Assembly (NCBI RefSeq): GCF_017306545.1
Contig: NZ_JAFKID010000013.1
Coordinates: 91,351-155,350 of the forward strand
Direction of reading: 5' to 3'
Length of the DNA stretch: 64,000 bases
Source: Mesorhizobium sp.
Lineage (GTDB): Bacteria; Pseudomonadota; Alphaproteobacteria; Rhizobiales; Rhizobiaceae
Part shown: piece by piece, positions 1 to 64,000 of the stretch
Position numbering within the stretch: position 1 is the first letter of the stretch
Layout: every line of letters starts with the position of its first letter
Translations under genes and position numbers: made by a program
The notes under the pieces: model-generated
What the model was told of the DNA's origin: nothing
Database searches by the model: none
What the model saw: only the letters and a program-made list of their open reading frames with translations

Positions 1-24
1 GAGTTTTTCGGCAGTTTCAGACAT
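1..24 (-). CDS. N-terminus of a leftward gene running off the window
   Basis: An ATG on the minus strand at 24-22 starts a protein reading MSETAEKL before the window ends. It is preceded on that strand by AAGGTGGAG, a strong ribosome binding site, at about eight bases spacing, which is why I take it as a true start. It is transcribed in the same direction as the MocR-type regulator upstream of it, but a palindromic element separates them. Eight residues do not allow any functional call. Confidence 0.55.
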
Positions 25-175
25 TGCAACAACTCCACCTTGGCGGCGAAGCCGGCCGGCGGCGGTTGTTCCGCCTTGGTCCAGCTCAGTTCCCGTGCCG
101 AACTATGGCGCGACGACTGGCCCAGCAGCATGAGCCAGCCGATTCCGCCGGATGGGCCAGAGGGTGGAGGGCTTT

Positions 176-302
176 CCCTCGCCCCGTCAACGGGGAGACG
201 ATGCCGGCAGGCAGGTGAGGGGCAGCGCGAATATCGGACAGTAAGGCACCGCCCCTCATCTGTCACTTCGTGACACCTTCTCCCCGTGAACGGGGAGAAG
301 GA
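176..302. repeat. Family A palindromic element, copy 1
   Basis: The element is bounded by CCTCGCCCCGTCAACGGGGAG on the left and CTTCTCCCCGTGAACGGGGAGAAG on the right (second written in parts: CTTCTCCCCG, then TGAA, then CGGGGAGAAG). Inner arms contain GGTGAGGGGCAG and its inverted partner CCGCCCCTCATC, so the whole unit can fold into one long hairpin with a palindrome at each end. It lies eight bases beyond the stop codon of the MocR-type gene, and could act as its 3' hairpin. The same family recurs at 12622-12745 and 53401-53602. Confidence 0.85.
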
Positions 303-310
303 AGATCGAG

Positions 311-1801
311 CTACGCCGCTGCTGGCCGCCGTCCTGCCGCCGTCGCAAGCTCGCGGATGCCCGGCTCGATGTGCTGCAACGCGATGGAGGAGATGCCGAG
401 GCGCATGAAGCGCGACGGCCGGTCGGAGCGGTCGAAGAAGCGGTCGCCCGGTTCGATGATGACGCTGCGGCTGGCCGCCGCCGCCGCCAAGTCGCGCGAA
501 TCGGTGCCGCGCGGGCCTTCCAGCCAGAGCGACGTGCCGCCGGCCGAATCGGTCGAGCGCCATTCCGGCAGGAAGGCGTCGATCGCATGCACCAGCCGCT
601 TGCGCCGCTCCTCGAAGGCCGCCGAAAGCCGGCGCACCAGCGCCTCGTGATGGCCGAGCGAGAGGAACAGCGCGACCGCGCGCTGGTTGTTCGCCGGCGG
701 GTGGCGCAGCATGAAGCGGCGCAGCGCGCGAAGTTCTGCGATGAGCCCGGCGGACGCCACGATGTAGCCGAGCCTGAGGCCCGGAGCGAGCGTCTTCGAC
801 ATCGAGCCGACATAGACGACGCGGCCGGAACGGTCGATGCTCTTCAAGGCCTGCTGCGGCGCCTCGTCGAGCAACTGGCTGTCGTAGCCGTCCTCGATGA
901 TGATCTGGTTGTGGCGGTTGGCGCGCGCCAGAAGATCCTGCCGTCGCTCGACCGAAAGTGGCACCATGGTCGGGCAATGGTGGCTGGGTGTGACGAAGAC
1001 GAAGCCGGAATCGGCCGGAATGGCCGAGGTCACGATGCCCGACTGGTCGACCGGCACCGGCTGCACGTCGGCGCCGGCGAGCTTGAAGATGGAGCGCGCG
1101 TCCGGGTAGCCGGGGTCCTCCATCGCCACCTTGGAACCCTTGGTCATCAGCAGCGAGGCGAGCATATAGAGCGCGTTCTGCGCGCCCAGCGTGACGATGA
1201 TCTCGTCGGGATTGGCGAAGATGCCGCGCCGGGGCAGAAGCCGCGCCTGGATCTGCTCGATCAGCAGCGGGTCGTCGCGGTCGACCATGTCGGACGCCCA
1301 GTTGCGGATTTCCAGCACCGCCAGCGCCATGCGGTTGCATTCGCGCCATTCGGCGGTCGGGAACAGCGCCGGGTCGAACTGGCCGTAGACGAACGGATAG
1401 GAGGACTTGATCCAGTTCTCCTGCTTGTTGGGCGGCGGCATGTCGGAGGCGGCGATCTGCCGCCGCGCTTTCCAGTCGATCTCGTTCTGCTGCTCGGGTG
1501 TCTTCTGCGGCTTGGCCGGCGTCGCCAGCACTTCCGGGTTGACGAAATGGCCCCGCCGCTCGCGCGCCACCAGAAAACCCTGGTCGACGAGCTGCTGGAA
1601 GGCGAGCACCACCGTGCCGCGCGCCACGCCGAGCTTTTCAGCCAAGATGCGGCAGGAGGGTAGCGGCATTGAAGCGGCGATCTGGCGGTCGAGGATGGCG
1701 GCGACGATCGCCTGCCGGATCTGCGCCTGCAAGGTCTGGCCCGACTCGGCCGAAATGCGGAAAAGGCCGGACCAGATTGCCGTGTCGTTGCGCTGTGGCA
1801 T
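311..1801 (-). CDS. MocR-family transcriptional regulator (GntR HTH fused to PLP aminotransferase fold)
   Basis: The protein is 496 residues, the usual size for MocR/PdxR-type regulators. Roughly the first 80 residues form a GntR winged helix (ILDRQIAASMPLPSCRILAE, then LGVARGTVVLAFQQL). The rest is a fold-type I aminotransferase domain. The PLP lysine lies near residue 336 in SMSKTLAPGLRLGY, and the EDGYDSQL and PGYPDARSIF stretches typical of the fold are present. Such proteins sense PLP or an amino-PLP adduct and control genes for vitamin B6, GABA, taurine or ectoine-type metabolism; which of these applies cannot be told here. GGAGAG precedes the ATG. TGGCATAA repeats overlap the start and lie upstream, so autoregulation is plausible. 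Confidence 0.93.
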   Translation of the reverse strand: MPQRNDTAIWSGLFRISAESGQTLQAQIRQAIVAAILDRQIAASMPLPSCRILAEKLGVARGTVVLAFQQLVDQGFLVARERRGHFVNPEVLATPAKPQKTPEQQNEIDWKARRQIAASDMPPPNKQENWIKSSYPFVYGQFDPALFPTAEWRECNRMALAVLEIRNWASDMVDRDDPLLIEQIQARLLPRRGIFANPDEIIVTLGAQNALYMLASLLMTKGSKVAMEDPGYPDARSIFKLAGADVQPVPVDQSGIVTSAIPADSGFVFVTPSHHCPTMVPLSVERRQDLLARANRHNQIIIEDGYDSQLLDEAPQQALKSIDRSGRVVYVGSMSKTLAPGLRLGYIVASAGLIAELRALRRFMLRHPPANNQRAVALFLSLGHHEALVRRLSAAFEERRKRLVHAIDAFLPEWRSTDSAGGTSLWLEGPRGTDSRDLAAAAASRSVIIEPGDRFFDRSDRPSRFMRLGISSIALQHIEPGIRELATAAGRRPAAA

Positions 1802-1911
1802 AAAAGCTCTCCTCGATGGCCAGTCTTTTCCAGCTTTGTGGACCAGCAGAGATTAAGCCTGGCATAAGGGGTTGCGCCAATCAATTTTTCTGATTTCTTC
1901 GATTTATGCCA
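1796..1911. promoter_or_regulatory. Candidate MocR operator region (TGGCATAA repeats)
   Basis: TGGCATAA occurs at 1796-1803 and 1860-1867 in direct orientation, and its complement TTATGCCA at 1904-1911. MocR-type regulators generally bind spaced direct or inverted repeats next to their own gene. Position between the regulator and divergent pgi fits this, but no binding data can be read from the sequence, and the first copy overlaps the start codon. Confidence 0.35.
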
Positions 1912-2085
1912 ATGATCCATTCTCCGTTCGGGTACGTCGCGGAGAACGGTCGTGGCCGGTTGAATCGGTTGAAATTTCCGCCGATAGTCCGCCGCCCGCC
2001 CGCAGTGGACAAAACCGCGTGACCGCCCCTCTCTGGCGGCGCGGGGTCTGCTATGCTGCGGCGCAAACCGTTGAGGAGTCCGTCC

Positions 2086-3729
2086 GTGGATCACAAAGCT
2101 TTCGCCACGCAGCTCGCCGCGCTCGGCAAGCACCGCGCTTCCCTGTCGATGAACATGCGCGACGCCTTCGCTGCCGATCCGCAGCGCTTCGAGAAATTCT
2201 CCGCCACCGACGGCGACCTCTTGCTCGACTGGTCGAAATGCGCGGTGGACGAGGAGGCGATGCGCCAGCTCGTCGCACTTGCGGGTGCGGCCGGCGTCGA
2301 GGAAAAGCGCGCCGCGATGTTTGCCGGCAAGCACATCAACATCACCGAGGACCGCGCCGTGCTGCACACGGCGCTGCGGCATCTCGCTGGCAAGGGCCTG
2401 CATGTCGACGGGCAGGACGTGAAGAGGGACGTCGAGAGCGTCCTCGCCGCCATGGCCGCCTTCGCCGATGCCGTGCGCTCCGGCAAGGCGCCGGGCGCGA
2501 CGGGCAAAAAAATCACCGACGTCGTCAATATCGGCATCGGCGGTTCCGATCTCGGCCCGGCGATGGCGACGCTGGCGCTGGCGCCCTATCACGACGGACC
2601 GCGCAGCCACTATGTCTCCAACATCGACGGCGCCCATATCCACGACACGCTGAAGGGGCTCGATCCGGCGACGACCTTGTTCGTCATCGCTTCCAAGACC
2701 TTCACCACGGTCGAGACGATGACCAACGCCGAGACGGCGCGGCACTGGATTCAGGAAAAGCTCGGCAAGGAGGCGGTCGGCCACCATTTCGCCGCCGTCT
2801 CCACCGCGCTCGATCTCGTGGCGAAGTTCGGCATCCGCAAGGAGCGCGTGTTCGGCTTCTGGGACTGGGTCGGCGGCCGTTATTCGGTCTGGGGCGCCAT
2901 CGGCCTGCCGGTGATGATCGCCGTCGGGCCGGAGGATTTCCGCGCCTTCCTGCGCGGCGGCGCCGAAATGGACGCCCATTTCCGCGACACGCCGGTTGAG
3001 AAGAACCTGCCCTTCCTGCTCGGCCTCGTCGGCTTCTGGCATCGCGTGGTGTGCGCCTATCCGGCCCGCGCCGTCATTCCCTACGACCAGCGCCTGTCGC
3101 GCCTGCCGGCCTATCTCCAGCAACTCGACATGGAATCGAACGGCAAGAGCGTCACCGTCGAGAGCCAGCCGGTGACGACGCCGACCGGCCCGCTTGTGTG
3201 GGGCGAACCCGGCACCAACGGCCAGCACGCCTTCTTCCAGCTGCTGCATCAGGGCACCGACATCATCCCAGTCGAATTCCTTGCCGCGGCGAACGGTCAT
3301 GAGCCGAACCTGAAGCACCATCACGACCTTCTGCTCGCCAACTGCCTGGCGCAGTCCGAGGCGCTGATGAAGGGCCGCACGCTGGAGGAGGCGAGGGCGC
3401 AAATGCTGGCCAAGGGCCAAAAGCCCGATTTCGTCGACCGCATAGCTCCGCAGCGCGTCTTTTCCGGCAACCGGCCCTCGGTCACCATCCTCTACGAAAA
3501 GCTCGATCCGCGCATGCTCGGCCGGCTGATCGCGCTCTACGAGCACCGCGTCTTCGTCGAGGGCGTGCTCTACGACATCAATTCCTTCGACCAGTGGGGC
3601 GTCGAACTCGGCAAGGAACTCGCCACCCAGCTTCTGCCTGTCGTGGAAGGCAAGGAGAATGCCGCGAAAAGGGACGCCTCGACCGCCGGTCTGGTGGGAC
3701 ATATCCGGCGACTCAGGGCGGGTAAGTGA
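2086..3729 (+). CDS. pgi: Glucose-6-phosphate isomerase
   Basis: Cytoplasmic enzyme interconverting glucose 6-phosphate and fructose 6-phosphate; in rhizobia it links sugar uptake to the Entner-Doudoroff pathway and to polysaccharide precursors. The 547-residue product matches the standard length (E. coli 549). Family signatures are visible: [47 protein letters not shown] with the catalytic histidine region, and [11 protein letters not shown] with the C-terminal catalytic lysine. I place the start at GTG 2086 because TGAGGAG lies about seven bases upstream; an ATG 33 bases further upstream (2053) is in frame but lacks a ribosome binding site. The next gene overlaps its stop codon. Confidence 0.97.
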
Positions 3730-4454
3730 GGCGGCAATTGGCAACCATCAAGGGGATTCTGTTCGACAAGGACGGCACGCTGGTCGATTTCAACGCCACC
3801 TGGTCGGCGGTCGCAGACTTCATGGCGATGGAAGCGGTCGGCGGCGACCGGCCGGCAGCCGACGAACTGCTCACCGTGGCCGGCTACGACTTCGGCGCCG
3901 GGCGCTTCAAGGCCGATTCGATCTTCGCCGCCGGCACCAACCGCGATGTGGTGGAACTGTGGTTCCCGCGTCTGTCGCGGCAGGAGCAGGGCGCGGCGCT
4001 GACCCGCTTCAACGAGATCACGGCGGTGGAAGGCTCGCGCAAGGCGGTGGCCTTGCCGGGCATTCCGGCCGCACTCGCGGCGCTGCACGGGCGCGACTAT
4101 CGACTCGGCGTCGCCACCAACGATTCCACCGCCGGCTGCGAGAAAACTCTTTCGGCGCTCGGCATCGCCCAGCTTTTCGACGCCGCCTATGGCTACGACG
4201 CCGTGGCCAATCCCAAGCCGGCGCCAGACACCGTGCAGTCCTTCTGCGACCTGACTGGGCTGAAGCCGGCCGAGATCGCCATGGTGGGCGACAACCGCCA
4301 CGACCTCGACATGGCCCGCGCTGGCGGCTGCGGCCTCGCGATCGGGGTTCTGTCCGGCACCGGCACCCGCGCCTCGCTGGCGCCTGTCGCCGACGTCGTG
4401 CTGGATTCGGTGGCCGACCTGCCGGCCTATCTGGAGCAGCGCGGCCGGGTTTGA
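3726..4454 (+). CDS. HAD-family hydrolase, phosphoglycolate phosphatase-like
   Basis: A 242-residue HAD-IA type phosphatase. Motif I is [11 protein letters not shown] (two nucleophile/acid aspartates), motif III includes NPKPAPD, and motif IV is MVGDNRHD. A helical cap follows motif I. The layout resembles Gph, which dephosphorylates 2-phosphoglycolate, but substrate cannot be assigned from motifs. GTG 3726 overlaps the pgi stop by four bases, indicating translational coupling; TTG 3738, with AAGTGAGG seven bases upstream, is an equally reasonable start and removes four residues. Confidence 0.88.
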
Positions 4455-4470
4455 CCGGCTTCGTGCTGGA

Positions 4471-4513
4471 GCATGTCTCCCGAAAGTGGTCCGGTTTCGG
4501 GACAAAGACATGC
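4471..4513. repeat. Dispersed rhizobial intergenic palindrome
   Basis: GCATGTCT at 4471 pairs with AGACATGC ending at 4513, and inside it CCCGAAA pairs with TTTCGGG. The resulting imperfect hairpin of 43 bases belongs to a type frequently seen between genes in Mesorhizobium-like genomes (recollection of the class, not a database result). It is followed by TAAAGCGTACTGAGCGAACC, which resembles the usual flank of that repeat. It lies 16 bases after the phosphatase stop. Confidence 0.7.
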
Positions 4514-4627
4514 GTAAAATCAAGAGGCTAAAGCGTACTGAGCGAACCTGAAAGGTCACGACACGCCTTAGATTAATTTTATCCGGATAATATTGACCTC
4601 GACGCCATGCGTTGTTAAATGCGCGGC

Positions 4628-5221
4628 ATGGAACAGGAAATCCTCACCGTCACGGCCTTTGCCGGCGACCGGCTTTTTGCGGCCGGCCCGGCGTCCGAGG
4701 TCGCGCTGGCGCTGAAGGCCGTCGCTGAAACGGCCGAGGTTCCGCTTCTGGTCTTCGACGACCGCACCGGCCGGCAGGTCGATTTCGACCTGAGCGGCAC
4801 GGACAAGGAGATCGTCGCCCGCCTGACGCAACCGGAAATCGAGGAAAAGCCGGAGCGCCGCGGCGCCGGTCGCCCAAAGCTCGGCGTCGTGGCGCGCGAG
4901 ATCACGCTTTTGCCGCGTCATTGGCAATGGCTGGCCGGGCAGCCCGGCGGCGCTTCGGTGACGCTGCGCAAGCTGGTCGATGCCGCCCGCGCCGCCGACG
5001 ATGCCGGCAAAGCGGCAGCGCGCGGCGCGCAGCAGGCGGCCGACCGTTTCATGGCGGCCATGCTGGGCAACCGGCCGGGCTACGAGGAGGCCGCGCGTGC
5101 GCTCTATGCCGGCGACCGGGATCGCTTTTTCGCTCTCTCCGAACCGTGGCCAGCGGACCTGCGCGATCATGCCCGGCGACTGGCCCGGCCCGCTTTTGCC
5201 TCGCAAGCGAAGCCGGCTTGA
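4628..5221 (+). CDS. DUF2239 family protein
   Basis: About 197 residues. The N-terminal half (TVTAFAGDRLFAAG, VPLLVFDDRTGRQVDFDL) and the central GRPKLGVVAREITLLPRHW segment match what I know of DUF2239, a proteobacterial family of unknown function. The GRPKLGVVAREITLLPR stretch looks like a small nucleic-acid-binding or AT-hook-like patch, which is inference. The C-terminal half is alanine-rich and helical. No convincing ribosome binding site is visible; ATG 4619 lies three codons upstream and cannot be excluded as the start. Confidence 0.85.
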   Translation: MEQEILTVTAFAGDRLFAAGPASEVALALKAVAETAEVPLLVFDDRTGRQVDFDLSGTDKEIVARLTQPEIEEKPERRGAGRPKLGVVAREITLLPRHWQWLAGQPGGASVTLRKLVDAARAADDAGKAAARGAQQAADRFMAAMLGNRPGYEEAARALYAGDRDRFFALSEPWPADLRDHARRLARPAFASQAKPA

Positions 5222-5241
5222 TGGCAGAAAACAGCTAAGGT

Positions 5242-6186
5242 TCAGATGCCGTTTTCCACCCATGTGCTGATCAGCGTATGGGCGATGGCGCCTTTCGCCG
5301 GTGTGAACAGACCGCCCGGATGCGTGCGCGCCAGCATCTGCCGCACCTCGTCGCGATAGAACCAGCGGCAGTCCTCCAATTCGTTGAGGTCCGCCTGAAT
5401 GTCCTCGTTCAGCGGCTCGCCGAAACAGCCGATCATCAGCGAATAGGGGAACGGCCACGGCTGGCTGGCATGGTAGACGACGCGGCCGAGCCGGATGCCG
5501 GCTTCCTCCAGCGTTTCGCGCCGCACCGCGTTCTCGATCGTTTCGCCCGGCTCGATGAAGCCGGCCAGTGCCGAATACGAACCGGGGGTGAAATGCGGGC
5601 TGCGGCCGAGCAGGCATTTTTCGCGCGTGGCGGTGAGCATGATCGCCACCGGGTCGGTGCGCGGGAAATGGTCGGCGCCGCAGGCCGGACAATGGCGCCG
5701 GTAGCCGCCGGCGCGCGTTTCGCTGGCATGGCCGCATTTCGAGCAGAAGCGGTGGCTGGCGTTCCAGGCGAGCAGCGCCGCCCCCTGCGCCAGCGCGCCG
5801 AGCGCGGCTTCGTCGAGCAGGCCCTGCATGTAGACCGAGCGGAAATCGATCGCCTTGATCGTCGCCGGCAGGGAGTCGGTGGCCACGCCGGCCGGCACCG
5901 CCAGCACCGGGCCGTTGGTGTCGAAGCCCAGAAACACGGCTTCGCCGAGTTGCGGCTCGAATGCCTCGCTGGCACCGAGTTCGTGCCAGGGGTCGAAGGT
6001 TTCGCCGTCGAGTTTCAGAAGGACGCGGCCCTCGCGCAGCAGCAACAGCCGGCTGCGCGGATCGGCAAGTGCCGTCTCGACGCAGTCGTCGGCGCGGGTC
6101 TCCGATTGCCGGTCGATCCGGTTGCCGGCGAACCCGACGAATTGGCTGGGTTCGCGCGGCGGCGCGTCGAAAAGACGGAAGGTCAT
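5242..6186 (-). CDS. nudC: NAD(+) diphosphatase / NADH pyrophosphatase
   Basis: Nudix hydrolase that cleaves NAD(H) to NMN(H) and AMP; the family also removes NAD caps from RNA. The 314-residue protein has an N-terminal domain, a four-cysteine zinc ribbon near residues 147-170 (CSKCG ... CPACG), and a Nudix box near residues 206-228 reading GFIEPGETIENAVRRETLEE followed by AGI, which keeps the REXXEE core. SQPWPFPYSLMIGC after the box is the NudC signature. The 3' end converges on DUF2239 with 20 bases between them. It may be co-transcribed with the HIT gene upstream, 37 bases away. Confidence 0.95.
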   Translation of the reverse strand: MTFRLFDAPPREPSQFVGFAGNRIDRQSETRADDCVETALADPRSRLLLLREGRVLLKLDGETFDPWHELGASEAFEPQLGEAVFLGFDTNGPVLAVPAGVATDSLPATIKAIDFRSVYMQGLLDEAALGALAQGAALLAWNASHRFCSKCGHASETRAGGYRRHCPACGADHFPRTDPVAIMLTATREKCLLGRSPHFTPGSYSALAGFIEPGETIENAVRRETLEEAGIRLGRVVYHASQPWPFPYSLMIGCFGEPLNEDIQADLNELEDCRWFYRDEVRQMLARTHPGGLFTPAKGAIAHTLISTWVENGI

Positions 6187-6223
6187 GGGAGGACTCGAAG
6201 AGGATGCCGGATTGGACGGCGCT

Positions 6224-6643
6224 TTATAGCGCCGCCTTCACGGTTTGGGCAAACCGGTACAGTTCGGCGCGCTTGTAGGGCTCGCGCAGGCCGTGGCCCC
6301 ACACCGGGCCGGGCCAGCCCGCATCGCCTTCCGTGCGCGCTACCACATGGATGTGCAGCTGCCGCACGATGTTGCCAAGCGCTGCGGTGTTGATCTTCGT
6401 GCAGTCGGTGGTTTTCTTCAGCGCTTGCGCCACCATGTTGACCTCGAAGGTCAGCATCGCCTGGTCGAGCGGGGTGAGATCGTGCACCTCCTCGATGCCG
6501 GGCCGCTGCGGCACCAGAAGGAGCCAAGGCCAGCGGCTGTCGTTCATCACCCTGAGTTCGCACAGGCCGAGCCAAATCAATGGCTCGCTGTCCGCTTCCA
6601 GCCGGGCATCGAGCGTAAATCCGGCCTTGAGGCCCGGCAGCAT
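6224..6643 (-). CDS. HIT-domain protein (nucleotide hydrolase/transferase)
   Basis: A 139-residue histidine-triad family protein. The diagnostic stretch is QLHIHVVART near residues 96-105, preceded by NTAALGNIVRQ, the usual HIT context. HIT proteins hydrolyse dinucleoside polyphosphates, AMP-amino acid adducts or related nucleotides. Here the third histidine of the HxHxHxx motif is replaced (HIHVV), as in a branch of bacterial HIT proteins, so activity is uncertain. It reads towards nudC in the same direction, which suggests a nucleotide-sanitation pair. Confidence 0.88.
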   Translation of the reverse strand: MLPGLKAGFTLDARLEADSEPLIWLGLCELRVMNDSRWPWLLLVPQRPGIEEVHDLTPLDQAMLTFEVNMVAQALKKTTDCTKINTAALGNIVRQLHIHVVARTEGDAGWPGPVWGHGLREPYKRAELYRFAQTVKAAL

Positions 6644-6778
6644 CGGCGTTTCCTTGGGTTAGGCAGGCGTTCGTTGCCAAGCGAGGCTATTGCGCCGTTT
6701 TGCCGGCTGCAAGAGGCTCCACGACGATTGTCCCCGATTGGCCTTGCATTCCGTGGCCGGATTGACGATATGGGAGCC

Positions 6779-6874
6779 GGGAGGTTGGTGGTGGACGATC
6801 CACTCGCCAACCGGGTCAGGTCCGGAAGGAAGCAGCCCTAACGAGCCCGGAACGGGTCATTGTTCCAGCCTCCC
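6779..6874 (+). ncRNA. ffs: Signal recognition particle RNA (4.5S type)
   Basis: The universal SRP domain IV core GGTCAGGTCCGGAAGGAAGC is at 6814-6833. The outer ends GGGAGGTTGG (6779-6788) and CCAGCCTCCC (6865-6874) are fully complementary, allowing one G-U pair, and define a 96-base hairpin RNA. It binds Ffh to target nascent membrane proteins. It sits directly upstream of dnaX, as in related genomes. The exact 5' and 3' ends are set by base pairing, not by data. Confidence 0.96.
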
Positions 6875-7004
6875 GCCTTCTCTTTCCCGCGGCCTCCGTT
6901 CGGCGATCCCATCCGGTGACGTTGACGGCGTGTCGGCATACGGGCGAAACTCGTTGCGGAATCGGCCGCCCCGGCGGCCCCTCACAGGAACCCCGTCGAG
7001 GCCG

Positions 7005-8903
7005 ATGAGCGAAGCCGGACCAAGCGAATCGGAAAAAGGCGCGACGGACAAGGCTTCCGGCGCCTATCGCGTTCTGGCGCGGAAGTATCGTCCCACCAAT
7101 TTTTCCCAGCTGATCGGCCAGGAGCCGATGGTGAGGACGCTCACCAATGCGTTCGCCACCGGCCGCATCGCCCAGGCCTGGATGCTGACGGGCGTGCGCG
7201 GGGTCGGCAAGACCACCACCGCGCGCATCCTCGCCCGTGCGCTCAACTACAAGACGGCCGAAATCGACCGCCCCTCGGTCGACCTCACCGTGCCCGGCGA
7301 GCATTGCCAGGCGATCATGGAAGGCCGCCATGTCGACGTGATCGAGATGGACGCGGCGTCCCACACTGGCATCGACGACATCCGCGACATCATCGACCGC
7401 GTGCGCTATGCACCGGTGGCCGCGCGCTACAAGGTCTACATCATCGACGAAGTGCACATGCTGTCCACGCCGGCCTTCAACGGCCTGCTGAAGACGCTGG
7501 AAGAGCCGCCGCCGCATGTGAAGTTCATCTTCGCCACCACCGAAATCCGAAAAGTGCCGATCACGGTGCTGTCGCGCTGCCAGCGGTTCGATCTGCGCCG
7601 CATCGATGCTTCCGTCATCAAGGCGGACCTTGCGCGCATCGCCGGCCTGGAGGGCATCGAGGTCGAGGATGCGGCCCTCGCCATGGTCGCCCGCGCCGCC
7701 GAAGGCTCGATGCGCGACGCGCAGTCGATTCTCGATCAGGCGATCGCCCATGGTGGCGGAACGATGGGCGGCGGGACGACGGGCGGCGGCAAGGTCGATG
7801 CCGATGCCGTCCGCGCCATGCTGGGCCTGGCCGACCGCGCCCGCATCGTCGATCTGTTCGAGCACGTCATGAAGGGCGACGTCGCCGCCGCGCTCAAGGA
7901 ACTGCGCCAGCAATACGACGTCGGTGCCGATCCGGCTGCCGTGCTCACCGACCTTGCCGAATTCAACCATCTCGTCACCCGCCTGCGTTTCGTGCCCGAG
8001 GCCGCCGACGACGCCACCCTGTCCGAAGACGAGCGCCGGCGCGGCGGCGATTTTGCCGAAAAGCTGTCGGTGCGGGTGCTGTCGCGCACCTGGCAGATGC
8101 TGCTGAAGGGCATTCCGGAAGTGCAGAACTCCAACCGCCCGCTGGCGGCGGCCGAGATGGTGCTGATCCGGCTGGCGCACGCCGCCGACCTGCCGACGCT
8201 GGACGAGGCGCTTAAGACTTTGGAGAACGGCGCCGCATCGGCGCCGGCCACGCCGCGCCCGACCGTCGCGCCCGCCGGTCCGGCCCCTGCCGGTCCTGTC
8301 GCCGGTGCCGTTTCCCAGGCGCGTATGCCCGCCGGCGGCGGGAGCGGCGCGCAGGCCATGCGGCTTGTCCAGGCTTCGCCCGACCGGCAGGCTGGTGATC
8401 CCGCCCCGCTCGCCGGACAGCCGGCCGCCGAGCCGCCGATGGTTGCGGAAGCCTCGCCGGTGCCGGCGTTGAAGTCTTTGGCCGACATCGCCGCCCTGGC
8501 CGAGCAGCATCGCGACATGACGTTCAAGGTCCTGTTGAAGCGCTGCGTTCGGCCGGTGCGTTTCGAACCCGGCCGCCTCGACGTCGCGCTGACGGAAGAT
8601 GCGCCGCGCACGCTGCTCAACGACCTCACCACGAAGCTGCGAGCCTGGACGGGCCGCAACTGGCTGGTGTCGCTCTCCAAGGAGGAGGGCGGCCAGACGC
8701 TGGCCGAGATGGAGTCCGCGCGCCGCGAAAGCGTCTTGCTCGACGCGCGTTCCGACCCGACTGTGGCGGCGGTGCTGGCCCGTTTCCCCGGCGCGCGCAT
8801 TATTGACGTGCGCATTCCCGATGCGGCCGGGGACGTGTCGGGGGAAGGGAATGGCGGCGATGCCGACCTGCCGGCCGAGCCGGCGGCGGACGATGACGAA
8901 TAG
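7005..8903 (+). CDS. dnaX: DNA polymerase III subunits gamma/tau
   Basis: Clamp-loader ATPase of the replisome, 632 residues. It has a Walker A (GVRGVGKTTTARILARALN, near residue 65), Walker B (VYIIDEVHMLS), sensor 1 and arginine-finger region (FIFATTEIRKVPITVLSRCQ). A proline/alanine-rich linker lies around residues 410-480, followed by a C-terminal tau domain that would contact the polymerase and DnaB. The zinc-binding module of E. coli DnaX (four cysteines after the P-loop) keeps only one cysteine here (PGEHCQAIMEG). ATG 7005 opens MSEAGPSESEKG; longer in-frame readings run through the SRP RNA and are rejected. No A-rich frameshift site for a separate gamma form was seen. Confidence 0.96.
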   Translation: MSEAGPSESEKGATDKASGAYRVLARKYRPTNFSQLIGQEPMVRTLTNAFATGRIAQAWMLTGVRGVGKTTTARILARALNYKTAEIDRPSVDLTVPGEHCQAIMEGRHVDVIEMDAASHTGIDDIRDIIDRVRYAPVAARYKVYIIDEVHMLSTPAFNGLLKTLEEPPPHVKFIFATTEIRKVPITVLSRCQRFDLRRIDASVIKADLARIAGLEGIEVEDAALAMVARAAEGSMRDAQSILDQAIAHGGGTMGGGTTGGGKVDADAVRAMLGLADRARIVDLFEHVMKGDVAAALKELRQQYDVGADPAAVLTDLAEFNHLVTRLRFVPEAADDATLSEDERRRGGDFAEKLSVRVLSRTWQMLLKGIPEVQNSNRPLAAAEMVLIRLAHAADLPTLDEALKTLENGAASAPATPRPTVAPAGPAPAGPVAGAVSQARMPAGGGSGAQAMRLVQASPDRQAGDPAPLAGQPAAEPPMVAEASPVPALKSLADIAALAEQHRDMTFKVLLKRCVRPVRFEPGRLDVALTEDAPRTLLNDLTTKLRAWTGRNWLVSLSKEEGGQTLAEMESARRESVLLDARSDPTVAAVLARFPGARIIDVRIPDAAGDVSGEGNGGDADLPAEPAADDDE

Positions 8904-8951
8904 CCCGCCGGCCGAACCGGCAGGCGTTACCAAGAACGGAAGGACGCGATC

Positions 8952-9275
8952 ATGAAGGACCTGCTCGGGCTGATGGGCAAGGCGAAGGAAATGCAGGCCA
9001 AGATGCAGGCCATGCAGGACGAGATCGCCGTGATGGAGGCCTCCGGCCAGGCCGGCGGCGGGCTGGTTTCGGTGACGCTGACAGGCAAGTTCGAGATGAA
9101 GGCGCTGAAGATCGACCCCTCGCTGTTCAAGGAGGACGACGTCGAGATCCTGGAAGACCTGATCCTCGCCGCTCACAACGACGCCAAGGCCAAGGTCGAG
9201 CAGGTGATGCAGGAAAAGACCAGGGCGCTGACCGCCGGCCTGCCGATACCGCCCGGCATGAAACTGCCGTTCTGA
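8952..9275 (+). CDS. YbaB/EbfC nucleoid-associated protein
   Basis: A 107-residue protein of the YbaB/EbfC family, which forms tweezer-like dimers that bind DNA without strong sequence preference. [20 protein letters not shown], the [20 protein letters not shown] strand region and the [16 protein letters not shown] helix are characteristic. GGAAGGA precedes ATG 8952. It follows dnaX by 48 bases, in the conserved dnaX-ybaB-recR order, which ties it to replication and recombination functions. Confidence 0.95.
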
Positions 9276-9475
9276 TTTCGTTCGCGCGGTTCTGCCACAA
9301 TTCAGGCCGTCATCACGCCGTGTAACGATGCGAGCGGAATTGTTGATCGCATCCAAGGCCTTGCAATGCCGCCTGTAAGCGGATCGCTAACCATTTGGCC
9401 ATCTTTCTGCCCGAAACAGTCTCATTCTTGCCACGACCTGGGGACGGGAGCATCAGTGACAGTGAGGCTGATCTA

Positions 9476-10636
9476 TTGACTAGCCAGCGATGGAAAGCGC
9501 CAGCCTTGCTGTGTGCCGCGTTCTCGCCGTTCCTTCTGGCCGGCTGTAGCCAGACGACGTCCCACGGCATGTCCGTAGCCAGTCTGGCGAGTTCCGTCCT
9601 GCCGTCCTCGGCTGGTTCGACGCATGTGCGCCCCTACCGCTACACGGCGCGCGACAAGGAATGCCTCCAGCGCGCGATGTTCTTCGAGTCCAACCGCTCC
9701 AGCCGCGACGGCATGGTCGCCGTCGGCACGGTGGTGATGAACCGGCTGCGCTCCGGCAACCACGGCAACACGATCTGCGACGTCGTCGGCGAGCGTAACC
9801 AGTTCGCGCCTGGCGTGATGACGCGCAAGATGAATTCCAGGGCGATGCCCGACGTGCAGGAAGCCGCCGAGGCGGTGCTCAAGGGCGAGCGCTCGAAGAA
9901 GCTGAAGAACGCCATGTTCTTCCACACCGCCGGCCTGAAGTTCCCGTACAACAACATGCACTATGTGCTGGTCGCCGGCGGCAACGCCTTCTACGAGAAA
10001 CGCGGCCGCAACTGGCAGCCGCTGCCGGACGAGCAGCCGCAGCCGATGATCGCTTTCGCCGGCGATACGCCGAATGCCGCGCCGGCGCAGCCGGTGATGG
10101 TCGCCTCGGCAGCGCCGGCGAGCGATGCAGCCACGTTGCCGGGCGTCGCGGAGGCCGATCTGCCCGAAACGGCGCCGGTGGCGTTCGCCGCCGCGAAACC
10201 GGCGAAGACGCCTGCCGAAAAGGCCGTCGTGGTGGCGTCCGCCGAGCCGGCGCAACTGCCGCAAAGCAGCCCTTTGCCGAAGAACAGCCCCTTTGCGATG
10301 GCGTCTGCCGATTCCGGCTTTGACGACGGGATCGACAGCGCCGCACCGAAGGCTGCGCAGAAGAAGCGCGCCCGCGTCGCCGCTCCCGCGCCGCAGGCCG
10401 TTGTCGAGATGGCCTCGACCGAGTTGCCGGCGCCCAAGCCGATTATCGATCCCGATTCGGCGCCGCTGCCAACCGCCCGCGCCAGCATGTTCGGCCTGGC
10501 CTCGGCCAAGGCGAAGAAGACGGCCAAGGCGCCTGCCGTCGTGCAGGTCGCCGCAGAGCAGCCGCTTGCGGCCCGTTTCGGCCGGATGGACGATTCTTCC
10601 GACGACGGCGCCACTTCGCTCGGCTTCGCACAGTAA
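9476..10636 (+). CDS. SleB-type cell wall hydrolase, predicted lipoprotein
   Basis: Predicted peptidoglycan hydrolase of the SleB/hydrolase_2 family. From TTG 9476 (GTGAGG eight bases upstream) the product begins MTSQRWKAPALLCAAFSPFL and reaches the lipobox LLAGC, so it should be lipid-anchored. The hydrolase domain spans about residues 50-170 and contains the expected glutamate in FFESNRSSRDGMVAVGTVVM followed by NRLRS. The remaining 200 residues are an alanine/proline/lysine-rich, low-complexity tail. The gene separates ybaB from recR, which are adjacent in many genomes. Longer upstream starts (for example 9395) would put about 27 residues before the signal peptide. Confidence 0.85.
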   Translation: MTSQRWKAPALLCAAFSPFLLAGCSQTTSHGMSVASLASSVLPSSAGSTHVRPYRYTARDKECLQRAMFFESNRSSRDGMVAVGTVVMNRLRSGNHGNTICDVVGERNQFAPGVMTRKMNSRAMPDVQEAAEAVLKGERSKKLKNAMFFHTAGLKFPYNNMHYVLVAGGNAFYEKRGRNWQPLPDEQPQPMIAFAGDTPNAAPAQPVMVASAAPASDAATLPGVAEADLPETAPVAFAAAKPAKTPAEKAVVVASAEPAQLPQSSPLPKNSPFAMASADSGFDDGIDSAAPKAAQKKRARVAAPAPQAVVEMASTELPAPKPIIDPDSAPLPTARASMFGLASAKAKKTAKAPAVVQVAAEQPLAARFGRMDDSSDDGATSLGFAQ

Positions 10637-10738
10637 GGCAACGTTCCCTTTGTGCTTGATTGCCGCCGGTCCTGTCGGGCCGGTGTAGATGCCGGCTGCC
10701 TCTCCCCACCGCCGGGCATTCGGCTTATATGCTCTGCC

Positions 10739-11344
10739 ATGTCGAAGCGAATCGCCGGTCCCGAAATCGAACGCCTGATCCAGCTTCTGGCCAAGGTGCC
10801 GGGGCTCGGGCCGCGCTCGGCCCGCCGCGCCGCACTTCATCTCATCAAGAAGAAGGAGCAGTTGCTGGCGCCGCTGGCCGATGCTCTTGCGCAGGCGGTG
10901 GACAAGGTGCGCGTCTGCTCGACCTGCGGCAATGTCGACACGACCGATCCCTGCATGATCTGCACCGATCCCCGCCGCGACCCCGCAACCCTGATCGTTG
11001 TCGAGGACGTATCGGACCTGTGGGCGCTGGAGCGCGCCTCGGCGATGAACGCGCGCTATCATGTGCTGGGCGGCACGCTCTCGCCGCTCGACGGCATCGG
11101 CCCGGAGCAGCTCAACGTCCGCGCGCTGGTCGATCGCGTCGCTTCCGGTGAGGTGAAGGAGGTCATCCTGGCCGTCAACGCCACGGTCGAAGGCCAGACC
11201 ACGGCGCACTACCTCACCGACCAGCTTTCCGATTTCGACGTCAAGGTGACGCGGCTGGCGCATGGCGTGCCGGTCGGCGGCGAACTCGACTATCTCGACG
11301 AAGGCACGCTGGCGGCGGCGCTGAAATCGCGGACGGCGTTTTGA
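10739..11344 (+). CDS. recR: Recombination mediator protein RecR
   Basis: A 201-residue RecR, which with RecO/RecF loads RecA onto SSB-coated gapped DNA. Visible features are the N-terminal helix-hairpin-helix ([20 protein letters not shown]), a zinc finger ([17 protein letters not shown]), a Toprim domain ([14 protein letters not shown]) and the C-terminal Walker-like segment. ATG 10739 begins [14 protein letters not shown], the normal family start, although no clear ribosome binding site is seen. The transglycosylase gene begins two bases after its stop codon. Confidence 0.96.
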
Positions 11345-11346
11345 CC

Positions 11347-12618
11347 ATGACCGGGCTTGGTCGCGAAGGAGTGCGCTACGCCGGTTTCTTCGGGCTCCTG
11401 CTTCAAGCAGCCGCATTATTGCTTTTCTTTGCCGCGTCCGCATCCGCCGCGAAGATCGACGACCAGTTCCGGGCGTGGCTGCAAACCGACCTGTGGCCCG
11501 AGGCCGCGGCGAAGGGCATTTCGCACAAAACCTTCGATGCCGCCTTCGACGGCGTGAAGCCGAACCTCAAGCTGCCCGACCTCGTCATGCCGGGCGAGAA
11601 ACCGAAAATCCCCAAGGTGCAGCATCAGGCCGAATTCGGCTCGCCCGGCGCCTATTTCGCCGAAAAGACGCTGGCGCCGGTGGCTTCGGGCGGCCGTGCC
11701 CGCGCCGGTCAATACGCCTCGACGCTGGCCGCCATCGAGAAGCGCTACGGTGTGCCGGGCCCCATCCTGCTGGCGATCTGGGGTCGCGAGACCGGCTACG
11801 GCGCGGCGAAGATGCGCTACGACGCCTTCGAGGTGCTGGGCACGCGCGCCTTCCTGTCGGCCACCAAGCGCGCCATGTACCGCACCGAGTTGATCGCCGC
11901 GCTCGAGATCGTCCAGAAGGGGCTGGAGCCGCCGGGCGCGATGAAAGCGTCATGGGCCGGCGCGCTCGGCCAGCCGCAATTCATGCCGACCTCGTTCCTG
12001 AAACACGCGGTCGATTTCGACGGCGATGGCCGCATCGACATATGGACCTCGGTGCCGGACACGCTCGCCTCCATCGCCAACTACCTCGTCCACTACGGTT
12101 GGGTGAGGGGCCGCGACTGGGGCTTTGAAGTGACGGTGCCGGCCAGTGTTTCATGTTCACTCGAAGGCCCGGATCGAGGCCGCAAAATTTCCGATTGGGC
12201 GAAGCTCGGCATCGCGCGCGTCGGCGGCAAGTCGTTCCCGTCCAGCGAGGCAAAGGCCGAAGGCTTCCTCATGATGCCGGCCGGCCGCTATGGCCCGGCC
12301 TTCATCGTCACGCCGAACTTCTACGTGCTGAAGGAATACAACACCTCCGACCTCTACGCCCTGTTCATCGGCCTGTCCGCCGACCGCATCGCCCATGGCG
12401 ACCGGCGGTTCTCTGCCGAATGGGGCGCCGTCGGCGGCCTCTACCGCTCCGACATCGCCGCCATGCAGCGGGCGCTGGAGAAAAAGGGCTACGACGTCGG
12501 CAGCCCCGACGGCCTGCCGGGCTTCAAGACGCGCCGCTCCATCGGCGACTGGCAGGAGAAGAACGGCCTGCCGGCGACCTGCTTCCCGGACGAAAAACTG
12601 GTCAAGGCTTTGAAGTGA
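11347..12618 (+). CDS. Lytic murein transglycosylase, MltB family
   Basis: Periplasmic lytic transglycosylase of 423 residues that cleaves peptidoglycan glycan strands to 1,6-anhydro products. A signal peptide ends near SASAAK (residue 37). The SLT_2 catalytic domain follows, with the glutamate in IWGRETGYGAAK and the ALGQPQFMPTSFL motif, then a C-terminal peptidoglycan-binding domain (MQRALEKKGYDVGSPDG). It starts two bases after recR ends, so translation may be coupled. A family A palindrome begins three bases after its stop. Confidence 0.94.
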   Translation: MTGLGREGVRYAGFFGLLLQAAALLLFFAASASAAKIDDQFRAWLQTDLWPEAAAKGISHKTFDAAFDGVKPNLKLPDLVMPGEKPKIPKVQHQAEFGSPGAYFAEKTLAPVASGGRARAGQYASTLAAIEKRYGVPGPILLAIWGRETGYGAAKMRYDAFEVLGTRAFLSATKRAMYRTELIAALEIVQKGLEPPGAMKASWAGALGQPQFMPTSFLKHAVDFDGDGRIDIWTSVPDTLASIANYLVHYGWVRGRDWGFEVTVPASVSCSLEGPDRGRKISDWAKLGIARVGGKSFPSSEAKAEGFLMMPAGRYGPAFIVTPNFYVLKEYNTSDLYALFIGLSADRIAHGDRRFSAEWGAVGGLYRSDIAAMQRALEKKGYDVGSPDGLPGFKTRRSIGDWQEKNGLPATCFPDEKLVKALK

Positions 12619-12621
12619 GTT

Positions 12622-12745
12622 CCTTCTCCCCGTTTACGGGGAGAAGGTGGCGGCAGCCGGATGAGGGGCAGTACAAGCTTTCGCGAGTGGGCGCTGCCCC
12701 TCACCCGACCCTTCGGGCCACCCTCTCCCCGTAAACGGGGCGAGG
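12622..12745. repeat. Family A palindromic element, copy 2
   Basis: Left end CCTTCTCCCCGTTTACGGGG and right end CCTCTCCCCGTAAACGGGGC are inverted copies, each itself palindromic. Inside, GGATGAGGGGCAG is mirrored by CTGCCCCTCACCC. The element fills almost exactly the gap between two convergent genes: three bases from the transglycosylase stop and eight from the oxidoreductase stop. It probably serves, by position, as a bidirectional 3' hairpin. Confidence 0.9.
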
Positions 12746-12753
12746 AAAGGGCG

Positions 12754-13755
12754 CTACGCCGCCGCTGCCATTTCCTTGTGCACGTCCGCCAGGATTTCGA
12801 ACGAACGCACCCGCTGGGCGTGGTCGAAGACCTGCGCCGTCACCATCAGTTCATCGGCGCCGGTCCGGGCGATGAAGGCTTCGACGCCGCGCCGCACCGT
12901 TTCCGGTGAACCGACGACGGCCTCGGCGAGCGCATGGCCGAGCATGGCGCGGGCGTTGGCGTCCAGGTCGCGGTCGTAGCCTTCGACGGGCGCCGGCAGC
13001 TTGCCCGGCCGGCCGCTGCGCAGGTTGACGAAGGCCTGTTGCAGCGAGGTGAACAGGAAGCGCGCCTCGGCGTCGGTGGGGGCGGCGACGACGTTCAGCC
13101 CCAGCATGACATAGGGCTTGGCCAGATATTCCGACGGCTGGAAGCGCGAGCGGTACACGGAAAGCGCGTTGTCGAGTTCCGCCGGCGCGAAATGCGAGGC
13201 GAAGGCGTAGGGCAGGCCGAGGATCGCGGCAAGCTGCGCGCCGTAAAGGCTGGAGCCGAGGACCCACACCGGCACGTCCTGCCCCTCGCCGGGCACGGCG
13301 CGAAGGCGCTGCCCTTCCGCCGCCGGCTGGAAGTAGCCCATCAGTTCGACCACGTCCTGCGGGAAATTGTCGACGCCGGCATCGAGATTGCGGCGCAGTG
13401 CCCGCGCGGTCAGCATGTCGGTGCCGGGCGCGCGGCCGAGGCCGAGATCGATGCGGCCGGGAAACAGGGCGGCGAGCGTGCCGAACTGTTCGGCGATCAC
13501 CAGCGGCGCATGGTTGGGAAGCATGATGCCGCCGGCGCCGACGCGGATCGTCTTCGTGCCCGCCGCGACGTGGCCGATGACGACGGCGGTGGCCGCACTG
13601 GCAATGCCCGGCATGTTGTGGTGCTCGGCCAGCCAGTAGCGCTTGTAGCCCAGCCGCTCCGCATTGCGGGCAAGATCGAGCGAATTGGCCAGCGATTGCG
13701 AGGCGGTGCCGCCCTCGACGATGGGAGAGAGGTCGAGAACGGACAGGGCGGCCAT
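12754..13755 (-). CDS. Luciferase-like flavin-dependent oxidoreductase (LLM class)
   Basis: A 333-residue TIM-barrel flavin-dependent monooxygenase-like protein. [20 protein letters not shown] is the usual start of this single-component group, followed by [20 protein letters not shown] and [20 protein letters not shown], the two signature blocks. ATG 13755 has GGAG about nine bases upstream; earlier in-frame starts lack support. Substrate is unknown; homologues act on aldehydes, alkanesulfonates or other small carbon compounds with FMNH2 or F420. Confidence 0.9.
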
Positions 13756-13871
13756 GCGAAAATCTCCGATGCTCGGACCCATATGGGGGCAGGGCGACGA
13801 TGGCGCAAGCGAACGCGCGGGGAGGTCCAGGGCAATCACCTATGGAGTTTTCTCTATTCTGGCCGGCGCGA

Positions 13872-14013
13872 TACCCCCACCCCTAATCCCTCCCCGCAAG
13901 GGGGGAGGGAGACGCCGAGGCCACCGTTTCAGCCAAAATTGGCAAGATTGGCGCGCTGTAGCGGTGCCGCAAAGTCCCCTTCCCCCTTGCGGGGAGGGGT
14001 TAGGGGTGGGGGT
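13872..14013. repeat. Family B palindromic element, copy 1
   Basis: Left arm ACCCCCACCCCTAATCCCTC followed by a CCTCCCCGCAAGGGGGGAGG palindrome; right arm is the inverted version (CCCCCTTGCGGGGAGGGG, then TTAGGGGTGGGGGT). A 60-base spacer lies between. Outside it, TATGGAGTTTTC at about 13842 and GAAAATTCCATA at about 14035 are also inverted partners, so the unit may extend to about 13836-14060. Together with these flanks it fills the 332 bases between the oxidoreductase start and the AI-2E-type gene stop. Confidence 0.88.
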
Positions 14014-14087
14014 CGGCAACGGTCGAGGTCGAGGAAAATTCCATATGCGATAGCCCTACGGAGAGGTCCTCGCGGCGGCGTAGCGCC

Positions 14088-16121
14088 TCAGGCTTTCCGG
14101 GCGGCTTGCCTTGCCGGTGCCGGCTTGCGGGCCGGGCGGCCGTTCGAGGCGGGCTTGGCAGTCTCCTGCGGGGCCGAAACGGCCGCGGCGGGGCGCCGCC
14201 GCCGCACCGGCCGCCGTTTCGGCAGCGCCTTCAGCGGCTTGGCGCCTTCGTCGGAAAGGGCGCGGCGGATCGCCTCGGCAATGGTGGCGGTGACGAAGTC
14301 GGCGCCGGTTCCTTCCTCGGTGATCCGGCCGCGCCGATCGCCATCGGCCTCCATCGGCACCAGCAGCCCGACGCGCAGCTTCGCCTTGCGGCGCTTCAGC
14401 CGCCGCACGGCATGGCGCGCCTGCGCCAGCGAGGCGGCGTTGAGATAGGTCACGACGACGGTGTCGGCTTCGCCCAGCGCCAGCGTGCCGAAATGCTCCG
14501 GCTCGAACGCCTGATGGCCGATGGTCGCGGCCACGGCGCCCTGGATTTCCAGCACCTGCGCCACCATCGCAGCAGCCGCGTCGTCGATCTCGCCGCGCCC
14601 GCCGATAGCGAGCAGCCGGCGGCCTTCGCCGTCCGGCAGATCGGGGCCGGCGTCGTTCTCGCCGTCTTCCGTACCGGACCGGGCGTCGCTCTTGTCCGCC
14701 TCGTCGTCGGCGCCGTTTTCCTCCTCCTCTTCTTCGGCGAGGTCTTCGAGTTCCTGCACCAGCGTGCCGGCGGCGGTGGCGAAACGCACACGCTGCTCAT
14801 GGGTCATGACGCCGCGCTGGCGGTCGATTTCGCCGAGCACGAGAGCGGGCATCGCCACTTCGTCGTAGAAGGTGACGAGATATTCGTCTTCCAGATAGTC
14901 GTCCGCGTAGTCGGCGGCTTCGTAGGGGTCGCCGGCGAGCAGGCGCTGGTAGACGCGGGCGTGCGGCTCCAGCACCGGTTCGTTGCCGAGCAGCACGCCG
15001 AGGAACTCGAACTGCGAAACGTGGCGGCCGAGCACCACCAGGCACACCGTCAGCGGCGTCGACAGCACCAGCCCGAGCGGCCCCCACAGCCAGGCCCAGA
15101 AGATCGCCGCGACGATGATGGCGAGCGACGACAGGCCCGTTTCCGAACCGTAGAGCCACGGCTCCAGCACATTGCCGGAAATCAGCTCCATGGCGATGAA
15201 CAAGGCGGCCGTCCACACCAGCGGCATCCAGCCGGGCGAGACGGCGAGCGTCAGAAGCAGCGGCATGAGCATGCCGATAGCCGGCCCGATATAGGGCACG
15301 AAGCGCAGCACCAGCATCAGCCCGCCCCACAGAAGCGCGTTGGGAATGCCGAGCAGCCACAGGCCGATGGTGATCGGCACGGCATAGATGGTGTTAATGA
15401 TGAGTTGCATCAGAAGATAGCGGCCGACGCGCTTGCCGGCGTCCTGCAAGGCTTCGGTGGTCTTGTGCAGGTCGCCGTAGCCGACCAGCCGGATGAACCG
15501 GTCGCGCAGGTCCTCGCGCTCCAGCAGCATGAACACCACCACCACGATGATCAGGCCCGCCGTCGAGAACGGGCTGATCAGCGGCACCACGATGTTGCGC
15601 AGGATGTCGATCGGGCTTTCATGCGCGACGATTTCGACCGGCATCGGCTTCTGGTCGGGAACCTTTGCGGTCTGGGTCCCGGCTTGCAATTCCTGGCCGA
15701 CGCGCTCGGCCGCGCCCGTCAGCCGCTCGACGATGCCGCCGCCGGCGCCCAGTTCCTTCAGCGAATGGATCTTCCCGATGACGTTCGCCTGATAGGTCGG
15801 GATGTTCTGCGCCAGGTTGGAAACCTGCGTCGCCACCAGGAAGGCGAAGCTGGCGATGACGACGAAGGCGGCCAGCACCGTCAGGATCACGGCGAGGGTC
15901 CTGGGCATCGACAGCTTGCGCATTGCCGCGACGATCGGCGCCAGCGCGAAGGTGAGCAGGAGCGCAATGGCCAGCGGCAGGAATACGTCCTTGCCGAGAT
16001 AGAGGATGGCGGTGACACCGATGATGGTGACGACCGGCGGCAGGGCGATGCGGGCGTAGACGCCGCTCGCTTCTTGCGCGCCGGACACGGTTTCGCGCCG
16101 GAGTTCGGAACTGTCGGTCAT
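14088..16121 (-). CDS. AI-2E-family (PerM/TerC-like DUF20) membrane protein with long cytoplasmic tail
   Basis: A 677-residue protein. The first 365 residues carry the eight-helix AI-2E exporter/PerM domain (VVTIIGVTAILYLGKDVFLP at the start, GLWLLGIPNALLWGGLMLVL and FVPYIGPAIGMLMPLLLTLA in the pore region). Members export small molecules or ions; the autoinducer-2 assignment is not proven for most. The remaining 300 residues are unusual: a helical segment, a glutamate/aspartate-rich linker near residues 460-495, a globular alpha/beta region (LLAIGGRGEIDDAAAAMVAQ ... ADTVVVTYLN), and a basic proline/alanine/arginine tail. Start at ATG 16121 (MTDSSELRRE); ATG 16133 adds four residues. Confidence 0.88.
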   Translation of the reverse strand: MTDSSELRRETVSGAQEASGVYARIALPPVVTIIGVTAILYLGKDVFLPLAIALLLTFALAPIVAAMRKLSMPRTLAVILTVLAAFVVIASFAFLVATQVSNLAQNIPTYQANVIGKIHSLKELGAGGGIVERLTGAAERVGQELQAGTQTAKVPDQKPMPVEIVAHESPIDILRNIVVPLISPFSTAGLIIVVVVFMLLEREDLRDRFIRLVGYGDLHKTTEALQDAGKRVGRYLLMQLIINTIYAVPITIGLWLLGIPNALLWGGLMLVLRFVPYIGPAIGMLMPLLLTLAVSPGWMPLVWTAALFIAMELISGNVLEPWLYGSETGLSSLAIIVAAIFWAWLWGPLGLVLSTPLTVCLVVLGRHVSQFEFLGVLLGNEPVLEPHARVYQRLLAGDPYEAADYADDYLEDEYLVTFYDEVAMPALVLGEIDRQRGVMTHEQRVRFATAAGTLVQELEDLAEEEEEENGADDEADKSDARSGTEDGENDAGPDLPDGEGRRLLAIGGRGEIDDAAAAMVAQVLEIQGAVAATIGHQAFEPEHFGTLALGEADTVVVTYLNAASLAQARHAVRRLKRRKAKLRVGLLVPMEADGDRRGRITEEGTGADFVTATIAEAIRRALSDEGAKPLKALPKRRPVRRRRPAAAVSAPQETAKPASNGRPARKPAPARQAARKA

Positions 16122-16370
16122 CGATCCCCCCAATTGGACGTCTGCCGGTAGCGCGCGGCAGGCCGTTATCGCTTTCCGAACCCGTCGCGAAGGCCGCGGC
16201 AGGCATTCGGCCGTGCGCAGGAACGCCGGTTGGTCGGCAAAGTTCCATCGGCTTTCGAAAGCACCCGCCAGCCGGCCGGAGCTTCCGGTACCGGCGCGGC
16301 CTTTGCGCGCATTGCTTGCCGAACCATGCGAAATCCACGGATTTTCATGGCTGGCATACCGATTTGGCGC

Positions 16371-16398
16371 TTGAACTTGCGATTACGGCGCGTATGTA
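16371..16398 (+). promoter_or_regulatory. Candidate sigma-70-type promoter for the DUF6481 gene
   Basis: TTGAAC at 16371-16376 and TATGTA at 16393-16398 are separated by 16 bases and lie 31 bases before the TTG start. The match is good but found by eye. Nothing else recognisable is seen in the rest of the 308-base gap 16122-16429. Confidence 0.4.
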
Positions 16399-16429
16399 AG
16401 CCTCGCAAATCGACTTCAGGGAATGACAC

Positions 16430-16858
16430 TTGGCTATCTACAGGGAAAAAGACATCTTCGAGCGGCGCAACGCCGCCAATCAGGCAAAGAAGGCGCTTCT
16501 GGAGCGCTTCAAGGCAAGACCCGCGGCGGACGATCCGGCCGTGCTGGCTCGTCAGGCGGAACGCAAGGCCATTCTTGAGGCCCGCGCCATCCGCGACGCC
16601 GAAAAGCAGAAACTGAAGCAGGAGAAGCTGGCGCGCGAAGCCGCCGAAAAGGCTGCCCGCGAGGCCGAAGAGGCGCGCCTGCGCGCCGAAGCCGAGGCGA
16701 AGGCTGCCGAGGAAGCGAAGGTCCGCGCGGCCGAAGAAGCTGAACGGCTCGCCAGCGAGCTTGCCGACGAAGCGGCCCGCAAGGCCAAGCGCGACGCCCG
16801 CTACGCGGCGCGCAAGTCACGCGTCGGCCGCACCCCGCCGGGCTTCTCCGCCCGCTGA
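16430..16858 (+). CDS. DUF6481 family protein, charged helical
   Basis: A 142-residue protein that is nearly all charged alpha-helix: MAIYREKDIFERRNAANQAK, then long AEKAAREAEEARLRAEAEAK-type repeats and a basic C-terminus ending RVGRTPPGFSAR. This matches DUF6481, a family of unknown function found in rhizobia and relatives. It lacks any signal or membrane segment. TTG 16430 is chosen because CAGGGAA lies eight bases upstream and the next methionine is 49 codons... further in, beyond the conserved start. A terminator follows the stop codon. Confidence 0.85.
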   Translation: MAIYREKDIFERRNAANQAKKALLERFKARPAADDPAVLARQAERKAILEARAIRDAEKQKLKQEKLAREAAEKAAREAEEARLRAEAEAKAAEEAKVRAAEEAERLASELADEAARKAKRDARYAARKSRVGRTPPGFSAR

Positions 16859-16873
16859 TTCTTTCCCGTTTTG

Positions 16874-16911
16874 AAAAGACCCCCGGCCGCCATGTGGTAG
16901 CCGGGGCTTTT
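16874..16911 (+). terminator. Rho-independent terminator after DUF6481 gene
   Basis: CCCCGGC (16881-16887) pairs with GCCGGGG (16900-16906), with AAAAG before and CTTTT after forming a further A-T-rich extension. The T run makes it a standard intrinsic terminator for the rightward gene; the complementary A run could also stop transcription coming from the right. Confidence 0.8.
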
Positions 16912-17012
16912 GGCGTGTCCTGCACAAGTCTCGAAAAGTCTCCGCTTTCGGGAGGTCTGCAAAATCAAGGGCCTGAGGGGTTCCAAGCAAATCCTGAAGA
17001 TCGCGCCCCATT

Positions 17013-17327
17013 TCAGGCCGCGAGCTTGAGGCCGGCGATCCCGCAGACGATCAAGGCAATGCAGCCGAGCCGGACAGCCGTCGCCGGCTCGCCGAGCAGC
17101 CACATGCCGAGGATCGCCGTGCCGACCGTGCCGACGCCCGTCCACACCGCATAGGCGGTGCCGACCGGCAGGTCCTTTAGTGCCAAGCCCAGCAGGCCGA
17201 GGCTGACGATCATCGAGGCGACCGTCAGCACCGTCGGCAGCGGTCTGGTGAATCCTTCGGTGTATTTCAGGCCGAGCGCCCAGCCGACTTCGAAAAGCCC
17301 GGCGAAAATAAGAAGAATCCACGGCAT
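17013..17327 (-). CDS. sugE: Small multidrug resistance exporter, SugE/Gdx type
   Basis: A 104-residue, four-helix SMR protein. The first helix is [20 protein letters not shown] with the essential glutamate at residue 13, and [20 protein letters not shown] is the signature of helix 3. The [15 protein letters not shown] pattern fits the SugE/Gdx branch (guanidinium or quaternary ammonium export, proton-coupled). AAGGAG lies eight bases before the ATG. I looked for a guanidine riboswitch in the leader and found none. Confidence 0.92.
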
Positions 17328-17531
17328 CGGCCGCTCCTTATGACATGGCGGGCCGTCCAGCCGGGTTACGTTTCGGAAAACTCCGAAAGCGAGGTCGTCC
17401 CCGCACGGTCGATATAAAGAGCGGCGCAGGCTCGTTCAATATGAACGATGCGCCGCATTACGGTCGCGCAATCGAGCCGAAGGCACGTCCCTTGGAGGGA
17501 GCGGGCCCGCTCTGCCAGACGCCCGCGGTCG

Positions 17532-17657
17532 CTATTTCTCCTTGATCCGGATCGCCTGCACGGGCGCGGGCGGGGTCTTGCCGGCGGCGGCCGGCTTCTT
17601 GGCGTCCTTCTTGGGTTTTCGGGTTTCTTTCTTCGCCTTCATCGCGCCTTTGGCCAT
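17532..17657 (-). CDS. 41-residue lysine-rich small protein
   Basis: MAKGAMKAKKETRKPKKDAK followed by KPAAAGKTPP and APVQAIRIKEK. The pattern MAKG-x-(M/V)-(K/R) followed by lysine/proline repeats is a small basic protein type I associate with rhizobial genomes. TGGAGAACG lies just before the ATG, supporting translation. Strong positive charge suggests nucleic acid or ribosome association, which is inference. It lies between sugE and the divergent CDF transporter gene; the 204 bases to sugE contain only a small TTCGGA/TCCGAA hairpin. Confidence 0.7.
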   Translation of the reverse strand: MAKGAMKAKKETRKPKKDAKKPAAAGKTPPAPVQAIRIKEK

Positions 17658-17830
17658 GATCGTTCTCCAGTCTCCGGTTCGGCGAGCAAAGCAAGAGATG
17701 CGGCGGACCGCAAGTGGGATTGCGCATGCCGACGAACGACGAGGCGGCAATGCACAGGTCGTTGCGCGGAACGCCCTGTGCATCGAGCTTTCCGGCGCTA
17801 TTGTATTGCCTGGCGTTCACGGAAGACGGC

Positions 17831-18793
17831 ATGGCAGGACACGGCGGCTCGAGACGGGTGATCTATGCGGCGCTGGCCGGCAATCTGGCCATCGCGCTGA
17901 CCAAGTTCGCCGCCGCCTTCTTCACCGGTTCCTCGGCCATGCTGTCGGAGGGCGTGCATTCGCTGGTCGATACCGGCAACGGCGGGCTTCTGCTCTATGG
18001 CATGCATCGCGCCGCGCGGCCGGCGGACGCCACGCATCCGTTCGGCCATGGCCGCGAGCTTTATTTCTGGAGCTTCATCGTCGCACTTCTGGTGTTCGCG
18101 CTGGGCGCCGGCGTTTCCTTCTACGAGGGCGTCATGCACATCATGGCGCCCGAGCCGGTCGCCAACCCGGTGGTGAACTATGTCGTCCTCGGCTTCTCCC
18201 TGCTGTTCGAAAGCGGCTCCTGGTGGGTGGCCCTGAAGGAGTTTCGCCGCACCAAGGGCCGGCTCGGCTGGTTCGAGGCTGTTCGCTCGAGCAAGGACCC
18301 CAGCGTCTACACGGTGCTGTTCGAAGACAGCGCCGCCCTGCTCGGCCTCCTCGTCGCATTCGCAGGCATTGCGGCCGCCGAAATCTTCGACGTGCCGGAG
18401 TTCGACGGCATCGCTTCGCTCGGCATCGCCGTTATCCTGGGAGCGACGGCCATCTTCCTGGCGCGCGAGAGCAAGGGCCTGCTGCTCGGCGAGCCGGCGT
18501 CGCGCGAGATGCAGGCGAAGGTGCTGGCGATCGCCGGGCAGGACCCGGCCGTGCAGCGCGCCAACGGTCTCGTCAGCGTCCATATCGGCCCCGAGGAGAT
18601 CATCGCCGGCCTGAGCGTCGAGTTCGAGGACCATGTCGCGGCCCCGGAGATCGAGGCCTGCGTGGAGCGCATCGAGGCGCGGTTGAGGGCAGAGGTGCCG
18701 ACGGTCAAAAGCCTGTTCGTCAAGCCGCAGACGGCGCGGACATGGGAAAGGCGCCGGCAGGAGATGGCCGATGCCTCGGATGACGAGGTGTGA
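17831..18793 (+). CDS. Cation diffusion facilitator family transporter
   Basis: A 320-residue CDF protein exporting divalent metals such as Zn, Mn, Co or Fe in exchange for protons. Helix 2 carries SEGVHSLVDTGNGG (HxxxD metal site) and helix 5 carries LFEDSAALLGLLVAFAG (D/xxxD site). HPFGHGRELYFW is the loop signature. The cytoplasmic C-terminal domain (VLAIAGQDPAVQRANGLVSV onward) is present. ATG 17831 gives the conserved MAGHGGSRRVIYAALAGNLA start; the upstream in-frame methionines are rejected for lack of homologous sequence. Confidence 0.93.
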   Translation: MAGHGGSRRVIYAALAGNLAIALTKFAAAFFTGSSAMLSEGVHSLVDTGNGGLLLYGMHRAARPADATHPFGHGRELYFWSFIVALLVFALGAGVSFYEGVMHIMAPEPVANPVVNYVVLGFSLLFESGSWWVALKEFRRTKGRLGWFEAVRSSKDPSVYTVLFEDSAALLGLLVAFAGIAAAEIFDVPEFDGIASLGIAVILGATAIFLARESKGLLLGEPASREMQAKVLAIAGQDPAVQRANGLVSVHIGPEEIIAGLSVEFEDHVAAPEIEACVERIEARLRAEVPTVKSLFVKPQTARTWERRRQEMADASDDEV

Positions 18794-18836
18794 ACCACGG
18801 GCGGATCGGCGAGGAACCAGAGCCGGGAGATGTGAC

Positions 18837-19244
18837 ATGAAGATTGACGGCGGGTGCCATTGCGGCGCTATCACCTATGAAGCGGAGGTCGACCCCGAAA
18901 AGACCTCCATCTGCCATTGCACGGATTGCCAGCAGATCACCGGCACGGCCTTCCGCGTCACCGTCTTTGCGCCGGAAAGCGACTATCGCATCACCGCCGG
19001 CACGCCGAAGGAATACGTCAAGGTCGCCGACAGCGGCGCCCGGCGCATACAGGCTTTTTGCGCCGATTGCGGCTCGCAGCTTTATTCGACCGCAGTGGGC
19101 GACGGCCCGAAGGTCTATGGCATCCGCGTCGGCACCGCGAGACAGCGGCAGGACCTCGTACCGAAGCGGCAGACCTGGCACCGCTCGGCGCTGCACTGGC
19201 TGCCGGAGTTCGAGGGGCTGGAGACGGTGGAGAAGCAGAGCTAG
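18837..19244 (+). CDS. GFA/CENP-V family zinc protein
   Basis: A 135-residue beta-fold protein of the glutathione-dependent formaldehyde-activating (GFA) family. Zinc ligands are visible: GGCHCGAI near the start, CHCTDCQQITG, and FCADCGSQLYS. Family members bind zinc and sometimes glutathione adducts, but a true enzyme activity is doubtful for most. GGGAGA precedes ATG 18837. It begins 43 bases after the CDF gene, so they may be co-transcribed. Confidence 0.93.
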   Translation: MKIDGGCHCGAITYEAEVDPEKTSICHCTDCQQITGTAFRVTVFAPESDYRITAGTPKEYVKVADSGARRIQAFCADCGSQLYSTAVGDGPKVYGIRVGTARQRQDLVPKRQTWHRSALHWLPEFEGLETVEKQS

Positions 19245-19283
19245 GGCGCGCTTTGCAGGCGCCGCCAGGCGCATACGTCGTAG

Positions 19284-19422
19284 ACCCCCACCTCTAACCC
19301 CTCCCCGCAAGGGGGAGGGGGATTTGCGGCGGCGCTGCAGGCTGCCGACATTGGCAATGCCGAACGCAACGATTGCGTCGGCGTCTCCCTCCCCCTTGCG
19401 GGGAGGGGACAGGGGTGGGGGT
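19284..19422. repeat. Family B palindromic element, copy 2
   Basis: Left ACCCCCACCTCTAACCCC then CTCCCCGCAAGGGGGAGGGG; right CCTCCCCCTTGCGGGGAGGG then GACAGGGGTGGGGGT, an inverted copy. The 60-base spacer differs from that of copies 1 and 3 apart from short stretches. It lies between the convergent GFA and rmuC genes, 39 and 41 bases from their stops. Confidence 0.9.
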
Positions 19423-19463
19423 GTGCGCCGTACGCGACAACGCTCCGGCCGGCCTGACGCGAC

Positions 19464-20717
19464 TCACTCGTCGCCTTCGACCACGCGCAGCCTGAGTTGC
19501 CCGGTCTTTGAATCCGCGACGCGCTTGCCGGCCGCCGCCGGTTGGCGCGTTTCTTCGTCTGCGTCCTCCGCCGCCGTCCCGAACTCCAGCGCCTCGATCT
19601 TCTGGCCGCGCTTCGTCACCTTGGACGACGAGACGAGAATGTCGTCGATGTCCTTCGCCGCCTGGCCGAAATGCGCCTGCAATTTGCGCACGCGCTCGTC
19701 GAGGCGGCCGACGTCCTCCATCAGCCGCACCACTTCGCCCTGGATCAGATGCGCCTGCTCGCGCATGCGCGCGTCCTTGAGGATCGCCTGCACCACCTGG
19801 ATCGACAGCATCAGCAGCGACGGCGAGACGATGACGATGCGGGCGCGATGCGCCCGCTGCACCAGCGCCTCGAAGTTCTCGTGGATCTCGGCGAACACCG
19901 ATTCGGACGGCACGAACATGAAGGCCGTGTCCTGCGTCTCGCCCTGGATGAGGTATTTTTCCGAAATATCGCGGATATGCACCTCGATATCGCGGCGGAA
20001 GGCCTGCGCGGCCACTTTTTGCGCCGACTCGCCCTCGGCGGCGCGGATGGCGTTCCATGCCTCCAGCGGGAACTTGGCGTCGACGACCAGCGACGGCGTG
20101 TCGTTCGGCATCTTCACCAGGCAGTCCGGCCGGCTGCCGTTCGACAGCGTCGCCTGGAACTCGTAGGCGCCGTGCGGCAGGCCGTCGGCGACGATCGCCT
20201 CCATGCGCGACTGGCCGAAGGCGCCGCGCGTCTGCTTGTTGGAGAGGATCGCCTGCAACTGCACCACCTGGCCGGCGAGCGACTGGATGTTGCCCTGCGC
20301 GGTGTCGATGACGGCCAGCCGCTCCTGCAATTTGGCCAGGCTTTCATGCGTCGAGCGGGCCTGCTCGCTCATCGATTGGCCGAGCCGCCCGGTCATCGCG
20401 TCGAGCCGGTTGCCGATCGCCTGCGTCAGTTCCGCCTGACGCGAGCCGAACACCTCGGCCAGCGTCCCCATGCGCCCCTGCATCTCGGCTTGTGCCTGAA
20501 GAATCCCGGCCATGCGCGCCTCGGCTTCGCGCGCCGCCGCCGCCTGTTCGGCCGCAGCGGTTGCCCGCGCCTTGCCGGCGCGCCAGACGGCGGCGACGAG
20601 CAGGGCAAGCAGGATGAAAAGCAGCACGCCCGCGAACGCCAGCGCGCCGCCCACCGTGACGGTGCTGGCGCCGAGGCGGAAAAGCGGGGCGGACAGGAAG
20701 GCGGCACTTTCGTTCAT
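19464..20717 (-). CDS. rmuC: DNA recombination protein RmuC
   Basis: A 417-residue RmuC: one N-terminal membrane helix (ALAFAGVLLFILLALLVAAV), a coiled-coil of about 120 residues, then the conserved RmuC nuclease-like domain (GQSRMEAIVADGLPHGAYEF, VVDAKFPLEAWNAI, DTAFMFVPSESVFAEIHEN). In E. coli it limits inversions at short inverted repeats, which is interesting in a genome so rich in palindromic repeats. ATG 20717 (MNESAAFLSAPLFRLG) is preferred; an in-frame start eight codons upstream exists. Confidence 0.93.
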   Translation of the reverse strand: MNESAAFLSAPLFRLGASTVTVGGALAFAGVLLFILLALLVAAVWRAGKARATAAAEQAAAAREAEARMAGILQAQAEMQGRMGTLAEVFGSRQAELTQAIGNRLDAMTGRLGQSMSEQARSTHESLAKLQERLAVIDTAQGNIQSLAGQVVQLQAILSNKQTRGAFGQSRMEAIVADGLPHGAYEFQATLSNGSRPDCLVKMPNDTPSLVVDAKFPLEAWNAIRAAEGESAQKVAAQAFRRDIEVHIRDISEKYLIQGETQDTAFMFVPSESVFAEIHENFEALVQRAHRARIVIVSPSLLMLSIQVVQAILKDARMREQAHLIQGEVVRLMEDVGRLDERVRKLQAHFGQAAKDIDDILVSSSKVTKRGQKIEALEFGTAAEDADEETRQPAAAGKRVADSKTGQLRLRVVEGDE

Positions 20718-20812
20718 CGCGCCAGCATAGACGATTCGCACCGCCTCGAAAGATCAAAACGTGAACGATCATTGCCGTTGACGCTCGCGGGCCGAGGTCT
20801 TAGGTGAGGCGC

Positions 20813-21343
20813 ATGCCGATCAAGCCACTCATCATCCTTCCCGATCCCGTGCTGCGCCAGATGTCCAGGCCGGTGGAGCGCGTCGACGCGCCGCTCAAGC
20901 AACTGGCCGACGACATGCTGGAGACGATGTACGACGCACCCGGCATCGGGCTCGCCGCCATCCAGATCGGCGAGCCGCTGCGCATGCTGGTCATCGACCT
21001 CGCCAAGGAGGACGAGACGCCCGCGCCGCATGTTTTCATCAATCCCGAGATCCTTGAAAGCGCCGACGCCCGCTCGGTCTACGAGGAGGGGTGCCTGTCG
21101 ATCCCGGACTATTACGCCGAGGTCGAGCGCCCGGCTTCGGTCAGGGTGAAATATCTCGACCGCGACGGCAAGGAGCAGGAAATCATGGCCGAGGGGCTGA
21201 TGGCGACCTGTCTCCAGCACGAGATCGACCACCTGAACGGCGTGCTGTTCATCGACCACATCTCCAAGCTGAAGCGCGACATGGTGGTGAAGAAGTTCCG
21301 CAAGCTGGCCAAGGACAAGGTGCCGGGCCGTCTCGTCGGCTGA
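20813..21343 (+). CDS. def: Peptide deformylase
   Basis: Removes the N-formyl group from nascent proteins. All three motifs are intact in this 176-residue protein: [24 protein letters not shown] (metal-binding cysteine) and [12 protein letters not shown] (HExxH). ATG 20813 has AGGTGAGG at ideal spacing. It heads a def-fmt-(GNAT)-truA group, pairing removal and addition of the formyl group in one locus. Confidence 0.97.
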
Positions 21344-21404
21344 TCCGGTTTCACGACAGGATCTGCACCAGCCATTTCACCGCGATCTGGGCGAAGGCGG
21401 CGAG

Positions 21405-21584
21405 TCACGGCCATAGGCTGGGTGCCAGCGCCACCACCATCCACAGGCCGAGCGGCCGGATGCGGAACTCCAGCGTCCGTCGCCGGACCGTTTCAGCAAC
21501 GCCGGCTCTGTATTGTGTCTCACATGCTTCCACGCCTGCGATGGCGGAATGCAGGGCAGGACGAGATTCGCGCTGCTTGCCCAT
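21405..21584 (-). CDS. Small hydrophobic-tailed protein, possibly truncated by a nonsense codon
   Basis: A 59-residue reading frame starting MGKQRESRPALHSAIAGVEA, with AAGGAG seven bases before the ATG, which makes expression likely. It ends LGLWMVVALAPSLWP at a TGA (21405-21407). The same frame continues past the TGA for 17 codons (LAAFAQIAVKWLVQILS) to a second TGA at 21351-21353, and that continuation looks like the rest of a membrane-associated helix. A TGG-to-TGA change would explain this. No family recognised; it lies antisense between def and fmt. Confidence 0.5.
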   Translation of the reverse strand: MGKQRESRPALHSAIAGVEACETQYRAGVAETVRRRTLEFRIRPLGLWMVVALAPSLWP

Positions 21585-21742
21585 GGCGCAACTCCTTCGA
21601 TGTCGGATGCCCTGAGGGTAAGGCCGCGCAAAGGACCGTGGATAAGTCCGGCGCAGGTTCCTGCCATTTCTCGCCAGCGGCTTGACCCGAGACACGGAAA
21701 GCCGTTCAAACCGTCCCCACCGGATCGAAGCCGGGGAGAAAA

Positions 21743-22684
21743 ATGCCGCTTCGCATCGTCTTCATGGGCACGCCCGATTTCTCGGTACCGACCTTGCGCG
21801 CGCTGGCCGGTGCCGGTCATGAGATCGCCGCCGTCTACACCCAGCCGCCGCGCGCCGCCGGCCGGCGCGGACTGGAACTGACGCCCTCGCCGGTGCAGCG
21901 CGAGGCCGAACGGCTGGGCGTGGAAGTGCGCACGCCGACTTCGCTGAAAGGCGAGGCCGAACAACAGGCCTTCGCCGCGCTGCACGCCGACGTCGCGGTC
22001 GTCGTCGCCTACGGCCTTCTGTTGCCCAGGCCGGTGCTGGAAGCGCCTCGTCTCGGTTGCCTCAACGGTCATGCCTCGCTCTTGCCGCGCTGGCGCGGCG
22101 CCGCCCCCATCCAGCGCGCCATCATGGCCGGCGACCATGAAACCGGCATGATGGTGATGAAGATGGGGGAGGGGTTGGATACCGGTTCGGTCGGGCTGGT
22201 TGAAAAAGTCGCTATTGGCCCCGATATGACCGCCGGCGACCTGCACGATCGCCTGATGGACGCAGGCGCCGCGCTGATGGTCGAGGCGCTTCGGCGGCTG
22301 GAAAGCGGCTCGCTTTCTTTTACCGAACAGTCAAAAGAAGGCGTGACCTACGCAAAAAAGATCGATAAAGGCGAGACCCGCATCGATTGGAGCCGGCCGG
22401 CGCCCGACGTCCACAACGCCATTCGCGGCCTGTCGCCGTTTCCCGGCGCATGGTGCGAGGCTCCTGTCGGCGGCAAGCCGGAGCGGCTGAAGCTGCTGCG
22501 CTCGACACTGACGGACGGGATGCAGGCCGGCGAGCCGGGCGAGATCCTGGACGGGCAATTGACGGTCGCCTGCGGCAACGACGCCGTGAGGCTCACCGAA
22601 GTGCAGAAGGCGGGTGGCAAGCCCGCGGCCGCCGACGATTTCCTGCGCGGCACGAGACTGGAAAAAGGAACGAGACTGTCATGA
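21743..22684 (+). CDS. fmt: Methionyl-tRNA formyltransferase
   Basis: Formylates Met-tRNA(fMet) with 10-formyl-THF for initiation. The 313-residue enzyme has the N-terminal [20 protein letters not shown], the catalytic loop [19 protein letters not shown] (Asn and His present), GEGLDTG with the catalytic aspartate, and a C-terminal OB-like tRNA-binding domain. It lies 399 bases after def, with the small antisense gene in the gap. Its stop overlaps the next start (ATGA). Confidence 0.97.
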
Positions 22685-23187
22685 GCATGATGTCGATCCG
22701 CGCGGCCACGCCGCGCGACCGCGAGGCGATCCGCCTCGTCGAGGAACATGCCTTCGGCCAGCAGGCGGAGGCGGGTCTTGTCGACGCGCTGGTCGGCGGT
22801 GGCGATACGGTGCTGGAACTGGTCGCGGTGGACGAGGGCCAGGTGGTCGGCCACATCCTGTTTTCGCGGCTCGCCGTCAGCAACGGCGGCAAGTCTTTCC
22901 CCGCCGTGGCGCTGGCGCCGCTGGCGGTCGAGCCCTCCTTCCACGGCACCGGCATCGGCGGCGCGCTGGTGCGCGAGGCGCATCTCAGGCTGAAGAATGC
23001 GGGTGAGAAGCTCGCCATCGTGCTCGGCGACCCGGCTTATTACGGCCGCTTCGGCTACGGCCATCAGCGCGCCGCCGGCTTCGACAGCGAATACCAGGGT
23101 GAAGCCTTGCAGGCGCTGGCCTGGAGCGAGGCGCCGGAAAGCGGACAACTGGTCTACGCGCCGGCTTTCTCGGCGCTGGCCGCCTGA
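22681..23187 (+). CDS. GNAT-family N-acetyltransferase
   Basis: A 168-residue GNAT protein resembling the putative acetyltransferase group of YhbS. Motif A is visible as [20 protein letters not shown] (acetyl-CoA loop), followed by [20 protein letters not shown], typical of that group. Substrate unknown. ATG 22681 overlaps the fmt stop codon by four bases and truA begins 14 bases after its end, so it is embedded in the operon. Confidence 0.92.
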
Positions 23188-23200
23188 CCTCTTTTCCGGG

Positions 23201-23944
23201 ATGCCGCGCTTCCGCCTCGACATCGAATATGACGGCGGCCCCTATGCCGGCTGGCAGCGGCAGGCCGATCAGCATTCGGTGCAGGCGGCCATAGAGCAGG
23301 CGCTGGAAAAATTCTGCGGCGAGACGGTGACCTTGCGCGGCGCCGGCCGCACCGACGCCGGCGTCCACGCTACCGGCCAGGTTGCCCATATCGAGCTGGC
23401 GAAGGACTGGCGGCCGGATACCGTGCGCGACGCCGTCAACGCGCATCTGCAACAGGCCGGCGAGCGTGTCGCCGTTCTTGCCGCGACCGCCGTCGCGGAC
23501 GATTTCGACGCCCGCTTCTCGGCCAGGGCTCGCCACTACGTCTACCGCATCGCCAACCGGCGCGCCCCGGCCGCACTCGACAAGGGCAAGGTCTGGTGGG
23601 TGCCGAGGCGCCTTGATGCCGAGGCGATGGATGCGGCGGCCAAGCAGCTTCTCGGGTGGCACGACTTCACCACCTTCCGCTCGGCGCAGTGTCAGGCCAA
23701 CAGTCCGCTGCGCACGCTCGACCGGCTGGATGTGACGCGCAGCGGCGATACGATCGAGGTGTTCGCCTCGGCGCGGTCCTTCCTGCACAACCAGGTGCGT
23801 TCCATGGTTGGTTCACTGAAGAAGGTGGGCGAGGGGGCGTGGACGTCCGACGACCTGAAGGCCGCGCTCGAAGCCCGCGACCGCGCCGCCTGTGGCCAGG
23901 TCGCGCCGCCCGACGGGCTGTTTCTGGTTAGTGTGGATTATTAA
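23201..23944 (+). CDS. truA: tRNA pseudouridine(38-40) synthase TruA
   Basis: Converts uridines 38-40 of the anticodon arm to pseudouridine. The 247-residue enzyme has [19 protein letters not shown] at the start, the catalytic aspartate in [17 protein letters not shown], and [19 protein letters not shown] near the end. ATG 23201 gives the family-typical [12 protein letters not shown]. It closes the def-fmt operon. Confidence 0.97.
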
Positions 23945-23979
23945 GGCAGTTTGCAGGGGCTTATCGCGTAGGGCTGCGT

Positions 23980-24120
23980 ACACCCACCCCTAGCCCCTCC
24001 CCACACGGGGGAGGGGAACTTCGCGGCGCTGCTACGACCTGTCGATGTTGGCTTATTTGGGATGAACCGGTGGCGTCGGCGTCTCCCTCCCCCGTGTGGG
24101 GAGGGGACAGGGGTGGGGGT
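23980..24120. repeat. Family B palindromic element, copy 3 (variant loop)
   Basis: Left CACCCACCCCTAGCCCCTCC with the palindrome CCTCCCCACACGGGGGAGG; right CCTCCCCCGTGTGGGGAGGG then GACAGGGGTGGGGGT. Compared with copies 1 and 2 (GCAA/TTGC), the loop changed to ACAC on the left and to GTGT on the right, so complementarity of the two ends is kept. Beyond the right end, GAAAACCCCATCCGCGATAG resembles the outer flank of copy 1. Confidence 0.9.
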
Positions 24121-24174
24121 GCGCGACGGCGGGAAGGAAAGAAAACCCCATCCGCGATAGCGCTTCCGCGATCC

Positions 24175-26076
24175 TCATCCTCGCAGCTGCCGCCGCAGGA
24201 TCTTGCCGACATTGGTCTTCGGCAGTTCGGTGCGGAACTCGACGTGGCGCGGGCGCTTGTAGCCGGTCAGCCGCTCGCGGCAGAAGGCGAGCAGGTCGGC
24301 CTCGGTCAGCGCCGGGTCCTTCTTGACGACGAACAGCTTCGGCACCTCGCCGGACTTCTCGTCCGGCACGCCGATGGCCGCCACTTCCAGCACGCCGGGG
24401 TGCTGCGCCGCCACTTCCTCCAGTTCGTTCGGATAGACGTTGAAGCCGGAGACCAGGATCATGTCCTTCTTGCGGTCGACGATCTTGGTGTAGCCTTGGG
24501 GGTCCATGAAACCCATGTCGCCGGTCTTGAAGAAGCCGTCGGGCGTCATCACCTTGGCCGTCTCATCGGCCCGCTGCCAGTAGCCGGCCATCACCTGCGG
24601 CCCGCGGATGCAGATCTCGCCGACTTCGCCGAGCGGCACCGGCTCGCCGTCGTCGTCGCGGATGGAAAGCTCGGTGGAAGGAAGCGGCAGGCCGATGGTG
24701 CCGGTGAAGGCATCGGCGTCGAAGCGGTTGGCGGTCGCCACCGGCGAGGTCTCCGACAGGCCGTAGCCCTCCGAGATCATGCAGCCGGTCAGTTCCTTCC
24801 AGCGGTCGGCGACGGACTTCTGCGCGGCCATGCCGCCGGCGAAGGTCAGCACCAGCGGCCTGAAGTCCAGCTTGCGGAAATCCTCGTTGTTGAGCAGCGC
24901 GTTGAACAGCGTGTTGAGGCCGGGGAAGATGTTGACCTTGTACTTCGCCAGTTCCTTGACGAAACCCGGAATGTCGCGCGGGTTGGTGATGAGCAGGTTC
25001 TGCGCGCCCTGCTGCATGCCCATCAGCGCGTTCACCGTCAGCGCGTAGATGTGATAGAGCGGCAGCGGGCAGACATAGACGAGGTTGGCCGGCCGCGGCC
25101 GCTTGATGAAGGCCGTTTCCACCCACAGCGCGTTCTGCGCCACATTGGCCAGCACGTTGCGGTGGAGCAGTGTCGCGCCCTTGGAAACGCCCGTCGTGCC
25201 GCCGGTATATTGCAGGAAGGCGACGTCGTCGGCCGACACCTCGGCCGGCTTGAAAGTGCCGGCGCGCCCGGTCCTGAGCGCGGCGGCGAATTTTATGTGG
25301 CCGGGCAGCGACCACGCAGGCACCAGCTTCTTCACCCGTCGCACGACGAAATTGACGATCGTCCCCTTCAGGCCGCCCAGCATTTCGCCGAGCGAGGCGA
25401 CGACGACGTGCTTGACGGCGGTCTTCGCCACCACCGCCTGCAGGGTGGAGGCGAAATTCTCCAGGATGACGATGGCTTCGGCGCCGGAATCCTTCAACTG
25501 GTGTTCCAGTTCGCGCGGCGTGTAGAGCGGGTTGACGTTGACCACGACGTAGCCGGCCCTCAGCACCGCCATCATCGCCACCGGATATTGCAGCGTGTTC
25601 GGCATCATGATGGCGACGCGCGCGCCCTTCGCCAGACCGCGCGATTGCAGGAAGGCGCCGAAGTCGGCCGACAGCCGCTCCGTCTCGGCATAGCTGATGG
25701 TCTTGTCCATGCAGGTGAAGGCCGGGCGGCTGGCGAAACGCTGGCAGGCCTCCACCAGAAGCGCGCCGATGGAGGCCGCCGGCAGCGGGCCGATCTCGGC
25801 CGGGATGATATCGGGATAGCTGGCCAGCCACGGCTTTTCGACGGCCGGCGCAATATCGGCGTTCGCCTTCGGCAAGGTTTTCGGCGCCGGCCGGGAGGCC
25901 GGCTTGCGCGCCGCCGGGGCGGCTTTTGTCTTGGAGGAGGCGGGAGCGGCGGCCTTGGCCGTTTTCTTGCTCGCCGGTACGGCGGCCGGCTTCATATCCT
26001 TCGGCGGTTTGGCGTCGGCCTTCTTGGTCGTGCCCGCGGCTTTCTTGCTGGTTGCCGTGCCGGTTGACTTCGCCAC
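24175..26076 (-). CDS. fadD: Long-chain fatty acid-CoA ligase with basic N-terminal tail
   Basis: Activates fatty acids to acyl-CoA with ATP. The adenylate-forming domain is complete: FLQYTGGTTGVSKGATLLHR (P-loop), GYGLSETSPV, GEICIRGPQVMAGYW, and KTGDMGFMDPQGYTKIVDRK with the C-terminal lysine region in KTNVGKILRR. The protein is 633 residues, about 80 more than typical FadD: residues 1-80 are a lysine/alanine/proline-rich tail (KKAAGTTKKADAKPPKDMKP ...) like a histone H1 tail. Start is GTG 26076 with GGGAGGAG just upstream. It would supply acyl-CoA to the beta-oxidation operon at 48.6-56.6 kb. Confidence 0.92.
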   Translation of the reverse strand: MAKSTGTATSKKAAGTTKKADAKPPKDMKPAAVPASKKTAKAAAPASSKTKAAPAARKPASRPAPKTLPKANADIAPAVEKPWLASYPDIIPAEIGPLPAASIGALLVEACQRFASRPAFTCMDKTISYAETERLSADFGAFLQSRGLAKGARVAIMMPNTLQYPVAMMAVLRAGYVVVNVNPLYTPRELEHQLKDSGAEAIVILENFASTLQAVVAKTAVKHVVVASLGEMLGGLKGTIVNFVVRRVKKLVPAWSLPGHIKFAAALRTGRAGTFKPAEVSADDVAFLQYTGGTTGVSKGATLLHRNVLANVAQNALWVETAFIKRPRPANLVYVCPLPLYHIYALTVNALMGMQQGAQNLLITNPRDIPGFVKELAKYKVNIFPGLNTLFNALLNNEDFRKLDFRPLVLTFAGGMAAQKSVADRWKELTGCMISEGYGLSETSPVATANRFDADAFTGTIGLPLPSTELSIRDDDGEPVPLGEVGEICIRGPQVMAGYWQRADETAKVMTPDGFFKTGDMGFMDPQGYTKIVDRKKDMILVSGFNVYPNELEEVAAQHPGVLEVAAIGVPDEKSGEVPKLFVVKKDPALTEADLLAFCRERLTGYKRPRHVEFRTELPKTNVGKILRRQLRG

Positions 26077-26325
26077 CTGCTCCTCCCCGATGCGGTTCGA
26101 TTGATGCAGGACCGATTTTGCCGGTGCCGCATCGTCTCCGGCTATCTATCGCGACAATCTCCGACCGGTGCAAGCCTTGCCCCAAGGGCATCCGGGCGTG
26201 GAATTTTTCATCCGGCATTTTTCGCTCGACCTTGCCGGTCATCTGACGGGCCGATCGGTGACGACATAACCCAATGGGTGGAGAAAATTTTGCTGATCAC
26301 GGGAAAAAGACAGCGATGAAATGTG

Positions 26326-26339
26326 CGTGATATATCACG
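26326..26339. promoter_or_regulatory. Perfect 14-bp palindrome in the fadD/dpp intergenic region
   Basis: CGTGATATATCACG lies between divergent fadD and dppA. TGATATATCA-type palindromes are typical operators of GntR-family repressors, so it is a candidate site controlling one or both genes. Apart from this and the candidate promoter at 26416-26444, nothing recognisable is seen in the 420-base gap 26077-26496. Confidence 0.4.
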
Positions 26340-26415
26340 AAGTGGATATTTTTGCCAATAGGAAAGCCATTGTTGGAAAGTTGTTCCGCTTGCTGCCCGG
26401 TAGGCAAACAGGGAG

Positions 26416-26444
26416 TTCCAAACCACTGAAAACGATGCTTATAT
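26416..26444 (+). promoter_or_regulatory. Candidate dpp promoter
   Basis: TTCCAA (26416-26421) and TTATAT (26439-26444) are 17 bases apart, 53 bases before dppA. The -10 resembles the alphaproteobacterial CTATAT form. Found by eye only. Confidence 0.35.
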
Positions 26445-26496
26445 GCGGCCTCCGCGAGCCTGAAGAGGGGCTTGGAAAAACATCAGGGAGTTCTCG

Positions 26497-28092
26497 ATGA
26501 AAAAGAAAATGGCTTTTGCGGCTGCGTTGCTGGCCGCAACGGTGCTGGGGGGCGTGGCCAACGCAAAGACGCTTGTCTACTGCTCGGAAGGGTCGCCGGA
26601 AGGCTTCGACCCCGGTCTTTATACCGCCGGCACCACGTTCGATGCGTCCTCGCGCACCGTCTATAACCGCCTCGTCGAGTTCAAGCATGGCTCGACCGAA
26701 CTCGAACCCGGCCTGGCCGAAAGCTGGACGATCTCCGACGATGGCCTGGAATACACCTTCAAGCTGCGCCAGGGCGTCAAGTTCCAGACCACCGATTTCT
26801 TCACGCCGACCCGCGACTTCGACGCAGACGACGTGATCTTCTCCTTCGAGCGCCAGCTCAAGGCCGACAATCCGTGGAACAAGTATGTCGCCGGCGCGTC
26901 CTGGGAATACTCGGCCGGCATGGGCTTCCCCGACCTCATCAAGTCGATCGAGAAGGTTGACGACCACACCGTCAAGTTCGTGCTGAACCACCCCGAAGCG
27001 CCGTTCATGGCCGACCTCGGCATGGACTTCGCCTCGATCCTGTCGAAGGAATACGCCGACAAGCTCCAGGCCGACGGCAAGCTCGAGCAGATGAACCAGA
27101 AGCCGCTCGGCACCGGTCCGTTCACCTTCGTCGCCTACCAGCAGGACGCGGCGATCCGCTACAAGGCCAATGACAGCTACTGGAACGGCAAGCCGAAGAT
27201 CGACGATCTCGTCTTCGCCATCACCACCGACGCCTCCGTGCGCCGGCAGAAGCTGGAAGCCGGCGAATGCCAGATCTACCCGTATCCGAACGCCGCCGAC
27301 GTGCAGGCGCTCAAGGATAACAAGGATCTGAACGTCGAAGAGCAGGCCGGCCTGAACGTCGCCTATCTCGCCTACAACACGCTGGTCGCGCCTTTCGACA
27401 AGGCCGAGGTCCGCCTTGCGCTGAACGAGGCGATCAACAAGAAGGCGATCGTCGACGCGGTGTTCGAGGGCCAGGCGCAGGTCGCCAAGAACCCGATCCC
27501 GCCGACCATGTGGTCCTACGACGACTCCATCAAGGACGACCCGTACGATCCGGAAGCCGCCAAGGCGGCGCTGGAAAAGGCCGGCGTCAAGGATCTCAAG
27601 ATGAAGATCTGGGCGATGCCGGTGTCGCGTCCCTACATGCTGAACGCCCGCCGCGCGGCGGAGCTGATGCAGGCGGATCTGGCCAAGGTCGGCGTCACCG
27701 CCGAGATCGTCACCTATGAGTGGGCCGAGTATCTCAAGCGCTCGTCCGACAAGGACCGCGACGGTGCCGTCATCCTCGGCTGGACCGGCGACAACGGCGA
27801 TCCGGACAACTTCCTCGACACGCTTCTGGGTTGCACCGCCGTCGGCGGCAACAACCGCGCCCAGTGGTGCAACAAGGAGTTCGACGATCTGGTGAAGAAG
27901 GCCAAGCAGACTTCCGACCAGGCCGAGCGCGCCAAGCTCTACGAGCAGGCGCAGGTGGTCTTCAAGAAGGAGGCGCCCTGGGCCACGCTCGACCACTCGA
28001 AGGTGTTCATGCCGATGTCGAAGAAGGTCGTCGGCTACACCCAGGACCCGCTCGGCATCCATCGCTTCGACAACGTCGACATCGCCGAATAA
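26497..28092 (+). CDS. dppA: Peptide ABC transporter, periplasmic substrate-binding protein
   Basis: A 531-residue SBP_bac_5 family protein. A signal peptide (MKKKMAFAAALLAATVLGGV, cut after ANA) precedes the mature protein starting KTLVYCSEGSPEGFDPGLYT, the DppA-type opening. LAESWTISDDGLEYTFKLRQ and NPIPPTMWSYDD are further family blocks. Its similarity to DppA and its gene order suggest dipeptides or heme/ALA as ligands; the group also binds other oligopeptides, so specificity is inferred. CAGGGAG lies seven bases before ATG 26497. Confidence 0.93.
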   Translation: MKKKMAFAAALLAATVLGGVANAKTLVYCSEGSPEGFDPGLYTAGTTFDASSRTVYNRLVEFKHGSTELEPGLAESWTISDDGLEYTFKLRQGVKFQTTDFFTPTRDFDADDVIFSFERQLKADNPWNKYVAGASWEYSAGMGFPDLIKSIEKVDDHTVKFVLNHPEAPFMADLGMDFASILSKEYADKLQADGKLEQMNQKPLGTGPFTFVAYQQDAAIRYKANDSYWNGKPKIDDLVFAITTDASVRRQKLEAGECQIYPYPNAADVQALKDNKDLNVEEQAGLNVAYLAYNTLVAPFDKAEVRLALNEAINKKAIVDAVFEGQAQVAKNPIPPTMWSYDDSIKDDPYDPEAAKAALEKAGVKDLKMKIWAMPVSRPYMLNARRAAELMQADLAKVGVTAEIVTYEWAEYLKRSSDKDRDGAVILGWTGDNGDPDNFLDTLLGCTAVGGNNRAQWCNKEFDDLVKKAKQTSDQAERAKLYEQAQVVFKKEAPWATLDHSKVFMPMSKKVVGYTQDPLGIHRFDNVDIAE

Positions 28093-28103
28093 CATCCAAG
28101 ACA

Positions 28104-28129
28104 GCGCCCGGCTCCGGCCGGGCGCCGCT
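28104..28129 (+). terminator. Intercistronic hairpin after dppA
   Basis: GCGCCCGG (28104-28111) and CCGGGCGC (28118-28125) form a perfect eight-pair stem with a six-base loop, followed by CGCTTTT. In binding-protein operons such hairpins partly terminate transcription and stabilise the upstream message so that the binding protein is made in excess. Confidence 0.7.
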
Positions 28130-28179
28130 TTTCGGCCTGGCCGCTGGACGCGACCGGGCCGGGATGCCATAGGATATCC

Positions 28180-29184
28180 ATGTTCAAATTCTTCATCGGC
28201 AGGCTTCTGGTCCTGATCCCCACCTTCATCGGGGTCTCGATCATCGCCTTCTCTTTCATCCGGCTTCTGCCGGGCGATCCGGTCATGCTGCTTTCGGGCG
28301 AGCGCGTCATGGACCCGGCGCGCCATGCCCAGATCATGCACGAACTCGGCATGGACCGGCCGATGGTCATGCAGTACCTGTCCTACATCGGCGGCATCCT
28401 GCACGGCGACTTCGGCACTTCGATCGTCACCAAGCAGCCGATCATCCAGCAGTTCTTCGCGCTGTTCCCGGCGACGCTGGAACTGTCGCTGTGCGCCATT
28501 CTCATCGCCATCGTGCTGGGCATTCCGGCCGGCGTGTTCGCGGCGATCAAGCGCGGCTCCTTCTTCGACCAGTCGGTGATGGGCGCGGCCCTCGTCGGCT
28601 ATTCCATGCCGATCTTCTGGTGGGGCCTTTTGCTGATCATCCTGTTTTCCGGCATCCTGCGCTGGACGCCCGTCTCGGGCCGCATCGACCTGCTCTATTT
28701 CTTCCCCTCCGTCACCGGCTTCATGCTGATCGACTCGCTGCTGTCGGGGCAGAAGGGCGCTTTCACCTCGGCGCTCAGCCATCTCATCCTGCCGGCCATC
28801 GTGCTGGGCACCATCCCGCTGGCGGTGATCGCGCGCCAGACGCGCTCGGCTATGCTGGAAGTGCTGTCGGAGGATTACGTCCGCACGGCGCGCGCCAAAG
28901 GCCTGTCGCCGTTCCGCGTCGTCGGCATCCACGCGCTGCGCAACGCCATGATCCCGGTCATCACCACCATCGGCCTGCAAGTCGGCGTGATGCTGGCCGG
29001 CGCGATCCTGACCGAGACGATCTTTTCCTGGCCGGGCATCGGCAAGTGGATGGTGGATTCGGTGTTCAAGCGCGACTATCCCGTCATCCAGGGCGGTCTG
29101 CTGCTCATCGCCGGCATCATCATGATCGTGAACCTGATCGTCGACCTGCTCTACGGGCTGGTCAACCCGCGCATCCGGTATTGA
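28180..29184 (+). CDS. dppB: Peptide ABC transporter permease DppB
   Basis: A 334-residue inner-membrane permease. It starts MFKFFIGRLLVLIPTFIGVS, has the long first periplasmic loop typical of DppB, and carries the EAA loop near residues 225-245 (EDYVRTARAKGLSPFRVVGI). AGGATATCC precedes the ATG. It pairs with DppC to form the channel. Confidence 0.95.
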   Translation: MFKFFIGRLLVLIPTFIGVSIIAFSFIRLLPGDPVMLLSGERVMDPARHAQIMHELGMDRPMVMQYLSYIGGILHGDFGTSIVTKQPIIQQFFALFPATLELSLCAILIAIVLGIPAGVFAAIKRGSFFDQSVMGAALVGYSMPIFWWGLLLIILFSGILRWTPVSGRIDLLYFFPSVTGFMLIDSLLSGQKGAFTSALSHLILPAIVLGTIPLAVIARQTRSAMLEVLSEDYVRTARAKGLSPFRVVGIHALRNAMIPVITTIGLQVGVMLAGAILTETIFSWPGIGKWMVDSVFKRDYPVIQGGLLLIAGIIMIVNLIVDLLYGLVNPRIRY

Positions 29185-29191
29185 GGGCGCC

Positions 29192-30106
29192 ATGACCGAC
29201 GCCACCGCAAAGACCGCCCCCTCCCTCGACGAAATGTCGCCGCGCCGGCGCCAACTTGCCGAGTTCTGGTTCTATTTTTCGGAAAACAAGGGCGCCGTCA
29301 TCGGCCTGTGGTTTGTCCTTGCCCTCATCATCGTGGCGGTGCTGGCGCCGCTGATCGCGCCGCACGAACCCTACCAGCAATACCGCGACGCCGTGCTGGT
29401 GCCGCCGGTGTGGCAGGAAGGCGGGCGCTGGGAGTTCCTGCTCGGCACCGACGCGGTCGGCCGCGACATCCTTTCGCGCCTCCTGTTCGGCGCGCGTTAT
29501 TCGCTGTTCATCGGCATTGTCGTCACCGCCATCGCGCTGGTCGCCGGCATCCTGCTCGGCGTCATCGCCGGCTATTTCCGCGGCTGGATCGACACCGTCA
29601 TCATGCGGCTGATGGACATCATCCTCGCCTTTCCGTCGCTGCTCCTGGCGCTGACCTTGGTGGCGGTGCTGGGGCCTGGCCTCGACAACGCTATGATCGC
29701 CATCGCGCTGGTCTACCAGCCGCATTTCGTGCGCCTGACGCGCGCCGCGGTGATGTCGGAAAAGGCGCGCGACTATGTCGTGGCCGCCCGCGTCGCCGGC
29801 GCCGGGCCGCTGAGGCTGATGTTCAAGACCATCCTGCCGAACTGCATGGCGCCCCTGATCGTGCAGGCGACGCTGTCCTTCTCCAATGCCATTCTCGATG
29901 CCGCGGCCCTCGGCTTCCTCGGCATGGGCGCGCAGCCGCCGACGCCAGAATGGGGCACGATGCTGGCCGAAGCGCGCGAATTCATTCTGCGCGCCTGGTG
30001 GGTGGTGACGCTGCCGGGCATCGCCATCCTGATTACCGTTCTGGCCATCAACCTGATGGGCGACGGCCTGCGCGACGCGCTCGACCCGAAGATGAAGAGG
30101 TCGTGA
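29192..30106 (+). CDS. dppC: Peptide ABC transporter permease DppC
   Basis: A 304-residue permease. The N-terminal OppC-type helix is GAVIGLWFVLALIIVAVLAP; HEPYQQYRDAVLVPP and FLLGTDAVGRDILSRLLFGA are the canonical DppC signatures, and the EAA loop is RDYVVAARVAGAGPLRLMFK. It begins seven bases after dppB and ends two bases before dppD. Confidence 0.95.
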   Translation: MTDATAKTAPSLDEMSPRRRQLAEFWFYFSENKGAVIGLWFVLALIIVAVLAPLIAPHEPYQQYRDAVLVPPVWQEGGRWEFLLGTDAVGRDILSRLLFGARYSLFIGIVVTAIALVAGILLGVIAGYFRGWIDTVIMRLMDIILAFPSLLLALTLVAVLGPGLDNAMIAIALVYQPHFVRLTRAAVMSEKARDYVVAARVAGAGPLRLMFKTILPNCMAPLIVQATLSFSNAILDAAALGFLGMGAQPPTPEWGTMLAEAREFILRAWWVVTLPGIAILITVLAINLMGDGLRDALDPKMKRS

Positions 30107-30108
30107 CG

Positions 30109-30959
30109 ATGGCCCTGCTCGAGATCGAAAACCTCGTCGTCGAATTCGACACGGCCTCCGGTCCGTTCCGGGCGGTGGACGGCGTCTCGCTCAAGGTTCA
30201 TGAGCGCGAGGTGCTGGCGATCGTCGGCGAATCCGGCTCCGGCAAGTCGGTGTCGATGCTGGCGATCATGGGGCTTCTGCCGTGGACGGCGAAGGTGTCC
30301 GCCGACAAGGCGCTGTTCAACGGCAAGGACATGCTCGGCATGAGCCCGTCCGAGCGCCGCCGCATCGTCGGCCGCGACGTCGCCATGATCTTCCAGGAGC
30401 CGATGGCGAGCCTCAACCCGTGTTTCACCGTCGGCTACCAGATCGAGGAAGTGCTGCGCTTCCATCTCGGCCTGGACAAGCGCAAACGCCACGCCCGCGC
30501 CGTCGAGCTGTTTTCGCTGGTCGGCATTCCGAACCCAGAAGAGCGGCTTGCCTCGTATCCGCACCAGATGTCGGGCGGCCAGTGCCAGCGTGTCATGATC
30601 GCCATGGCGATCGCCTGCAACCCGAAGCTTTTGATCGCCGACGAACCGACAACGGCGCTCGACGTCACCATCCAGAAGCAGATCCTCGACCTGTTGATGA
30701 ACCTTCAGACCGAGCACGGCATGGGCATGATCATGATCACCCACAATATGGGCGTGGTGGCAGAGACGGCCGACCGCGTCATCGTTCAGTACAAGGGGCG
30801 CAAGATGGAGGAGGCGGACGTGCTGTCGCTGTTCGAGGCGCCGAAGAACGCCTACACGCGCGCGCTGCTGGCCGCCCTGCCGGACAACGCCACCGGCGAC
30901 CGGCTGCCGACCATCGCCGGCCTGATGCTGGAAGGCAACGCATCCGTGGCGGCCTCGCA

Positions 30960-30963
<4 letters not shown>
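30109..30963 (+). CDS. dppD: Peptide ABC transporter ATP-binding protein DppD
   Basis: A 284-residue ATPase with Walker A GESGSGKS, signature SGGQCQRV (a Q-C variant of SGGQ), Walker [13 protein letters not shown] and a histidine switch ITHNMGVV. The C-terminal oligopeptide extension ([11 protein letters not shown]) is present but the usual cysteine-rich 4Fe-4S end seen in some DppD proteins is absent. Its stop overlaps the dppF start by four bases. Confidence 0.94.
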
Positions 30964-31799
<836 letters not shown>

Positions 31800-31948
31800 G
31801 GGGCCGAAGGCGGCACCTTGCATTTTCGGACAACGAAACGAACCCGCAGGGTTCGCAAGCCCGACCGGGCGTCGCGCGTCCAGCGCGCCCCATCGGAGCC
31901 GTGAACGAAGCGAACTGGCGTGAGATAGAGAAACCTAAGATCGAAAAA

Positions 31949-32024
31949 TGGTGCCGCTTAGGTGACTCGAACACCTGACCCTCGCATTACGAATGCGATG
32001 CTCTACCAACTGAGCTAAAGCGGC
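31949..32024 (-). tRNA. tRNA-Thr(CGT)
   Basis: On the minus strand the RNA starts GCCGCTTTAGCTCAGTTGGT and folds into a full cloverleaf. The anticodon loop is TTCGTAA, anticodon CGT, reading ACG. The T-loop is TTCGAGT. A 3' CCA is encoded, immediately followed by TTTTTC, a likely transcription end. Length 76 bases with CCA. No duplication of the 3' end that would indicate an integrated element was noticed nearby. Confidence 0.97.
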
Positions 32025-32222
32025 CCGCGAAGCTTGACGCTCCGAGAATGCGGCGGTGATAGCCGCAAGCGTCGGCAAATTCAAGATGCGTCGTCGGCTA
32101 TTATGCAGGGTGGGAAACGGTGCCCCGGCACGCTGGTTTGTCGGTATCCGGCCCGCCCCCGTTGATTGATCGCGCGGCTGCGTTTAACCATCATGTTCTG
32201 ACGCCGCGTAAAGGATTGGTGC

Positions 32223-33521
32223 TTGGACCCGATCGAAAAAGCCATCCGCAATGCCTTCGAGAAAGGCAACGCCGACGACAGGGCGTTCCGCGAGAGAGTC
32301 TATCGCTCGGCCTTCGCCGCGCTCGACCGCGCCTTGCAGGCCAATCCGGGCGTGACGGTCGAGGCCGCCATCCGGCGCCGCAAGGCGATGCAGGCCAAGA
32401 TTTCCGAGATCGAATCCGAGTTCCTGCCGGCCGTCGACAGCGTTGCGCCGACTTCGGACGGCGGCTCCGCCGCGCCTGCGGTGGACATCGGCGGGGCAGG
32501 TCAGCCATCGGGACCCGCTGCCGCACCCGCCGTAGACGCTCCCGGCGCCGCGACGGGGCGGCAGGTCCCTGCGGTTGAGGTGCCGTCGGCTGGCGTGGCT
32601 TCCGCAATCCATGCATCGGGCGCCCAAGCCCCGGTCGGGACGGCCCCGTCCGTGGACATGGATCAGGCCGCGTCGTCCGGCCGCGTCGAACCGACGATCG
32701 GAGCACTGGATCCGCAGGCGGGGGCCTCGTCCGGGCCGTCTGTCGATATGCCGAGACTGGAACGGGAATCGCGCTCGGAGGCGGCCCCGGCCGACACCGA
32801 GATGGAGCCGGCCTTGACCGGCAGCCGGCCTGCTCGCGCCGCCGCGGAAGTGACACCCGACCGCGACGAGCGGCGGGCGCGGCGCCGCTTCCCCACCGGT
32901 TTGGTGCTGGGCATTCTTCTGCTTGTGATCATCGCCGCGGCGGCATGGTGGGCGCTGCGGTCCGGCCTGTTGCGTATGCCGGAAGGCGGTATCCAGTCGC
33001 CGCCGGCCGCCGCCGACGACAGCGGCGAGATGGCCCCTGCCGGCGAGGCGGGGCCGCAAAAGCCGGGCGCGGCCGACCAATCGCGCAACTGGATCGTCGT
33101 GTTTTCGCCGAGCGATCCCACGCACGTTTCCACGCCTTCGGACGCGAGGGCCGAAGTGATGCAGGACGAAAGCGGCTCCTTCCTGCGCATCCGCTCCGGC
33201 GGTTCCGGTTCGGCCGTCAGCTTCGACGTCGGCCAGGGCGTTCTGGAACGGCTCGCCGGCAAGCATGCCGTCTTCGATATCGTCGCCCGTGCCGAGGAGG
33301 GCAAGGACACGCAGATGTCTATCGACTGCAATTTCGGCGAACTGGGCGATTGCGGCCGCAAGCGCTACGCGGTCGGCCATGACCGCAACGACTATCTCTT
33401 CGAAGTCCAGTTTCCCGACAAGCAGCCGGGCGCGGCGGGCGCCATCGCCGTCAATTCCGATTTCGACAGGCAGGGCAAGGCTGTCGACGTCTATGAGATC
33501 AAGGTTTCGATCGACGAGTGA
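32223..33521 (+). CDS. Conserved membrane-anchored hypothetical protein
   Basis: A 432-residue protein with no family name I can give. Residues 1-68 are helical and charged (MDPIEKAIRNAFEKGNADDR ...). Residues 70-215 are alanine/proline-rich with repeats of the type APAVD, APSVDM and GPSVDM. One membrane helix lies at about 224-247 (PTGLVLGILLLVIIAAAAWW). The C-terminal 150 residues look globular and beta-rich (SFLRIRSGGSGSAVSFDVGQ, QMSIDCNFGELGDCGRKRYA), so probably periplasmic. The layout suggests an envelope-spanning anchor protein. The start is TTG 32223 with AAAGGA upstream. Confidence 0.75.
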   Translation: MDPIEKAIRNAFEKGNADDRAFRERVYRSAFAALDRALQANPGVTVEAAIRRRKAMQAKISEIESEFLPAVDSVAPTSDGGSAAPAVDIGGAGQPSGPAAAPAVDAPGAATGRQVPAVEVPSAGVASAIHASGAQAPVGTAPSVDMDQAASSGRVEPTIGALDPQAGASSGPSVDMPRLERESRSEAAPADTEMEPALTGSRPARAAAEVTPDRDERRARRRFPTGLVLGILLLVIIAAAAWWALRSGLLRMPEGGIQSPPAAADDSGEMAPAGEAGPQKPGAADQSRNWIVVFSPSDPTHVSTPSDARAEVMQDESGSFLRIRSGGSGSAVSFDVGQGVLERLAGKHAVFDIVARAEEGKDTQMSIDCNFGELGDCGRKRYAVGHDRNDYLFEVQFPDKQPGAAGAIAVNSDFDRQGKAVDVYEIKVSIDE

Positions 33522-33536
33522 GGTCGGCGGCTGCGT

Positions 33537-35135
33537 TCAGTCGAGCAGCGCTTGCAGCGTCTCGAGACGGTCGGCTTCGGCCGCCGGCTTGTCCCAGCGC
33601 AGCCGTGAAATGCGCGGAAAGCGCATCGCCACCCCCGATTTGTGGCGGGTTGAGCGGGCCAGCCCTTCGAACGCCACTTCCAGTACCAGCCCGTTTTTCC
33701 GGTCGGCGCGCACCGAACGTACCGGGCCGAAGCGCTCGGTGGTGTTGTCGCGGACATATTTGTCGATCTGTCTCAGTTCCTCGTCGGTGAAGCCGAAATA
33801 GGCCTTGCCGACCGGCACCAGTTCTTCCTCGCCCTCCGGTCCCGTCCAGACGCCGAACGTATAGTCGGAATAGAAGGATGAGCGCTTGCCGTGCCCGCGT
33901 TGGGCATACATCAGCACGGCGTCGATCGTGTGCGGGTCGCGCTTCCACTTGAACCACGGCCCTTTCGGCCGCCCGGCCAGATAGGGCGAATCCCAGCGTT
34001 TCAGCATTACGCCCTCGATGATGGGATGCGGCGGCGCCGCGCGGGTGCGTTCCAGTTCGGCCCAGTCGCGGAAGGAAACGAACGGGGAAAGGTCGAAGCG
34101 CGCCGGATCGGGTTCCCGGATGAAGGCTTCCAGCCGCGCCCGCCGCTCGGCGAAGGGCAAGGCGCGCAAGTCTTCCTCGCCGTGCTGGAGGATGTCGTAG
34201 CAGCGCATGAAGGCCGGGTAGCGCTCGCGGAGCTTCGGCGACACGGTCTTGCGGTTCAGCCGCTGTTGCAGGTCGGAGAAGGTGCCGGTGGCAGACGGTG
34301 TGCCGACCAGCAGTTCGCCGTCCAGGACCGCCTCAAAATCGATCGCCTCGGCGAGGTCGGGGAAGGCGCCGGCGATATCGTCGCCGGTACGGGAGTAGAG
34401 CCGGATGACGCCGCCTTCGGCCACGGCCTGCACGCGGATGCCGTCCCATTTCCATTCGACGGCATAGTCGGCCGGGTCGAGCTTTTCGAGGTCGCTGTCC
34501 TCGATGGCGTGGGCGAGCATGACCGGCCGGAACAGACCCTTCGCCGCCTTCTCGGGCTTCGGCGCCTTGCCCTCCAGCCAGGCGAACAGCGCCGTGTAGG
34601 GCGGTTCGAGCCCGTGCCACAACTCCTCGATTTCGGCGACGTCGACCTTGCCGAACTGAGCCAGTGCCTGCTTGGCGAGACGGGCGGACACGCCGATGCG
34701 CAGCCCGCCCGTCACCAGCTTGATGATGGCGAAGCGCTCCGACGTGCCAGCATTGTCGAGCAGGCGGGCAAGCACGCGCGGCCCGTCCGAGCGGCTGGCC
34801 GATTGCAGGGCTGAGACGACGTCGGCGAGCGTCGGACGACGATCTGGGGCGGGCGACGTATCGGGTTCCGGCCAGACCAGCGAAACGGTCTCGGCGAGAT
34901 CGCCGACATAATCATAGGAATAGGAAAACAGCACCGGGTCCATGCGCTCTTCCACGAGCGCCCGCAGCATGGCGGGTTTTACGGACGCAATGGTGAGATC
35001 GCCGGTGATGGCGGCCAGCGCCAGCCCGCGGTCGGGGTCTTCCACCGAGCGGAAATAGTCGGTCAGCAAGGTGAGCTTGCCGTTACGCGACGGCGTCAGC
35101 ACCAGCCGGTCGAGAAGTTCGGCGAAGCGGTTCAT
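33537..35135 (-). CDS. ATP-dependent DNA ligase (ligase-associated repair cluster)
   Basis: A 532-residue ATP-dependent ligase of the type named cisplatin damage response ligase (LigB/LigC1-like). The adenylated lysine lies near residue 228 in VEWKWDGIRVQ; further nucleotidyltransferase motifs include FEAVLDGELLV and EGVMLKRWDSPYLAG, and the OB-fold contains KYRKSSF-like GKRSSFYSDYTFG. An N-terminal DNA-binding domain (MNRFAELLDRLVLTPSRNGK) is present. It belongs with the exonuclease, DEXH helicase and PdeM phosphoesterase genes at 35.6-41.2 kb. It is additional to the NAD-dependent replicative ligase every bacterium needs. Confidence 0.95.
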   Translation of the reverse strand: MNRFAELLDRLVLTPSRNGKLTLLTDYFRSVEDPDRGLALAAITGDLTIASVKPAMLRALVEERMDPVLFSYSYDYVGDLAETVSLVWPEPDTSPAPDRRPTLADVVSALQSASRSDGPRVLARLLDNAGTSERFAIIKLVTGGLRIGVSARLAKQALAQFGKVDVAEIEELWHGLEPPYTALFAWLEGKAPKPEKAAKGLFRPVMLAHAIEDSDLEKLDPADYAVEWKWDGIRVQAVAEGGVIRLYSRTGDDIAGAFPDLAEAIDFEAVLDGELLVGTPSATGTFSDLQQRLNRKTVSPKLRERYPAFMRCYDILQHGEEDLRALPFAERRARLEAFIREPDPARFDLSPFVSFRDWAELERTRAAPPHPIIEGVMLKRWDSPYLAGRPKGPWFKWKRDPHTIDAVLMYAQRGHGKRSSFYSDYTFGVWTGPEGEEELVPVGKAYFGFTDEELRQIDKYVRDNTTERFGPVRSVRADRKNGLVLEVAFEGLARSTRHKSGVAMRFPRISRLRWDKPAAEADRLETLQALLD

Positions 35136-35212
35136 TTCGGCTGGCCGATGCTTGAAATGCCGGCGTGCTGCAACACCTTCTCCCTCAGCCCTTGGGTTCT
35201 GGAGGCAGGCCG

Positions 35213-35611
35213 ATGAACCTCGAAATCCTGCGTGTCGTACTGTTGCCGATCGCCATGGCCGTTTCGACAGCCTCGGCGGCGGATTTCTCGATCGGCTTCG
35301 ACTGGAGCAACCTCAAGATATGCACCAGCGGAAATCCGAACATCGTCCCCAGCCCCCGGTTCAGGCTGCGCGGCGTGCCGGCCGGCACGGCGGCGATCCA
35401 GTTCAGGATGACGGACCTCGCGGTGCCGGACTATCACCACGGCGGCGGCAAGGTCGCCTACAAGGGAGGCTCCGTCGTTGCACCGGGCGCATTCACCTAC
35501 CGCAGCCCGTGCCCGCCGGACGGGCGGCACACCTATCGGTGGACGGCGACCGCCTTCGATGCCGCCGGCAAGAAGCTCGGCGAGGCGGAAGCGCGCAAGC
35601 CCTATCCCTGA
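35213..35611 (+). CDS. PEBP-like (YbhB/YbcL family) secreted protein
   Basis: A 132-residue protein with a signal peptide (MNLEILRVVLLPIAMAVSTA, cut near ASA-AD). The mature part has the phosphatidylethanolamine-binding protein pattern: FRLRGVPAGTAAIQFRMTDL, then YRSPCPPDGRHTYRWTATAF. The usual DPDAP element is replaced (DLAVPDYHHGGG). GGAGG precedes ATG 35213. It lies on the opposite strand between the ligase and exonuclease genes; no functional link to repair is evident. Confidence 0.82.
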   Translation: MNLEILRVVLLPIAMAVSTASAADFSIGFDWSNLKICTSGNPNIVPSPRFRLRGVPAGTAAIQFRMTDLAVPDYHHGGGKVAYKGGSVVAPGAFTYRSPCPPDGRHTYRWTATAFDAAGKKLGEAEARKPYP

Positions 35612-35634
35612 GGGTGCAACCTCTAAGAACGGCA

Positions 35635-36645
35635 TCACTCTCCCTCATCCTCGTAGCCGACGAGATTGAGCGGTCGCGCGGCGATCCCCTGCAATTCGCA
35701 CCAGCGCACCAGCGCCTCCTCGCGGCCATGCGTGACCCAGACCTCCCGCGCGCCGGTGTCGCGGATGGTGGCGGTCAGTTCGTCCCAGTCGGAATGGTCG
35801 GAGATGATCAGCGGCAATTCCACGCCGCCCTGCTTGGCGCGCTGGCGGATGCTCATCCAGCCTGAGGCGAAGCAGGACAGCGGATCGGGAAAGCGCCGTG
35901 CCCAGCGGTCCTGGAAGGCCGAGGGCGGGCAAACGACGATGGCGCCGGCGAAGTCGCCTTTCGAGCCGCCCTCGACGGTGGCGGGTTCGAGCCGGCCGAG
36001 GTCGATGCCGCGGCTCTGGTAATAATCCGAAATGGTCGCCAGCGCGCCGTGGATGTAGAGCGGCCTGTCGTAGCCGGCGTCGCGCAGGAGCCGCATGACG
36101 CGCTGCGCCTTGCCGAGCGCATAGGCGCCGACCAGATGCGCGCGCTCCGGAAACTGCGCCACCGATTTCAGCAGCCGGCCGATCTGGTGCTGGGCCGGGG
36201 GGTGGCGGAACACCGGCAGGCCGAAGGTCGCCTCGGTGATGAAGACGTCGCAGGCGACGACTTCGAACGGCTCGCTGGTGGCGTCGGGAATGCGCTTGTA
36301 GTCGCCGGAGGCGACGATGCGCAGCCCGCCGTGCTCGACCGCGATCTGCGCCGAGCCCAGCACATGACCCGCCGGATGGAAGGTGACGGAAACGCCGCCG
36401 ATAAGGATCGTCTCGCCGAACCTGGCCGCCTGTGTCGAGCCGGCGAAATCCTCGCCGTAGCGCAGCGCCATGATGTCGAGCGTTTCGCGTGTGGCGAGCA
36501 CCGAGCTGTGGCCGGAACGGGCGTGGTCCGAATGGCCGTGGGTGACGAGCGCCCGCGCCACCGGCCGGCCCGGATCGATGAAGAAATCGCCGGGCGGGCA
36601 ATAAAGGCCTTCGGGACGGGAACAGAGCAGATCGCTGGCGCGCAT
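35635..36645 (-). CDS. Ligase-associated DNA exonuclease (metallo-beta-lactamase fold)
   Basis: A 336-residue MBL/beta-CASP-type nuclease of the SNM1/Pso2-like family associated with the bacterial repair ligase. The metal-binding motif is VTHGHSDHARSGH (HxHxDH), followed by FHPAGHVLGSAQI, ASGDYKRIPD and the C-terminal ISDHSDWDELTA and VWVTHGREE. CPPGDFFIDPGRP is typical of this subgroup. ATG 36645 (MRASDLLCSRPEGLYCPPGD) fits the family start; ATG 36684 would add 13 residues and neither has a clear ribosome binding site. Confidence 0.92.
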   Translation of the reverse strand: MRASDLLCSRPEGLYCPPGDFFIDPGRPVARALVTHGHSDHARSGHSSVLATRETLDIMALRYGEDFAGSTQAARFGETILIGGVSVTFHPAGHVLGSAQIAVEHGGLRIVASGDYKRIPDATSEPFEVVACDVFITEATFGLPVFRHPPAQHQIGRLLKSVAQFPERAHLVGAYALGKAQRVMRLLRDAGYDRPLYIHGALATISDYYQSRGIDLGRLEPATVEGGSKGDFAGAIVVCPPSAFQDRWARRFPDPLSCFASGWMSIRQRAKQGGVELPLIISDHSDWDELTATIRDTGAREVWVTHGREEALVRWCELQGIAARPLNLVGYEDEGE

Positions 36646-36774
36646 GCGATCAAGATAGGCTTTTATGCGTGGCTGCAAAGGCATGCGGCAGAGACTGCTG
36701 ACTCCATCTTGCAACTTTGCCGCGGCTGGATCATAGCAGCGCACCGGCGATCTCCGCCGGCGGAATCCTACACC

Positions 36775-37689
36775 ATGAAACCGCTTCAGGCTTCGTCCGG
36801 TGACGTGCTTGCCGATCGTCGTGCCGGCTATGCGGAAATGCTGTTCTCGTCCGGCGACCATGCCGCCGCCGCCGACCTGATGCGCGACGCGCTGGACCTT
36901 TCGCCCGGCTGGGCGCTGGGCTGGTTCAGGCTGGGCGAGATGCGCGAAGCCGCCGGCGCGCTCGACGCCGCCGCCGAAGCCTGGACGACGGTGTTGGAAC
37001 TCGATCCGCGCGACCGGCCGGGCGCCGCGCTGAAGCTGGCGCTGATCGGACGCGCGCCGCAGGCCGAAACATCGCCCAGCGCTTTCGCAGAGGCGTTGTT
37101 CGACCAGTACGCCGACACTTTCGATGCCGCCCTGGTCGAGAAACTGGCCTACCGCGTGCCGGCTCTGCTTGCCGATGCGATCCACATGCAGGGCGGGCGC
37201 CTGTTTCGGCTGGCGCTCGACCTCGGCTGCGGCACCGGCCTGATGGGTGAGGTTTTGCGGCCTTACGTGCAGCGGCTGGAGGGTTTCGACATTTCCGCCC
37301 GGATGCTGGCCAAGGCGCGGGCGCGCGCCGTCTACGACCGGCTGGAAAAGGCCGACTTGCTGGACTTCCGCTATGAAGGGGGCCGGCCGGACCTGATCGC
37401 CGCCGCCGACGTCTTCCTTTACCTCGGTGCGCTGGAGCGCGTTGCGAAGACCGTCGCGGGCCTGCTTGCGCCGGACGGGCTTTTCGCCTTCTCGGTCGAA
37501 TTGCTGGCGGGAGATGGCGATTTCGCGCTCCAGCCGTCCCGCCGCTATGCACATTCGGAGCCGTATATACGCCGTATTCTGGCGGAAGCCGGGCTGGACG
37601 TGCGGTGGCTGGAAGAACAGGTCATCCGGCAGGATCGCGGCCAGCCGGTGATCGGGCTGATCGTGCTGGCGGGCCACGCGACCGCGTGA
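36775..37689 (+). CDS. TPR-containing class I SAM-dependent methyltransferase
   Basis: A 304-residue protein. Residues 15-80 form two TPR-like helical repeats (AGYAEMLFSSGDHAAAADLM, GWALGWFRLGEMREAAGALD). The methyltransferase domain begins near residue 95 with FDQYADTFDAALVEKLAYRV and contains motif I LALDLGCGTGLMGEVL and motif post-I EGFDISARML. Substrate unknown; the layout is common in proteobacterial methyltransferases of the DREV-like group. It is divergent from the exonuclease gene and 58 bases before the helicase gene, so it could be co-expressed with it. Confidence 0.9.
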   Translation: MKPLQASSGDVLADRRAGYAEMLFSSGDHAAAADLMRDALDLSPGWALGWFRLGEMREAAGALDAAAEAWTTVLELDPRDRPGAALKLALIGRAPQAETSPSAFAEALFDQYADTFDAALVEKLAYRVPALLADAIHMQGGRLFRLALDLGCGTGLMGEVLRPYVQRLEGFDISARMLAKARARAVYDRLEKADLLDFRYEGGRPDLIAAADVFLYLGALERVAKTVAGLLAPDGLFAFSVELLAGDGDFALQPSRRYAHSEPYIRRILAEAGLDVRWLEEQVIRQDRGQPVIGLIVLAGHATA

Positions 37690-37747
37690 TCCCTTTTTGT
37701 TCCAATTTTCGCTTGGCCTTTGACCGGCCTCGCGCTACCTGTGTCGC

Positions 37748-40525
37748 GTGACCGCCGAGCCTCGCCCGACCGACGTCAATGCAGCCGCCCACCTGCCCGA
37801 ACCCTTCGTCAGATGGTTCGCCACCAAGGGCTGGGCGCCGCGCGCGCACCAGCTGGAACTCCTGGCACGCAGCCAGGCGGGCTGTTCGACGTTGCTGATC
37901 GCGCCGACCGGCGCCGGCAAGACGCTGGCCGGTTTCCTGCCCTCGCTGACGGAACTGGCGGTGCTGCCGAAGCGGAAACCCGGCGAGCGGCATCGCGGCA
38001 TCCACACGCTCTATATCTCGCCACTCAAGGCGCTTGCCGTCGACATCGAGCGCAACCTCGGCAAGCCGGTCGAGGAGATCGGGCTGCCGATTTCCATCGA
38101 GACGCGCACCGGCGATACGCCCGCCCACAAGCGCCAGCGTCAGAAACTCAGTCCCCCGGACATTCTGCTCACCACGCCCGAACAACTGGCGCTGCTGATC
38201 GCCGGCAGCGATGCGAAGCGGTTTTTCGAGGATTTGCGCTATGTGATCTTCGACGAGTTGCATTCGCTGGTGACGTCCAAGCGCGGCCATCTCTTGTCGC
38301 TTGGGCTGGCGCGATTGCGGACGTTCAAGCCGGACCTGAGGGCGATCGGCCTCTCGGCAACGGTGGCCGAACCGGACGAGTTGCGACGGTGGCTGGTGGG
38401 ACAGCGTATCTCCCTCCTTGAGGGGGAGATGCCCGGCAGGGCAGAGAGGGTTGCCTCAGAAGGCACAACCAGAAAGAGGCCGGGCACTCCCGCATTGACC
38501 TCCGCCGCCGCCTTCGGCGGCGCCTCCCCCTCAAGGGGGGAGGGTAACTTGGCGGGCCTCGTCACCGTCGCCGGCGGCGCGAAGCCTGACATCTCCATCC
38601 TCGATTCCGAGCAGCGCGTGCCGTGGGCCGGCCATTCCGCGCGTTATGCCGTTCCCGAAATCTACGACCAGATCAGCCGTCACCGGACGACGCTTCTGTT
38701 CGTCAACACCCGCAGCCAGGCCGAGCTTCTGTTCCAGGAACTGTGGCGCGTGAACGAGGAGTCGCTGCCCATTGCCCTCCATCACGGCTCGCTCGACGTC
38801 GGCCAGCGCCGCCGCGTCGAGAAGGCGATGGCCGACAACGCGCTTCGCGCCATCGTCGCCACTTCGACGCTCGACCTCGGCATCGACTGGGGCGATGTCG
38901 ATCTCGTCGTCCATGTCGGCGCGCCGAAGGGGGCGAGCCGGCTGGCGCAGCGCATCGGCCGCGCCAACCACCGCATGGACGAGCCGTCCAAGGCGATCCT
39001 CATCCCGGCAAACCGCTTCGAGGTGCTGGAGTGCCGCGCCGCGCTCGACGCCAACTATCTCGGCGCGCAGGACACGCCGCCGCTGCTCGCCGGTTCGCTT
39101 GACGTGCTGGTCCAGCATGTATTGGGCACCGCCTGCGCCGCTCCCTTCAATGCCGATCAACTCTATGAGGAAGTGACCGGCGCGGCCCCCTATGCCGGGC
39201 TCGACCGCGCCAGCTTCGACCGCGTCGTCGATTTCGTCGCCACCGGCGGTTATGCGCTGAAAAGCTACGAGCGCTACGCCCGTATCCGCAAGACGAAGGA
39301 AGGACTGTGGCGCGTCACCCACCCGCGCATTGCCCAGCAATACCGGCTGAACATCGGCACCATCGTCGAAATGCCGGAACTCAACGTGCGCTATGTGCGC
39401 TCGGGCCGGGTGGCCGGCTATGGCGGCAGGGTGCTCGGCAAGGTCGAGGAATATTTCGCCGAGACGCTGCGGCCCGGCGACAATTTCCTCTTCGCCGGCA
39501 AGGTGCTGCGCTTTGAGGGTATCCGCGAAAACGAGTGTATCGTCTCCTCGGGCGGCACCTCCGCGCAGATCATCGTGCCGTCCTATGCCGGCGGGAAGTT
39601 TCCACTGTCGACCTATCTGGCCGACCAGGTGCGCGGTATGTTGGCCGATCCCGGCCGCTGGCAGGCGCTGCCGGAGCAGGTGGCCGACTGGCTGCGGCTG
39701 CAAAAGGAAAAGTCCATGCTGCCGAAGCGCGGCGACCTTCTGGTCGAGACATTTCCGCGCAACGACCGCCACTTCATGGTCTGCTACCCCTTCGAGGGCA
39801 GGCTGGCGCACCAGACGCTCGGCATGCTCCTGACGCGCCGGTTGGAGCGGGTCGGCGCCCGCCCGCTTGGCTTCGTCGCCACCGACTATTCGCTGGCCGT
39901 GTGGGCGCTGGACGACATGGGCGCGTTGTTTTCGGCGGGAAAGCCGTCGCTCGGGCAACTGTTCGACGAGGACATGCTGGGCGACGACCTCGAGGAATGG
40001 CTGAATGACAGCTGGATGCTGAAGCGCATGTTCCGCAACTGCGCCGTCATCTCCGGCCTGATCGAGAAAAAATTTCCGGGACAGGAGAAGACCGGCCGGC
40101 AGGTCACGGTTTCGGCCGACCTGATCTACGACGTGCTGCGCAGCCATGAGCCGGACCATATTCTCTTGCAGGCGACGCGCGCCGACGCTTCCGCCGGCCT
40201 GCTCGATGTCGGCAGGCTCGCCGACATGCTCTCGCGCATCAAGGGGCGAATCGTGCATAAGCCGCTGGAGCATATCTCGCCGCTCGCCGTGCCGGTGATG
40301 CTGGAGATCGGGCGCGAAACGGTGAACGGCGGCGCCAATGAGAGCCTTTTGATGGAAGCCTCCGACCTGATCGCCGAGGCGATGGGCAAAGCTGCCGGCG
40401 ACGAGACGCCGGCGCGCAACGGACCGGTGGTGGCTTTGCACGGCACCGCGCCGAAAGCCGGCCGCGGCGAGCGAAAAGGGATCGGGACCGCGGACTATGG
40501 CCGCCGCAGCGTGAGATCGAAATGA
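37748..40525 (+). CDS. Ligase-associated DEXH-box helicase (Lhr-type) carrying a repeat-encoded insertion
   Basis: A 925-residue superfamily 2 helicase of the Lhr core type linked to DNA damage response. Walker A is LIAPTGAGKTLAGFLPS (near residue 52), the DEXH box is VIFDELHSL (near 168), motif III is GLSATVAEP, and the second RecA domain has LLFVNTRSQAE and RIGRANHRMDE. The Lhr winged-helix/beta-barrel region follows. Residues of about 220-268 are encoded by a palindromic element (38408-38545) that inserts about 48 residues between the two RecA domains without breaking the frame. GTG 37748 is taken as start. The stop overlaps pdeM by four bases. Confidence 0.93.
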   Translation: MTAEPRPTDVNAAAHLPEPFVRWFATKGWAPRAHQLELLARSQAGCSTLLIAPTGAGKTLAGFLPSLTELAVLPKRKPGERHRGIHTLYISPLKALAVDIERNLGKPVEEIGLPISIETRTGDTPAHKRQRQKLSPPDILLTTPEQLALLIAGSDAKRFFEDLRYVIFDELHSLVTSKRGHLLSLGLARLRTFKPDLRAIGLSATVAEPDELRRWLVGQRISLLEGEMPGRAERVASEGTTRKRPGTPALTSAAAFGGASPSRGEGNLAGLVTVAGGAKPDISILDSEQRVPWAGHSARYAVPEIYDQISRHRTTLLFVNTRSQAELLFQELWRVNEESLPIALHHGSLDVGQRRRVEKAMADNALRAIVATSTLDLGIDWGDVDLVVHVGAPKGASRLAQRIGRANHRMDEPSKAILIPANRFEVLECRAALDANYLGAQDTPPLLAGSLDVLVQHVLGTACAAPFNADQLYEEVTGAAPYAGLDRASFDRVVDFVATGGYALKSYERYARIRKTKEGLWRVTHPRIAQQYRLNIGTIVEMPELNVRYVRSGRVAGYGGRVLGKVEEYFAETLRPGDNFLFAGKVLRFEGIRENECIVSSGGTSAQIIVPSYAGGKFPLSTYLADQVRGMLADPGRWQALPEQVADWLRLQKEKSMLPKRGDLLVETFPRNDRHFMVCYPFEGRLAHQTLGMLLTRRLERVGARPLGFVATDYSLAVWALDDMGALFSAGKPSLGQLFDEDMLGDDLEEWLNDSWMLKRMFRNCAVISGLIEKKFPGQEKTGRQVTVSADLIYDVLRSHEPDHILLQATRADASAGLLDVGRLADMLSRIKGRIVHKPLEHISPLAVPVMLEIGRETVNGGANESLLMEASDLIAEAMGKAAGDETPARNGPVVALHGTAPKAGRGERKGIGTADYGRRSVRSK
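38408..38545. repeat. Family C-related palindromic element inside the helicase gene
   Basis: Left end TCTCCCTCCTTGAGGGGGAG (38410-38429) and right end CCTCCCCCTCAAGGGGGGAG (38523-38542) are inverted relatives sharing the CTTGAG-centred core of family C. The interior has GCCCGGCAGGGC and a CCGCCGCCTTCGGCGG hairpin. In the reading frame used by the helicase it is stop-free and encodes RISLLEGEMPGRAERVASEG and about 28 more residues. Confidence 0.85.
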
Positions 40526-41235
40526 CCGCAGCCCTTCGCGCCAACGCCATCGCCGCTGCCGGCCTTGTCGGTGTGGCCGGCGAGTGCGCGCTGTGCGATC
40601 CGCGCGGGGTGCTTTATTTCCCGGATATCGGCCTGCTCTGCGTTTCCGACCTGCATCTGGAAAAGGGTTCTTCCATAGCCCGCCGCGGCGCGCTGATCCC
40701 GCCTTACGACACGGCGGCGACGCTGGCGCGGCTGGCCGAGGCGGTTGCCGCCTATCAGCCGAAGATCGTCGTCAGCCTCGGCGATTCCTTCCATGACGGC
40801 TGGGGCGCCGAGCGCCTGCCTGTGCCGTTCCGCGATACGTTGGAAGCCTTGATGGCCGGCCGCGACTGGTTCTGGGTGACGGGCAACCACGATCCGGACG
40901 CGCCCGCCGACCTGCCGGGCGAGACGGTCGGGGAACTGGCCGTCGGCGCGCTGCGCTTTCGCCATGAGCCGTCGCGCGACGGGGCCGAGGGCGAGGTGGC
41001 GGGGCACCTGCATCCCTGCGCCCGCATCGTCCAGCGCGGCCGTTCGGTCAGGCGCCGTTGCTTCGCCGGCGACGGCGCCCGCATGATCATGCCGGCCTTC
41101 GGCGCCTATACCGGCTCTCTCAATGTCCTCGACCGCGCCTATCACGGCCTGTTCGACCGTGCGAGGCTGATGGCCTACATGCTCGGCGCCGACCGCGTTT
41201 TCGCCATGCCCGGCTCGATGCTCAGGCCGGGGTGA
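40522..41235 (+). CDS. pdeM: Ligase-associated endonuclease PdeM (metallophosphoesterase)
   Basis: A 237-residue calcineurin-like phosphoesterase, the fourth member of the repair set. Metal-binding motifs are LLCVSDLHLEKGSS, VVSLGDSFHDGWG, VTGNHDPDAP and EVAGHLHPCAR; RRRCFAGDGARMIMPAFGAY is typical of the subgroup. ATG 40522 overlaps the helicase stop, so the two are translationally coupled, which supports joint action. It is expected to cut or process DNA ends; activity in this strain is inferred. Confidence 0.94.
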   Translation: MTAALRANAIAAAGLVGVAGECALCDPRGVLYFPDIGLLCVSDLHLEKGSSIARRGALIPPYDTAATLARLAEAVAAYQPKIVVSLGDSFHDGWGAERLPVPFRDTLEALMAGRDWFWVTGNHDPDAPADLPGETVGELAVGALRFRHEPSRDGAEGEVAGHLHPCARIVQRGRSVRRRCFAGDGARMIMPAFGAYTGSLNVLDRAYHGLFDRARLMAYMLGADRVFAMPGSMLRPG

Positions 41236-41304
41236 TTTCCCTCGAGACCGTTTCTTGCGCTTTGTGCGTCGAGCGCTCGCAGAGGGGCCCCTGTGCGATA
41301 ATCC

Positions 41305-42093
41305 TCAATCCTTGCGGAAGACGATGCGGCCCATCCAGCCGGTCAACATGGCCAGCGACACCGACAGGAAGCCGTAGAAGAAGCCGTGGTTGTGGGCCAG
41401 CCGGAACACCGCCTGCTCGAAGCCGGACTTGCGGATTTCGAGCTGCGCCGAGCTTTCCTTCACGAACACGCCGTTCTTGAACAGGAAGGCGCGTGCCTTG
41501 TGCGTGCCCACCGGCACGTCCGGTGCCAGTCTGACCGTGGCGCGGAAGAGGTTCTGCGACAGGAATTGCACGCCGCCGACGTTCTCGCTGTAGAGGCCCG
41601 TCGCCGCTTTGCGCTGGCGCAGCGCCTTGGTGAACTCGGCGATGGTCGCCGGCGGCGATTCCGGGTCGGCCGGTTGCATGTAGATGTTGCCGGCGCCGAG
41701 CGAGAGCTGCTTGTAGCTGTCGGGCTGGGTGATGTCCTGGAAGGGCCGCGTGGAGGCCACCGAATAGGAGACGGGGACGTTGTCGAACTGCTCGGATTCG
41801 AGGTTGATCCAGACGCCGAGCACCCGGTCCTTGCGCCGCACCACGACGGGCCTCGCGGGTCCTTCCAGCACGACGATGACGTCGTAGCGTCCCTGCCGGG
41901 CGATCTGCGGGTCGGCGTCCTCGAGCGAGCCGAAGATGGTGAGGTCGGCGCCGGAGAAACCGGCCGTGATGGAGACGGCGTCGGTGGACAGTCCGATCTG
42001 GATGCCTTCGTCGTGCGTCGCCTGGGCATGCGCGGCCGCCGCCGGAAGCGAAATCGCCAGGGCAAGCAGGGTCGCCATCGCCGCCGTGCGCAT
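41305..42093 (-). CDS. TIGR02186 family membrane-anchored protein
   Basis: A 262-residue protein with an N-terminal signal (MRTAAMATLLALAISLPAAA), a long periplasmic domain (EGIQIGLSTDAVSITAGFSG ... DVIVVLEGPARPVVVRRKDR) and one C-terminal membrane helix (GFFYGFLSVSLAMLTGWMG). It matches what I know of TIGR02186, which lies next to TauE/SafE-type permeases in alphaproteobacteria; the function is unknown but partnership with that permease is likely. Its ATG overlaps the TauE stop by one base (TGATG). Confidence 0.88.
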   Translation of the reverse strand: MRTAAMATLLALAISLPAAAAHAQATHDEGIQIGLSTDAVSITAGFSGADLTIFGSLEDADPQIARQGRYDVIVVLEGPARPVVVRRKDRVLGVWINLESEQFDNVPVSYSVASTRPFQDITQPDSYKQLSLGAGNIYMQPADPESPPATIAEFTKALRQRKAATGLYSENVGGVQFLSQNLFRATVRLAPDVPVGTHKARAFLFKNGVFVKESSAQLEIRKSGFEQAVFRLAHNHGFFYGFLSVSLAMLTGWMGRIVFRKD

Positions 42094-43016
42094 CAGCCGG
42101 CCCCCGGCACGGACAGCGAATAGATGTTCGGCGGCGTGACGAAGAGGTCGATGGCGAGGCGGATCGCGACGGCGAGCACGAGCATGGCGAGCAGCGCGCG
42201 CAGCTGTTCGCCGCGCAGCCGCTGACCGGCCTTGACGCCGTATTGCGCGCCGGCGACGCCGCCGACCATCAACAGGAAGGCCAGCATTGCGTCCACCGTC
42301 TGGTTGGTGGTGGCGTGCACCAGCGTCGTATAGGCGGAGGTGAAGATGATCTGGAACAGCGAGGTGCCGATGACGACGTTGGTCGGCACGCGCAGCAGGT
42401 AGATCAGCGCCGGCACCATGATGAAGCCGCCTCCGACGCCCATGATCGAAGACAGAAAACCGATTGCCGCACCCAGTGCGATGATCGGAATGACGCTGAC
42501 GAACAGCTTCGAGGCGCGGAAGCGCATCTTCAGCGGCAGGCGGTGAATCCAGTTATGCTGGCCGGATTTCTTCAGCGTCGGCGCCGCTCCCGAGCGCGTG
42601 GCGCGGATGGCGTTGACGCTTTCATAGAACATCAGCCCGCCGACGGTGCCCAGCATGACGACGTAGAGCAGCGAGATGAACAGGTCCAGCTGGCCGATCG
42701 AACGCAGCAGCGAGAACACCCATATGCCGACGGTTGAGCCGACGACGCCGCCGGCAAGCAGCACCCCGCCCAGCTTGAAGTCGAGCGTGCCGCGCTTCAT
42801 GTGCGACAGCGCGCCGGAGAAGGAGGAGGCGATGACCTGGTTGGCGCCGGTGGCGACCGCGATCGCCGGCGGGATGTTGTAGAAGATCAGCAGCGGCGTG
42901 ATGAGGAAGCCGCCGCCGACGCCGAACATGCCCGACAGGAAGCCGACCGCTGCGCCCATGGCGAGCAGCACGAAAACGTTGACCGAAATTTCCGCGATCG
43001 GGAGATAGATGCTCAC
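42093..43016 (-). CDS. TauE/SafE-family sulfite exporter-like permease
   Basis: A 307-residue membrane protein with eight helices and the two internal family repeats: AAVGFLSGMFGVGGGFLITP and AAIGFLSSIMGVGGGFIMVP. Members export sulfite, sulfoacetate or related organosulfur anions; the substrate here is unknown. The start is GTG 43016. It is translationally coupled to the TIGR02186 gene downstream. Confidence 0.93.
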   Translation of the reverse strand: MSIYLPIAEISVNVFVLLAMGAAVGFLSGMFGVGGGFLITPLLIFYNIPPAIAVATGANQVIASSFSGALSHMKRGTLDFKLGGVLLAGGVVGSTVGIWVFSLLRSIGQLDLFISLLYVVMLGTVGGLMFYESVNAIRATRSGAAPTLKKSGQHNWIHRLPLKMRFRASKLFVSVIPIIALGAAIGFLSSIMGVGGGFIMVPALIYLLRVPTNVVIGTSLFQIIFTSAYTTLVHATTNQTVDAMLAFLLMVGGVAGAQYGVKAGQRLRGEQLRALLAMLVLAVAIRLAIDLFVTPPNIYSLSVPGAG

Positions 43017-43203
43017 CCGTCAGTCTCGACCCGTTTGTCCTCGGGCCGGTAAAGCCCAGGTCGGTATAACACCGAAAAGCTAATCTGTTCTTGCACCGGC
43101 AGCGCGGCGGGACAAATCCCGCCGCGCTGCCGAAACGAAAACCATCTCAACTGTTTAACAGGCGAAACTGTGGCCGGGCGTCACGTCAGCGACGCCATCC
43201 GCC

Positions 43204-46200
43204 TCATTTGCGCGCCAAAAGCGCCTTCACCAGCTTCTCATCCACCGTGCCGGTCGCCTGCATGCCGTTGTCGGTCTGGAAGGCCATGATCGCCTTCTTG
43301 GTCTTGCCGCCCATGACGCCGTCTGTGCCGCCGGCGTCGTAACCGTTCTTGTTGAGGATCTTCTGGATGTTCTGCACCGCCTTCTTCATGTCGATGCTGG
43401 CGGTGACTGTCGGCGCTTCCTGCCAAGCGTCGGGAATGTCGACGCTGTTGGCGGCCGGATCGAGCGGCTTGGCCTTCCACAATTCGACCGCCGCGCGCGC
43501 CTTCTCGAGCTGCTCGGGGCGAAGCGCGTTGGCGATCTCGTCGCGTTTGGTGGCGGCGTCCTTGTCGCCGGTCTTGGCGACCAGAGCGAACCACTTGTAG
43601 GATTCCTCCAGGTTCTGCTTCATGCCGGCGCCCTTGGCGGCAAGAATGCCGAGATTGAACTGGCTGTCCTTGACGCCGAGGTCGGCCGCCTCCTGGAACC
43701 AGTGCGCCGCCGACTGGTTGTCGGTGGTGCCGTCCGCGGCCATGGCATAGAGAACGGCCAGGTTGTGCATGGCGCTGGCGTTGCCCTGCTGGGCCGCCAG
43801 CTGATACCAGGTCTTCGACTTGGCGATGTCGCGCGTCAGGCCGATGCCCTTCTCGTAGAAATTACCGATGCGGTATTCCGCCGGCGCGAAACCGAGATCG
43901 GCCGCCTTCTGGTACCATTTCGCCGCCTCGGCCATGTCTTCCTTGACGCCGCGCGCCTCGGCATAGCGCGAGCCGATCTCGAACAGCGCCTTGGGGTCGT
44001 CCTTGGCCGCGGCTTCGCGCAATGCCGGCGGATTGATGCTGTCCGGAACCGTGAGGCCGGCATCGGTGGCGGAGGCCGCCGGAGGGACGGCGCCGGTGGT
44101 TTCCTTCGACGGGGTTGCGGCCTGCGCGGGCGCATTGTCGACCGCAGGCGCTGCCTCGGCCGCCATGGGCGCGGCACCGGCCGTGCTGTCGATTGCCTTC
44201 GCGGCTGCCTCGGCCGCGCCGATATCCTCGGCATCCGACCCGACCTTGGCGTCCGCAGGCTCGATTGCCGCGCTTGCGCTTTCGGCCGGCGGGGCGGCAT
44301 CCTGTCCGATCATGCGGACCGGCGGCTCGTTTCCTGTCGCGGCGGTTTCGGCGGGCTTGGCATCCACGGCCTTCGCGGCCGGCACCTGCGCCATCGCCAC
44401 GGAAGCGGTTGCGGGCTTGGCGTCGGCCGCCACCGAACCCTGGCTGTCCACGATCGGCGCCGGCTGGTTCGCCGCCGTCCGCTGCGGGTCGGAAAGGAAG
44501 GCCTTGCCCAGTTGCAGGCCGGCCAGTGCCAGCATGATGGCCGCCGCCGCCATCAGGATCGGCTTGCGTCGCGCCTTGATGAGATCGCCGATGCGCAGCG
44601 CCTTGACCGGCCCGGCAAGCGTGGACTGGCGTTTCAGCGCCTCTGCCTCGGCCGCCGCTGCCTGGGCGGCGCGGCGGGCTGCGGCGATGAAGTCGGATTT
44701 GGCGGCGTCGCCGTCGCCGGGCCTGGCATGCTGGCCGCGCTCGTCGCGCACCCGCTTCATGATGGCGCTGAGGTCGGGCGCGCCCGAGCCGGGTTCGAGC
44801 GGCCGGTTGACCAGCTTCGGCTCCAGCGGCTCGTCGATGTCGATCGTCGGCGCCTCGGCCGTGGTTGCGGCCGTTGCGACGGCTTCGGGCTGCTCGGCTG
44901 CGCGGCGCAATTTCAGGGCGCGCGTCAGGCCGCCCAGCATCGACTTGCGCGGTTCGCTTTGCTCGGCCTTGTCCTTGTCGTCACCCAGCGCGGCGCGCGC
45001 GGCCTCGGCCGCCGCCTCTGCCGGCGTGCGTGCGGCCGGCCTTGCGACGGGAGCTGGAACCTCCCCTTCTGCCTCGTTCGCCAGCGCCAGGGTTTCGCCG
45101 ATATCGAGCGCCGGCGCCTCGCGCACGGAGATTTTGCCGCGCGGCTGCTCCGTCGCAGCGAGGGGACCGTCGCTTTCCAGCGAACCCAGCCGGTCGACGA
45201 TCTTGAGCAGCGTGTCGTGGATCGCCTCGAAGGTCTTGGCGTTGCGCTCGTCGGAACGGCGCGTCAGGCCCTCCAGCGTCTTGAGGTCTTGCGCCAGACC
45301 GGAAACGGCGGCGGTGTCGGGGTTGGCGTTGCCCAGCGCGCGCACCGCGTTCTCGGCCGCCTCGCGCGCCGTTTCCAGGATGGTGTCGCGATTGGAGGCC
45401 AGCGCCGTTTCGATCCGTTCGATGCGCGGGGCGATGTCTTCGAACTCAGGCAGCGGGCTGCCCGGCCGGGAAAGATGCGCCGAAAGGCCGGCCACCTGCG
45501 CTTCCAGCGAGCGGATCAGGTCGGGATCGACCGCGGCGACCTGCGCGGCGGAGGAATCGAGCCGGCTCGAAATGCTTTCCAGCCGACTTTCGAGGGCGCG
45601 GATGGCGTCCTGGCCGCCCAGATCGGCTGGCCGGGTTTCCAGCCGCTTGGCAAGCGCGGTGAAACGGGCGTCGATCGCCTCCATGATGCCGCTGGTTTCG
45701 AAGGCGGCGTCCGGGGTGCGCCGGTCCAGCCGCTCGGCGACTTCGCTCAGGCGGTTTTCGAGATCGTTGAAAAGCAGGTTGCCGTGCTCGATGGCGTCGC
45801 CCTGGCGGCGCTCGATCATGTCGGCGATGGCGTCGAAGCGCTGCTCGATGCCTTGCAGGAGACTGTCGGCATGGGGAAGGGCAGGGGCCTGCCCGACGCG
45901 CTCGGCGATGGCGGCGATCTGCTGGCCGAGCCGCTCCATCGCCTGCTCGGGCAGGCTGGCGCGGGCGGCGAGGGTGTCGACGCGGTTCGAAAGCAGGGCG
46001 AGGCGGTCTATCATCTCGCCGGCGGGACGGTCGGCGGCGACCTCATCGATCTGGGCGGCGAGCGAATCGATGCGTCGCTCGATGCGCTCGAACGAGGCGG
46101 GGTCGAAGGCGTTGGATTGGGCTGCGACGGTCGAGGCGACGATGGCGCGCGAGATTTCGTCGAGCCGCTCGTCGATCATGCCGAACGTGTCGTTGCCGCT

Positions 46201-47052
46201 GCCTTGCTGGTTGACGAAATGATCGACGGCGCCGGCCAGCGTGCGCACCTTTTCCTCCAGCGAGCGCAGCGACAGCGTTTCGGGCAGGTTGGAAACGGCC
46301 GAGCCGATCTGCTCCAGCCGTTCGGTCAGCGCGGCGATGCCGGCATCGCCCTGCGCAGCGCGTCCGCTGGCGCCGAAGCGGTCCTCGAAGGCGCTCCAGC
46401 GGCGGTCGAACTCGTCCCAGCGACGGTCCAGCCCGCGCACGCTTTCCTCGCGCGCCAGCGTGTCGAGCGCCGCCTTGACCTGCTCCAGTTCGAGCCGGAG
46501 CAGGTTGACGCTCCTGTCGTCGCTCTTTTCGGCCAGCGTCTGAATGGCGCCTGAAAGCCGCTCGAACTCCAGCCCGAGTTCGGCGCTGCCCTTGGCCGAC
46601 GACGACCCGGAGCGATAGGCGCGCTCGATGTCCTCGCGCAAGGTCTGGAATTCGCGGCGCACGCCGACCGTCATCTGCTGGCGCAACTCGTCGCGCAGGC
46701 CGCGCAGCTCGCCGGCGATCTTGCCGACCGCCGCCACGCTGTCTTCCTGGCCGCGCACGCGGTCGATGTCGCGGGCGATGGCCTGGTAGCTCCGCTCGGT
46801 CGGCGCCCCCGGCCTGCGCGGCGGCTGGGCGGGGCGCTGTTCATGGGCGCGGACCGCCTCTGGCGCGCGGGGTTCGCCGTAGGGCCGGCTGTGGCCGTAG
46901 CGCGGCTCGCCGTAGCCGGCGGCGCTGTCGCGCGGCCGTTCCAGCCGCTGCTCCAGCGTCTCCAGCGACCGGTTCAGCTCTTCCAGCGTGGTGTACGACC
47001 TGCGCTGCCTGCCGGCATTGACCGTATCGAGATAGGACCGCCTGCTGTTCAT
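43204..47052 (-). CDS. PodJ-like polarity protein: coiled coil, membrane helix, Sel1 repeats, peptidoglycan-binding domain
   Basis: A 1282-residue protein. Residues 1-830 are cytoplasmic: a start MNSRRSYLDTVNAGRQRRSY, long coiled-coil repeats with DR/RI/LE heptads, then alanine/proline-rich linkers. A membrane helix lies at about 828-848 (ILMAAAAIMLALAGLQLGKA). After an alanine-rich linker, Sel1 repeats span about 1020-1170 (DPKALFEIGSRYAEARGVKE, PAEYRIGNFYEKGIGLTRD, SAMHNLAVLYAMAADG). A PG_binding_1 domain ends the protein (NIQKILNKNGYDAGGTDGVM). This order is that of PodJ/PleE-type pole organisers of Caulobacter and Agrobacterium. ATG 47052 is chosen; longer readings lack conserved sequence. 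Confidence 0.85.
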   Translation of the reverse strand: MNSRRSYLDTVNAGRQRRSYTTLEELNRSLETLEQRLERPRDSAAGYGEPRYGHSRPYGEPRAPEAVRAHEQRPAQPPRRPGAPTERSYQAIARDIDRVRGQEDSVAAVGKIAGELRGLRDELRQQMTVGVRREFQTLREDIERAYRSGSSSAKGSAELGLEFERLSGAIQTLAEKSDDRSVNLLRLELEQVKAALDTLAREESVRGLDRRWDEFDRRWSAFEDRFGASGRAAQGDAGIAALTERLEQIGSAVSNLPETLSLRSLEEKVRTLAGAVDHFVNQQGSGNDTFGMIDERLDEISRAIVASTVAAQSNAFDPASFERIERRIDSLAAQIDEVAADRPAGEMIDRLALLSNRVDTLAARASLPEQAMERLGQQIAAIAERVGQAPALPHADSLLQGIEQRFDAIADMIERRQGDAIEHGNLLFNDLENRLSEVAERLDRRTPDAAFETSGIMEAIDARFTALAKRLETRPADLGGQDAIRALESRLESISSRLDSSAAQVAAVDPDLIRSLEAQVAGLSAHLSRPGSPLPEFEDIAPRIERIETALASNRDTILETAREAAENAVRALGNANPDTAAVSGLAQDLKTLEGLTRRSDERNAKTFEAIHDTLLKIVDRLGSLESDGPLAATEQPRGKISVREAPALDIGETLALANEAEGEVPAPVARPAARTPAEAAAEAARAALGDDKDKAEQSEPRKSMLGGLTRALKLRRAAEQPEAVATAATTAEAPTIDIDEPLEPKLVNRPLEPGSGAPDLSAIMKRVRDERGQHARPGDGDAAKSDFIAAARRAAQAAAAEAEALKRQSTLAGPVKALRIGDLIKARRKPILMAAAAIMLALAGLQLGKAFLSDPQRTAANQPAPIVDSQGSVAADAKPATASVAMAQVPAAKAVDAKPAETAATGNEPPVRMIGQDAAPPAESASAAIEPADAKVGSDAEDIGAAEAAAKAIDSTAGAAPMAAEAAPAVDNAPAQAATPSKETTGAVPPAASATDAGLTVPDSINPPALREAAAKDDPKALFEIGSRYAEARGVKEDMAEAAKWYQKAADLGFAPAEYRIGNFYEKGIGLTRDIAKSKTWYQLAAQQGNASAMHNLAVLYAMAADGTTDNQSAAHWFQEAADLGVKDSQFNLGILAAKGAGMKQNLEESYKWFALVAKTGDKDAATKRDEIANALRPEQLEKARAAVELWKAKPLDPAANSVDIPDAWQEAPTVTASIDMKKAVQNIQKILNKNGYDAGGTDGVMGGKTKKAIMAFQTDNGMQATGTVDEKLVKALLARK

Positions 47053-47375
47053 CGAAACGTCCGCTTCCGAAATGGCCGGCAAAGCCGGCATTCTGTCCCC
47101 GTCGGGAACCGAAACCGCGAACGGCGGGAGCCAACGAAAAGCAGGCGTCCCGGTCTTCGACCGCGCTCCGAGAAACCGTGAACAATGCAAGACAGGATAG
47201 ACACGGATGACCGACATCCGCACATTTCGCCCAACGTGGTAAACAAGCCGTTAACCAAGCTTAAGAAGACGCGCAGTTTGGCCGGCGGGATTTCGGCGGA
47301 AAGTCCGGTTTGCAGGCAGTGCATAGCCGGTTTGCAGGAAATGCTGTTGCATGGCGCGTTAACCACCGCTATGTC

Positions 47376-47391
47376 CTTACGTAAACGTAAG
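47376..47391. promoter_or_regulatory. Candidate MerR-regulator operator, site 1
   Basis: CTTACGTAAACGTAAG is a dyad (CTTACG, TAAA, CGTAAG) 125 bases before the MerR gene. It shares the core CGTAAACGT with the palindrome before the acyl-CoA dehydrogenase gene (site 2). Acid-degradation regulators of the LiuR type (MerR family) bind similar 16-bp dyads, as I recall. Nothing else recognisable is seen in the 464-base gap 47053-47516. Confidence 0.55.
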
Positions 47392-47516
47392 AGGCGTGCG
47401 AGGGCGCGCGCTTGCGGACTTTCGTGCAACCGACTGGAAGCCAACACCCCGACTGCTTCCGCCAGGCGACGGCAGGTGCATCACCGCCGCGCCGCATCCG
47501 GGGAAAGTCTAGATCC

Positions 47517-47978
47517 ATGACCATGATGACGGCCGGCGAAGCCCTGGCCAATACAAACGGCATTCCCAACGATCATATGGACGATTTCGTGCGTATCGGC
47601 GAAATGGCCAAGCAGTACGGCGTGACGCTGCGCACGCTGCGCTTCTACGAGGACAAGGGCCTGCTGAACCCGAAGCGCGACGGCGCCACCCGCCTTTATA
47701 CGCGCCGCGACCGGGCGAGGCTCAAGCTGATCCTGCTCGGCCGCAAGGTCGGCTTCTCGCTGCGCGAGGTCAAGCAGATGATCGATCTCTACGACCCGAC
47801 CGGCTCCAACACCAGGCAGCTTCGCCTGACGCTCGACAAGTCGGAAAAGCAGCTCGCCCGCCTCCAGAAGCAGCGGACGCTGATCGACGACGCCATCGCC
47901 GAATTGACGGCCATGACGGACACGGTGCGCCAGTTGCTGGCGGAGCGCGCCCCGGCCCAGTCCAGCGCGGCCAACTGA
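47517..47978 (+). CDS. MerR-family transcriptional regulator of the beta-oxidation cluster
   Basis: A 153-residue MerR protein with the winged helix near residues 25-90 (VRIGEMAKQYGVTLRTLRFY, EDKGLLNPKRDG) and a C-terminal dimerising coiled coil (LRLTLDKSEKQLARLQKQRT). No cysteine set for metals is present, so an organic ligand such as acyl-CoA is likely. It lies upstream of, and in the same direction as, the acyl-CoA dehydrogenase operon, with one membrane protein gene between. Related dyads precede both. ATG 47517 gives the longest sensible start; 47523 and 47526 are alternatives. Confidence 0.88.
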   Translation: MTMMTAGEALANTNGIPNDHMDDFVRIGEMAKQYGVTLRTLRFYEDKGLLNPKRDGATRLYTRRDRARLKLILLGRKVGFSLREVKQMIDLYDPTGSNTRQLRLTLDKSEKQLARLQKQRTLIDDAIAELTAMTDTVRQLLAERAPAQSSAAN

Positions 47979-48046
47979 GGCCGGTCGGTCCTCGTCTCGC
48001 CTGCTGAATTAACCGGTTCGGAAGCCTACGCTGCTATCGGTCGGCC

Positions 48047-48502
48047 ATGTACTGGGGCTGGATGATTGTTAGCGTCATTCTGGGCGCCGTTTTTTTGCCA
48101 TCGCACGTTGCTGCTGCGAATCGCAAAACCGGCGCAGAGGCGATTTTCAACAAGCCCGGATTGATCTTGTTTTTGGCAGCTCTCGGTGCGTGTGGCGGTT
48201 GGGGCATACTTTATTATGCGCCGTTGGCGTTTTATCGCGCCGGAGTTGCTTTCGTAACTCTGTACAACGATCCTAGGAATCCCCTGCTTCTCCTGGTTCC
48301 TCGGCTCGTCGGCTTCGCGGTTGCCCTCGCGTTCGCATACGCAGGCATCCGCGCTTGGCGTTCAAGTGTGCGTGCACAAAAGGAAAAGCTCCATCGGTTG
48401 AGCACCGCCGCCTTGTTCTTGTCTTTGGCTCTCTGGCTTGCCGCGTTTTGCATTTTGATGGCTGGACTATACGTTTCATTGGAAATGCAGCGAAATCTAT
48501 AG
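48047..48502 (+). CDS. Hypothetical four-helix membrane protein, atypical composition
   Basis: A 151-residue protein, strongly hydrophobic, with about four membrane segments: MYWGWMIVSVILGAVFLPSH, PGLILFLAALGACGGWGILY, LLLVPRLVGFAVALAFAYAG and AALFLSLALWLAAFCILMAG. No family recognised. Base composition is clearly lower in G+C than in the neighbours, with runs of T and AT-rich codons, suggesting acquired DNA. No clear ribosome binding site precedes ATG 48047, so expression is uncertain. It separates the MerR gene from its likely target operon. Confidence 0.6.
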   Translation: MYWGWMIVSVILGAVFLPSHVAAANRKTGAEAIFNKPGLILFLAALGACGGWGILYYAPLAFYRAGVAFVTLYNDPRNPLLLLVPRLVGFAVALAFAYAGIRAWRSSVRAQKEKLHRLSTAALFLSLALWLAAFCILMAGLYVSLEMQRNL

Positions 48503-48535
48503 GTCCGATCCGATCAAAATTTGGCTCGTTTCAAA

Positions 48536-48559
48536 ATTGACGTTTACGCAAACGTCAAT
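48536..48559. promoter_or_regulatory. Candidate MerR-regulator operator, site 2
   Basis: A perfect 24-bp inverted repeat: ATTGACGTTT, spacer ACGC, AAACGTCAAT. It contains TTTACGCAAACGTCAA, which matches the spacing of site 1 (TTACG, four bases, CGT). It ends 78 bases before the first acyl-CoA dehydrogenase gene, an ideal place for control of the operon. Confidence 0.65.
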
Positions 48560-48637
48560 ATTTGCTATGCGCCTGTCAAGATCGATCCGCCCCGCGCTTC
48601 GGGCCGCGCGGGGCGGCCATTGAGGGTGGAGGAAATC

Positions 48638-50434
48638 ATGCCGATTTATCAGGCGCCGGTGCGCGATACGCTGTTCGTGCTGAACGAAGTGCTCGGCATC
48701 GAGCGTCATTCTAACCTGCCGGGCTTCGCCGACGCCACGCCGGACATGATCGAGGCGATCCTCACCGAAGGCGCTCGTCTGGCCGAGGAAGTCATCCAGC
48801 CGACCAACCGCGCCGGCGATCTCGAAGGCTGCACACGCCATGACGACGGCACGGTCGCCACGCCAAAGGGGTTCAAAGAGGCCTATCGGCAGTATTGCGA
48901 AGGCGGCTGGATGGGGCTGGCGGTGCCGGAAGAGCATGGCGGGCAGGGCCTGCCCTACGTGCTGCACAACGCCGTCGGCGAATATGTGGCGGCCGCCAAC
49001 ATGGCGCTGCTGATGTATCCGGGCCTGACTCAAGGCGCCATCGCGGCCATCATCGCCCATGGCAATGACGAGCAGAAGAAGCGCTTCCTGCCGAAGATGG
49101 TCGAGGGTGTTTGGACCGGCACCATGAACCTGACGGAGCCGCATTGCGGCACCGACCTCGGCCTCTTGCGCACCAAGGCCGTGCCGAACGGCGACGGCAC
49201 GTATAAAATTTCCGGTCAGAAGATATTCATCTCGGCCGGCGAGCACGACATGGCCGACAACATCGTCCATCTGGTGCTGGCCCGCATCGAGGGCGCGCCG
49301 GAAGGCACCAAGGGCATCTCGCTGTTCATCGTGCCGAAGTTCAAGCTCGACAAGGAAGGTAAGCCGGGCGCCCGCAACGCCGTCTCCTGTGGCTCCGTCG
49401 AGGAGAAGATGGGCATCCACGGCAACGCCACCTGCGTCATGAATTACGACGAGGCGGAAGGCACGCTGCTGGGCGCCGAGAACGGCGGCCTCAAGGCCAT
49501 GTTCGTGATGATGAACGAGGCGCGCCTCGGCGTCGGCCTGCAAGGCCTATCGCAGTCGGTGGTCGCCAGCCAGAACGCCGTTGCCTATGCCAAAGAGCGT
49601 TTGCAGGGCCGCTCCCTGACCGGCCCGAAGGCGCCCGACAAAAAGGCCGATCCGATCATCGTCCATCCCGATATCCGCCGCATCCTGATGACGATGAAGG
49701 CCTGGAACGAGGCCGGCCGCGCCTTCATGCTGTGGACGGCGCTGAAGTCGGACATCGCCCACCGCTCGCCCGACGCGAAGGACGCCGAGGCGGCCGACGA
49801 CATGCTCGGCCTGATGACGCCGGTGCTGAAGGGCGTCCTGACCGACAAGGGCTTCGAGCATGCCGCCATGGCCCAGCAGGTGTTCGGCGGCCACGGCTAT
49901 ATAGAAGAGCACGGCATGAGCCAGTTCGTGCGCGATGCCCGCATCGCCATGATCTATGAAGGCGCCAACGGCATCCAGGCGCTCGACCTTGTCGGCCGCA
50001 AGCTGGCGATGAACGGCGGCCGCGCCATCCAGGCCTTCTTCAAGGAAGTCGGCGACTTCTGCGAGCAGAACCGCGCCGACGAGAAGATGGCGCCCTTCAC
50101 CAAGGCGCTGAAGAAGGGCCTCAACGACCTGCAGGCCGCGACCATGTGGCTGATGCAGAACGGCATGAAGAACCCCGACAATGCCGGTGCCGCTTCCACC
50201 GACTACATGCATCTCACCGGCCTGGTGGTACTGGGCTACATGTGGGGCCTGATGGCGAAGACCGCGCAGGCCGCACTTGCCCACGGCGCCGGCGATGCCG
50301 CCGCCTTCTACGACAACAAGCTGGTGACGGCGCGTTACTTCATGGAGCGCGAGATGCCGCAGACCGGCGCGCACCTCGCCCGCCTTTCGTCCGGAGCCGA
50401 CGCCATGATGGCGCTGCCGGCGGAGGCGTTTTAA
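48638..50434 (+). CDS. Acyl-CoA dehydrogenase, long form (DmdC-like)
   Basis: A 598-residue FAD enzyme introducing the alpha-beta double bond in acyl-CoA. It has the standard core ([59 protein letters not shown]) plus the extra C-terminal domain ([20 protein letters not shown] onward) found in the 590-600-residue group that includes 3-methylmercaptopropionyl-CoA dehydrogenases and long-chain enzymes. ATG 48638 with GGTGGAGG upstream starts [15 protein letters not shown]. It is the first enzyme gene of the operon; the DUF559 cassette begins 18 bases after its stop. Confidence 0.94.
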
Positions 50435-50452
50435 GGTGAGCCGTGCCGCCGT

Positions 50453-50968
50453 CCCCCTCTCCCTTGAGGGGAGGGTGGCCCGAACGGCCGGGAGGGGTCC
50501 GAGCGGCCGTGCGCCGTCGTTTCACTTCGACCCGCGCTCAGGGAGGATCGTAGGAATGCCTCGTACCCATATCAGCTTCGAAATGAGGCAGAAGGCTCGT
50601 GCGCTTCGTCTGCGTTCGACGAAGGCTGAATCCCTGCTTTGGTACGAACTGCGCTTGTTCAGATCTGAAGGTTTGATCTTTCGTCGTCAACAGCCGATCG
50701 GCCCCTATATCGTGGACTTCGTTTGCTCATCAGCCCGGTTAGTCGTCGAGGTCGATGGTGATTTTCATGAAACCGATGCCGGAAAGCGTCACGACGCCAA
50801 TCGGGATTCCTACCTGCACTCTCTTGGCTACTCCATCCTCCGGATCGATGAGCCGGATGTGATGAACAATGCGTGGCACGTCGGCCAGTTGGTGAAGGAC
50901 GAGGTCGAGGCTGTCGCCACCGACCCCTCCCGACCGCTGCGCGGCCACCCTCCCCTCAAGGGGGAGGG
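50453..50968. mobile_element. Palindrome-bounded cassette carrying a DUF559 nuclease gene
   Basis: Left end: CTCTCCCTTGAGGGGAGGGT, GGCCCGAACGGCC, GGGAGGGGTC (50453-50504). Right end, read on the minus strand: CCCTCCCCCTTGAGGGGAGG, GTGGCCGCGCAGCGGTC, GGGAGGGGTC (50968-50921). The two are inverted copies about 48 bases long with few differences, and each contains its own palindromes. They enclose about 416 bases holding the DUF559 gene. The cassette fills the gap between two operon genes. I treat it as a candidate mobile unit; target-site duplication was not recognised. Confidence 0.65.
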
Positions 50969-50990
50969 AAACGACGGAGCAACTCTATGA
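50556..50990 (+). CDS. DUF559 family endonuclease-like protein (Vsr / PD-(D/E)XK fold)
   Basis: A 144-residue DUF559 protein. Family landmarks are TKAESLLWYELR (residues 22-33), FRRQQPIGPYIVDFVCSSAR with D54, LVVEVDGDFH with E65, D67 and H71, and LGYSILRIDEPDV. D54 and ExD at 65-67 correspond to the metal-binding PD-(D/E)XK core of Vsr-like nucleases. Residues from about 123 to the end (DPSRPLRGHPPLKGEGNDGA) are encoded by the right palindromic end of the cassette. ATG 50556 has GGGAGG ten bases upstream. Its stop overlaps the next dehydrogenase start (ATGA). It is an outsider in a fatty acid operon. Confidence 0.88.
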   Translation: MPRTHISFEMRQKARALRLRSTKAESLLWYELRLFRSEGLIFRRQQPIGPYIVDFVCSSARLVVEVDGDFHETDAGKRHDANRDSYLHSLGYSILRIDEPDVMNNAWHVGQLVKDEVEAVATDPSRPLRGHPPLKGEGNDGATL

Positions 50991-52156
50991 CCAATCCCGC
51001 AGAAGTGCTCGCCCTGCCGAAACCTGCATGGATAACCGAAGACGTCGCCATGCTTTACGATATGGCGCACCGTTTCCTGTCGGACGAGATCGCGCCGCAT
51101 TACGACGCCTACGAGAAGAACGAGATTGTCGACCGTTCGGCGTGGGGGAAGGCGGGCGCGGCGGGCCTCCTATGCGCCTCCATGCCGGAGGAATACGGCG
51201 GTGCCGGCGGCAGCTTTGCCCATGAGAGCGCCATCATAGAGGCGATCGGCCATGTCGGCGTCGACGGCTTCGGCATCGGCCTGCACAACGCCATTGTCGC
51301 GCCCTACATCCTCCACTACGGCTCGGAAGAGCAGAAGAAGAAGTGGCTGCCGAAAATGGCGAGCGGCGAACTGATCGGTGCCATCGCCATGACCGAGCCC
51401 GGCGCGGGATCGGACCTGCAAGGCGTCAAGACGCGCGCCGAAAAGGGGGGCAACCAGTACCGCATCAGCGGCTCCAAGACCTTCATCACCAACGGCCAGA
51501 ACGCCAACCTGATCGTCGTCGTCACCAAGACCGATCCTGCCAGGGGCGCCAAGGGCACCTCGCTGATCGTCGTCGAGACAGACGAGGTCGAGGGTTTCGA
51601 GCGCGGCCGCAACCTCGACAAGATCGGCTTGAAGGCCAACGACACGTCCGAACTGTTCTTCAATGACGTTCGCGTGCCGACCGCGAACCTGCTCGGCGCC
51701 GAGGAAGGACAGGGCTTCGTCCAGCTCATGCAGCAATTGCCGCAGGAGCGACTGATGATCGGCACCGGCGCCATCGCCATGGCCGAGCGGGCGCTGGCCG
51801 CCACCATCGACTATGTCAAGGAGCGGCAGGCCTTCGGCCAAAAAATCATCGATTTCCAGAACACCCAGTTCAAGCTGGCCGAACTGAAGACCGAGATCAC
51901 CATCGGTCGCACCTTCTACAACGATTGCGTGGCGCGCCACCTCGCCGGCGGCCTCGATCCCGTCACGGCCTCGATGGCGAAATACTGGCTGTCGGATTTG
52001 CAGGGCAGGGTGGTCGACGAATGCCTGCAACTGTTCGGCGGCTATGGCTATATGAATGAATATCCGATCGCCCGCATGTACCGCGACGCCCGCGTGCAGC
52101 GCATCTACGGCGGCACCAACGAGATCATGAAGTTGCTGATCGCGCGCTCGCTCTGA
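50987..52156 (+). CDS. Acyl-CoA dehydrogenase, medium form
   Basis: A 389-residue acyl-CoA dehydrogenase with the normal three-domain fold: [60 protein letters not shown] and the C-terminal [17 protein letters not shown] with the catalytic glutamate region (YGGTNEIM). ATG 50987 overlaps the DUF559 stop; ACGGAG lies eight bases upstream, directly after the cassette right end. It precedes the thiolase gene by 28 bases. Confidence 0.95.
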
Positions 52157-52184
52157 CGCGCCTTCGCTATCCGAGGAGAAGACC

Positions 52185-53393
52185 ATGGCCGAAGCTTACG
52201 TTTACGACGCCGTGCGCACGCCGCGCGGCAGAGGCAAGAAGGACGGATCGCTGCACGAGGTGCCGACGCCGCGGCTGGCGGCCAAGACGTTGGAAGCGCT
52301 GCGCGACCGCAACGGGCTCGACACCTCGGCCGTCGACGACATCATCTTCGGTTGCGTCGATCCGGTCGGCGAGGCCGGTGCGGTCATCCCGCGCTCGGCC
52401 GCCTTCGAGGCGGGCTACGACACGAAGGCTCCCGGCATCCAGATCTCGCGTTTCTGCGCCTCCGGCCTTGATGCCATCAACCTCGGCGCCGCCAAGGTCG
52501 CGCAGGGCGCCGACGACATCGTCATCGCCGGCGGCGTGGAATCCATGTCGCGCGTCGGCATGGGCATGTCGGGCGGCTCCTGGTACATGGACCCGTCGGT
52601 CGGCCTGCCGGGCTGGTTCGTACCACAAGGCATCTCGGCCGACCTGATCGCTACCAAATACGGCTTTTCGCGCGACGACGTCGACGCCTATGCGGTGGAA
52701 AGCCAGAAGCGCGCGGCGCACGCCTGGGAAAAGGGCTGGTTCAAGAACTCGGTGATCCCGATCAGGGACCAGAACGGGCTGGTGATCCTCGACCATGACG
52801 AGCATATGCGCCCGTCCACCGACATGCAGTCGCTGGCAGCCCTCAACCCCTCCTTCGTCATACCGGGCGAAATGGGCGGTTTCGACGCGGTGGCCGTGCA
52901 GAAGCACCCCGAGATCGAGGAAGTGAACCACGTCCACCACGCCGGCAATTCGTCCGGCATCGTCGACGGCGCGGCCGCTGTGCTGCTCGGCTCGAAAAAG
53001 GCCGGCAAGGCGATGGGGCTGAAGCCCCGCGCCCGCATCCGCGCCTTCGCCAACATCGGTTCGGAGCCGGTGCTGATGCTGACCGGCCCGGTCGACGTGA
53101 CGGAAAAGTTGTTGAAGCGCGCCAAGATGAAAACGTCCGACATCGACCTGTTCGAGCTCAACGAGGCCTTCGCGTCGGTCGTGCTGCGCTACATGCAGGC
53201 CTTCGACATTCCGCACGACAAGATCAACGTCAACGGCGGGGCGATTGCCATGGGCCATCCGCTCGGCGCCACCGGCGCGATGATCCTCGGCACCGTGCTC
53301 GACGAACTGGAACGGCGCGACCTCAACACCGCGCTGGTGACGCTGTGCATCGGCGCCGGCATGGGCACCGCTACGATTATCGAACGGGTGTGA
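52185..53393 (+). CDS. fadA: Acetyl-CoA C-acyltransferase (3-ketoacyl-CoA thiolase)
   Basis: Final step of beta-oxidation, 402 residues. The nucleophilic cysteine lies near residue 90 in [19 protein letters not shown]; the C-terminal catalytic pair is in [19 protein letters not shown] (His) and [19 protein letters not shown] (Cys). GAGGAGAAGACC precedes ATG 52185. The FadB partner is downstream, so the operon encodes a complete oxidation complex. A family A element begins seven bases after the stop. Confidence 0.96.
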
Positions 53394-53400
53394 TTATCGC

Positions 53401-53602
53401 CCTTCTCCCCGTTTACGGGGGTGAGGAGCGGTCCACGTAGTGGACGAAAAGCCCCTGAATGGGCTTTTCGAGTGACGAACGCCCGAAGCGATAGCGGAGG
53501 GCGGTGGCCCGAAGGGCCGGATGAGGGGCAGAGCCAGCGTTCCAAGGTTCGCGCCGCCTCTCACCTGCCTGCCGGCATCCTCTCCCCGTAAACGGGGAGA
53601 GG
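53401..53602. repeat. Family A palindromic element, copy 3, with nested hairpins
   Basis: Outer ends CCTTCTCCCCGTTTACGGGG and CCTCTCCCCGTAAACGGGGA are inverted copies. Inside the left arm lie two further perfect hairpins, GTCCAC-GTA-GTGGAC and GAAAAGCCC-CTGAAT-GGGCTTTTC, absent from copies 1 and 2, and then the usual GGATGAGGGGCAG. At 202 bases it is about 75 longer than the other copies, as if another small palindrome had entered it. Confidence 0.88.
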
Positions 53603-53660
53603 CGAGCAGCTTCAACGCGGCGCTCATCGCCGCAACCAATTTCAAGGAGGAACCGCTCCA

Positions 53661-55868
53661 ATGACCGCCTACAAGAACTTCTCCGTCGAAACCGACGCCG
53701 ACGGCATCGCGCTCGTCACCTGGGACATGCCGGACCGGTCCATGAACGTCTTCACCGAGGAGGTGATGGACGAACTGGACGTCATCATCGACCAGGTCGT
53801 GGCGGATGCCGGCGTCAAGGGTGCCGTCATCACCTCCGGCAAGGAAACCTTTTCCGGCGGCGCGGACCTGACCATGCTGAAAAGCCAGCTCGAGCGCTTC
53901 CATGCGGCGAAGGCGAAGGACCCGCAGGCGGCGACGAAAATGCTGTTCGACGGCGCCGGCCGCATGACCTGGCTGTGGCGCAAGCTGGAAACCTGCGGCA
54001 AGCCGTGGGTGTCGGCCATCAACGGCACCTGCATGGGCGGCGCGTTCGAGCTGTCGCTGGCCTGCCACGCCCGCGTCGCGGCCGATTCCGACAAGGTCAA
54101 GATGGCGCTGCCCGAGGTCAAGGTCGGCATTTTCCCCGGCGCCGGCGGCACCCAGCGCGTGCCGCGCCTGACGGACCAGCAGCAGGCCTTGCAGATGCTC
54201 ACCTCCGGCCAGAATCTTTCGCCGCAGAAGGCGAAGGCCATGGGCCTTATCACTGAAATCGCGCCGCCTAAGAAGCTGGTCGAGGCGGCCAAGGCGCTGA
54301 TCAAGGGCGGCCTGTCGCCGGTCGCGCCGTGGGACCAGAAGGGCTTCAAGCTGCCTGGCGGCCCGGTCTATTCGGCCGCCGGCGCGAACCTTTGGCCGCC
54401 GGCCATCGCCATCCTGCGCCGCGAGACATACGGCAATTATCCGGCCGCCACGGCGATCCTGAAATGCGTCTACGAGGGCCTGCTGGTGCCGTTCGACACG
54501 GCCTTGCGGATCGAGCAGCGCTATTTCACCGAGATCATGCAGTCGAAGGAAGCCGCTGCCATGATCCGCTCGCTGTTCGTCTCGCTTCAGGAGCTGAACA
54601 AGGGCGCGCGCCGCCCCGAGGGTGTGCCGCAGACCAAGTTTAAAAAGATCGGCGTGCTCGGCGCCGGTTTCATGGGCGCAGGCATCGCCTATGTCACGGC
54701 AAAGGCCGGCATTCCCGTCGTGCTGCTCGACCGGGACGTGGAGTCTGCCGAGAAGGGCAAGGCGCATTCGGCCGGCATCATGGACGGGCTGATCAAGAAG
54801 GGCCGCGCCAAGCCGGAGGACAAGGACAGGCTCCTGTCGCTGATTACGCCGACCGCCGACTATGCCGACCTCGACGGCTGCGACCTCGTCATCGAGGCCG
54901 TGTTCGAGGATTCGGCGGTGAAGAAGGCCGCGACCGAGCAGGCCGAGGCAGTGCTGAAGTCCTCCGCCGTCTTCGCCTCCAACACCTCGACCATTCCGAT
55001 CACCGCGCTGGCGAAGAATTCGGCGCGGCCGAAGAATTTTGTCGGCATCCACTTCTTCTCGCCGGTCGACAAGATGATGCTGGTCGAGATCATCCTCGGC
55101 AAGAAGACCGGCGACAAGGCGCTGGCCCGCGCCATCGACTATGTGCGCGCCATCAAGAAGACGCCGATCGTCGTCAACGACACGCGAGGCTTCTACGTCA
55201 ACCGCTGCGTGCTGCGCTACATGTCGGAAGCCTACAAGATGCTGATCGAGGGCGTGCCGGCGCCGATGATCGAGAACGCCGCCAAGGCCGCCGGCATGCC
55301 GGTCGGGCCGCTGGCGCTGACCGACGAGACGGCCGTCGACCTTGCCCAGAAGATCATGAAGCAGACCGTCCGCGATCTTGGCGAGAAGGCCGTCGACCCG
55401 CGCCAGATGGCGCTGATCGACACCATGGTCGACAAGTTCGACCGCAGGGGTCGCAAGAACGGCAAGGGTTTTTACGACTATCCCGCAAAGCCCGCGAAGA
55501 AGAAGCTGTGGCCGGGCTTGAAGGACCTTTTCCCGCAGAAGAAGCCGGAAGAGGTGGACTTCGAGGAACTGAAGCAGCGGCTGCTCGCCGTCATCGCGCT
55601 GGAGGCGGCGCGCGTGATGGAGGAGAAGATCGTCACCGATCCGCGCGAGGCCGACGTCGGCTCGATCCTCGCCTTCGGCTTCGCGCCCTATACCGGCGGC
55701 ACGCTGTCCTACATCGACGGCATCGGCGCCAAGAAGTTCGTCAAGCTGGCCAAGGACTTGCAGAAGAAATACGGCGCCGAATTCAAGGCGCCGAAGCTGC
55801 TCGCCGACATGGCCGAGAAAGGCGACAGCTTCTACCGGCGGTTCGATCCGTATGGGAAAGCGGCGTAG
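53661..55868 (+). CDS. fadB: Bifunctional enoyl-CoA hydratase / 3-hydroxyacyl-CoA dehydrogenase
   Basis: A 735-residue FadB/FadJ-type enzyme. Residues 1-200 are the crotonase domain (VITSGKETFSGGADLTML, INGTCMGGAFELSLACHARV, GIFPGAGGTQRVPRL). The NAD-binding domain starts near 328 with IGVLGAGFMGAGIAYVTAKA, and VGIHFFSPVDKMMLVEIILG holds the catalytic histidine. The C-terminal dehydrogenase domain follows (DTRGFYVNRCVLRYMSEAYK). AAGGAGGAACC precedes ATG 53661. It acts with FadA as the trifunctional complex. Confidence 0.96.
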   Translation: MTAYKNFSVETDADGIALVTWDMPDRSMNVFTEEVMDELDVIIDQVVADAGVKGAVITSGKETFSGGADLTMLKSQLERFHAAKAKDPQAATKMLFDGAGRMTWLWRKLETCGKPWVSAINGTCMGGAFELSLACHARVAADSDKVKMALPEVKVGIFPGAGGTQRVPRLTDQQQALQMLTSGQNLSPQKAKAMGLITEIAPPKKLVEAAKALIKGGLSPVAPWDQKGFKLPGGPVYSAAGANLWPPAIAILRRETYGNYPAATAILKCVYEGLLVPFDTALRIEQRYFTEIMQSKEAAAMIRSLFVSLQELNKGARRPEGVPQTKFKKIGVLGAGFMGAGIAYVTAKAGIPVVLLDRDVESAEKGKAHSAGIMDGLIKKGRAKPEDKDRLLSLITPTADYADLDGCDLVIEAVFEDSAVKKAATEQAEAVLKSSAVFASNTSTIPITALAKNSARPKNFVGIHFFSPVDKMMLVEIILGKKTGDKALARAIDYVRAIKKTPIVVNDTRGFYVNRCVLRYMSEAYKMLIEGVPAPMIENAAKAAGMPVGPLALTDETAVDLAQKIMKQTVRDLGEKAVDPRQMALIDTMVDKFDRRGRKNGKGFYDYPAKPAKKKLWPGLKDLFPQKKPEEVDFEELKQRLLAVIALEAARVMEEKIVTDPREADVGSILAFGFAPYTGGTLSYIDGIGAKKFVKLAKDLQKKYGAEFKAPKLLADMAEKGDSFYRRFDPYGKAA

Positions 55869-55878
55869 CACCGGCTGT

Positions 55879-56022
55879 CCCTCCCCCTTGAGGGGAGGGT
55901 GCCGCCCGAAGGGCGGTGGGAGGGGGCCTTGCGGCAGTACGCCGACCCCTTTTGCGTCGGAGCAGTTGAGGTGACCCCTCCCGGCTCGCTCCGCTCGCCA
56001 CCCTCCCCTCAAGGGGGAGGGG
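55879..56022. repeat. Family C palindromic element without a gene
   Basis: Left end CCCTCCCCCTTGAGGGGAGG, GTGCCGCCCGAAGGGCGG, TGGGAGGGGG; right end on the minus strand CCCCTCCCCCTTGAGGGGAG, GGTGGCGAGCGGAGCGAGCC, GGGAGGGGTC. The architecture is that of the DUF559 cassette, with about 40 bases in place of the gene. It begins 10 bases after the fadB stop, and its right end is followed by AAACGGAGCA, the ribosome binding site of the thioesterase gene. Confidence 0.9.
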
Positions 56023-56037
56023 AAACGGAGCATCCCC

Positions 56038-56610
56038 ATGTACGTCTGGTTCCGTCTCGCCCGCATGGCACTCACCGCGAAAGCGCGCGGCCCGTATCGC
56101 ATGGGCGGGGAGAGCCGGCTTGCCTTTCGCTGCCTGCCGACCGACATCGACGCCAACCTGCACCTCAACAACGCTCGCTACATGATGCTGGCCGATGTCG
56201 GCCGCATCGACATCTTCCTGCGCGCCGGCTTGCTGAAACTGGCGCGCGAGCGCGGCTGGGCGCCGATGCTGGGCGGCCTGCAGACGGTGTTCGTGCGCGA
56301 GATTCGGCTGTGGCAGCGCTTCGAGGTCGTCTCGACCGTCGAGACATGGCACGGCACGCAGGTGATCGGCGGTCATCGCTTCGTGCTGGAGGACGGCCGC
56401 ACCGCCGCGCAGGTGCTGACCACCGCGGGCATCTACGACCGTCGTGGCAAGCGCTTCGTCGAGATTGACGAGGCGCTCGCCGCCCTTGGCCACCATGTCG
56501 TGCCGCGTCCGCCGACCGAGGCCGAACAGGTGTTCATGACCTCCCACACCCGCCTGCGCGATCTGGCCAAGAACGCGGAAACCGGCAATGGCTCGGTCAA
56601 CAACCGGTGA
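56038..56610 (+). CDS. Acyl-CoA thioesterase, hotdog fold (4HBT/Them6-like)
   Basis: A 190-residue thioesterase-family protein with the hotdog signature FRCLPTDIDANLHLNNARYM (D-x-N-x-H-x-N-N) near residue 30-50 and QTVFVREIRLWQRFEVVSTV. It probably hydrolyses acyl-CoA, perhaps relieving CoA trapping during beta-oxidation. It is the last gene of the operon by direction and spacing. Homologues are often named thioesterase family protein without a known substrate. Confidence 0.9.
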   Translation: MYVWFRLARMALTAKARGPYRMGGESRLAFRCLPTDIDANLHLNNARYMMLADVGRIDIFLRAGLLKLARERGWAPMLGGLQTVFVREIRLWQRFEVVSTVETWHGTQVIGGHRFVLEDGRTAAQVLTTAGIYDRRGKRFVEIDEALAALGHHVVPRPPTEAEQVFMTSHTRLRDLAKNAETGNGSVNNR

Positions 56611-56671
56611 AAGCCGGCCGGCGCGGCTGGACAAGCCGCGTCGCGCTGCCTAAAACGGACAGGTATTTTTT

Positions 56672-56683
56672 CCTTTCGAAAGG
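56672..56683. promoter_or_regulatory. Palindrome at the start of the S24 repressor gene
   Basis: CCTTTCGAAAGG is a perfect 12-bp palindrome five bases before ATG 56689, preceded by AAAACGGACAGGTATTTT. Location over the translation start fits autoregulation by a LexA/CI-like repressor, but it also includes the ribosome binding site (AAAGG). Confidence 0.35.
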
Positions 56684-56688
56684 CAGCC

Positions 56689-57405
56689 ATGCTTTCGCAC
56701 GACCGCGTCTGGGCGGCCATCGACGCGCTGGCCGAGCGCTATTCGCTCTCGGCTTCGGGCCTCGCCAAGCTGGCGGGGCTGGATTCGACCGCCTTCAATA
56801 AGTCCAAGCGCCTGTCGGCCGACGGGCGGCCGCGCTGGCCGTCCACCGAATCGCTGGCCAAGGTCATGGAGGCCACCGGCGCCTCGCTGGACGAATTCGT
56901 CGCGCTGGTCGAGGCTGGCGTTGCCGGCCGTACCGGCCGCCGGACGTCCGGGCGCGGGGCGCCGGTGCCGTCCTCCTTTTTCGGCCATCCCCCTTTTGAC
57001 AGGCCCTTGCCGCAGCAGCGGCCGACGATTCCGCTTGTCGGCTTCGCGCAGGCCGGCGCCGGCGGCTTCTACGAGGATGCCGGCTTTCCCGCCGGGCACG
57101 GGCTCGATCTGATCGAACTGCCGGCGCAATCCAGCGAGACCTCCTATGCGCTGAAGGTGCAGGGCGATTCCATGCTGCCGCTCTACCGTGACGGCGACGT
57201 GCTGATCGTCCAGCCCGGCGCCACGGTGCGCAAGGGCGACCGCGTCGTCGTCAAGACGACCGGCGGCGAGGTGATGGCCAAGGTGCTGGAGCGGCAGACG
57301 CCGCAGGCCATCGCGCTTCTCTCGCTCAACCCCGCGCATGCGAACCGCGAATTGCCCATAGTCGAGATCGAATGGGTGGCGCGCATCGTCTGGGCGAGCC
57401 AGTAG
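56689..57405 (+). CDS. XRE-S24 repressor (LexA/CI-like self-cleaving regulator)
   Basis: A 238-residue protein with an N-terminal HTH (AERYSLSASGLAKLAGLDST) and a C-terminal S24 peptidase fold. The catalytic serine is in KVQGDSMLPLYRDGDVLIV and the lysine in GDRVVVKTTGGEVMAKVLE, so self-cleavage is possible. A cleavage site could lie at the AQAGAGGF stretch near residue 120, in place of the Ala-Gly of LexA. It is a chromosomal orphan, not beside phage genes. Confidence 0.9.
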   Translation: MLSHDRVWAAIDALAERYSLSASGLAKLAGLDSTAFNKSKRLSADGRPRWPSTESLAKVMEATGASLDEFVALVEAGVAGRTGRRTSGRGAPVPSSFFGHPPFDRPLPQQRPTIPLVGFAQAGAGGFYEDAGFPAGHGLDLIELPAQSSETSYALKVQGDSMLPLYRDGDVLIVQPGATVRKGDRVVVKTTGGEVMAKVLERQTPQAIALLSLNPAHANRELPIVEIEWVARIVWASQ

Positions 57406-57408
57406 GCG

Positions 57409-58296
57409 ATGCGTCCCGCCCACGCCGCCGCTGCCGCGGCGATCCTCGTGGCCATGTCCGGGGCTATCCTCGCCGGCGGTCATCGCTTGGCCTCGCCTCA
57501 GGATGAGATCGTCATCGCGCCGGAGGATGTTCCGGACATGCCGCCCGAACCGGGAGCTGGGCTTGAAGACGGGCAGGCCGGGGACGAAGCCTCAACCGAA
57601 GCGATCGAACCGCAACAGCCTGACGAAGCCTTGATCCGGTCTCGCGCCATCGATCCCGAATTCGTCGCCCCGCCGTCGACGGGCGCCGCGCCGCTGGAGC
57701 GAGCCGATCCGCGCCCGCCGCTTAGCAAGCTGTCGCTGGCGCTGCCGCCCAAGCCGAAGATGCCGGACGAATGGAAAGGCAAGCCCCTGTTCCAACCGCT
57801 GGCGACCGCCGCCGGCGTCTTCCAGGCGATGGGCTACACCGTCGCCATTTCCGGCGTCGATGCCGTCAAGCCGGACGAGAGCTGCACCGACGAGGCGGGA
57901 AAGACGTGGAACTGCGGAGTGAGGGCGCGTGGCGCGTTCCGCGCCTTTCTGCGCGGGCGCGCGCCGGTCTGCACCGTGCCGCCCGAGGGCGGCCGCGACA
58001 CCATTTCCGCCACCTGCCGCATCGGCAAGCAGGATATCGGCGCCTGGCTGGTGGCGAACGGCTGGGCGCGGGCGGCCAGGGGCGGCCCCTACGCCGAGGC
58101 CGAGGAGGTTGCGCGCAAGGAGCGCATGGGCATCTTCGGCGCGGCTCCGGGCCTGTCGAACCTGCCGCCTGAGCCGCCGCCGGTCGAGGCGCCTGTCGAA
58201 CCCTCGCCGTCGATCCTCGACCTGTCGGGCGAGCCGCCGCCCCCGTCCACAGCGCCGGCGGCTACGCCAGATTTCCCGCCAGCGCCCGCTCAATGA
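57409..58296 (+). CDS. Secreted thermonuclease-like (SNase fold) protein, probably degenerate
   Basis: A 295-residue protein with an N-terminal signal or anchor ([20 protein letters not shown]), an acidic proline-rich linker, and an SNase-like domain near residues 145-240 ([72 protein letters not shown]). The catalytic arginine/glutamate positions of staphylococcal nuclease are not evident ([13 protein letters not shown]). A proline-rich tail ends the protein. It starts three bases after the S24 gene and overlaps the convergent lysK by 35 bases. Confidence 0.82.
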
Positions 58297-59911
58297 GCGC
58301 CCGCGTTTCGCCGATGCCGTAAAGCGCCGCGAACGAACCGAAGCGCGGGCCGCGTTCCTGGCCGATCAGCACCTCGTAGATCATCTGGAAGAAGGCGACC
58401 GAAACGCCGGGGCCGCCCTCGGGCGCCTGCTTGGAATGGTCCTGGTAGCGCTCGATCTTGCGCGCCACGTTGAGCGCGGCGTTCTGGATCGCCTGGCTGT
58501 CGGCATTGGCGGGCAGCGTCGCCAGCGCAGCAGACAGCTTCTCCAGCGCGTCTTGCTCGACCTCGTCCGGCGCGCGGTACTTTTTCTGCGGCTTCACGAA
58601 ATCGTCGAAGTAGCGGATCGCATAGCCGACCAGCCGGTCGAGTTCGGGATTGGTGGCCGCCGTCACGCCCGGCGCGTAGCGCGAGATGAAGCCCCACAGC
58701 ACGTCGCTGTTCTGCGCGTTGGAGGCGCTGACGAGGTTGAGCAGCAGCGCGAAACTCACCGGCAGGTCGATGGCCGGCGGCTGGCCGTCGTGCATGTGCC
58801 ACACCGGATTGCCGAGCCGGTTCTTCCAATCCTGCTTCGGATAGGCCGACAGGAAGGAATAATACTCGTCCACCGCCTTCGGGATGACGTCGAAATAGAG
58901 CTTTTTCGCCTGCCTTGGCCGCTGGAACATATAGAGGCCGAGGCTCTCGGTCGGCGCATAGGTCAGCCATTCGTCGATGGTCAGCCCGTTGCCCTTCGAC
59001 TTCGAGATCTTCTGGCCGTTCTCGTCGAGGAACAGTTCGTAGACGAAGTGCTCGGGGGCGCGGCCGCCGAGGATGACGCAGATCCTGTCGTAGATCGCCT
59101 GGTTGGTCTGATGGTCCTTGCCGAACATCTCGAAATCGACGCCGAGCGCCGCCCAGCGCATGCCGAAATCCGGCTTCCACTGCATCTTCACCGCGCCGCC
59201 GGTGACCGGCAGCGTGGTTTCTGTGCCGTCCTCGTCGTCGAAGGTGATGGTGCCGGCCTTGGCGTCTACCTTCTTCATCGGCACGTAGAGAACACGCCCG
59301 CTCTTCGGCGAGATCGGCAGGAAGGGGCTGTAGGTCGCCTGCCGCTCCGGCCCGAGTGTCGGCAGCATCACTTTCATGATGGCGTCGTATTTTTCCACCG
59401 CGCGCAGCAGCATCGCGTCGAAGCGGCCCGACTTGTAGTAGTCGGTGGCGCTGGCGAATTCGTAGTCGAAGCCGAACGTGTCGAGGAAGCGCCTCAGCAT
59501 AGCGTTGTTGTGGTGGCCGAAGCTCTCGTAGTCGCCGCCGAACGGGTTCGGCACGACGGTGAGCGGCATGTGCAGGTAAGGCTCGAGCGCCGCGCGGTCC
59601 GGCACGTTGTCGGGGATCTTGCGCATGCCGTCCATGTCGTCGGAGAAGCACAGCAGCCGCGTCTTCACCTTGTCCTGCGTCAGCACCCGGAAGGCGTGCC
59701 GCACCATGGTGGTGCGCGCCACCTCGCCGAAGGTGCCGATATGCGGCAGGCCGGACGGGCCGTAGCCCGTCTCGAACAGCACGGTTTCGGGAAAGCCCGT
59801 CTTCTCGTAGCGTTTGACGATCTTTTTCGCTTCCTCGAACGGCCAGGCCTTGCTCTCTGCTGCCGAGCCAAGGATTTCGGGCGAAAGGTCGATCATGTTG
59901 GATCGCGTCAT
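58262..59911 (-). CDS. lysK: Lysine-tRNA ligase, class I
   Basis: A 549-residue class I LysRS, the archaeal-type enzyme used by many alphaproteobacteria in place of class II LysS. The HIGH motif is [16 protein letters not shown] and the KMSKS motif is [21 protein letters not shown] and the C-terminal helical anticodon-binding cage are present. ATG 59911 begins [14 protein letters not shown]. Its 3' end overlaps the SNase-like gene in the opposite direction. Confidence 0.96.
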
Positions 59912-60075
59912 GAAGCTGGGTCCTACGGGGAAGAGGCCGCGGGTGGCGGCATGCCGAATGCTCTATGCGCGCCGGCCGCGAGCGTCAACGGCAGCCGGCT
60001 TTTTCCTTGCGGCCGCACCGGTCCCTTCCTACCTTGCGGCAGGCCGCCGCGAGTGGCCGCAGCGAGGGGAAAGCC

Positions 60076-60489
60076 ATGTCGAAACCGTCCGTCCACGAAG
60101 CTCTGATCTACCTGATGGTGATCGCTTCGGCCTCCGACCGCGACATGTCCGATCCCGAACTCGGGCGCATCGGCGCGGTGGTGCGCGGCTGGCCCGTCTT
60201 CGAGGATTTCAACGCCGACCGTATCGTCGAAGTGGCGCAGGACTGCCAGAAGAGGTTGAACGGCGCGGAAGGACTGGAAGGCGTGCTCGGCCTCGTCGCC
60301 GGCGTGTTGCCGGAACGGTTGCGGGACACCGCCTATGCCGCCGCTTTCGAAGTGGCCGCGGCCGATCTCGAAATCCGGCTGGAGGAGATGCGGGTGCTTC
60401 AGTTGATCCGCCGCAGCCTCGATCTCGACACGCTGACGGCAGCGGCGATCGCGCAAGGCGCCAAGGCCCGCCATCGCACGCTCACATGA
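60076..60489 (+). CDS. TerB-like helical protein
   Basis: A 137-residue, all-helical protein with the TerB/DjlA-like pattern: ALIYLMVIASASDRDMSDPE, then LRDTAYAAAFEVAAADLEIR and EEMRVLQLIRRSLDLD. Acidic residues (DRDMSDPEL, AADLEIRLEE) fit the metal-binding sites of TerB. Function unknown; tellurite resistance is only a family name. GAGGGGAAAGCC precedes ATG 60076. Confidence 0.88.
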   Translation: MSKPSVHEALIYLMVIASASDRDMSDPELGRIGAVVRGWPVFEDFNADRIVEVAQDCQKRLNGAEGLEGVLGLVAGVLPERLRDTAYAAAFEVAAADLEIRLEEMRVLQLIRRSLDLDTLTAAAIAQGAKARHRTLT

Positions 60490-60495
60490 GCCGCT

Positions 60496-61341
60496 TCAGT
60501 AAAAGCTGATCGGGAAATAGCGCAGGTAGAGTTCGGCGAAGGTGCCCTTCACCGAAATCTGCTGGAGCGCATAGTCGAAGGCGGCGGCAAGCGCCGGATT
60601 GTCGGCCTTGACGGCGATCGAAAGCCCGGTGCCGAAGTATTCGGGCGCGATATAGGGGCCGCCGGCAAAGCGGCAGCAATCGGCGGCGTCCGCGCCGCCG
60701 AGCCAGAAGGAAAGGCGCATGCCGTCGCCGAAGGCGGCGTCGAGCTTGCCGGCCTTGAGGGCGGCGTGGAGATCTTCCGGTTTCGGGTAGGTAACGATTT
60801 CGACCTTGCCGAAGTCGTCGCGCAGCATGTGTTCGTGGCCGGTGCCGGCCACCACGCCGACCTTCTTGCCTTGCAGCGCCTGGTAGACGGGTTCGGTGAT
60901 CGGCTTGGTCCTGGGCACGACGAAGCGCGCCGGGAATTGCAGGTAAGCGCGCGAAAAGGCATAGGTTTCGCGCGCCTGGGCCGTCACCGCTATGCCGGCG
61001 ATGATCGCCTCGCCCTCGCCTTTTTGCAGCGCCGTTTCGAGTTCGTCCCACGGCAGGGCCTGGATCTCGCATTTGCCGGCGAGTTCGAGTTCGGCGCAGA
61101 TGGCGCGCGCCAGGTCGATGTGGAAGCCCGACAGCCGGCCGCTGCCGTCGAGGAAATTGAACGGTGCAAAATCCGTGGTCGTGAGAAAGCGCAGGCGCGG
61201 CATGGCGGCAAGGTCGGGCTTGGCAAGCCGTTCCTGGGTGTCCCACAGGATCGGCGCCTGCGGCCCGGCGGCAGGCGCCCGCGTCGCCGAAACGACGGCG
61301 CCGAGGCAGATCAATGCGGCGGCAAGGCGGCGTAGAGCCAC
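60496..61341 (-). CDS. Orphan periplasmic solute-binding protein, family 3
   Basis: A 281-residue amino-acid-type binding protein. Signal peptide MALRRLAAALICLGAVVSAT (cut near APA). The SBP_bac_3 pattern is clear: LRFLTTTDFAPFNFLDGSGR, LSGFHIDLARAICAELELAG, QALPWDELETALQKGEGEAI. No permease or ATPase gene lies nearby, so it may serve a distant transporter or a sensor. The cysteine pair in AADCCRFAGG is uncommon. It converges on the TerB-like gene with six bases between. Confidence 0.9.
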   Translation of the reverse strand: MALRRLAAALICLGAVVSATRAPAAGPQAPILWDTQERLAKPDLAAMPRLRFLTTTDFAPFNFLDGSGRLSGFHIDLARAICAELELAGKCEIQALPWDELETALQKGEGEAIIAGIAVTAQARETYAFSRAYLQFPARFVVPRTKPITEPVYQALQGKKVGVVAGTGHEHMLRDDFGKVEIVTYPKPEDLHAALKAGKLDAAFGDGMRLSFWLGGADAADCCRFAGGPYIAPEYFGTGLSIAVKADNPALAAAFDYALQQISVKGTFAELYLRYFPISFY

Positions 61342-61562
61342 GCGGGGTCCTCCATCATTGCCTCTCGATCAGGCATCGGCTTGTCGTATGAAATCAGCAT
61401 GACCGCAACGGATTTCGATGCCTTCGGGGGAAATAACGGCTATGCTCGCCAAATCCGATGCCGCGCTGAAAGGGGATGACGGGCGGCGGTGCGGCCGTTG
61501 GCCTGAGGAGGAGAAACGCCGCGTCTCGTGACGGCGGCCGGAGCGGGGGACGACGAGCCATC

Positions 61563-63509
61563 ATGGGCTCTTTTGGATTCCGTGGCGGGGAGGGGTTTCC
61601 GCGCGGAACGAGCGGCGGTGTTCCGCCGGAGCGGATCGACACGCAGGAGCAGGATTACGGGATTCTGCTCGCGGAGGTGTTTTTTCCCGAGCTGGTCGAA
61701 TGGCGCGGCGTGTTGGCGCGGCTCGACGTGCCGCCGCAGGAGGCGTTCGAGATTGCCGCCCGGTCGCACGTCGAAGGCGGCGATTTCGCCACCGGTCTCG
61801 TCGGTTTCGGTGTCCATCCCGATCGTCTCGTCAAGGCGATCGCCGCCGATCTCGGCATTGCCGTGGCCGGGCCGATAGAGCCCGATCGGCTGGTGGTCGA
61901 CCAGCAGCATGCGCTGGCGCTGCTGCGCCGCCGCGGCGGCCACGTTCCCGTCAAGTTCCTGGAGCGCGGCGGCGAGGTCTCCTTCCTGATCACGCCCGAG
62001 CGCATCCAACTCGGCCTGGTGCGCCGGCACATCGGTGCCAGCCCAGCCCTGGCGGCGCGGCTGCGGCTGGTGCCGGCGGCGGTCTTGCGTGCGGCGGTCC
62101 TGCACCGTTCCCAACCCTTCCTGCTCCGTCGCGCGGTGAGCGGGCTTTTCGAGCGCTTTCCGCAGATGTCCGCCCGCATCGTCGTTCATGCCTGGCAAGG
62201 CATCGTCGTCGGTTTCGCCATCGCCGCGGTGCCGGTCGGCTTCCTGTTGGCGCCGCTGGCGATGCTGGCGGTCCTGCACGGGCTGGCGACCTTCTTCTTC
62301 CTTGCCTGCGTGGCGCTTCGCTTCGCTGTCGTTGCCTCGCCCAGACCGCCTGCAATGCGGCCGCGATTGAGCTTGCCGCCGCCGGACGCGCCGCGCTTTT
62401 CCGTGCTGGTCGCGCTCTACCGGGAGGCCGCTATGGTGCCGCATCTGCTGGCGGCGCTCGACCGGCTCGTCTGGCCGCGCGAGCGGCTGGAGATCAGGCT
62501 TGTCTGCGAGGCCGACGATGCGGCGACGCTCGCGGCCATCCGCGCGCATCCCCTGCCGCCGCACATGGAGATCGTCGAGGTGCCGCCGGGCGAGCCGCGC
62601 ACCAAGCCGAAGGCGCTCGCCTATGCGCTGCCGATGACGGGCGGCGAGTTCGTCACCCTCTACGACGCCGAGGATCGCCCCGATCCGATGCAGCTTGTCG
62701 AGGCGTGGCAGCGCTTCCGCACCGGCGGACCGGACCTTGGCGTCGTGCAGGCGCCGCTGGAAATTTCCAACAGCGAGGCCGGCGTGATCGCGCGCATGTT
62801 CGCTTTCGAATATGCGGGGCTTTTCAGGGGCCTGCTGCCCTGGCTGTCGCGTCGGAAGCTGGTGCTGCCGCTGGGCGGCACCTCCAACCATTTCCGCCGA
62901 TCCGCTTTGGAAGAGGTTGGCGGCTGGGACCCTTTCAACGTCACCGAAGATGCCGACCTCGGCGTCCGGCTCGCCCGCTTCGGCTATCGTGCCGAGACGA
63001 TCGCCTGTCCGACCCGCGAGCCGGCGCCCAGGCGCCTCGGCGTCTGGCTGCCGCAGCGTACGCGCTGGTTCAAGGGCTGGGCGCAGACATGGCTGGTGCA
63101 CATGCGAGCGCCGCGCCGTCTCGCCGCCGATCTCGGCTGGCCCTCCTTTCTGGTGGCGCAGGTGCTTTTCGCCGGCATGCTGGCCTCGGTGCTGCTGCAC
63201 CCGCTGCTTTTGCTCACCTTTGTCCTGCTCGCCGCGGAACTCCTGTCGCACGGGCCGATCGGCGCGGCCCGCTCGCTGCTGCTCCTGGTCGACATCGTCA
63301 ACATCGCCTGCGGCTACCTGTCCTTCCTGCTGCTCGGCTGGCAGACATTGGCGAGGCGGGAGCGCAAGGGCTTCTGGAAGGTGGTGCTGGCGACGCCGCT
63401 CTATTGGGCGATGATGTCGGTTGCCGGATGGCGCGCGGTCTGGCAGCTCTGGCGGCAGCCTCATAAATGGGAAAAGACGCCGCACGACGATGTGGCCGCC
63501 GGGTCGTGA
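61563..63509 (+). CDS. Membrane glycosyltransferase, family 2, with extra N-terminal domain
   Basis: A 648-residue inner-membrane GT2 enzyme of the cellulose/hyaluronan synthase-like type. Residues 15-185 form a soluble domain resembling the GspE/MshEN N-terminal fold (DYGILLAEVFFPELVEWRGV, ATGLVGFGVHPDRLVKAIAA). Two membrane helices lie near 205-260. The catalytic core has LYDAEDRPDP (residue 366), NVTEDADLGVRLARFG (460) and LPQRTRWFKGWAQTW (497), the D,D,D,QxxRW set of processive enzymes. Four helices end the protein. The product is probably a cell-surface polysaccharide. An upstream in-frame ATG at 61476 is possible. Confidence 0.88.
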   Translation: MGSFGFRGGEGFPRGTSGGVPPERIDTQEQDYGILLAEVFFPELVEWRGVLARLDVPPQEAFEIAARSHVEGGDFATGLVGFGVHPDRLVKAIAADLGIAVAGPIEPDRLVVDQQHALALLRRRGGHVPVKFLERGGEVSFLITPERIQLGLVRRHIGASPALAARLRLVPAAVLRAAVLHRSQPFLLRRAVSGLFERFPQMSARIVVHAWQGIVVGFAIAAVPVGFLLAPLAMLAVLHGLATFFFLACVALRFAVVASPRPPAMRPRLSLPPPDAPRFSVLVALYREAAMVPHLLAALDRLVWPRERLEIRLVCEADDAATLAAIRAHPLPPHMEIVEVPPGEPRTKPKALAYALPMTGGEFVTLYDAEDRPDPMQLVEAWQRFRTGGPDLGVVQAPLEISNSEAGVIARMFAFEYAGLFRGLLPWLSRRKLVLPLGGTSNHFRRSALEEVGGWDPFNVTEDADLGVRLARFGYRAETIACPTREPAPRRLGVWLPQRTRWFKGWAQTWLVHMRAPRRLAADLGWPSFLVAQVLFAGMLASVLLHPLLLLTFVLLAAELLSHGPIGAARSLLLLVDIVNIACGYLSFLLLGWQTLARRERKGFWKVVLATPLYWAMMSVAGWRAVWQLWRQPHKWEKTPHDDVAAGS

Positions 63510-63534
63510 GCGGTTCCGTGCGACGGATATGGAG

Positions 63535-63567
63535 AAAGGCCCGCTGTTGAGGGGACAGCGGACCTTT
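63535..63567. terminator. Strong hairpin between convergent genes
   Basis: AAAGGCCCGCTGT (63535-63547) and ACAGCGGACCTTT (63555-63567) form a 13-base stem with one mismatch and a seven-base loop. The AAA/TTT ends allow it to work as a terminator for either the glycosyltransferase gene or the leftward gene beyond. Confidence 0.7.
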
Positions 63568-63679
63568 CAAAGAGGGGTGGCGTTCCCTCTGGCCGCAATA
63601 CGCGGCCATCTCAAAAACTTGCGACGGCGCGGAAAGTTCCCGTCGAAAATGCCTCTGTCGCCATGCGTGGCGGCGGCGC

Positions 63680-64000
63680 TCAGCGGTCCATGCCGCGCAG
63701 GAACTGGTCGAACACCGAGCCCATGTTCTTCTCATAGTCGTCGCGCTGCTGCCTTCCCGTTTCGAACATCTTGCCGAAGATGTCGTCGTAAGGGTTGCGC
63801 GGCTTGTCGCCGGTGTTTCCCGAACCTGGTTCGGGCTGCGGCGTGCGCTGCGGCCGTGCGCTTCCCGCCTGCTGGCCGCCGCCCAGCATGTCCTGAAGGA
63901 TCTTGCCCCAGGGATTGTCGCCGAGCGGGTTCTGGGCTTGCTGCGGCTCTCTTTGCGGCTGCGCCTGACCGGCAGCGCCGCCGAACATGTCCTGAAGCAC
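63680..64000 (-). CDS. C-terminal part of a DUF937-like protein
   Basis: The 106 visible residues are the end of a protein whose start lies beyond the window. They are rich in Q, G and P, with repeated LQDMFGG / ILQDMLGGG units and NPLGDNPWGKILQDM, and end in NPYDDIFGKMFETGRQQRDD and FDQFLRGMDR. This repeat and ending resemble the C-terminal region of rhizobial DUF937 (YidB-like) proteins as I recall them; the diagnostic N-terminal domain is not in view. Confidence 0.6.
   Translation of the reverse strand: MLQDMFGGAAGQAQPQREPQQAQNPLGDNPWGKILQDMLGGGQQAGSARPQRTPQPEPGSGNTGDKPRNPYDDIFGKMFETGRQQRDDYEKNMGSVFDQFLRGMDR

Follow-up and report, generated by a model that had tools for sequence, protein, structure and literature searches.

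Introduction

BoxC, PIT and TM repeats have been known from Escherichia coli since the 1990s and occur commonly in many bacteria. The BoxC/PIT/TM_ECO elements have the same triplex-motif (TM) design as the repeats described below, triplex formation has been reported for TM_ECO, and according to the main published TM study no mobility functions lie near the motifs (PMC4666352). The known precedent for repeat mobilisation is REP-RAYT, as described in the accessible text (PMC2817692). CGTC-tagged REPs, common in alphaproteobacteria, are said in the available parts of their description to lack a dedicated transposase (PMC3733652). As to DUF559, one paper assigns such a gene to the EDxHD homing endonucleases (PMC9403480), and the Caulobacter DUF559 protein VsrA has been proposed as a mismatch-repair enzyme. 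No report of a link between DUF559 and these repeats was found in the titles, abstract openings and selected passages of the open-licence papers searched.

The locus analysed here, a DUF559 nuclease gene enclosed by inverted repeats, belongs to a 64,000-nucleotide stretch of Mesorhizobium sp. DNA, called the window below (Table 1). The unit is considered, with a probability of roughly 0.6, to be a member of a widespread two-part system consisting of a DUF559 gene and its own TM family, similar to REP-RAYT but made of unrelated parts. It resembles REP/REPIN-RAYT in having one small nuclease gene between inverted repeats, an own repeat family for each gene, a low-copy gene with high-copy repeats, and gene-less doublets. 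It differs in the enzyme, which is of the Vsr/EDxHD PD-(D/E)XK type and not an HUH Y1 transposase, and in the repeat, which is a GTAG-less TM. In contrast to the published work on BoxC/PIT, which found no mobility gene nearby (PMC4666352), DUF559 is a regular neighbour here; in addition, the window family differs from BoxC/PIT in sequence and has a longer spacer, itself able to pair.

Table 1. Coordinates of the DUF559 unit, its host genes and the repeat doublets in the window
Feature	Position	Strand	Remarks
Upstream acyl-CoA dehydrogenase ORF	48521..50434	+	longest ORF, true start may be internal; named by sequence
Left inverted arm	50446..50480	.	pairs with 50943-50977, 35 nt, 89% complementary
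Left triplex motif	50455..50497	-	mirror arm towards gene, hairpin outward
DUF559 nuclease gene	50556..50990	+	144 aa from ATG; PF04480 E 7.6e-30
Right triplex motif	50923..50967	+	encodes part of the protein's last residues
Right inverted arm	50943..50977	.	partner of 50446-50480
Downstream acyl-CoA dehydrogenase	50987..52156	+	host gene flanking the site
Gene-less doublet of window family, left motif	55880..55926	-	repeat core and triplex finder
Gene-less doublet of window family, right motif	55974..56020	+	repeat core and triplex finder
Gene-less doublet, another TM family	13875..14011	+/-	triplex finder
Gene-less doublet, another TM family	23983..24118	+/-	triplex finder
Gene-less doublet, further TM family	12625..12743	-/+	triplex finder
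Gene-less doublet, further TM family	179..298	-/+	triplex finder

The window gene and its protein

The DUF559 gene is free-standing between two host genes, and its TGA stop (50988-50990) shares nucleotides with the start codon (ATG, 50987-50989) of the acyl-CoA dehydrogenase gene that follows. The ATG at 50556 is the likelier start, since the 184-aa version of the ORF, which begins with GTG (PF04480 E 1.5e-29), runs through the left repeat. In a profile search the protein matched PF04480 with 103.4 bits (curated cut-off 20.6), and it has the Vsr/EDxHD nuclease fold (PD-(D/E)XK), with the catalytic domain of the homing endonuclease I-Bth0305I as a relative in both sequence and fold. Unlike the EDxHD homing endonucleases, however, it is associated with dispersed repeats, has no long DNA-binding region, and no intron or intein is found at the gene. 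Residues E25, D54, E65, D67, H71 and D80 are invariant in 32 aligned DUF559 sequences, and dN/dS is 0.03-0.12 where computable, with dS saturated in many pairs, so that the gene is under purifying selection.

The AlphaFold model of this 144-aa protein has a single domain, with no separate DNA-binding domain, and is confident over most of residues 11-120; pLDDT falls below 50 for residues 131-144, which places the tail outside the fold. The right repeat and its edge supply approximately the last 22 codons (residues ~123-144). An earlier sequence-only reading of this DNA had described a gene between inverted ends, with its last ~20 codons made of the right end and its product belonging to the Vsr/PD-(D/E)XK nuclease group, and on these points it was correct.

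Repeats of the window

Judged by sequence alone, the window repeats are intrastrand-triplex motifs of the BoxC/PIT/TM_ECO class, with which they share the three-block geometry (mirror arm, loop, hairpin) and the arrangement in inverted pairs. Outward from the gene, each end consists of three blocks: first CCCCTCCC, an arm of pyrimidines; then a spacer able to fold into a small hairpin; and last a hairpin, the 5' arm of which (CCCTCCCC) mirrors the pyrimidine arm. A pyrimidine arm mirrored by a hairpin-forming second arm is the feature by which TMs are recognised. A second pair of inverted arms was found at 50485-50499 and 50922-50936 (15 nt, 93%). The triplex finder detected 15 TMs in the window, 12 of them arranged as inverted pairs, and none in five Markov-1 shuffles. 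The 16-mer core had 11 matches in the window at up to 3 mismatches (shuffle mean 0.78) and 131 genome-wide at up to 1 mismatch, a few near-palindromic sites being counted on both strands, against 0 for the reversed pattern. As the shuffle and reversed-pattern counts are far lower, the window repeats are not due to chance. Single-strand DNA folding compared with shuffles gave z -0.5 for the left end and z -2.5 for the right end; the left end folds no better than shuffles, and plain hairpin stability is therefore no argument for it. A TM doublet of a further sequence family, without DUF559, was also observed at 19299-19420, like those at 179-298, 12625-12743, 13875-14011 and 23983-24118; the DUF559 genes of the L001 and L002 loci of this genome, or genes since lost, may be the partners of these doublets.

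The same reading had taken the ends for palindromes and the unit for part of a REPIN-like family. The ends are indeed inverted and hairpin-bearing, but they are three-block TMs (mirror pyrimidine arm, spacer, hairpin), which had gone unrecognised; likewise, gene-bearing and gene-less inverted doublets exist as proposed, but they are of the BoxC/PIT type and not GTAG-type REPs. The gene is flanked by two inverted repeats of the same family, as in REP-RAYT, although some loci are one-sided. REP-RAYT (PMC2817692) is also the precedent for a rival view in which a RAYT or another IS transposase moves the repeats and DUF559 is a passenger. This is the least probable of the explanations considered, and a very improbable one, given that a GTAG tag at the hairpin foot is absent from the window ends and from all 15 window TMs, and that a search for the Y1/RAYT-type transposase family (PF01797) gave 0 matches in this genome and matches in 5 of 14 control genomes.

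CGTC-REPs were considered because the units of several relatives begin near CGTC. These REPs have 8-9 bp stems, A/T first pairs and mostly CCA tails, whereas the window TMs are C/T-rich; neither stem nor tail agreed, and this identity was rejected. Rfam at gathering thresholds yielded just tRNA and SRP RNA in the window. A defence role for the unit was discarded as well, PADLOC giving weak partial matches only.

Triplex motifs beside DUF559 genes

In most of the loci sampled, DUF559 genes are physically linked to TMs. A family search found three DUF559 genes in this genome, and TMs lie on both sides in 3/3 loci, with a different family in each. The TM family of the L001 locus has 12 copies in this genome, 3 of them flanking the gene, and the BoxC-like core, carried by the TM family of the L002 locus, has 42 matches. 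When a TM within 250 bp of the DUF559 domain on either side was scored, it was found in 82 of 85 same-class loci (90 fetched, which cover most but not all places found, and five with short flanks dropped): upstream in 64/85, downstream in 68/85 and on both sides in 50/85. Further positive loci comprised 23 of 24 at the phylum level, 22 of 23 in the window clade of the genus (window gene counted), 24 of the 29 scored among the best 30 genus matches, and E. coli ycjD (1/1). Thus, the expectation that DUF559 genes mostly carry such repeats held in this genome and in the class.

A named set, formed by the best 80 of 571 confirmed places and thus not a random sample, had 74 scorable loci, with a TM in 64. 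The TM-positive loci within these best 80 of 571 include Haemophilus parainfluenzae, Chlorobaculum, Caulobacter and Pseudomonas, as well as Nitrospirales bins, Spirochaetes bins and some Clostridia. The finder detected no TM in 10 of the 74 (L277, L288, L292, L298, L303, L307, L310, L328, L331 and L336, still within the best 80 of 571), five of which are titled Clostridia/Lachnospiraceae and one Legionella shakespearei. The TM-less loci L288, L292, L307, L310, L328, L331 and L336 bear mostly Clostridia/Lachnospiraceae titles, together with that of L. shakespearei. Locus L300, titled as a Rickettsia typhi genome bin, has DUF559 with GC-rich TMs, and its label looks doubtful.

Control frequencies were much lower. 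Single segments at least 650 bp away in the same loci had a TM in 11/460 cases, and distal segments of the named set (best 80 of 571) in 16/709. A further control covered the window and 20 stretches of at most 20 kb, where TMs were found for 45/358 other ORFs and 16/174 intergenic gaps, with 33/309 for ORFs more than 1.3 kb away and 11/112 for ORFs of 80-200 aa. This ORF control recognised 6 DUF559 genes as separate ORFs, 6/6 with a TM; since so few were recognised, DUF559 genes that escaped recognition may lie next to some of the other ORFs, an effect that runs counter to the linkage reading.

Inverted flank pairing was rejected as a sole detector: only 27 of 86 class loci exceeded the 99th percentile of cross-locus pairs, and many were missed because TMs are one-sided in many loci. 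A genus DUF559 clade once thought repeat-free has an upstream TM doublet in L072, L073, L082, L084, L086, L089 and L090, and none in L083 and L092. Two DUF559 genes, L065 and L066, have unusually long inverted flank matches of ~100 and ~147 bp, yet fail the triplex finder. Tandem DUF559 pairs ~1.1 kb apart were observed in genus members G032 (contig C24), G026 (C2), G058 (C15) and G041 (C174).

The site between the dehydrogenase genes

The first 616 bp of the downstream dehydrogenase were matched in 99/99 genus genomes (weakly in G068 and G096), and 82 of the 90 loci fetched were readable at the site. In 37 of them the gap measures 31-86 bp and none has a TM (empty sites). Gaps of 97-153 bp were found in 26, 15 of these with one TM, and gaps of 202-241 bp in 12, of which 7 have two TMs and 3 have one. 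The remaining 7 hold full units of 553-566 bp, all flanked by TMs on both sides and one with a truncated gene. Among intermediate gaps without a scored TM, those of L058 and L062 read as degenerate left ends and that of L037 does not. These site states indicate that the TMs and the gene mostly appear and disappear together, gene-less derivatives retaining the ends. They also agree with the sequence-only reading, which had foreseen empty sites between the dehydrogenase genes and would have been contradicted by a gene fixed at this position with no repeat copies elsewhere; with 7 of 82 sites full and repeat copies abundant elsewhere, neither is the case.

Terminal inverted repeats and empty sites, both characteristic of DNA transposons and MITEs, are therefore present here. 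On a flanking-gene tree (700 bp, 82 loci), the site switched 22 times between empty and occupied by an element or remnant, versus 27 with shuffled labels, a weak result from one short gene. Members of the window clade, which share 64-77% identity with the window protein, were found in 23 of 99 genus genomes, including that of the window and one with a truncated gene. In this genus sample they occupy no more than two sites, one in 7 genomes and the other in 16, and the TM family is the same; gene mobility is therefore low. No target-site duplication is visible at E. coli hrpB-mrcB (one precise comparison), and the junctions of site A are too diverged to judge. Mobilisation itself is inferred, and both the lack of a visible target duplication and the confinement of the gene to two sites in the genus sample count against it.

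In another explanation DUF559 is a free-standing homing endonuclease that cuts empty intergenic sites and is copied into them by break repair, the TMs being relics of the target site or of insertion. This is improbable, as TMs are absent from all 37 empty sites, homing would not be expected to leave so many gene-less doublets of one TM family, and the 144-aa protein has no separate domain with which to bind DNA.

ycjD and BoxC in Escherichia coli

The two-part system proposed for the window would also have a representative in E. coli, where ycjD (YcjD, b1289, in the fabI-sapF gap) is a DUF559 gene. A BoxC element lies 3' of ycjD, and a second, degenerate inverted copy overlaps the end of the gene; the core CCCTCACCC-CCCTCTCCC is common to the repeat adjacent to ycjD and to the L002-locus family. 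The gene was found in 3365 of 5426 genomes. It is a marker of phylogroups A, B1 and C and of two further sequence types, whereas elsewhere the site is taken up by the eef operon (PMC12817139). In 60 evenly spaced records, one short record being dropped, the 37 ycjD-bearing chromosomes have between 13 and 31 BoxC places (median 22, counting the one at ycjD) and the 22 lacking the gene have 1-21 (median 7.5), a contrast that is confounded with phylogroup.

At hrpB-mrcB, 37 of 60 rows cover the whole K-12 stretch with its BoxC doublet, 2 have a shortened form and 20 are ~100 bp shorter, again with one short record dropped. This ~100-bp doublet is inverted between K-12 (L401) and F9792 (L405), with scores of 78 for the inverted and 39.5 for the direct alignment, and is collapsed to one motif in 98E11. 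Two of the shorter strains were aligned and are empty, with no target duplication visible.

The Vsr likeness of the protein might suggest that DUF559 proteins are Vsr-like mismatch-repair enzymes and the TMs passive neighbours. However, the window protein scores 15.3 bits against Pfam Vsr, below the cut-off of 27, and no TM was found in the 15-kb stretch around the true E. coli vsr, whereas ycjD has one. Passive neighbours would not be gene-specific either, making this explanation quite improbable, slightly more so than homing.

Polarity, specificity and proposed mechanism

TMs beside DUF559 genes have a fixed polarity. Among the class loci, the upstream TM closest to the gene lies on the minus strand in 57/68 and the closest downstream TM on the plus strand in 63/71, so that the mirror arm points towards the gene and the hairpin outward. 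The downstream TM starts before the stop codon in 49 of the 71 class loci that have one.

The repeat families are gene-specific. Similarity between upstream and downstream TMs averaged 0.58 within loci (68 pairs) and 0.33 between loci of the same genome (130 pairs), and was higher within than between loci in 19/19 genomes with several DUF559 loci (23 tried, 4 without the needed pairs). Across 176 loci, protein and TM similarity were correlated (Mantel r 0.285; maximum of 999 permutations 0.13), the signal coming mostly from the 108 closest protein pairs. The idea that DUF559 clades track repeat families was thus confirmed, mostly for close relatives.

Through its link with TMs, DUF559 becomes a candidate for the enzyme responsible for spreading or maintaining them. 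According to the mechanism proposed here, the DUF559 protein would recognise the hairpin or triplex of its own TM family in single-stranded or extruded DNA and cut at or near its own repeat; repair of the break would then copy, invert, collapse or insert the doublet, with or without the gene. The gene-bearing copy would be the source, and the gene-less doublets its non-autonomous, MITE- or REPIN-like dependants. Recognition and cutting by the cognate DUF559 protein, followed by copying through repair, are thus the steps proposed to account for the observed pattern. The odds appear even that DUF559 and TMs constitute a second, HUH-independent repeat-mobilising system present in several phyla and including E. 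coli YcjD/BoxC, in which a folded or triplex end serves as the substrate of a Vsr-like nuclease.

Co-occurrence of DUF559 and BoxC-like repeats

DUF559 and the repeats also co-occur at the genome level. Both DUF559 and the BoxC-like core were sought in the same 289 class genomes, using net counts because the motif is near mirror-symmetric and the reversed-pattern control is consequently high in some genomes. Of the 71 genomes in which DUF559 was detected (best E <1e-10), 19 have at least 10 net cores, against 1 of the 218 others, so that 19 of the 20 core-rich genomes have DUF559; at least 5 were found in 27/71 and 6/218, respectively. The genome-size-stratified odds ratio for core richness with DUF559 was 12.5 (z 6.0). 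In a phylum-level set of 398 genomes, some of which also belong to the class set, at least 10 net cores were found in 37 of 145 genomes with a DUF559 match (one weak) and in 8 of 253 without, DUF559 being present in 37 of the 45 core-rich genomes. These counts refer to one TM family and to genomes that are not phylogenetically independent.

Such co-occurrence, as well as the inversion and collapse of doublets, would also be explained if DUF559 were a structure-specific nuclease that removes replication-stalling hairpins and triplexes, with TMs being tolerated, spread by other means and regulating the gene. TM-linked instability has been reported in the available text of the TM study (PMC4666352). 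This main alternative is nevertheless rather unlikely, since it predicts neither gene-specific TM families (19/19 genomes) nor a fixed inverted polarity on both sides, nor an enclosed unit that tends to be present or missing in its entirety. Against the preferred reading, that of a DUF559 gene acting on its own TM family, count the TM-rich genomes without DUF559 (1/20 in the class set and 8/45 in the phylum set), the 10 of 74 named loci (best 80 of 571) in which the finder detected no TM, the low mobility of the gene, the lack of a target-site duplication at hrpB-mrcB, the phylogroup confounding in E. coli, the dependence of the Mantel signal on the closest protein pairs, and the mismatch-repair role proposed for Caulobacter VsrA.

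The link to DUF559 provides BoxC/PIT/TM, orphan repeats, with a candidate enzyme, making their origin testable in E. coli K-12, and offers a function for a family known as a domain of unknown function. If DUF559 moves the repeats, the system would have arrived at the REP-RAYT design convergently, with unrelated parts.

Copies of the window family were also observed within ~140 bp of the starts of contigs C10, C15, C17, C24, C45 and C47, and the draft assembly therefore seems to break at the repeats.
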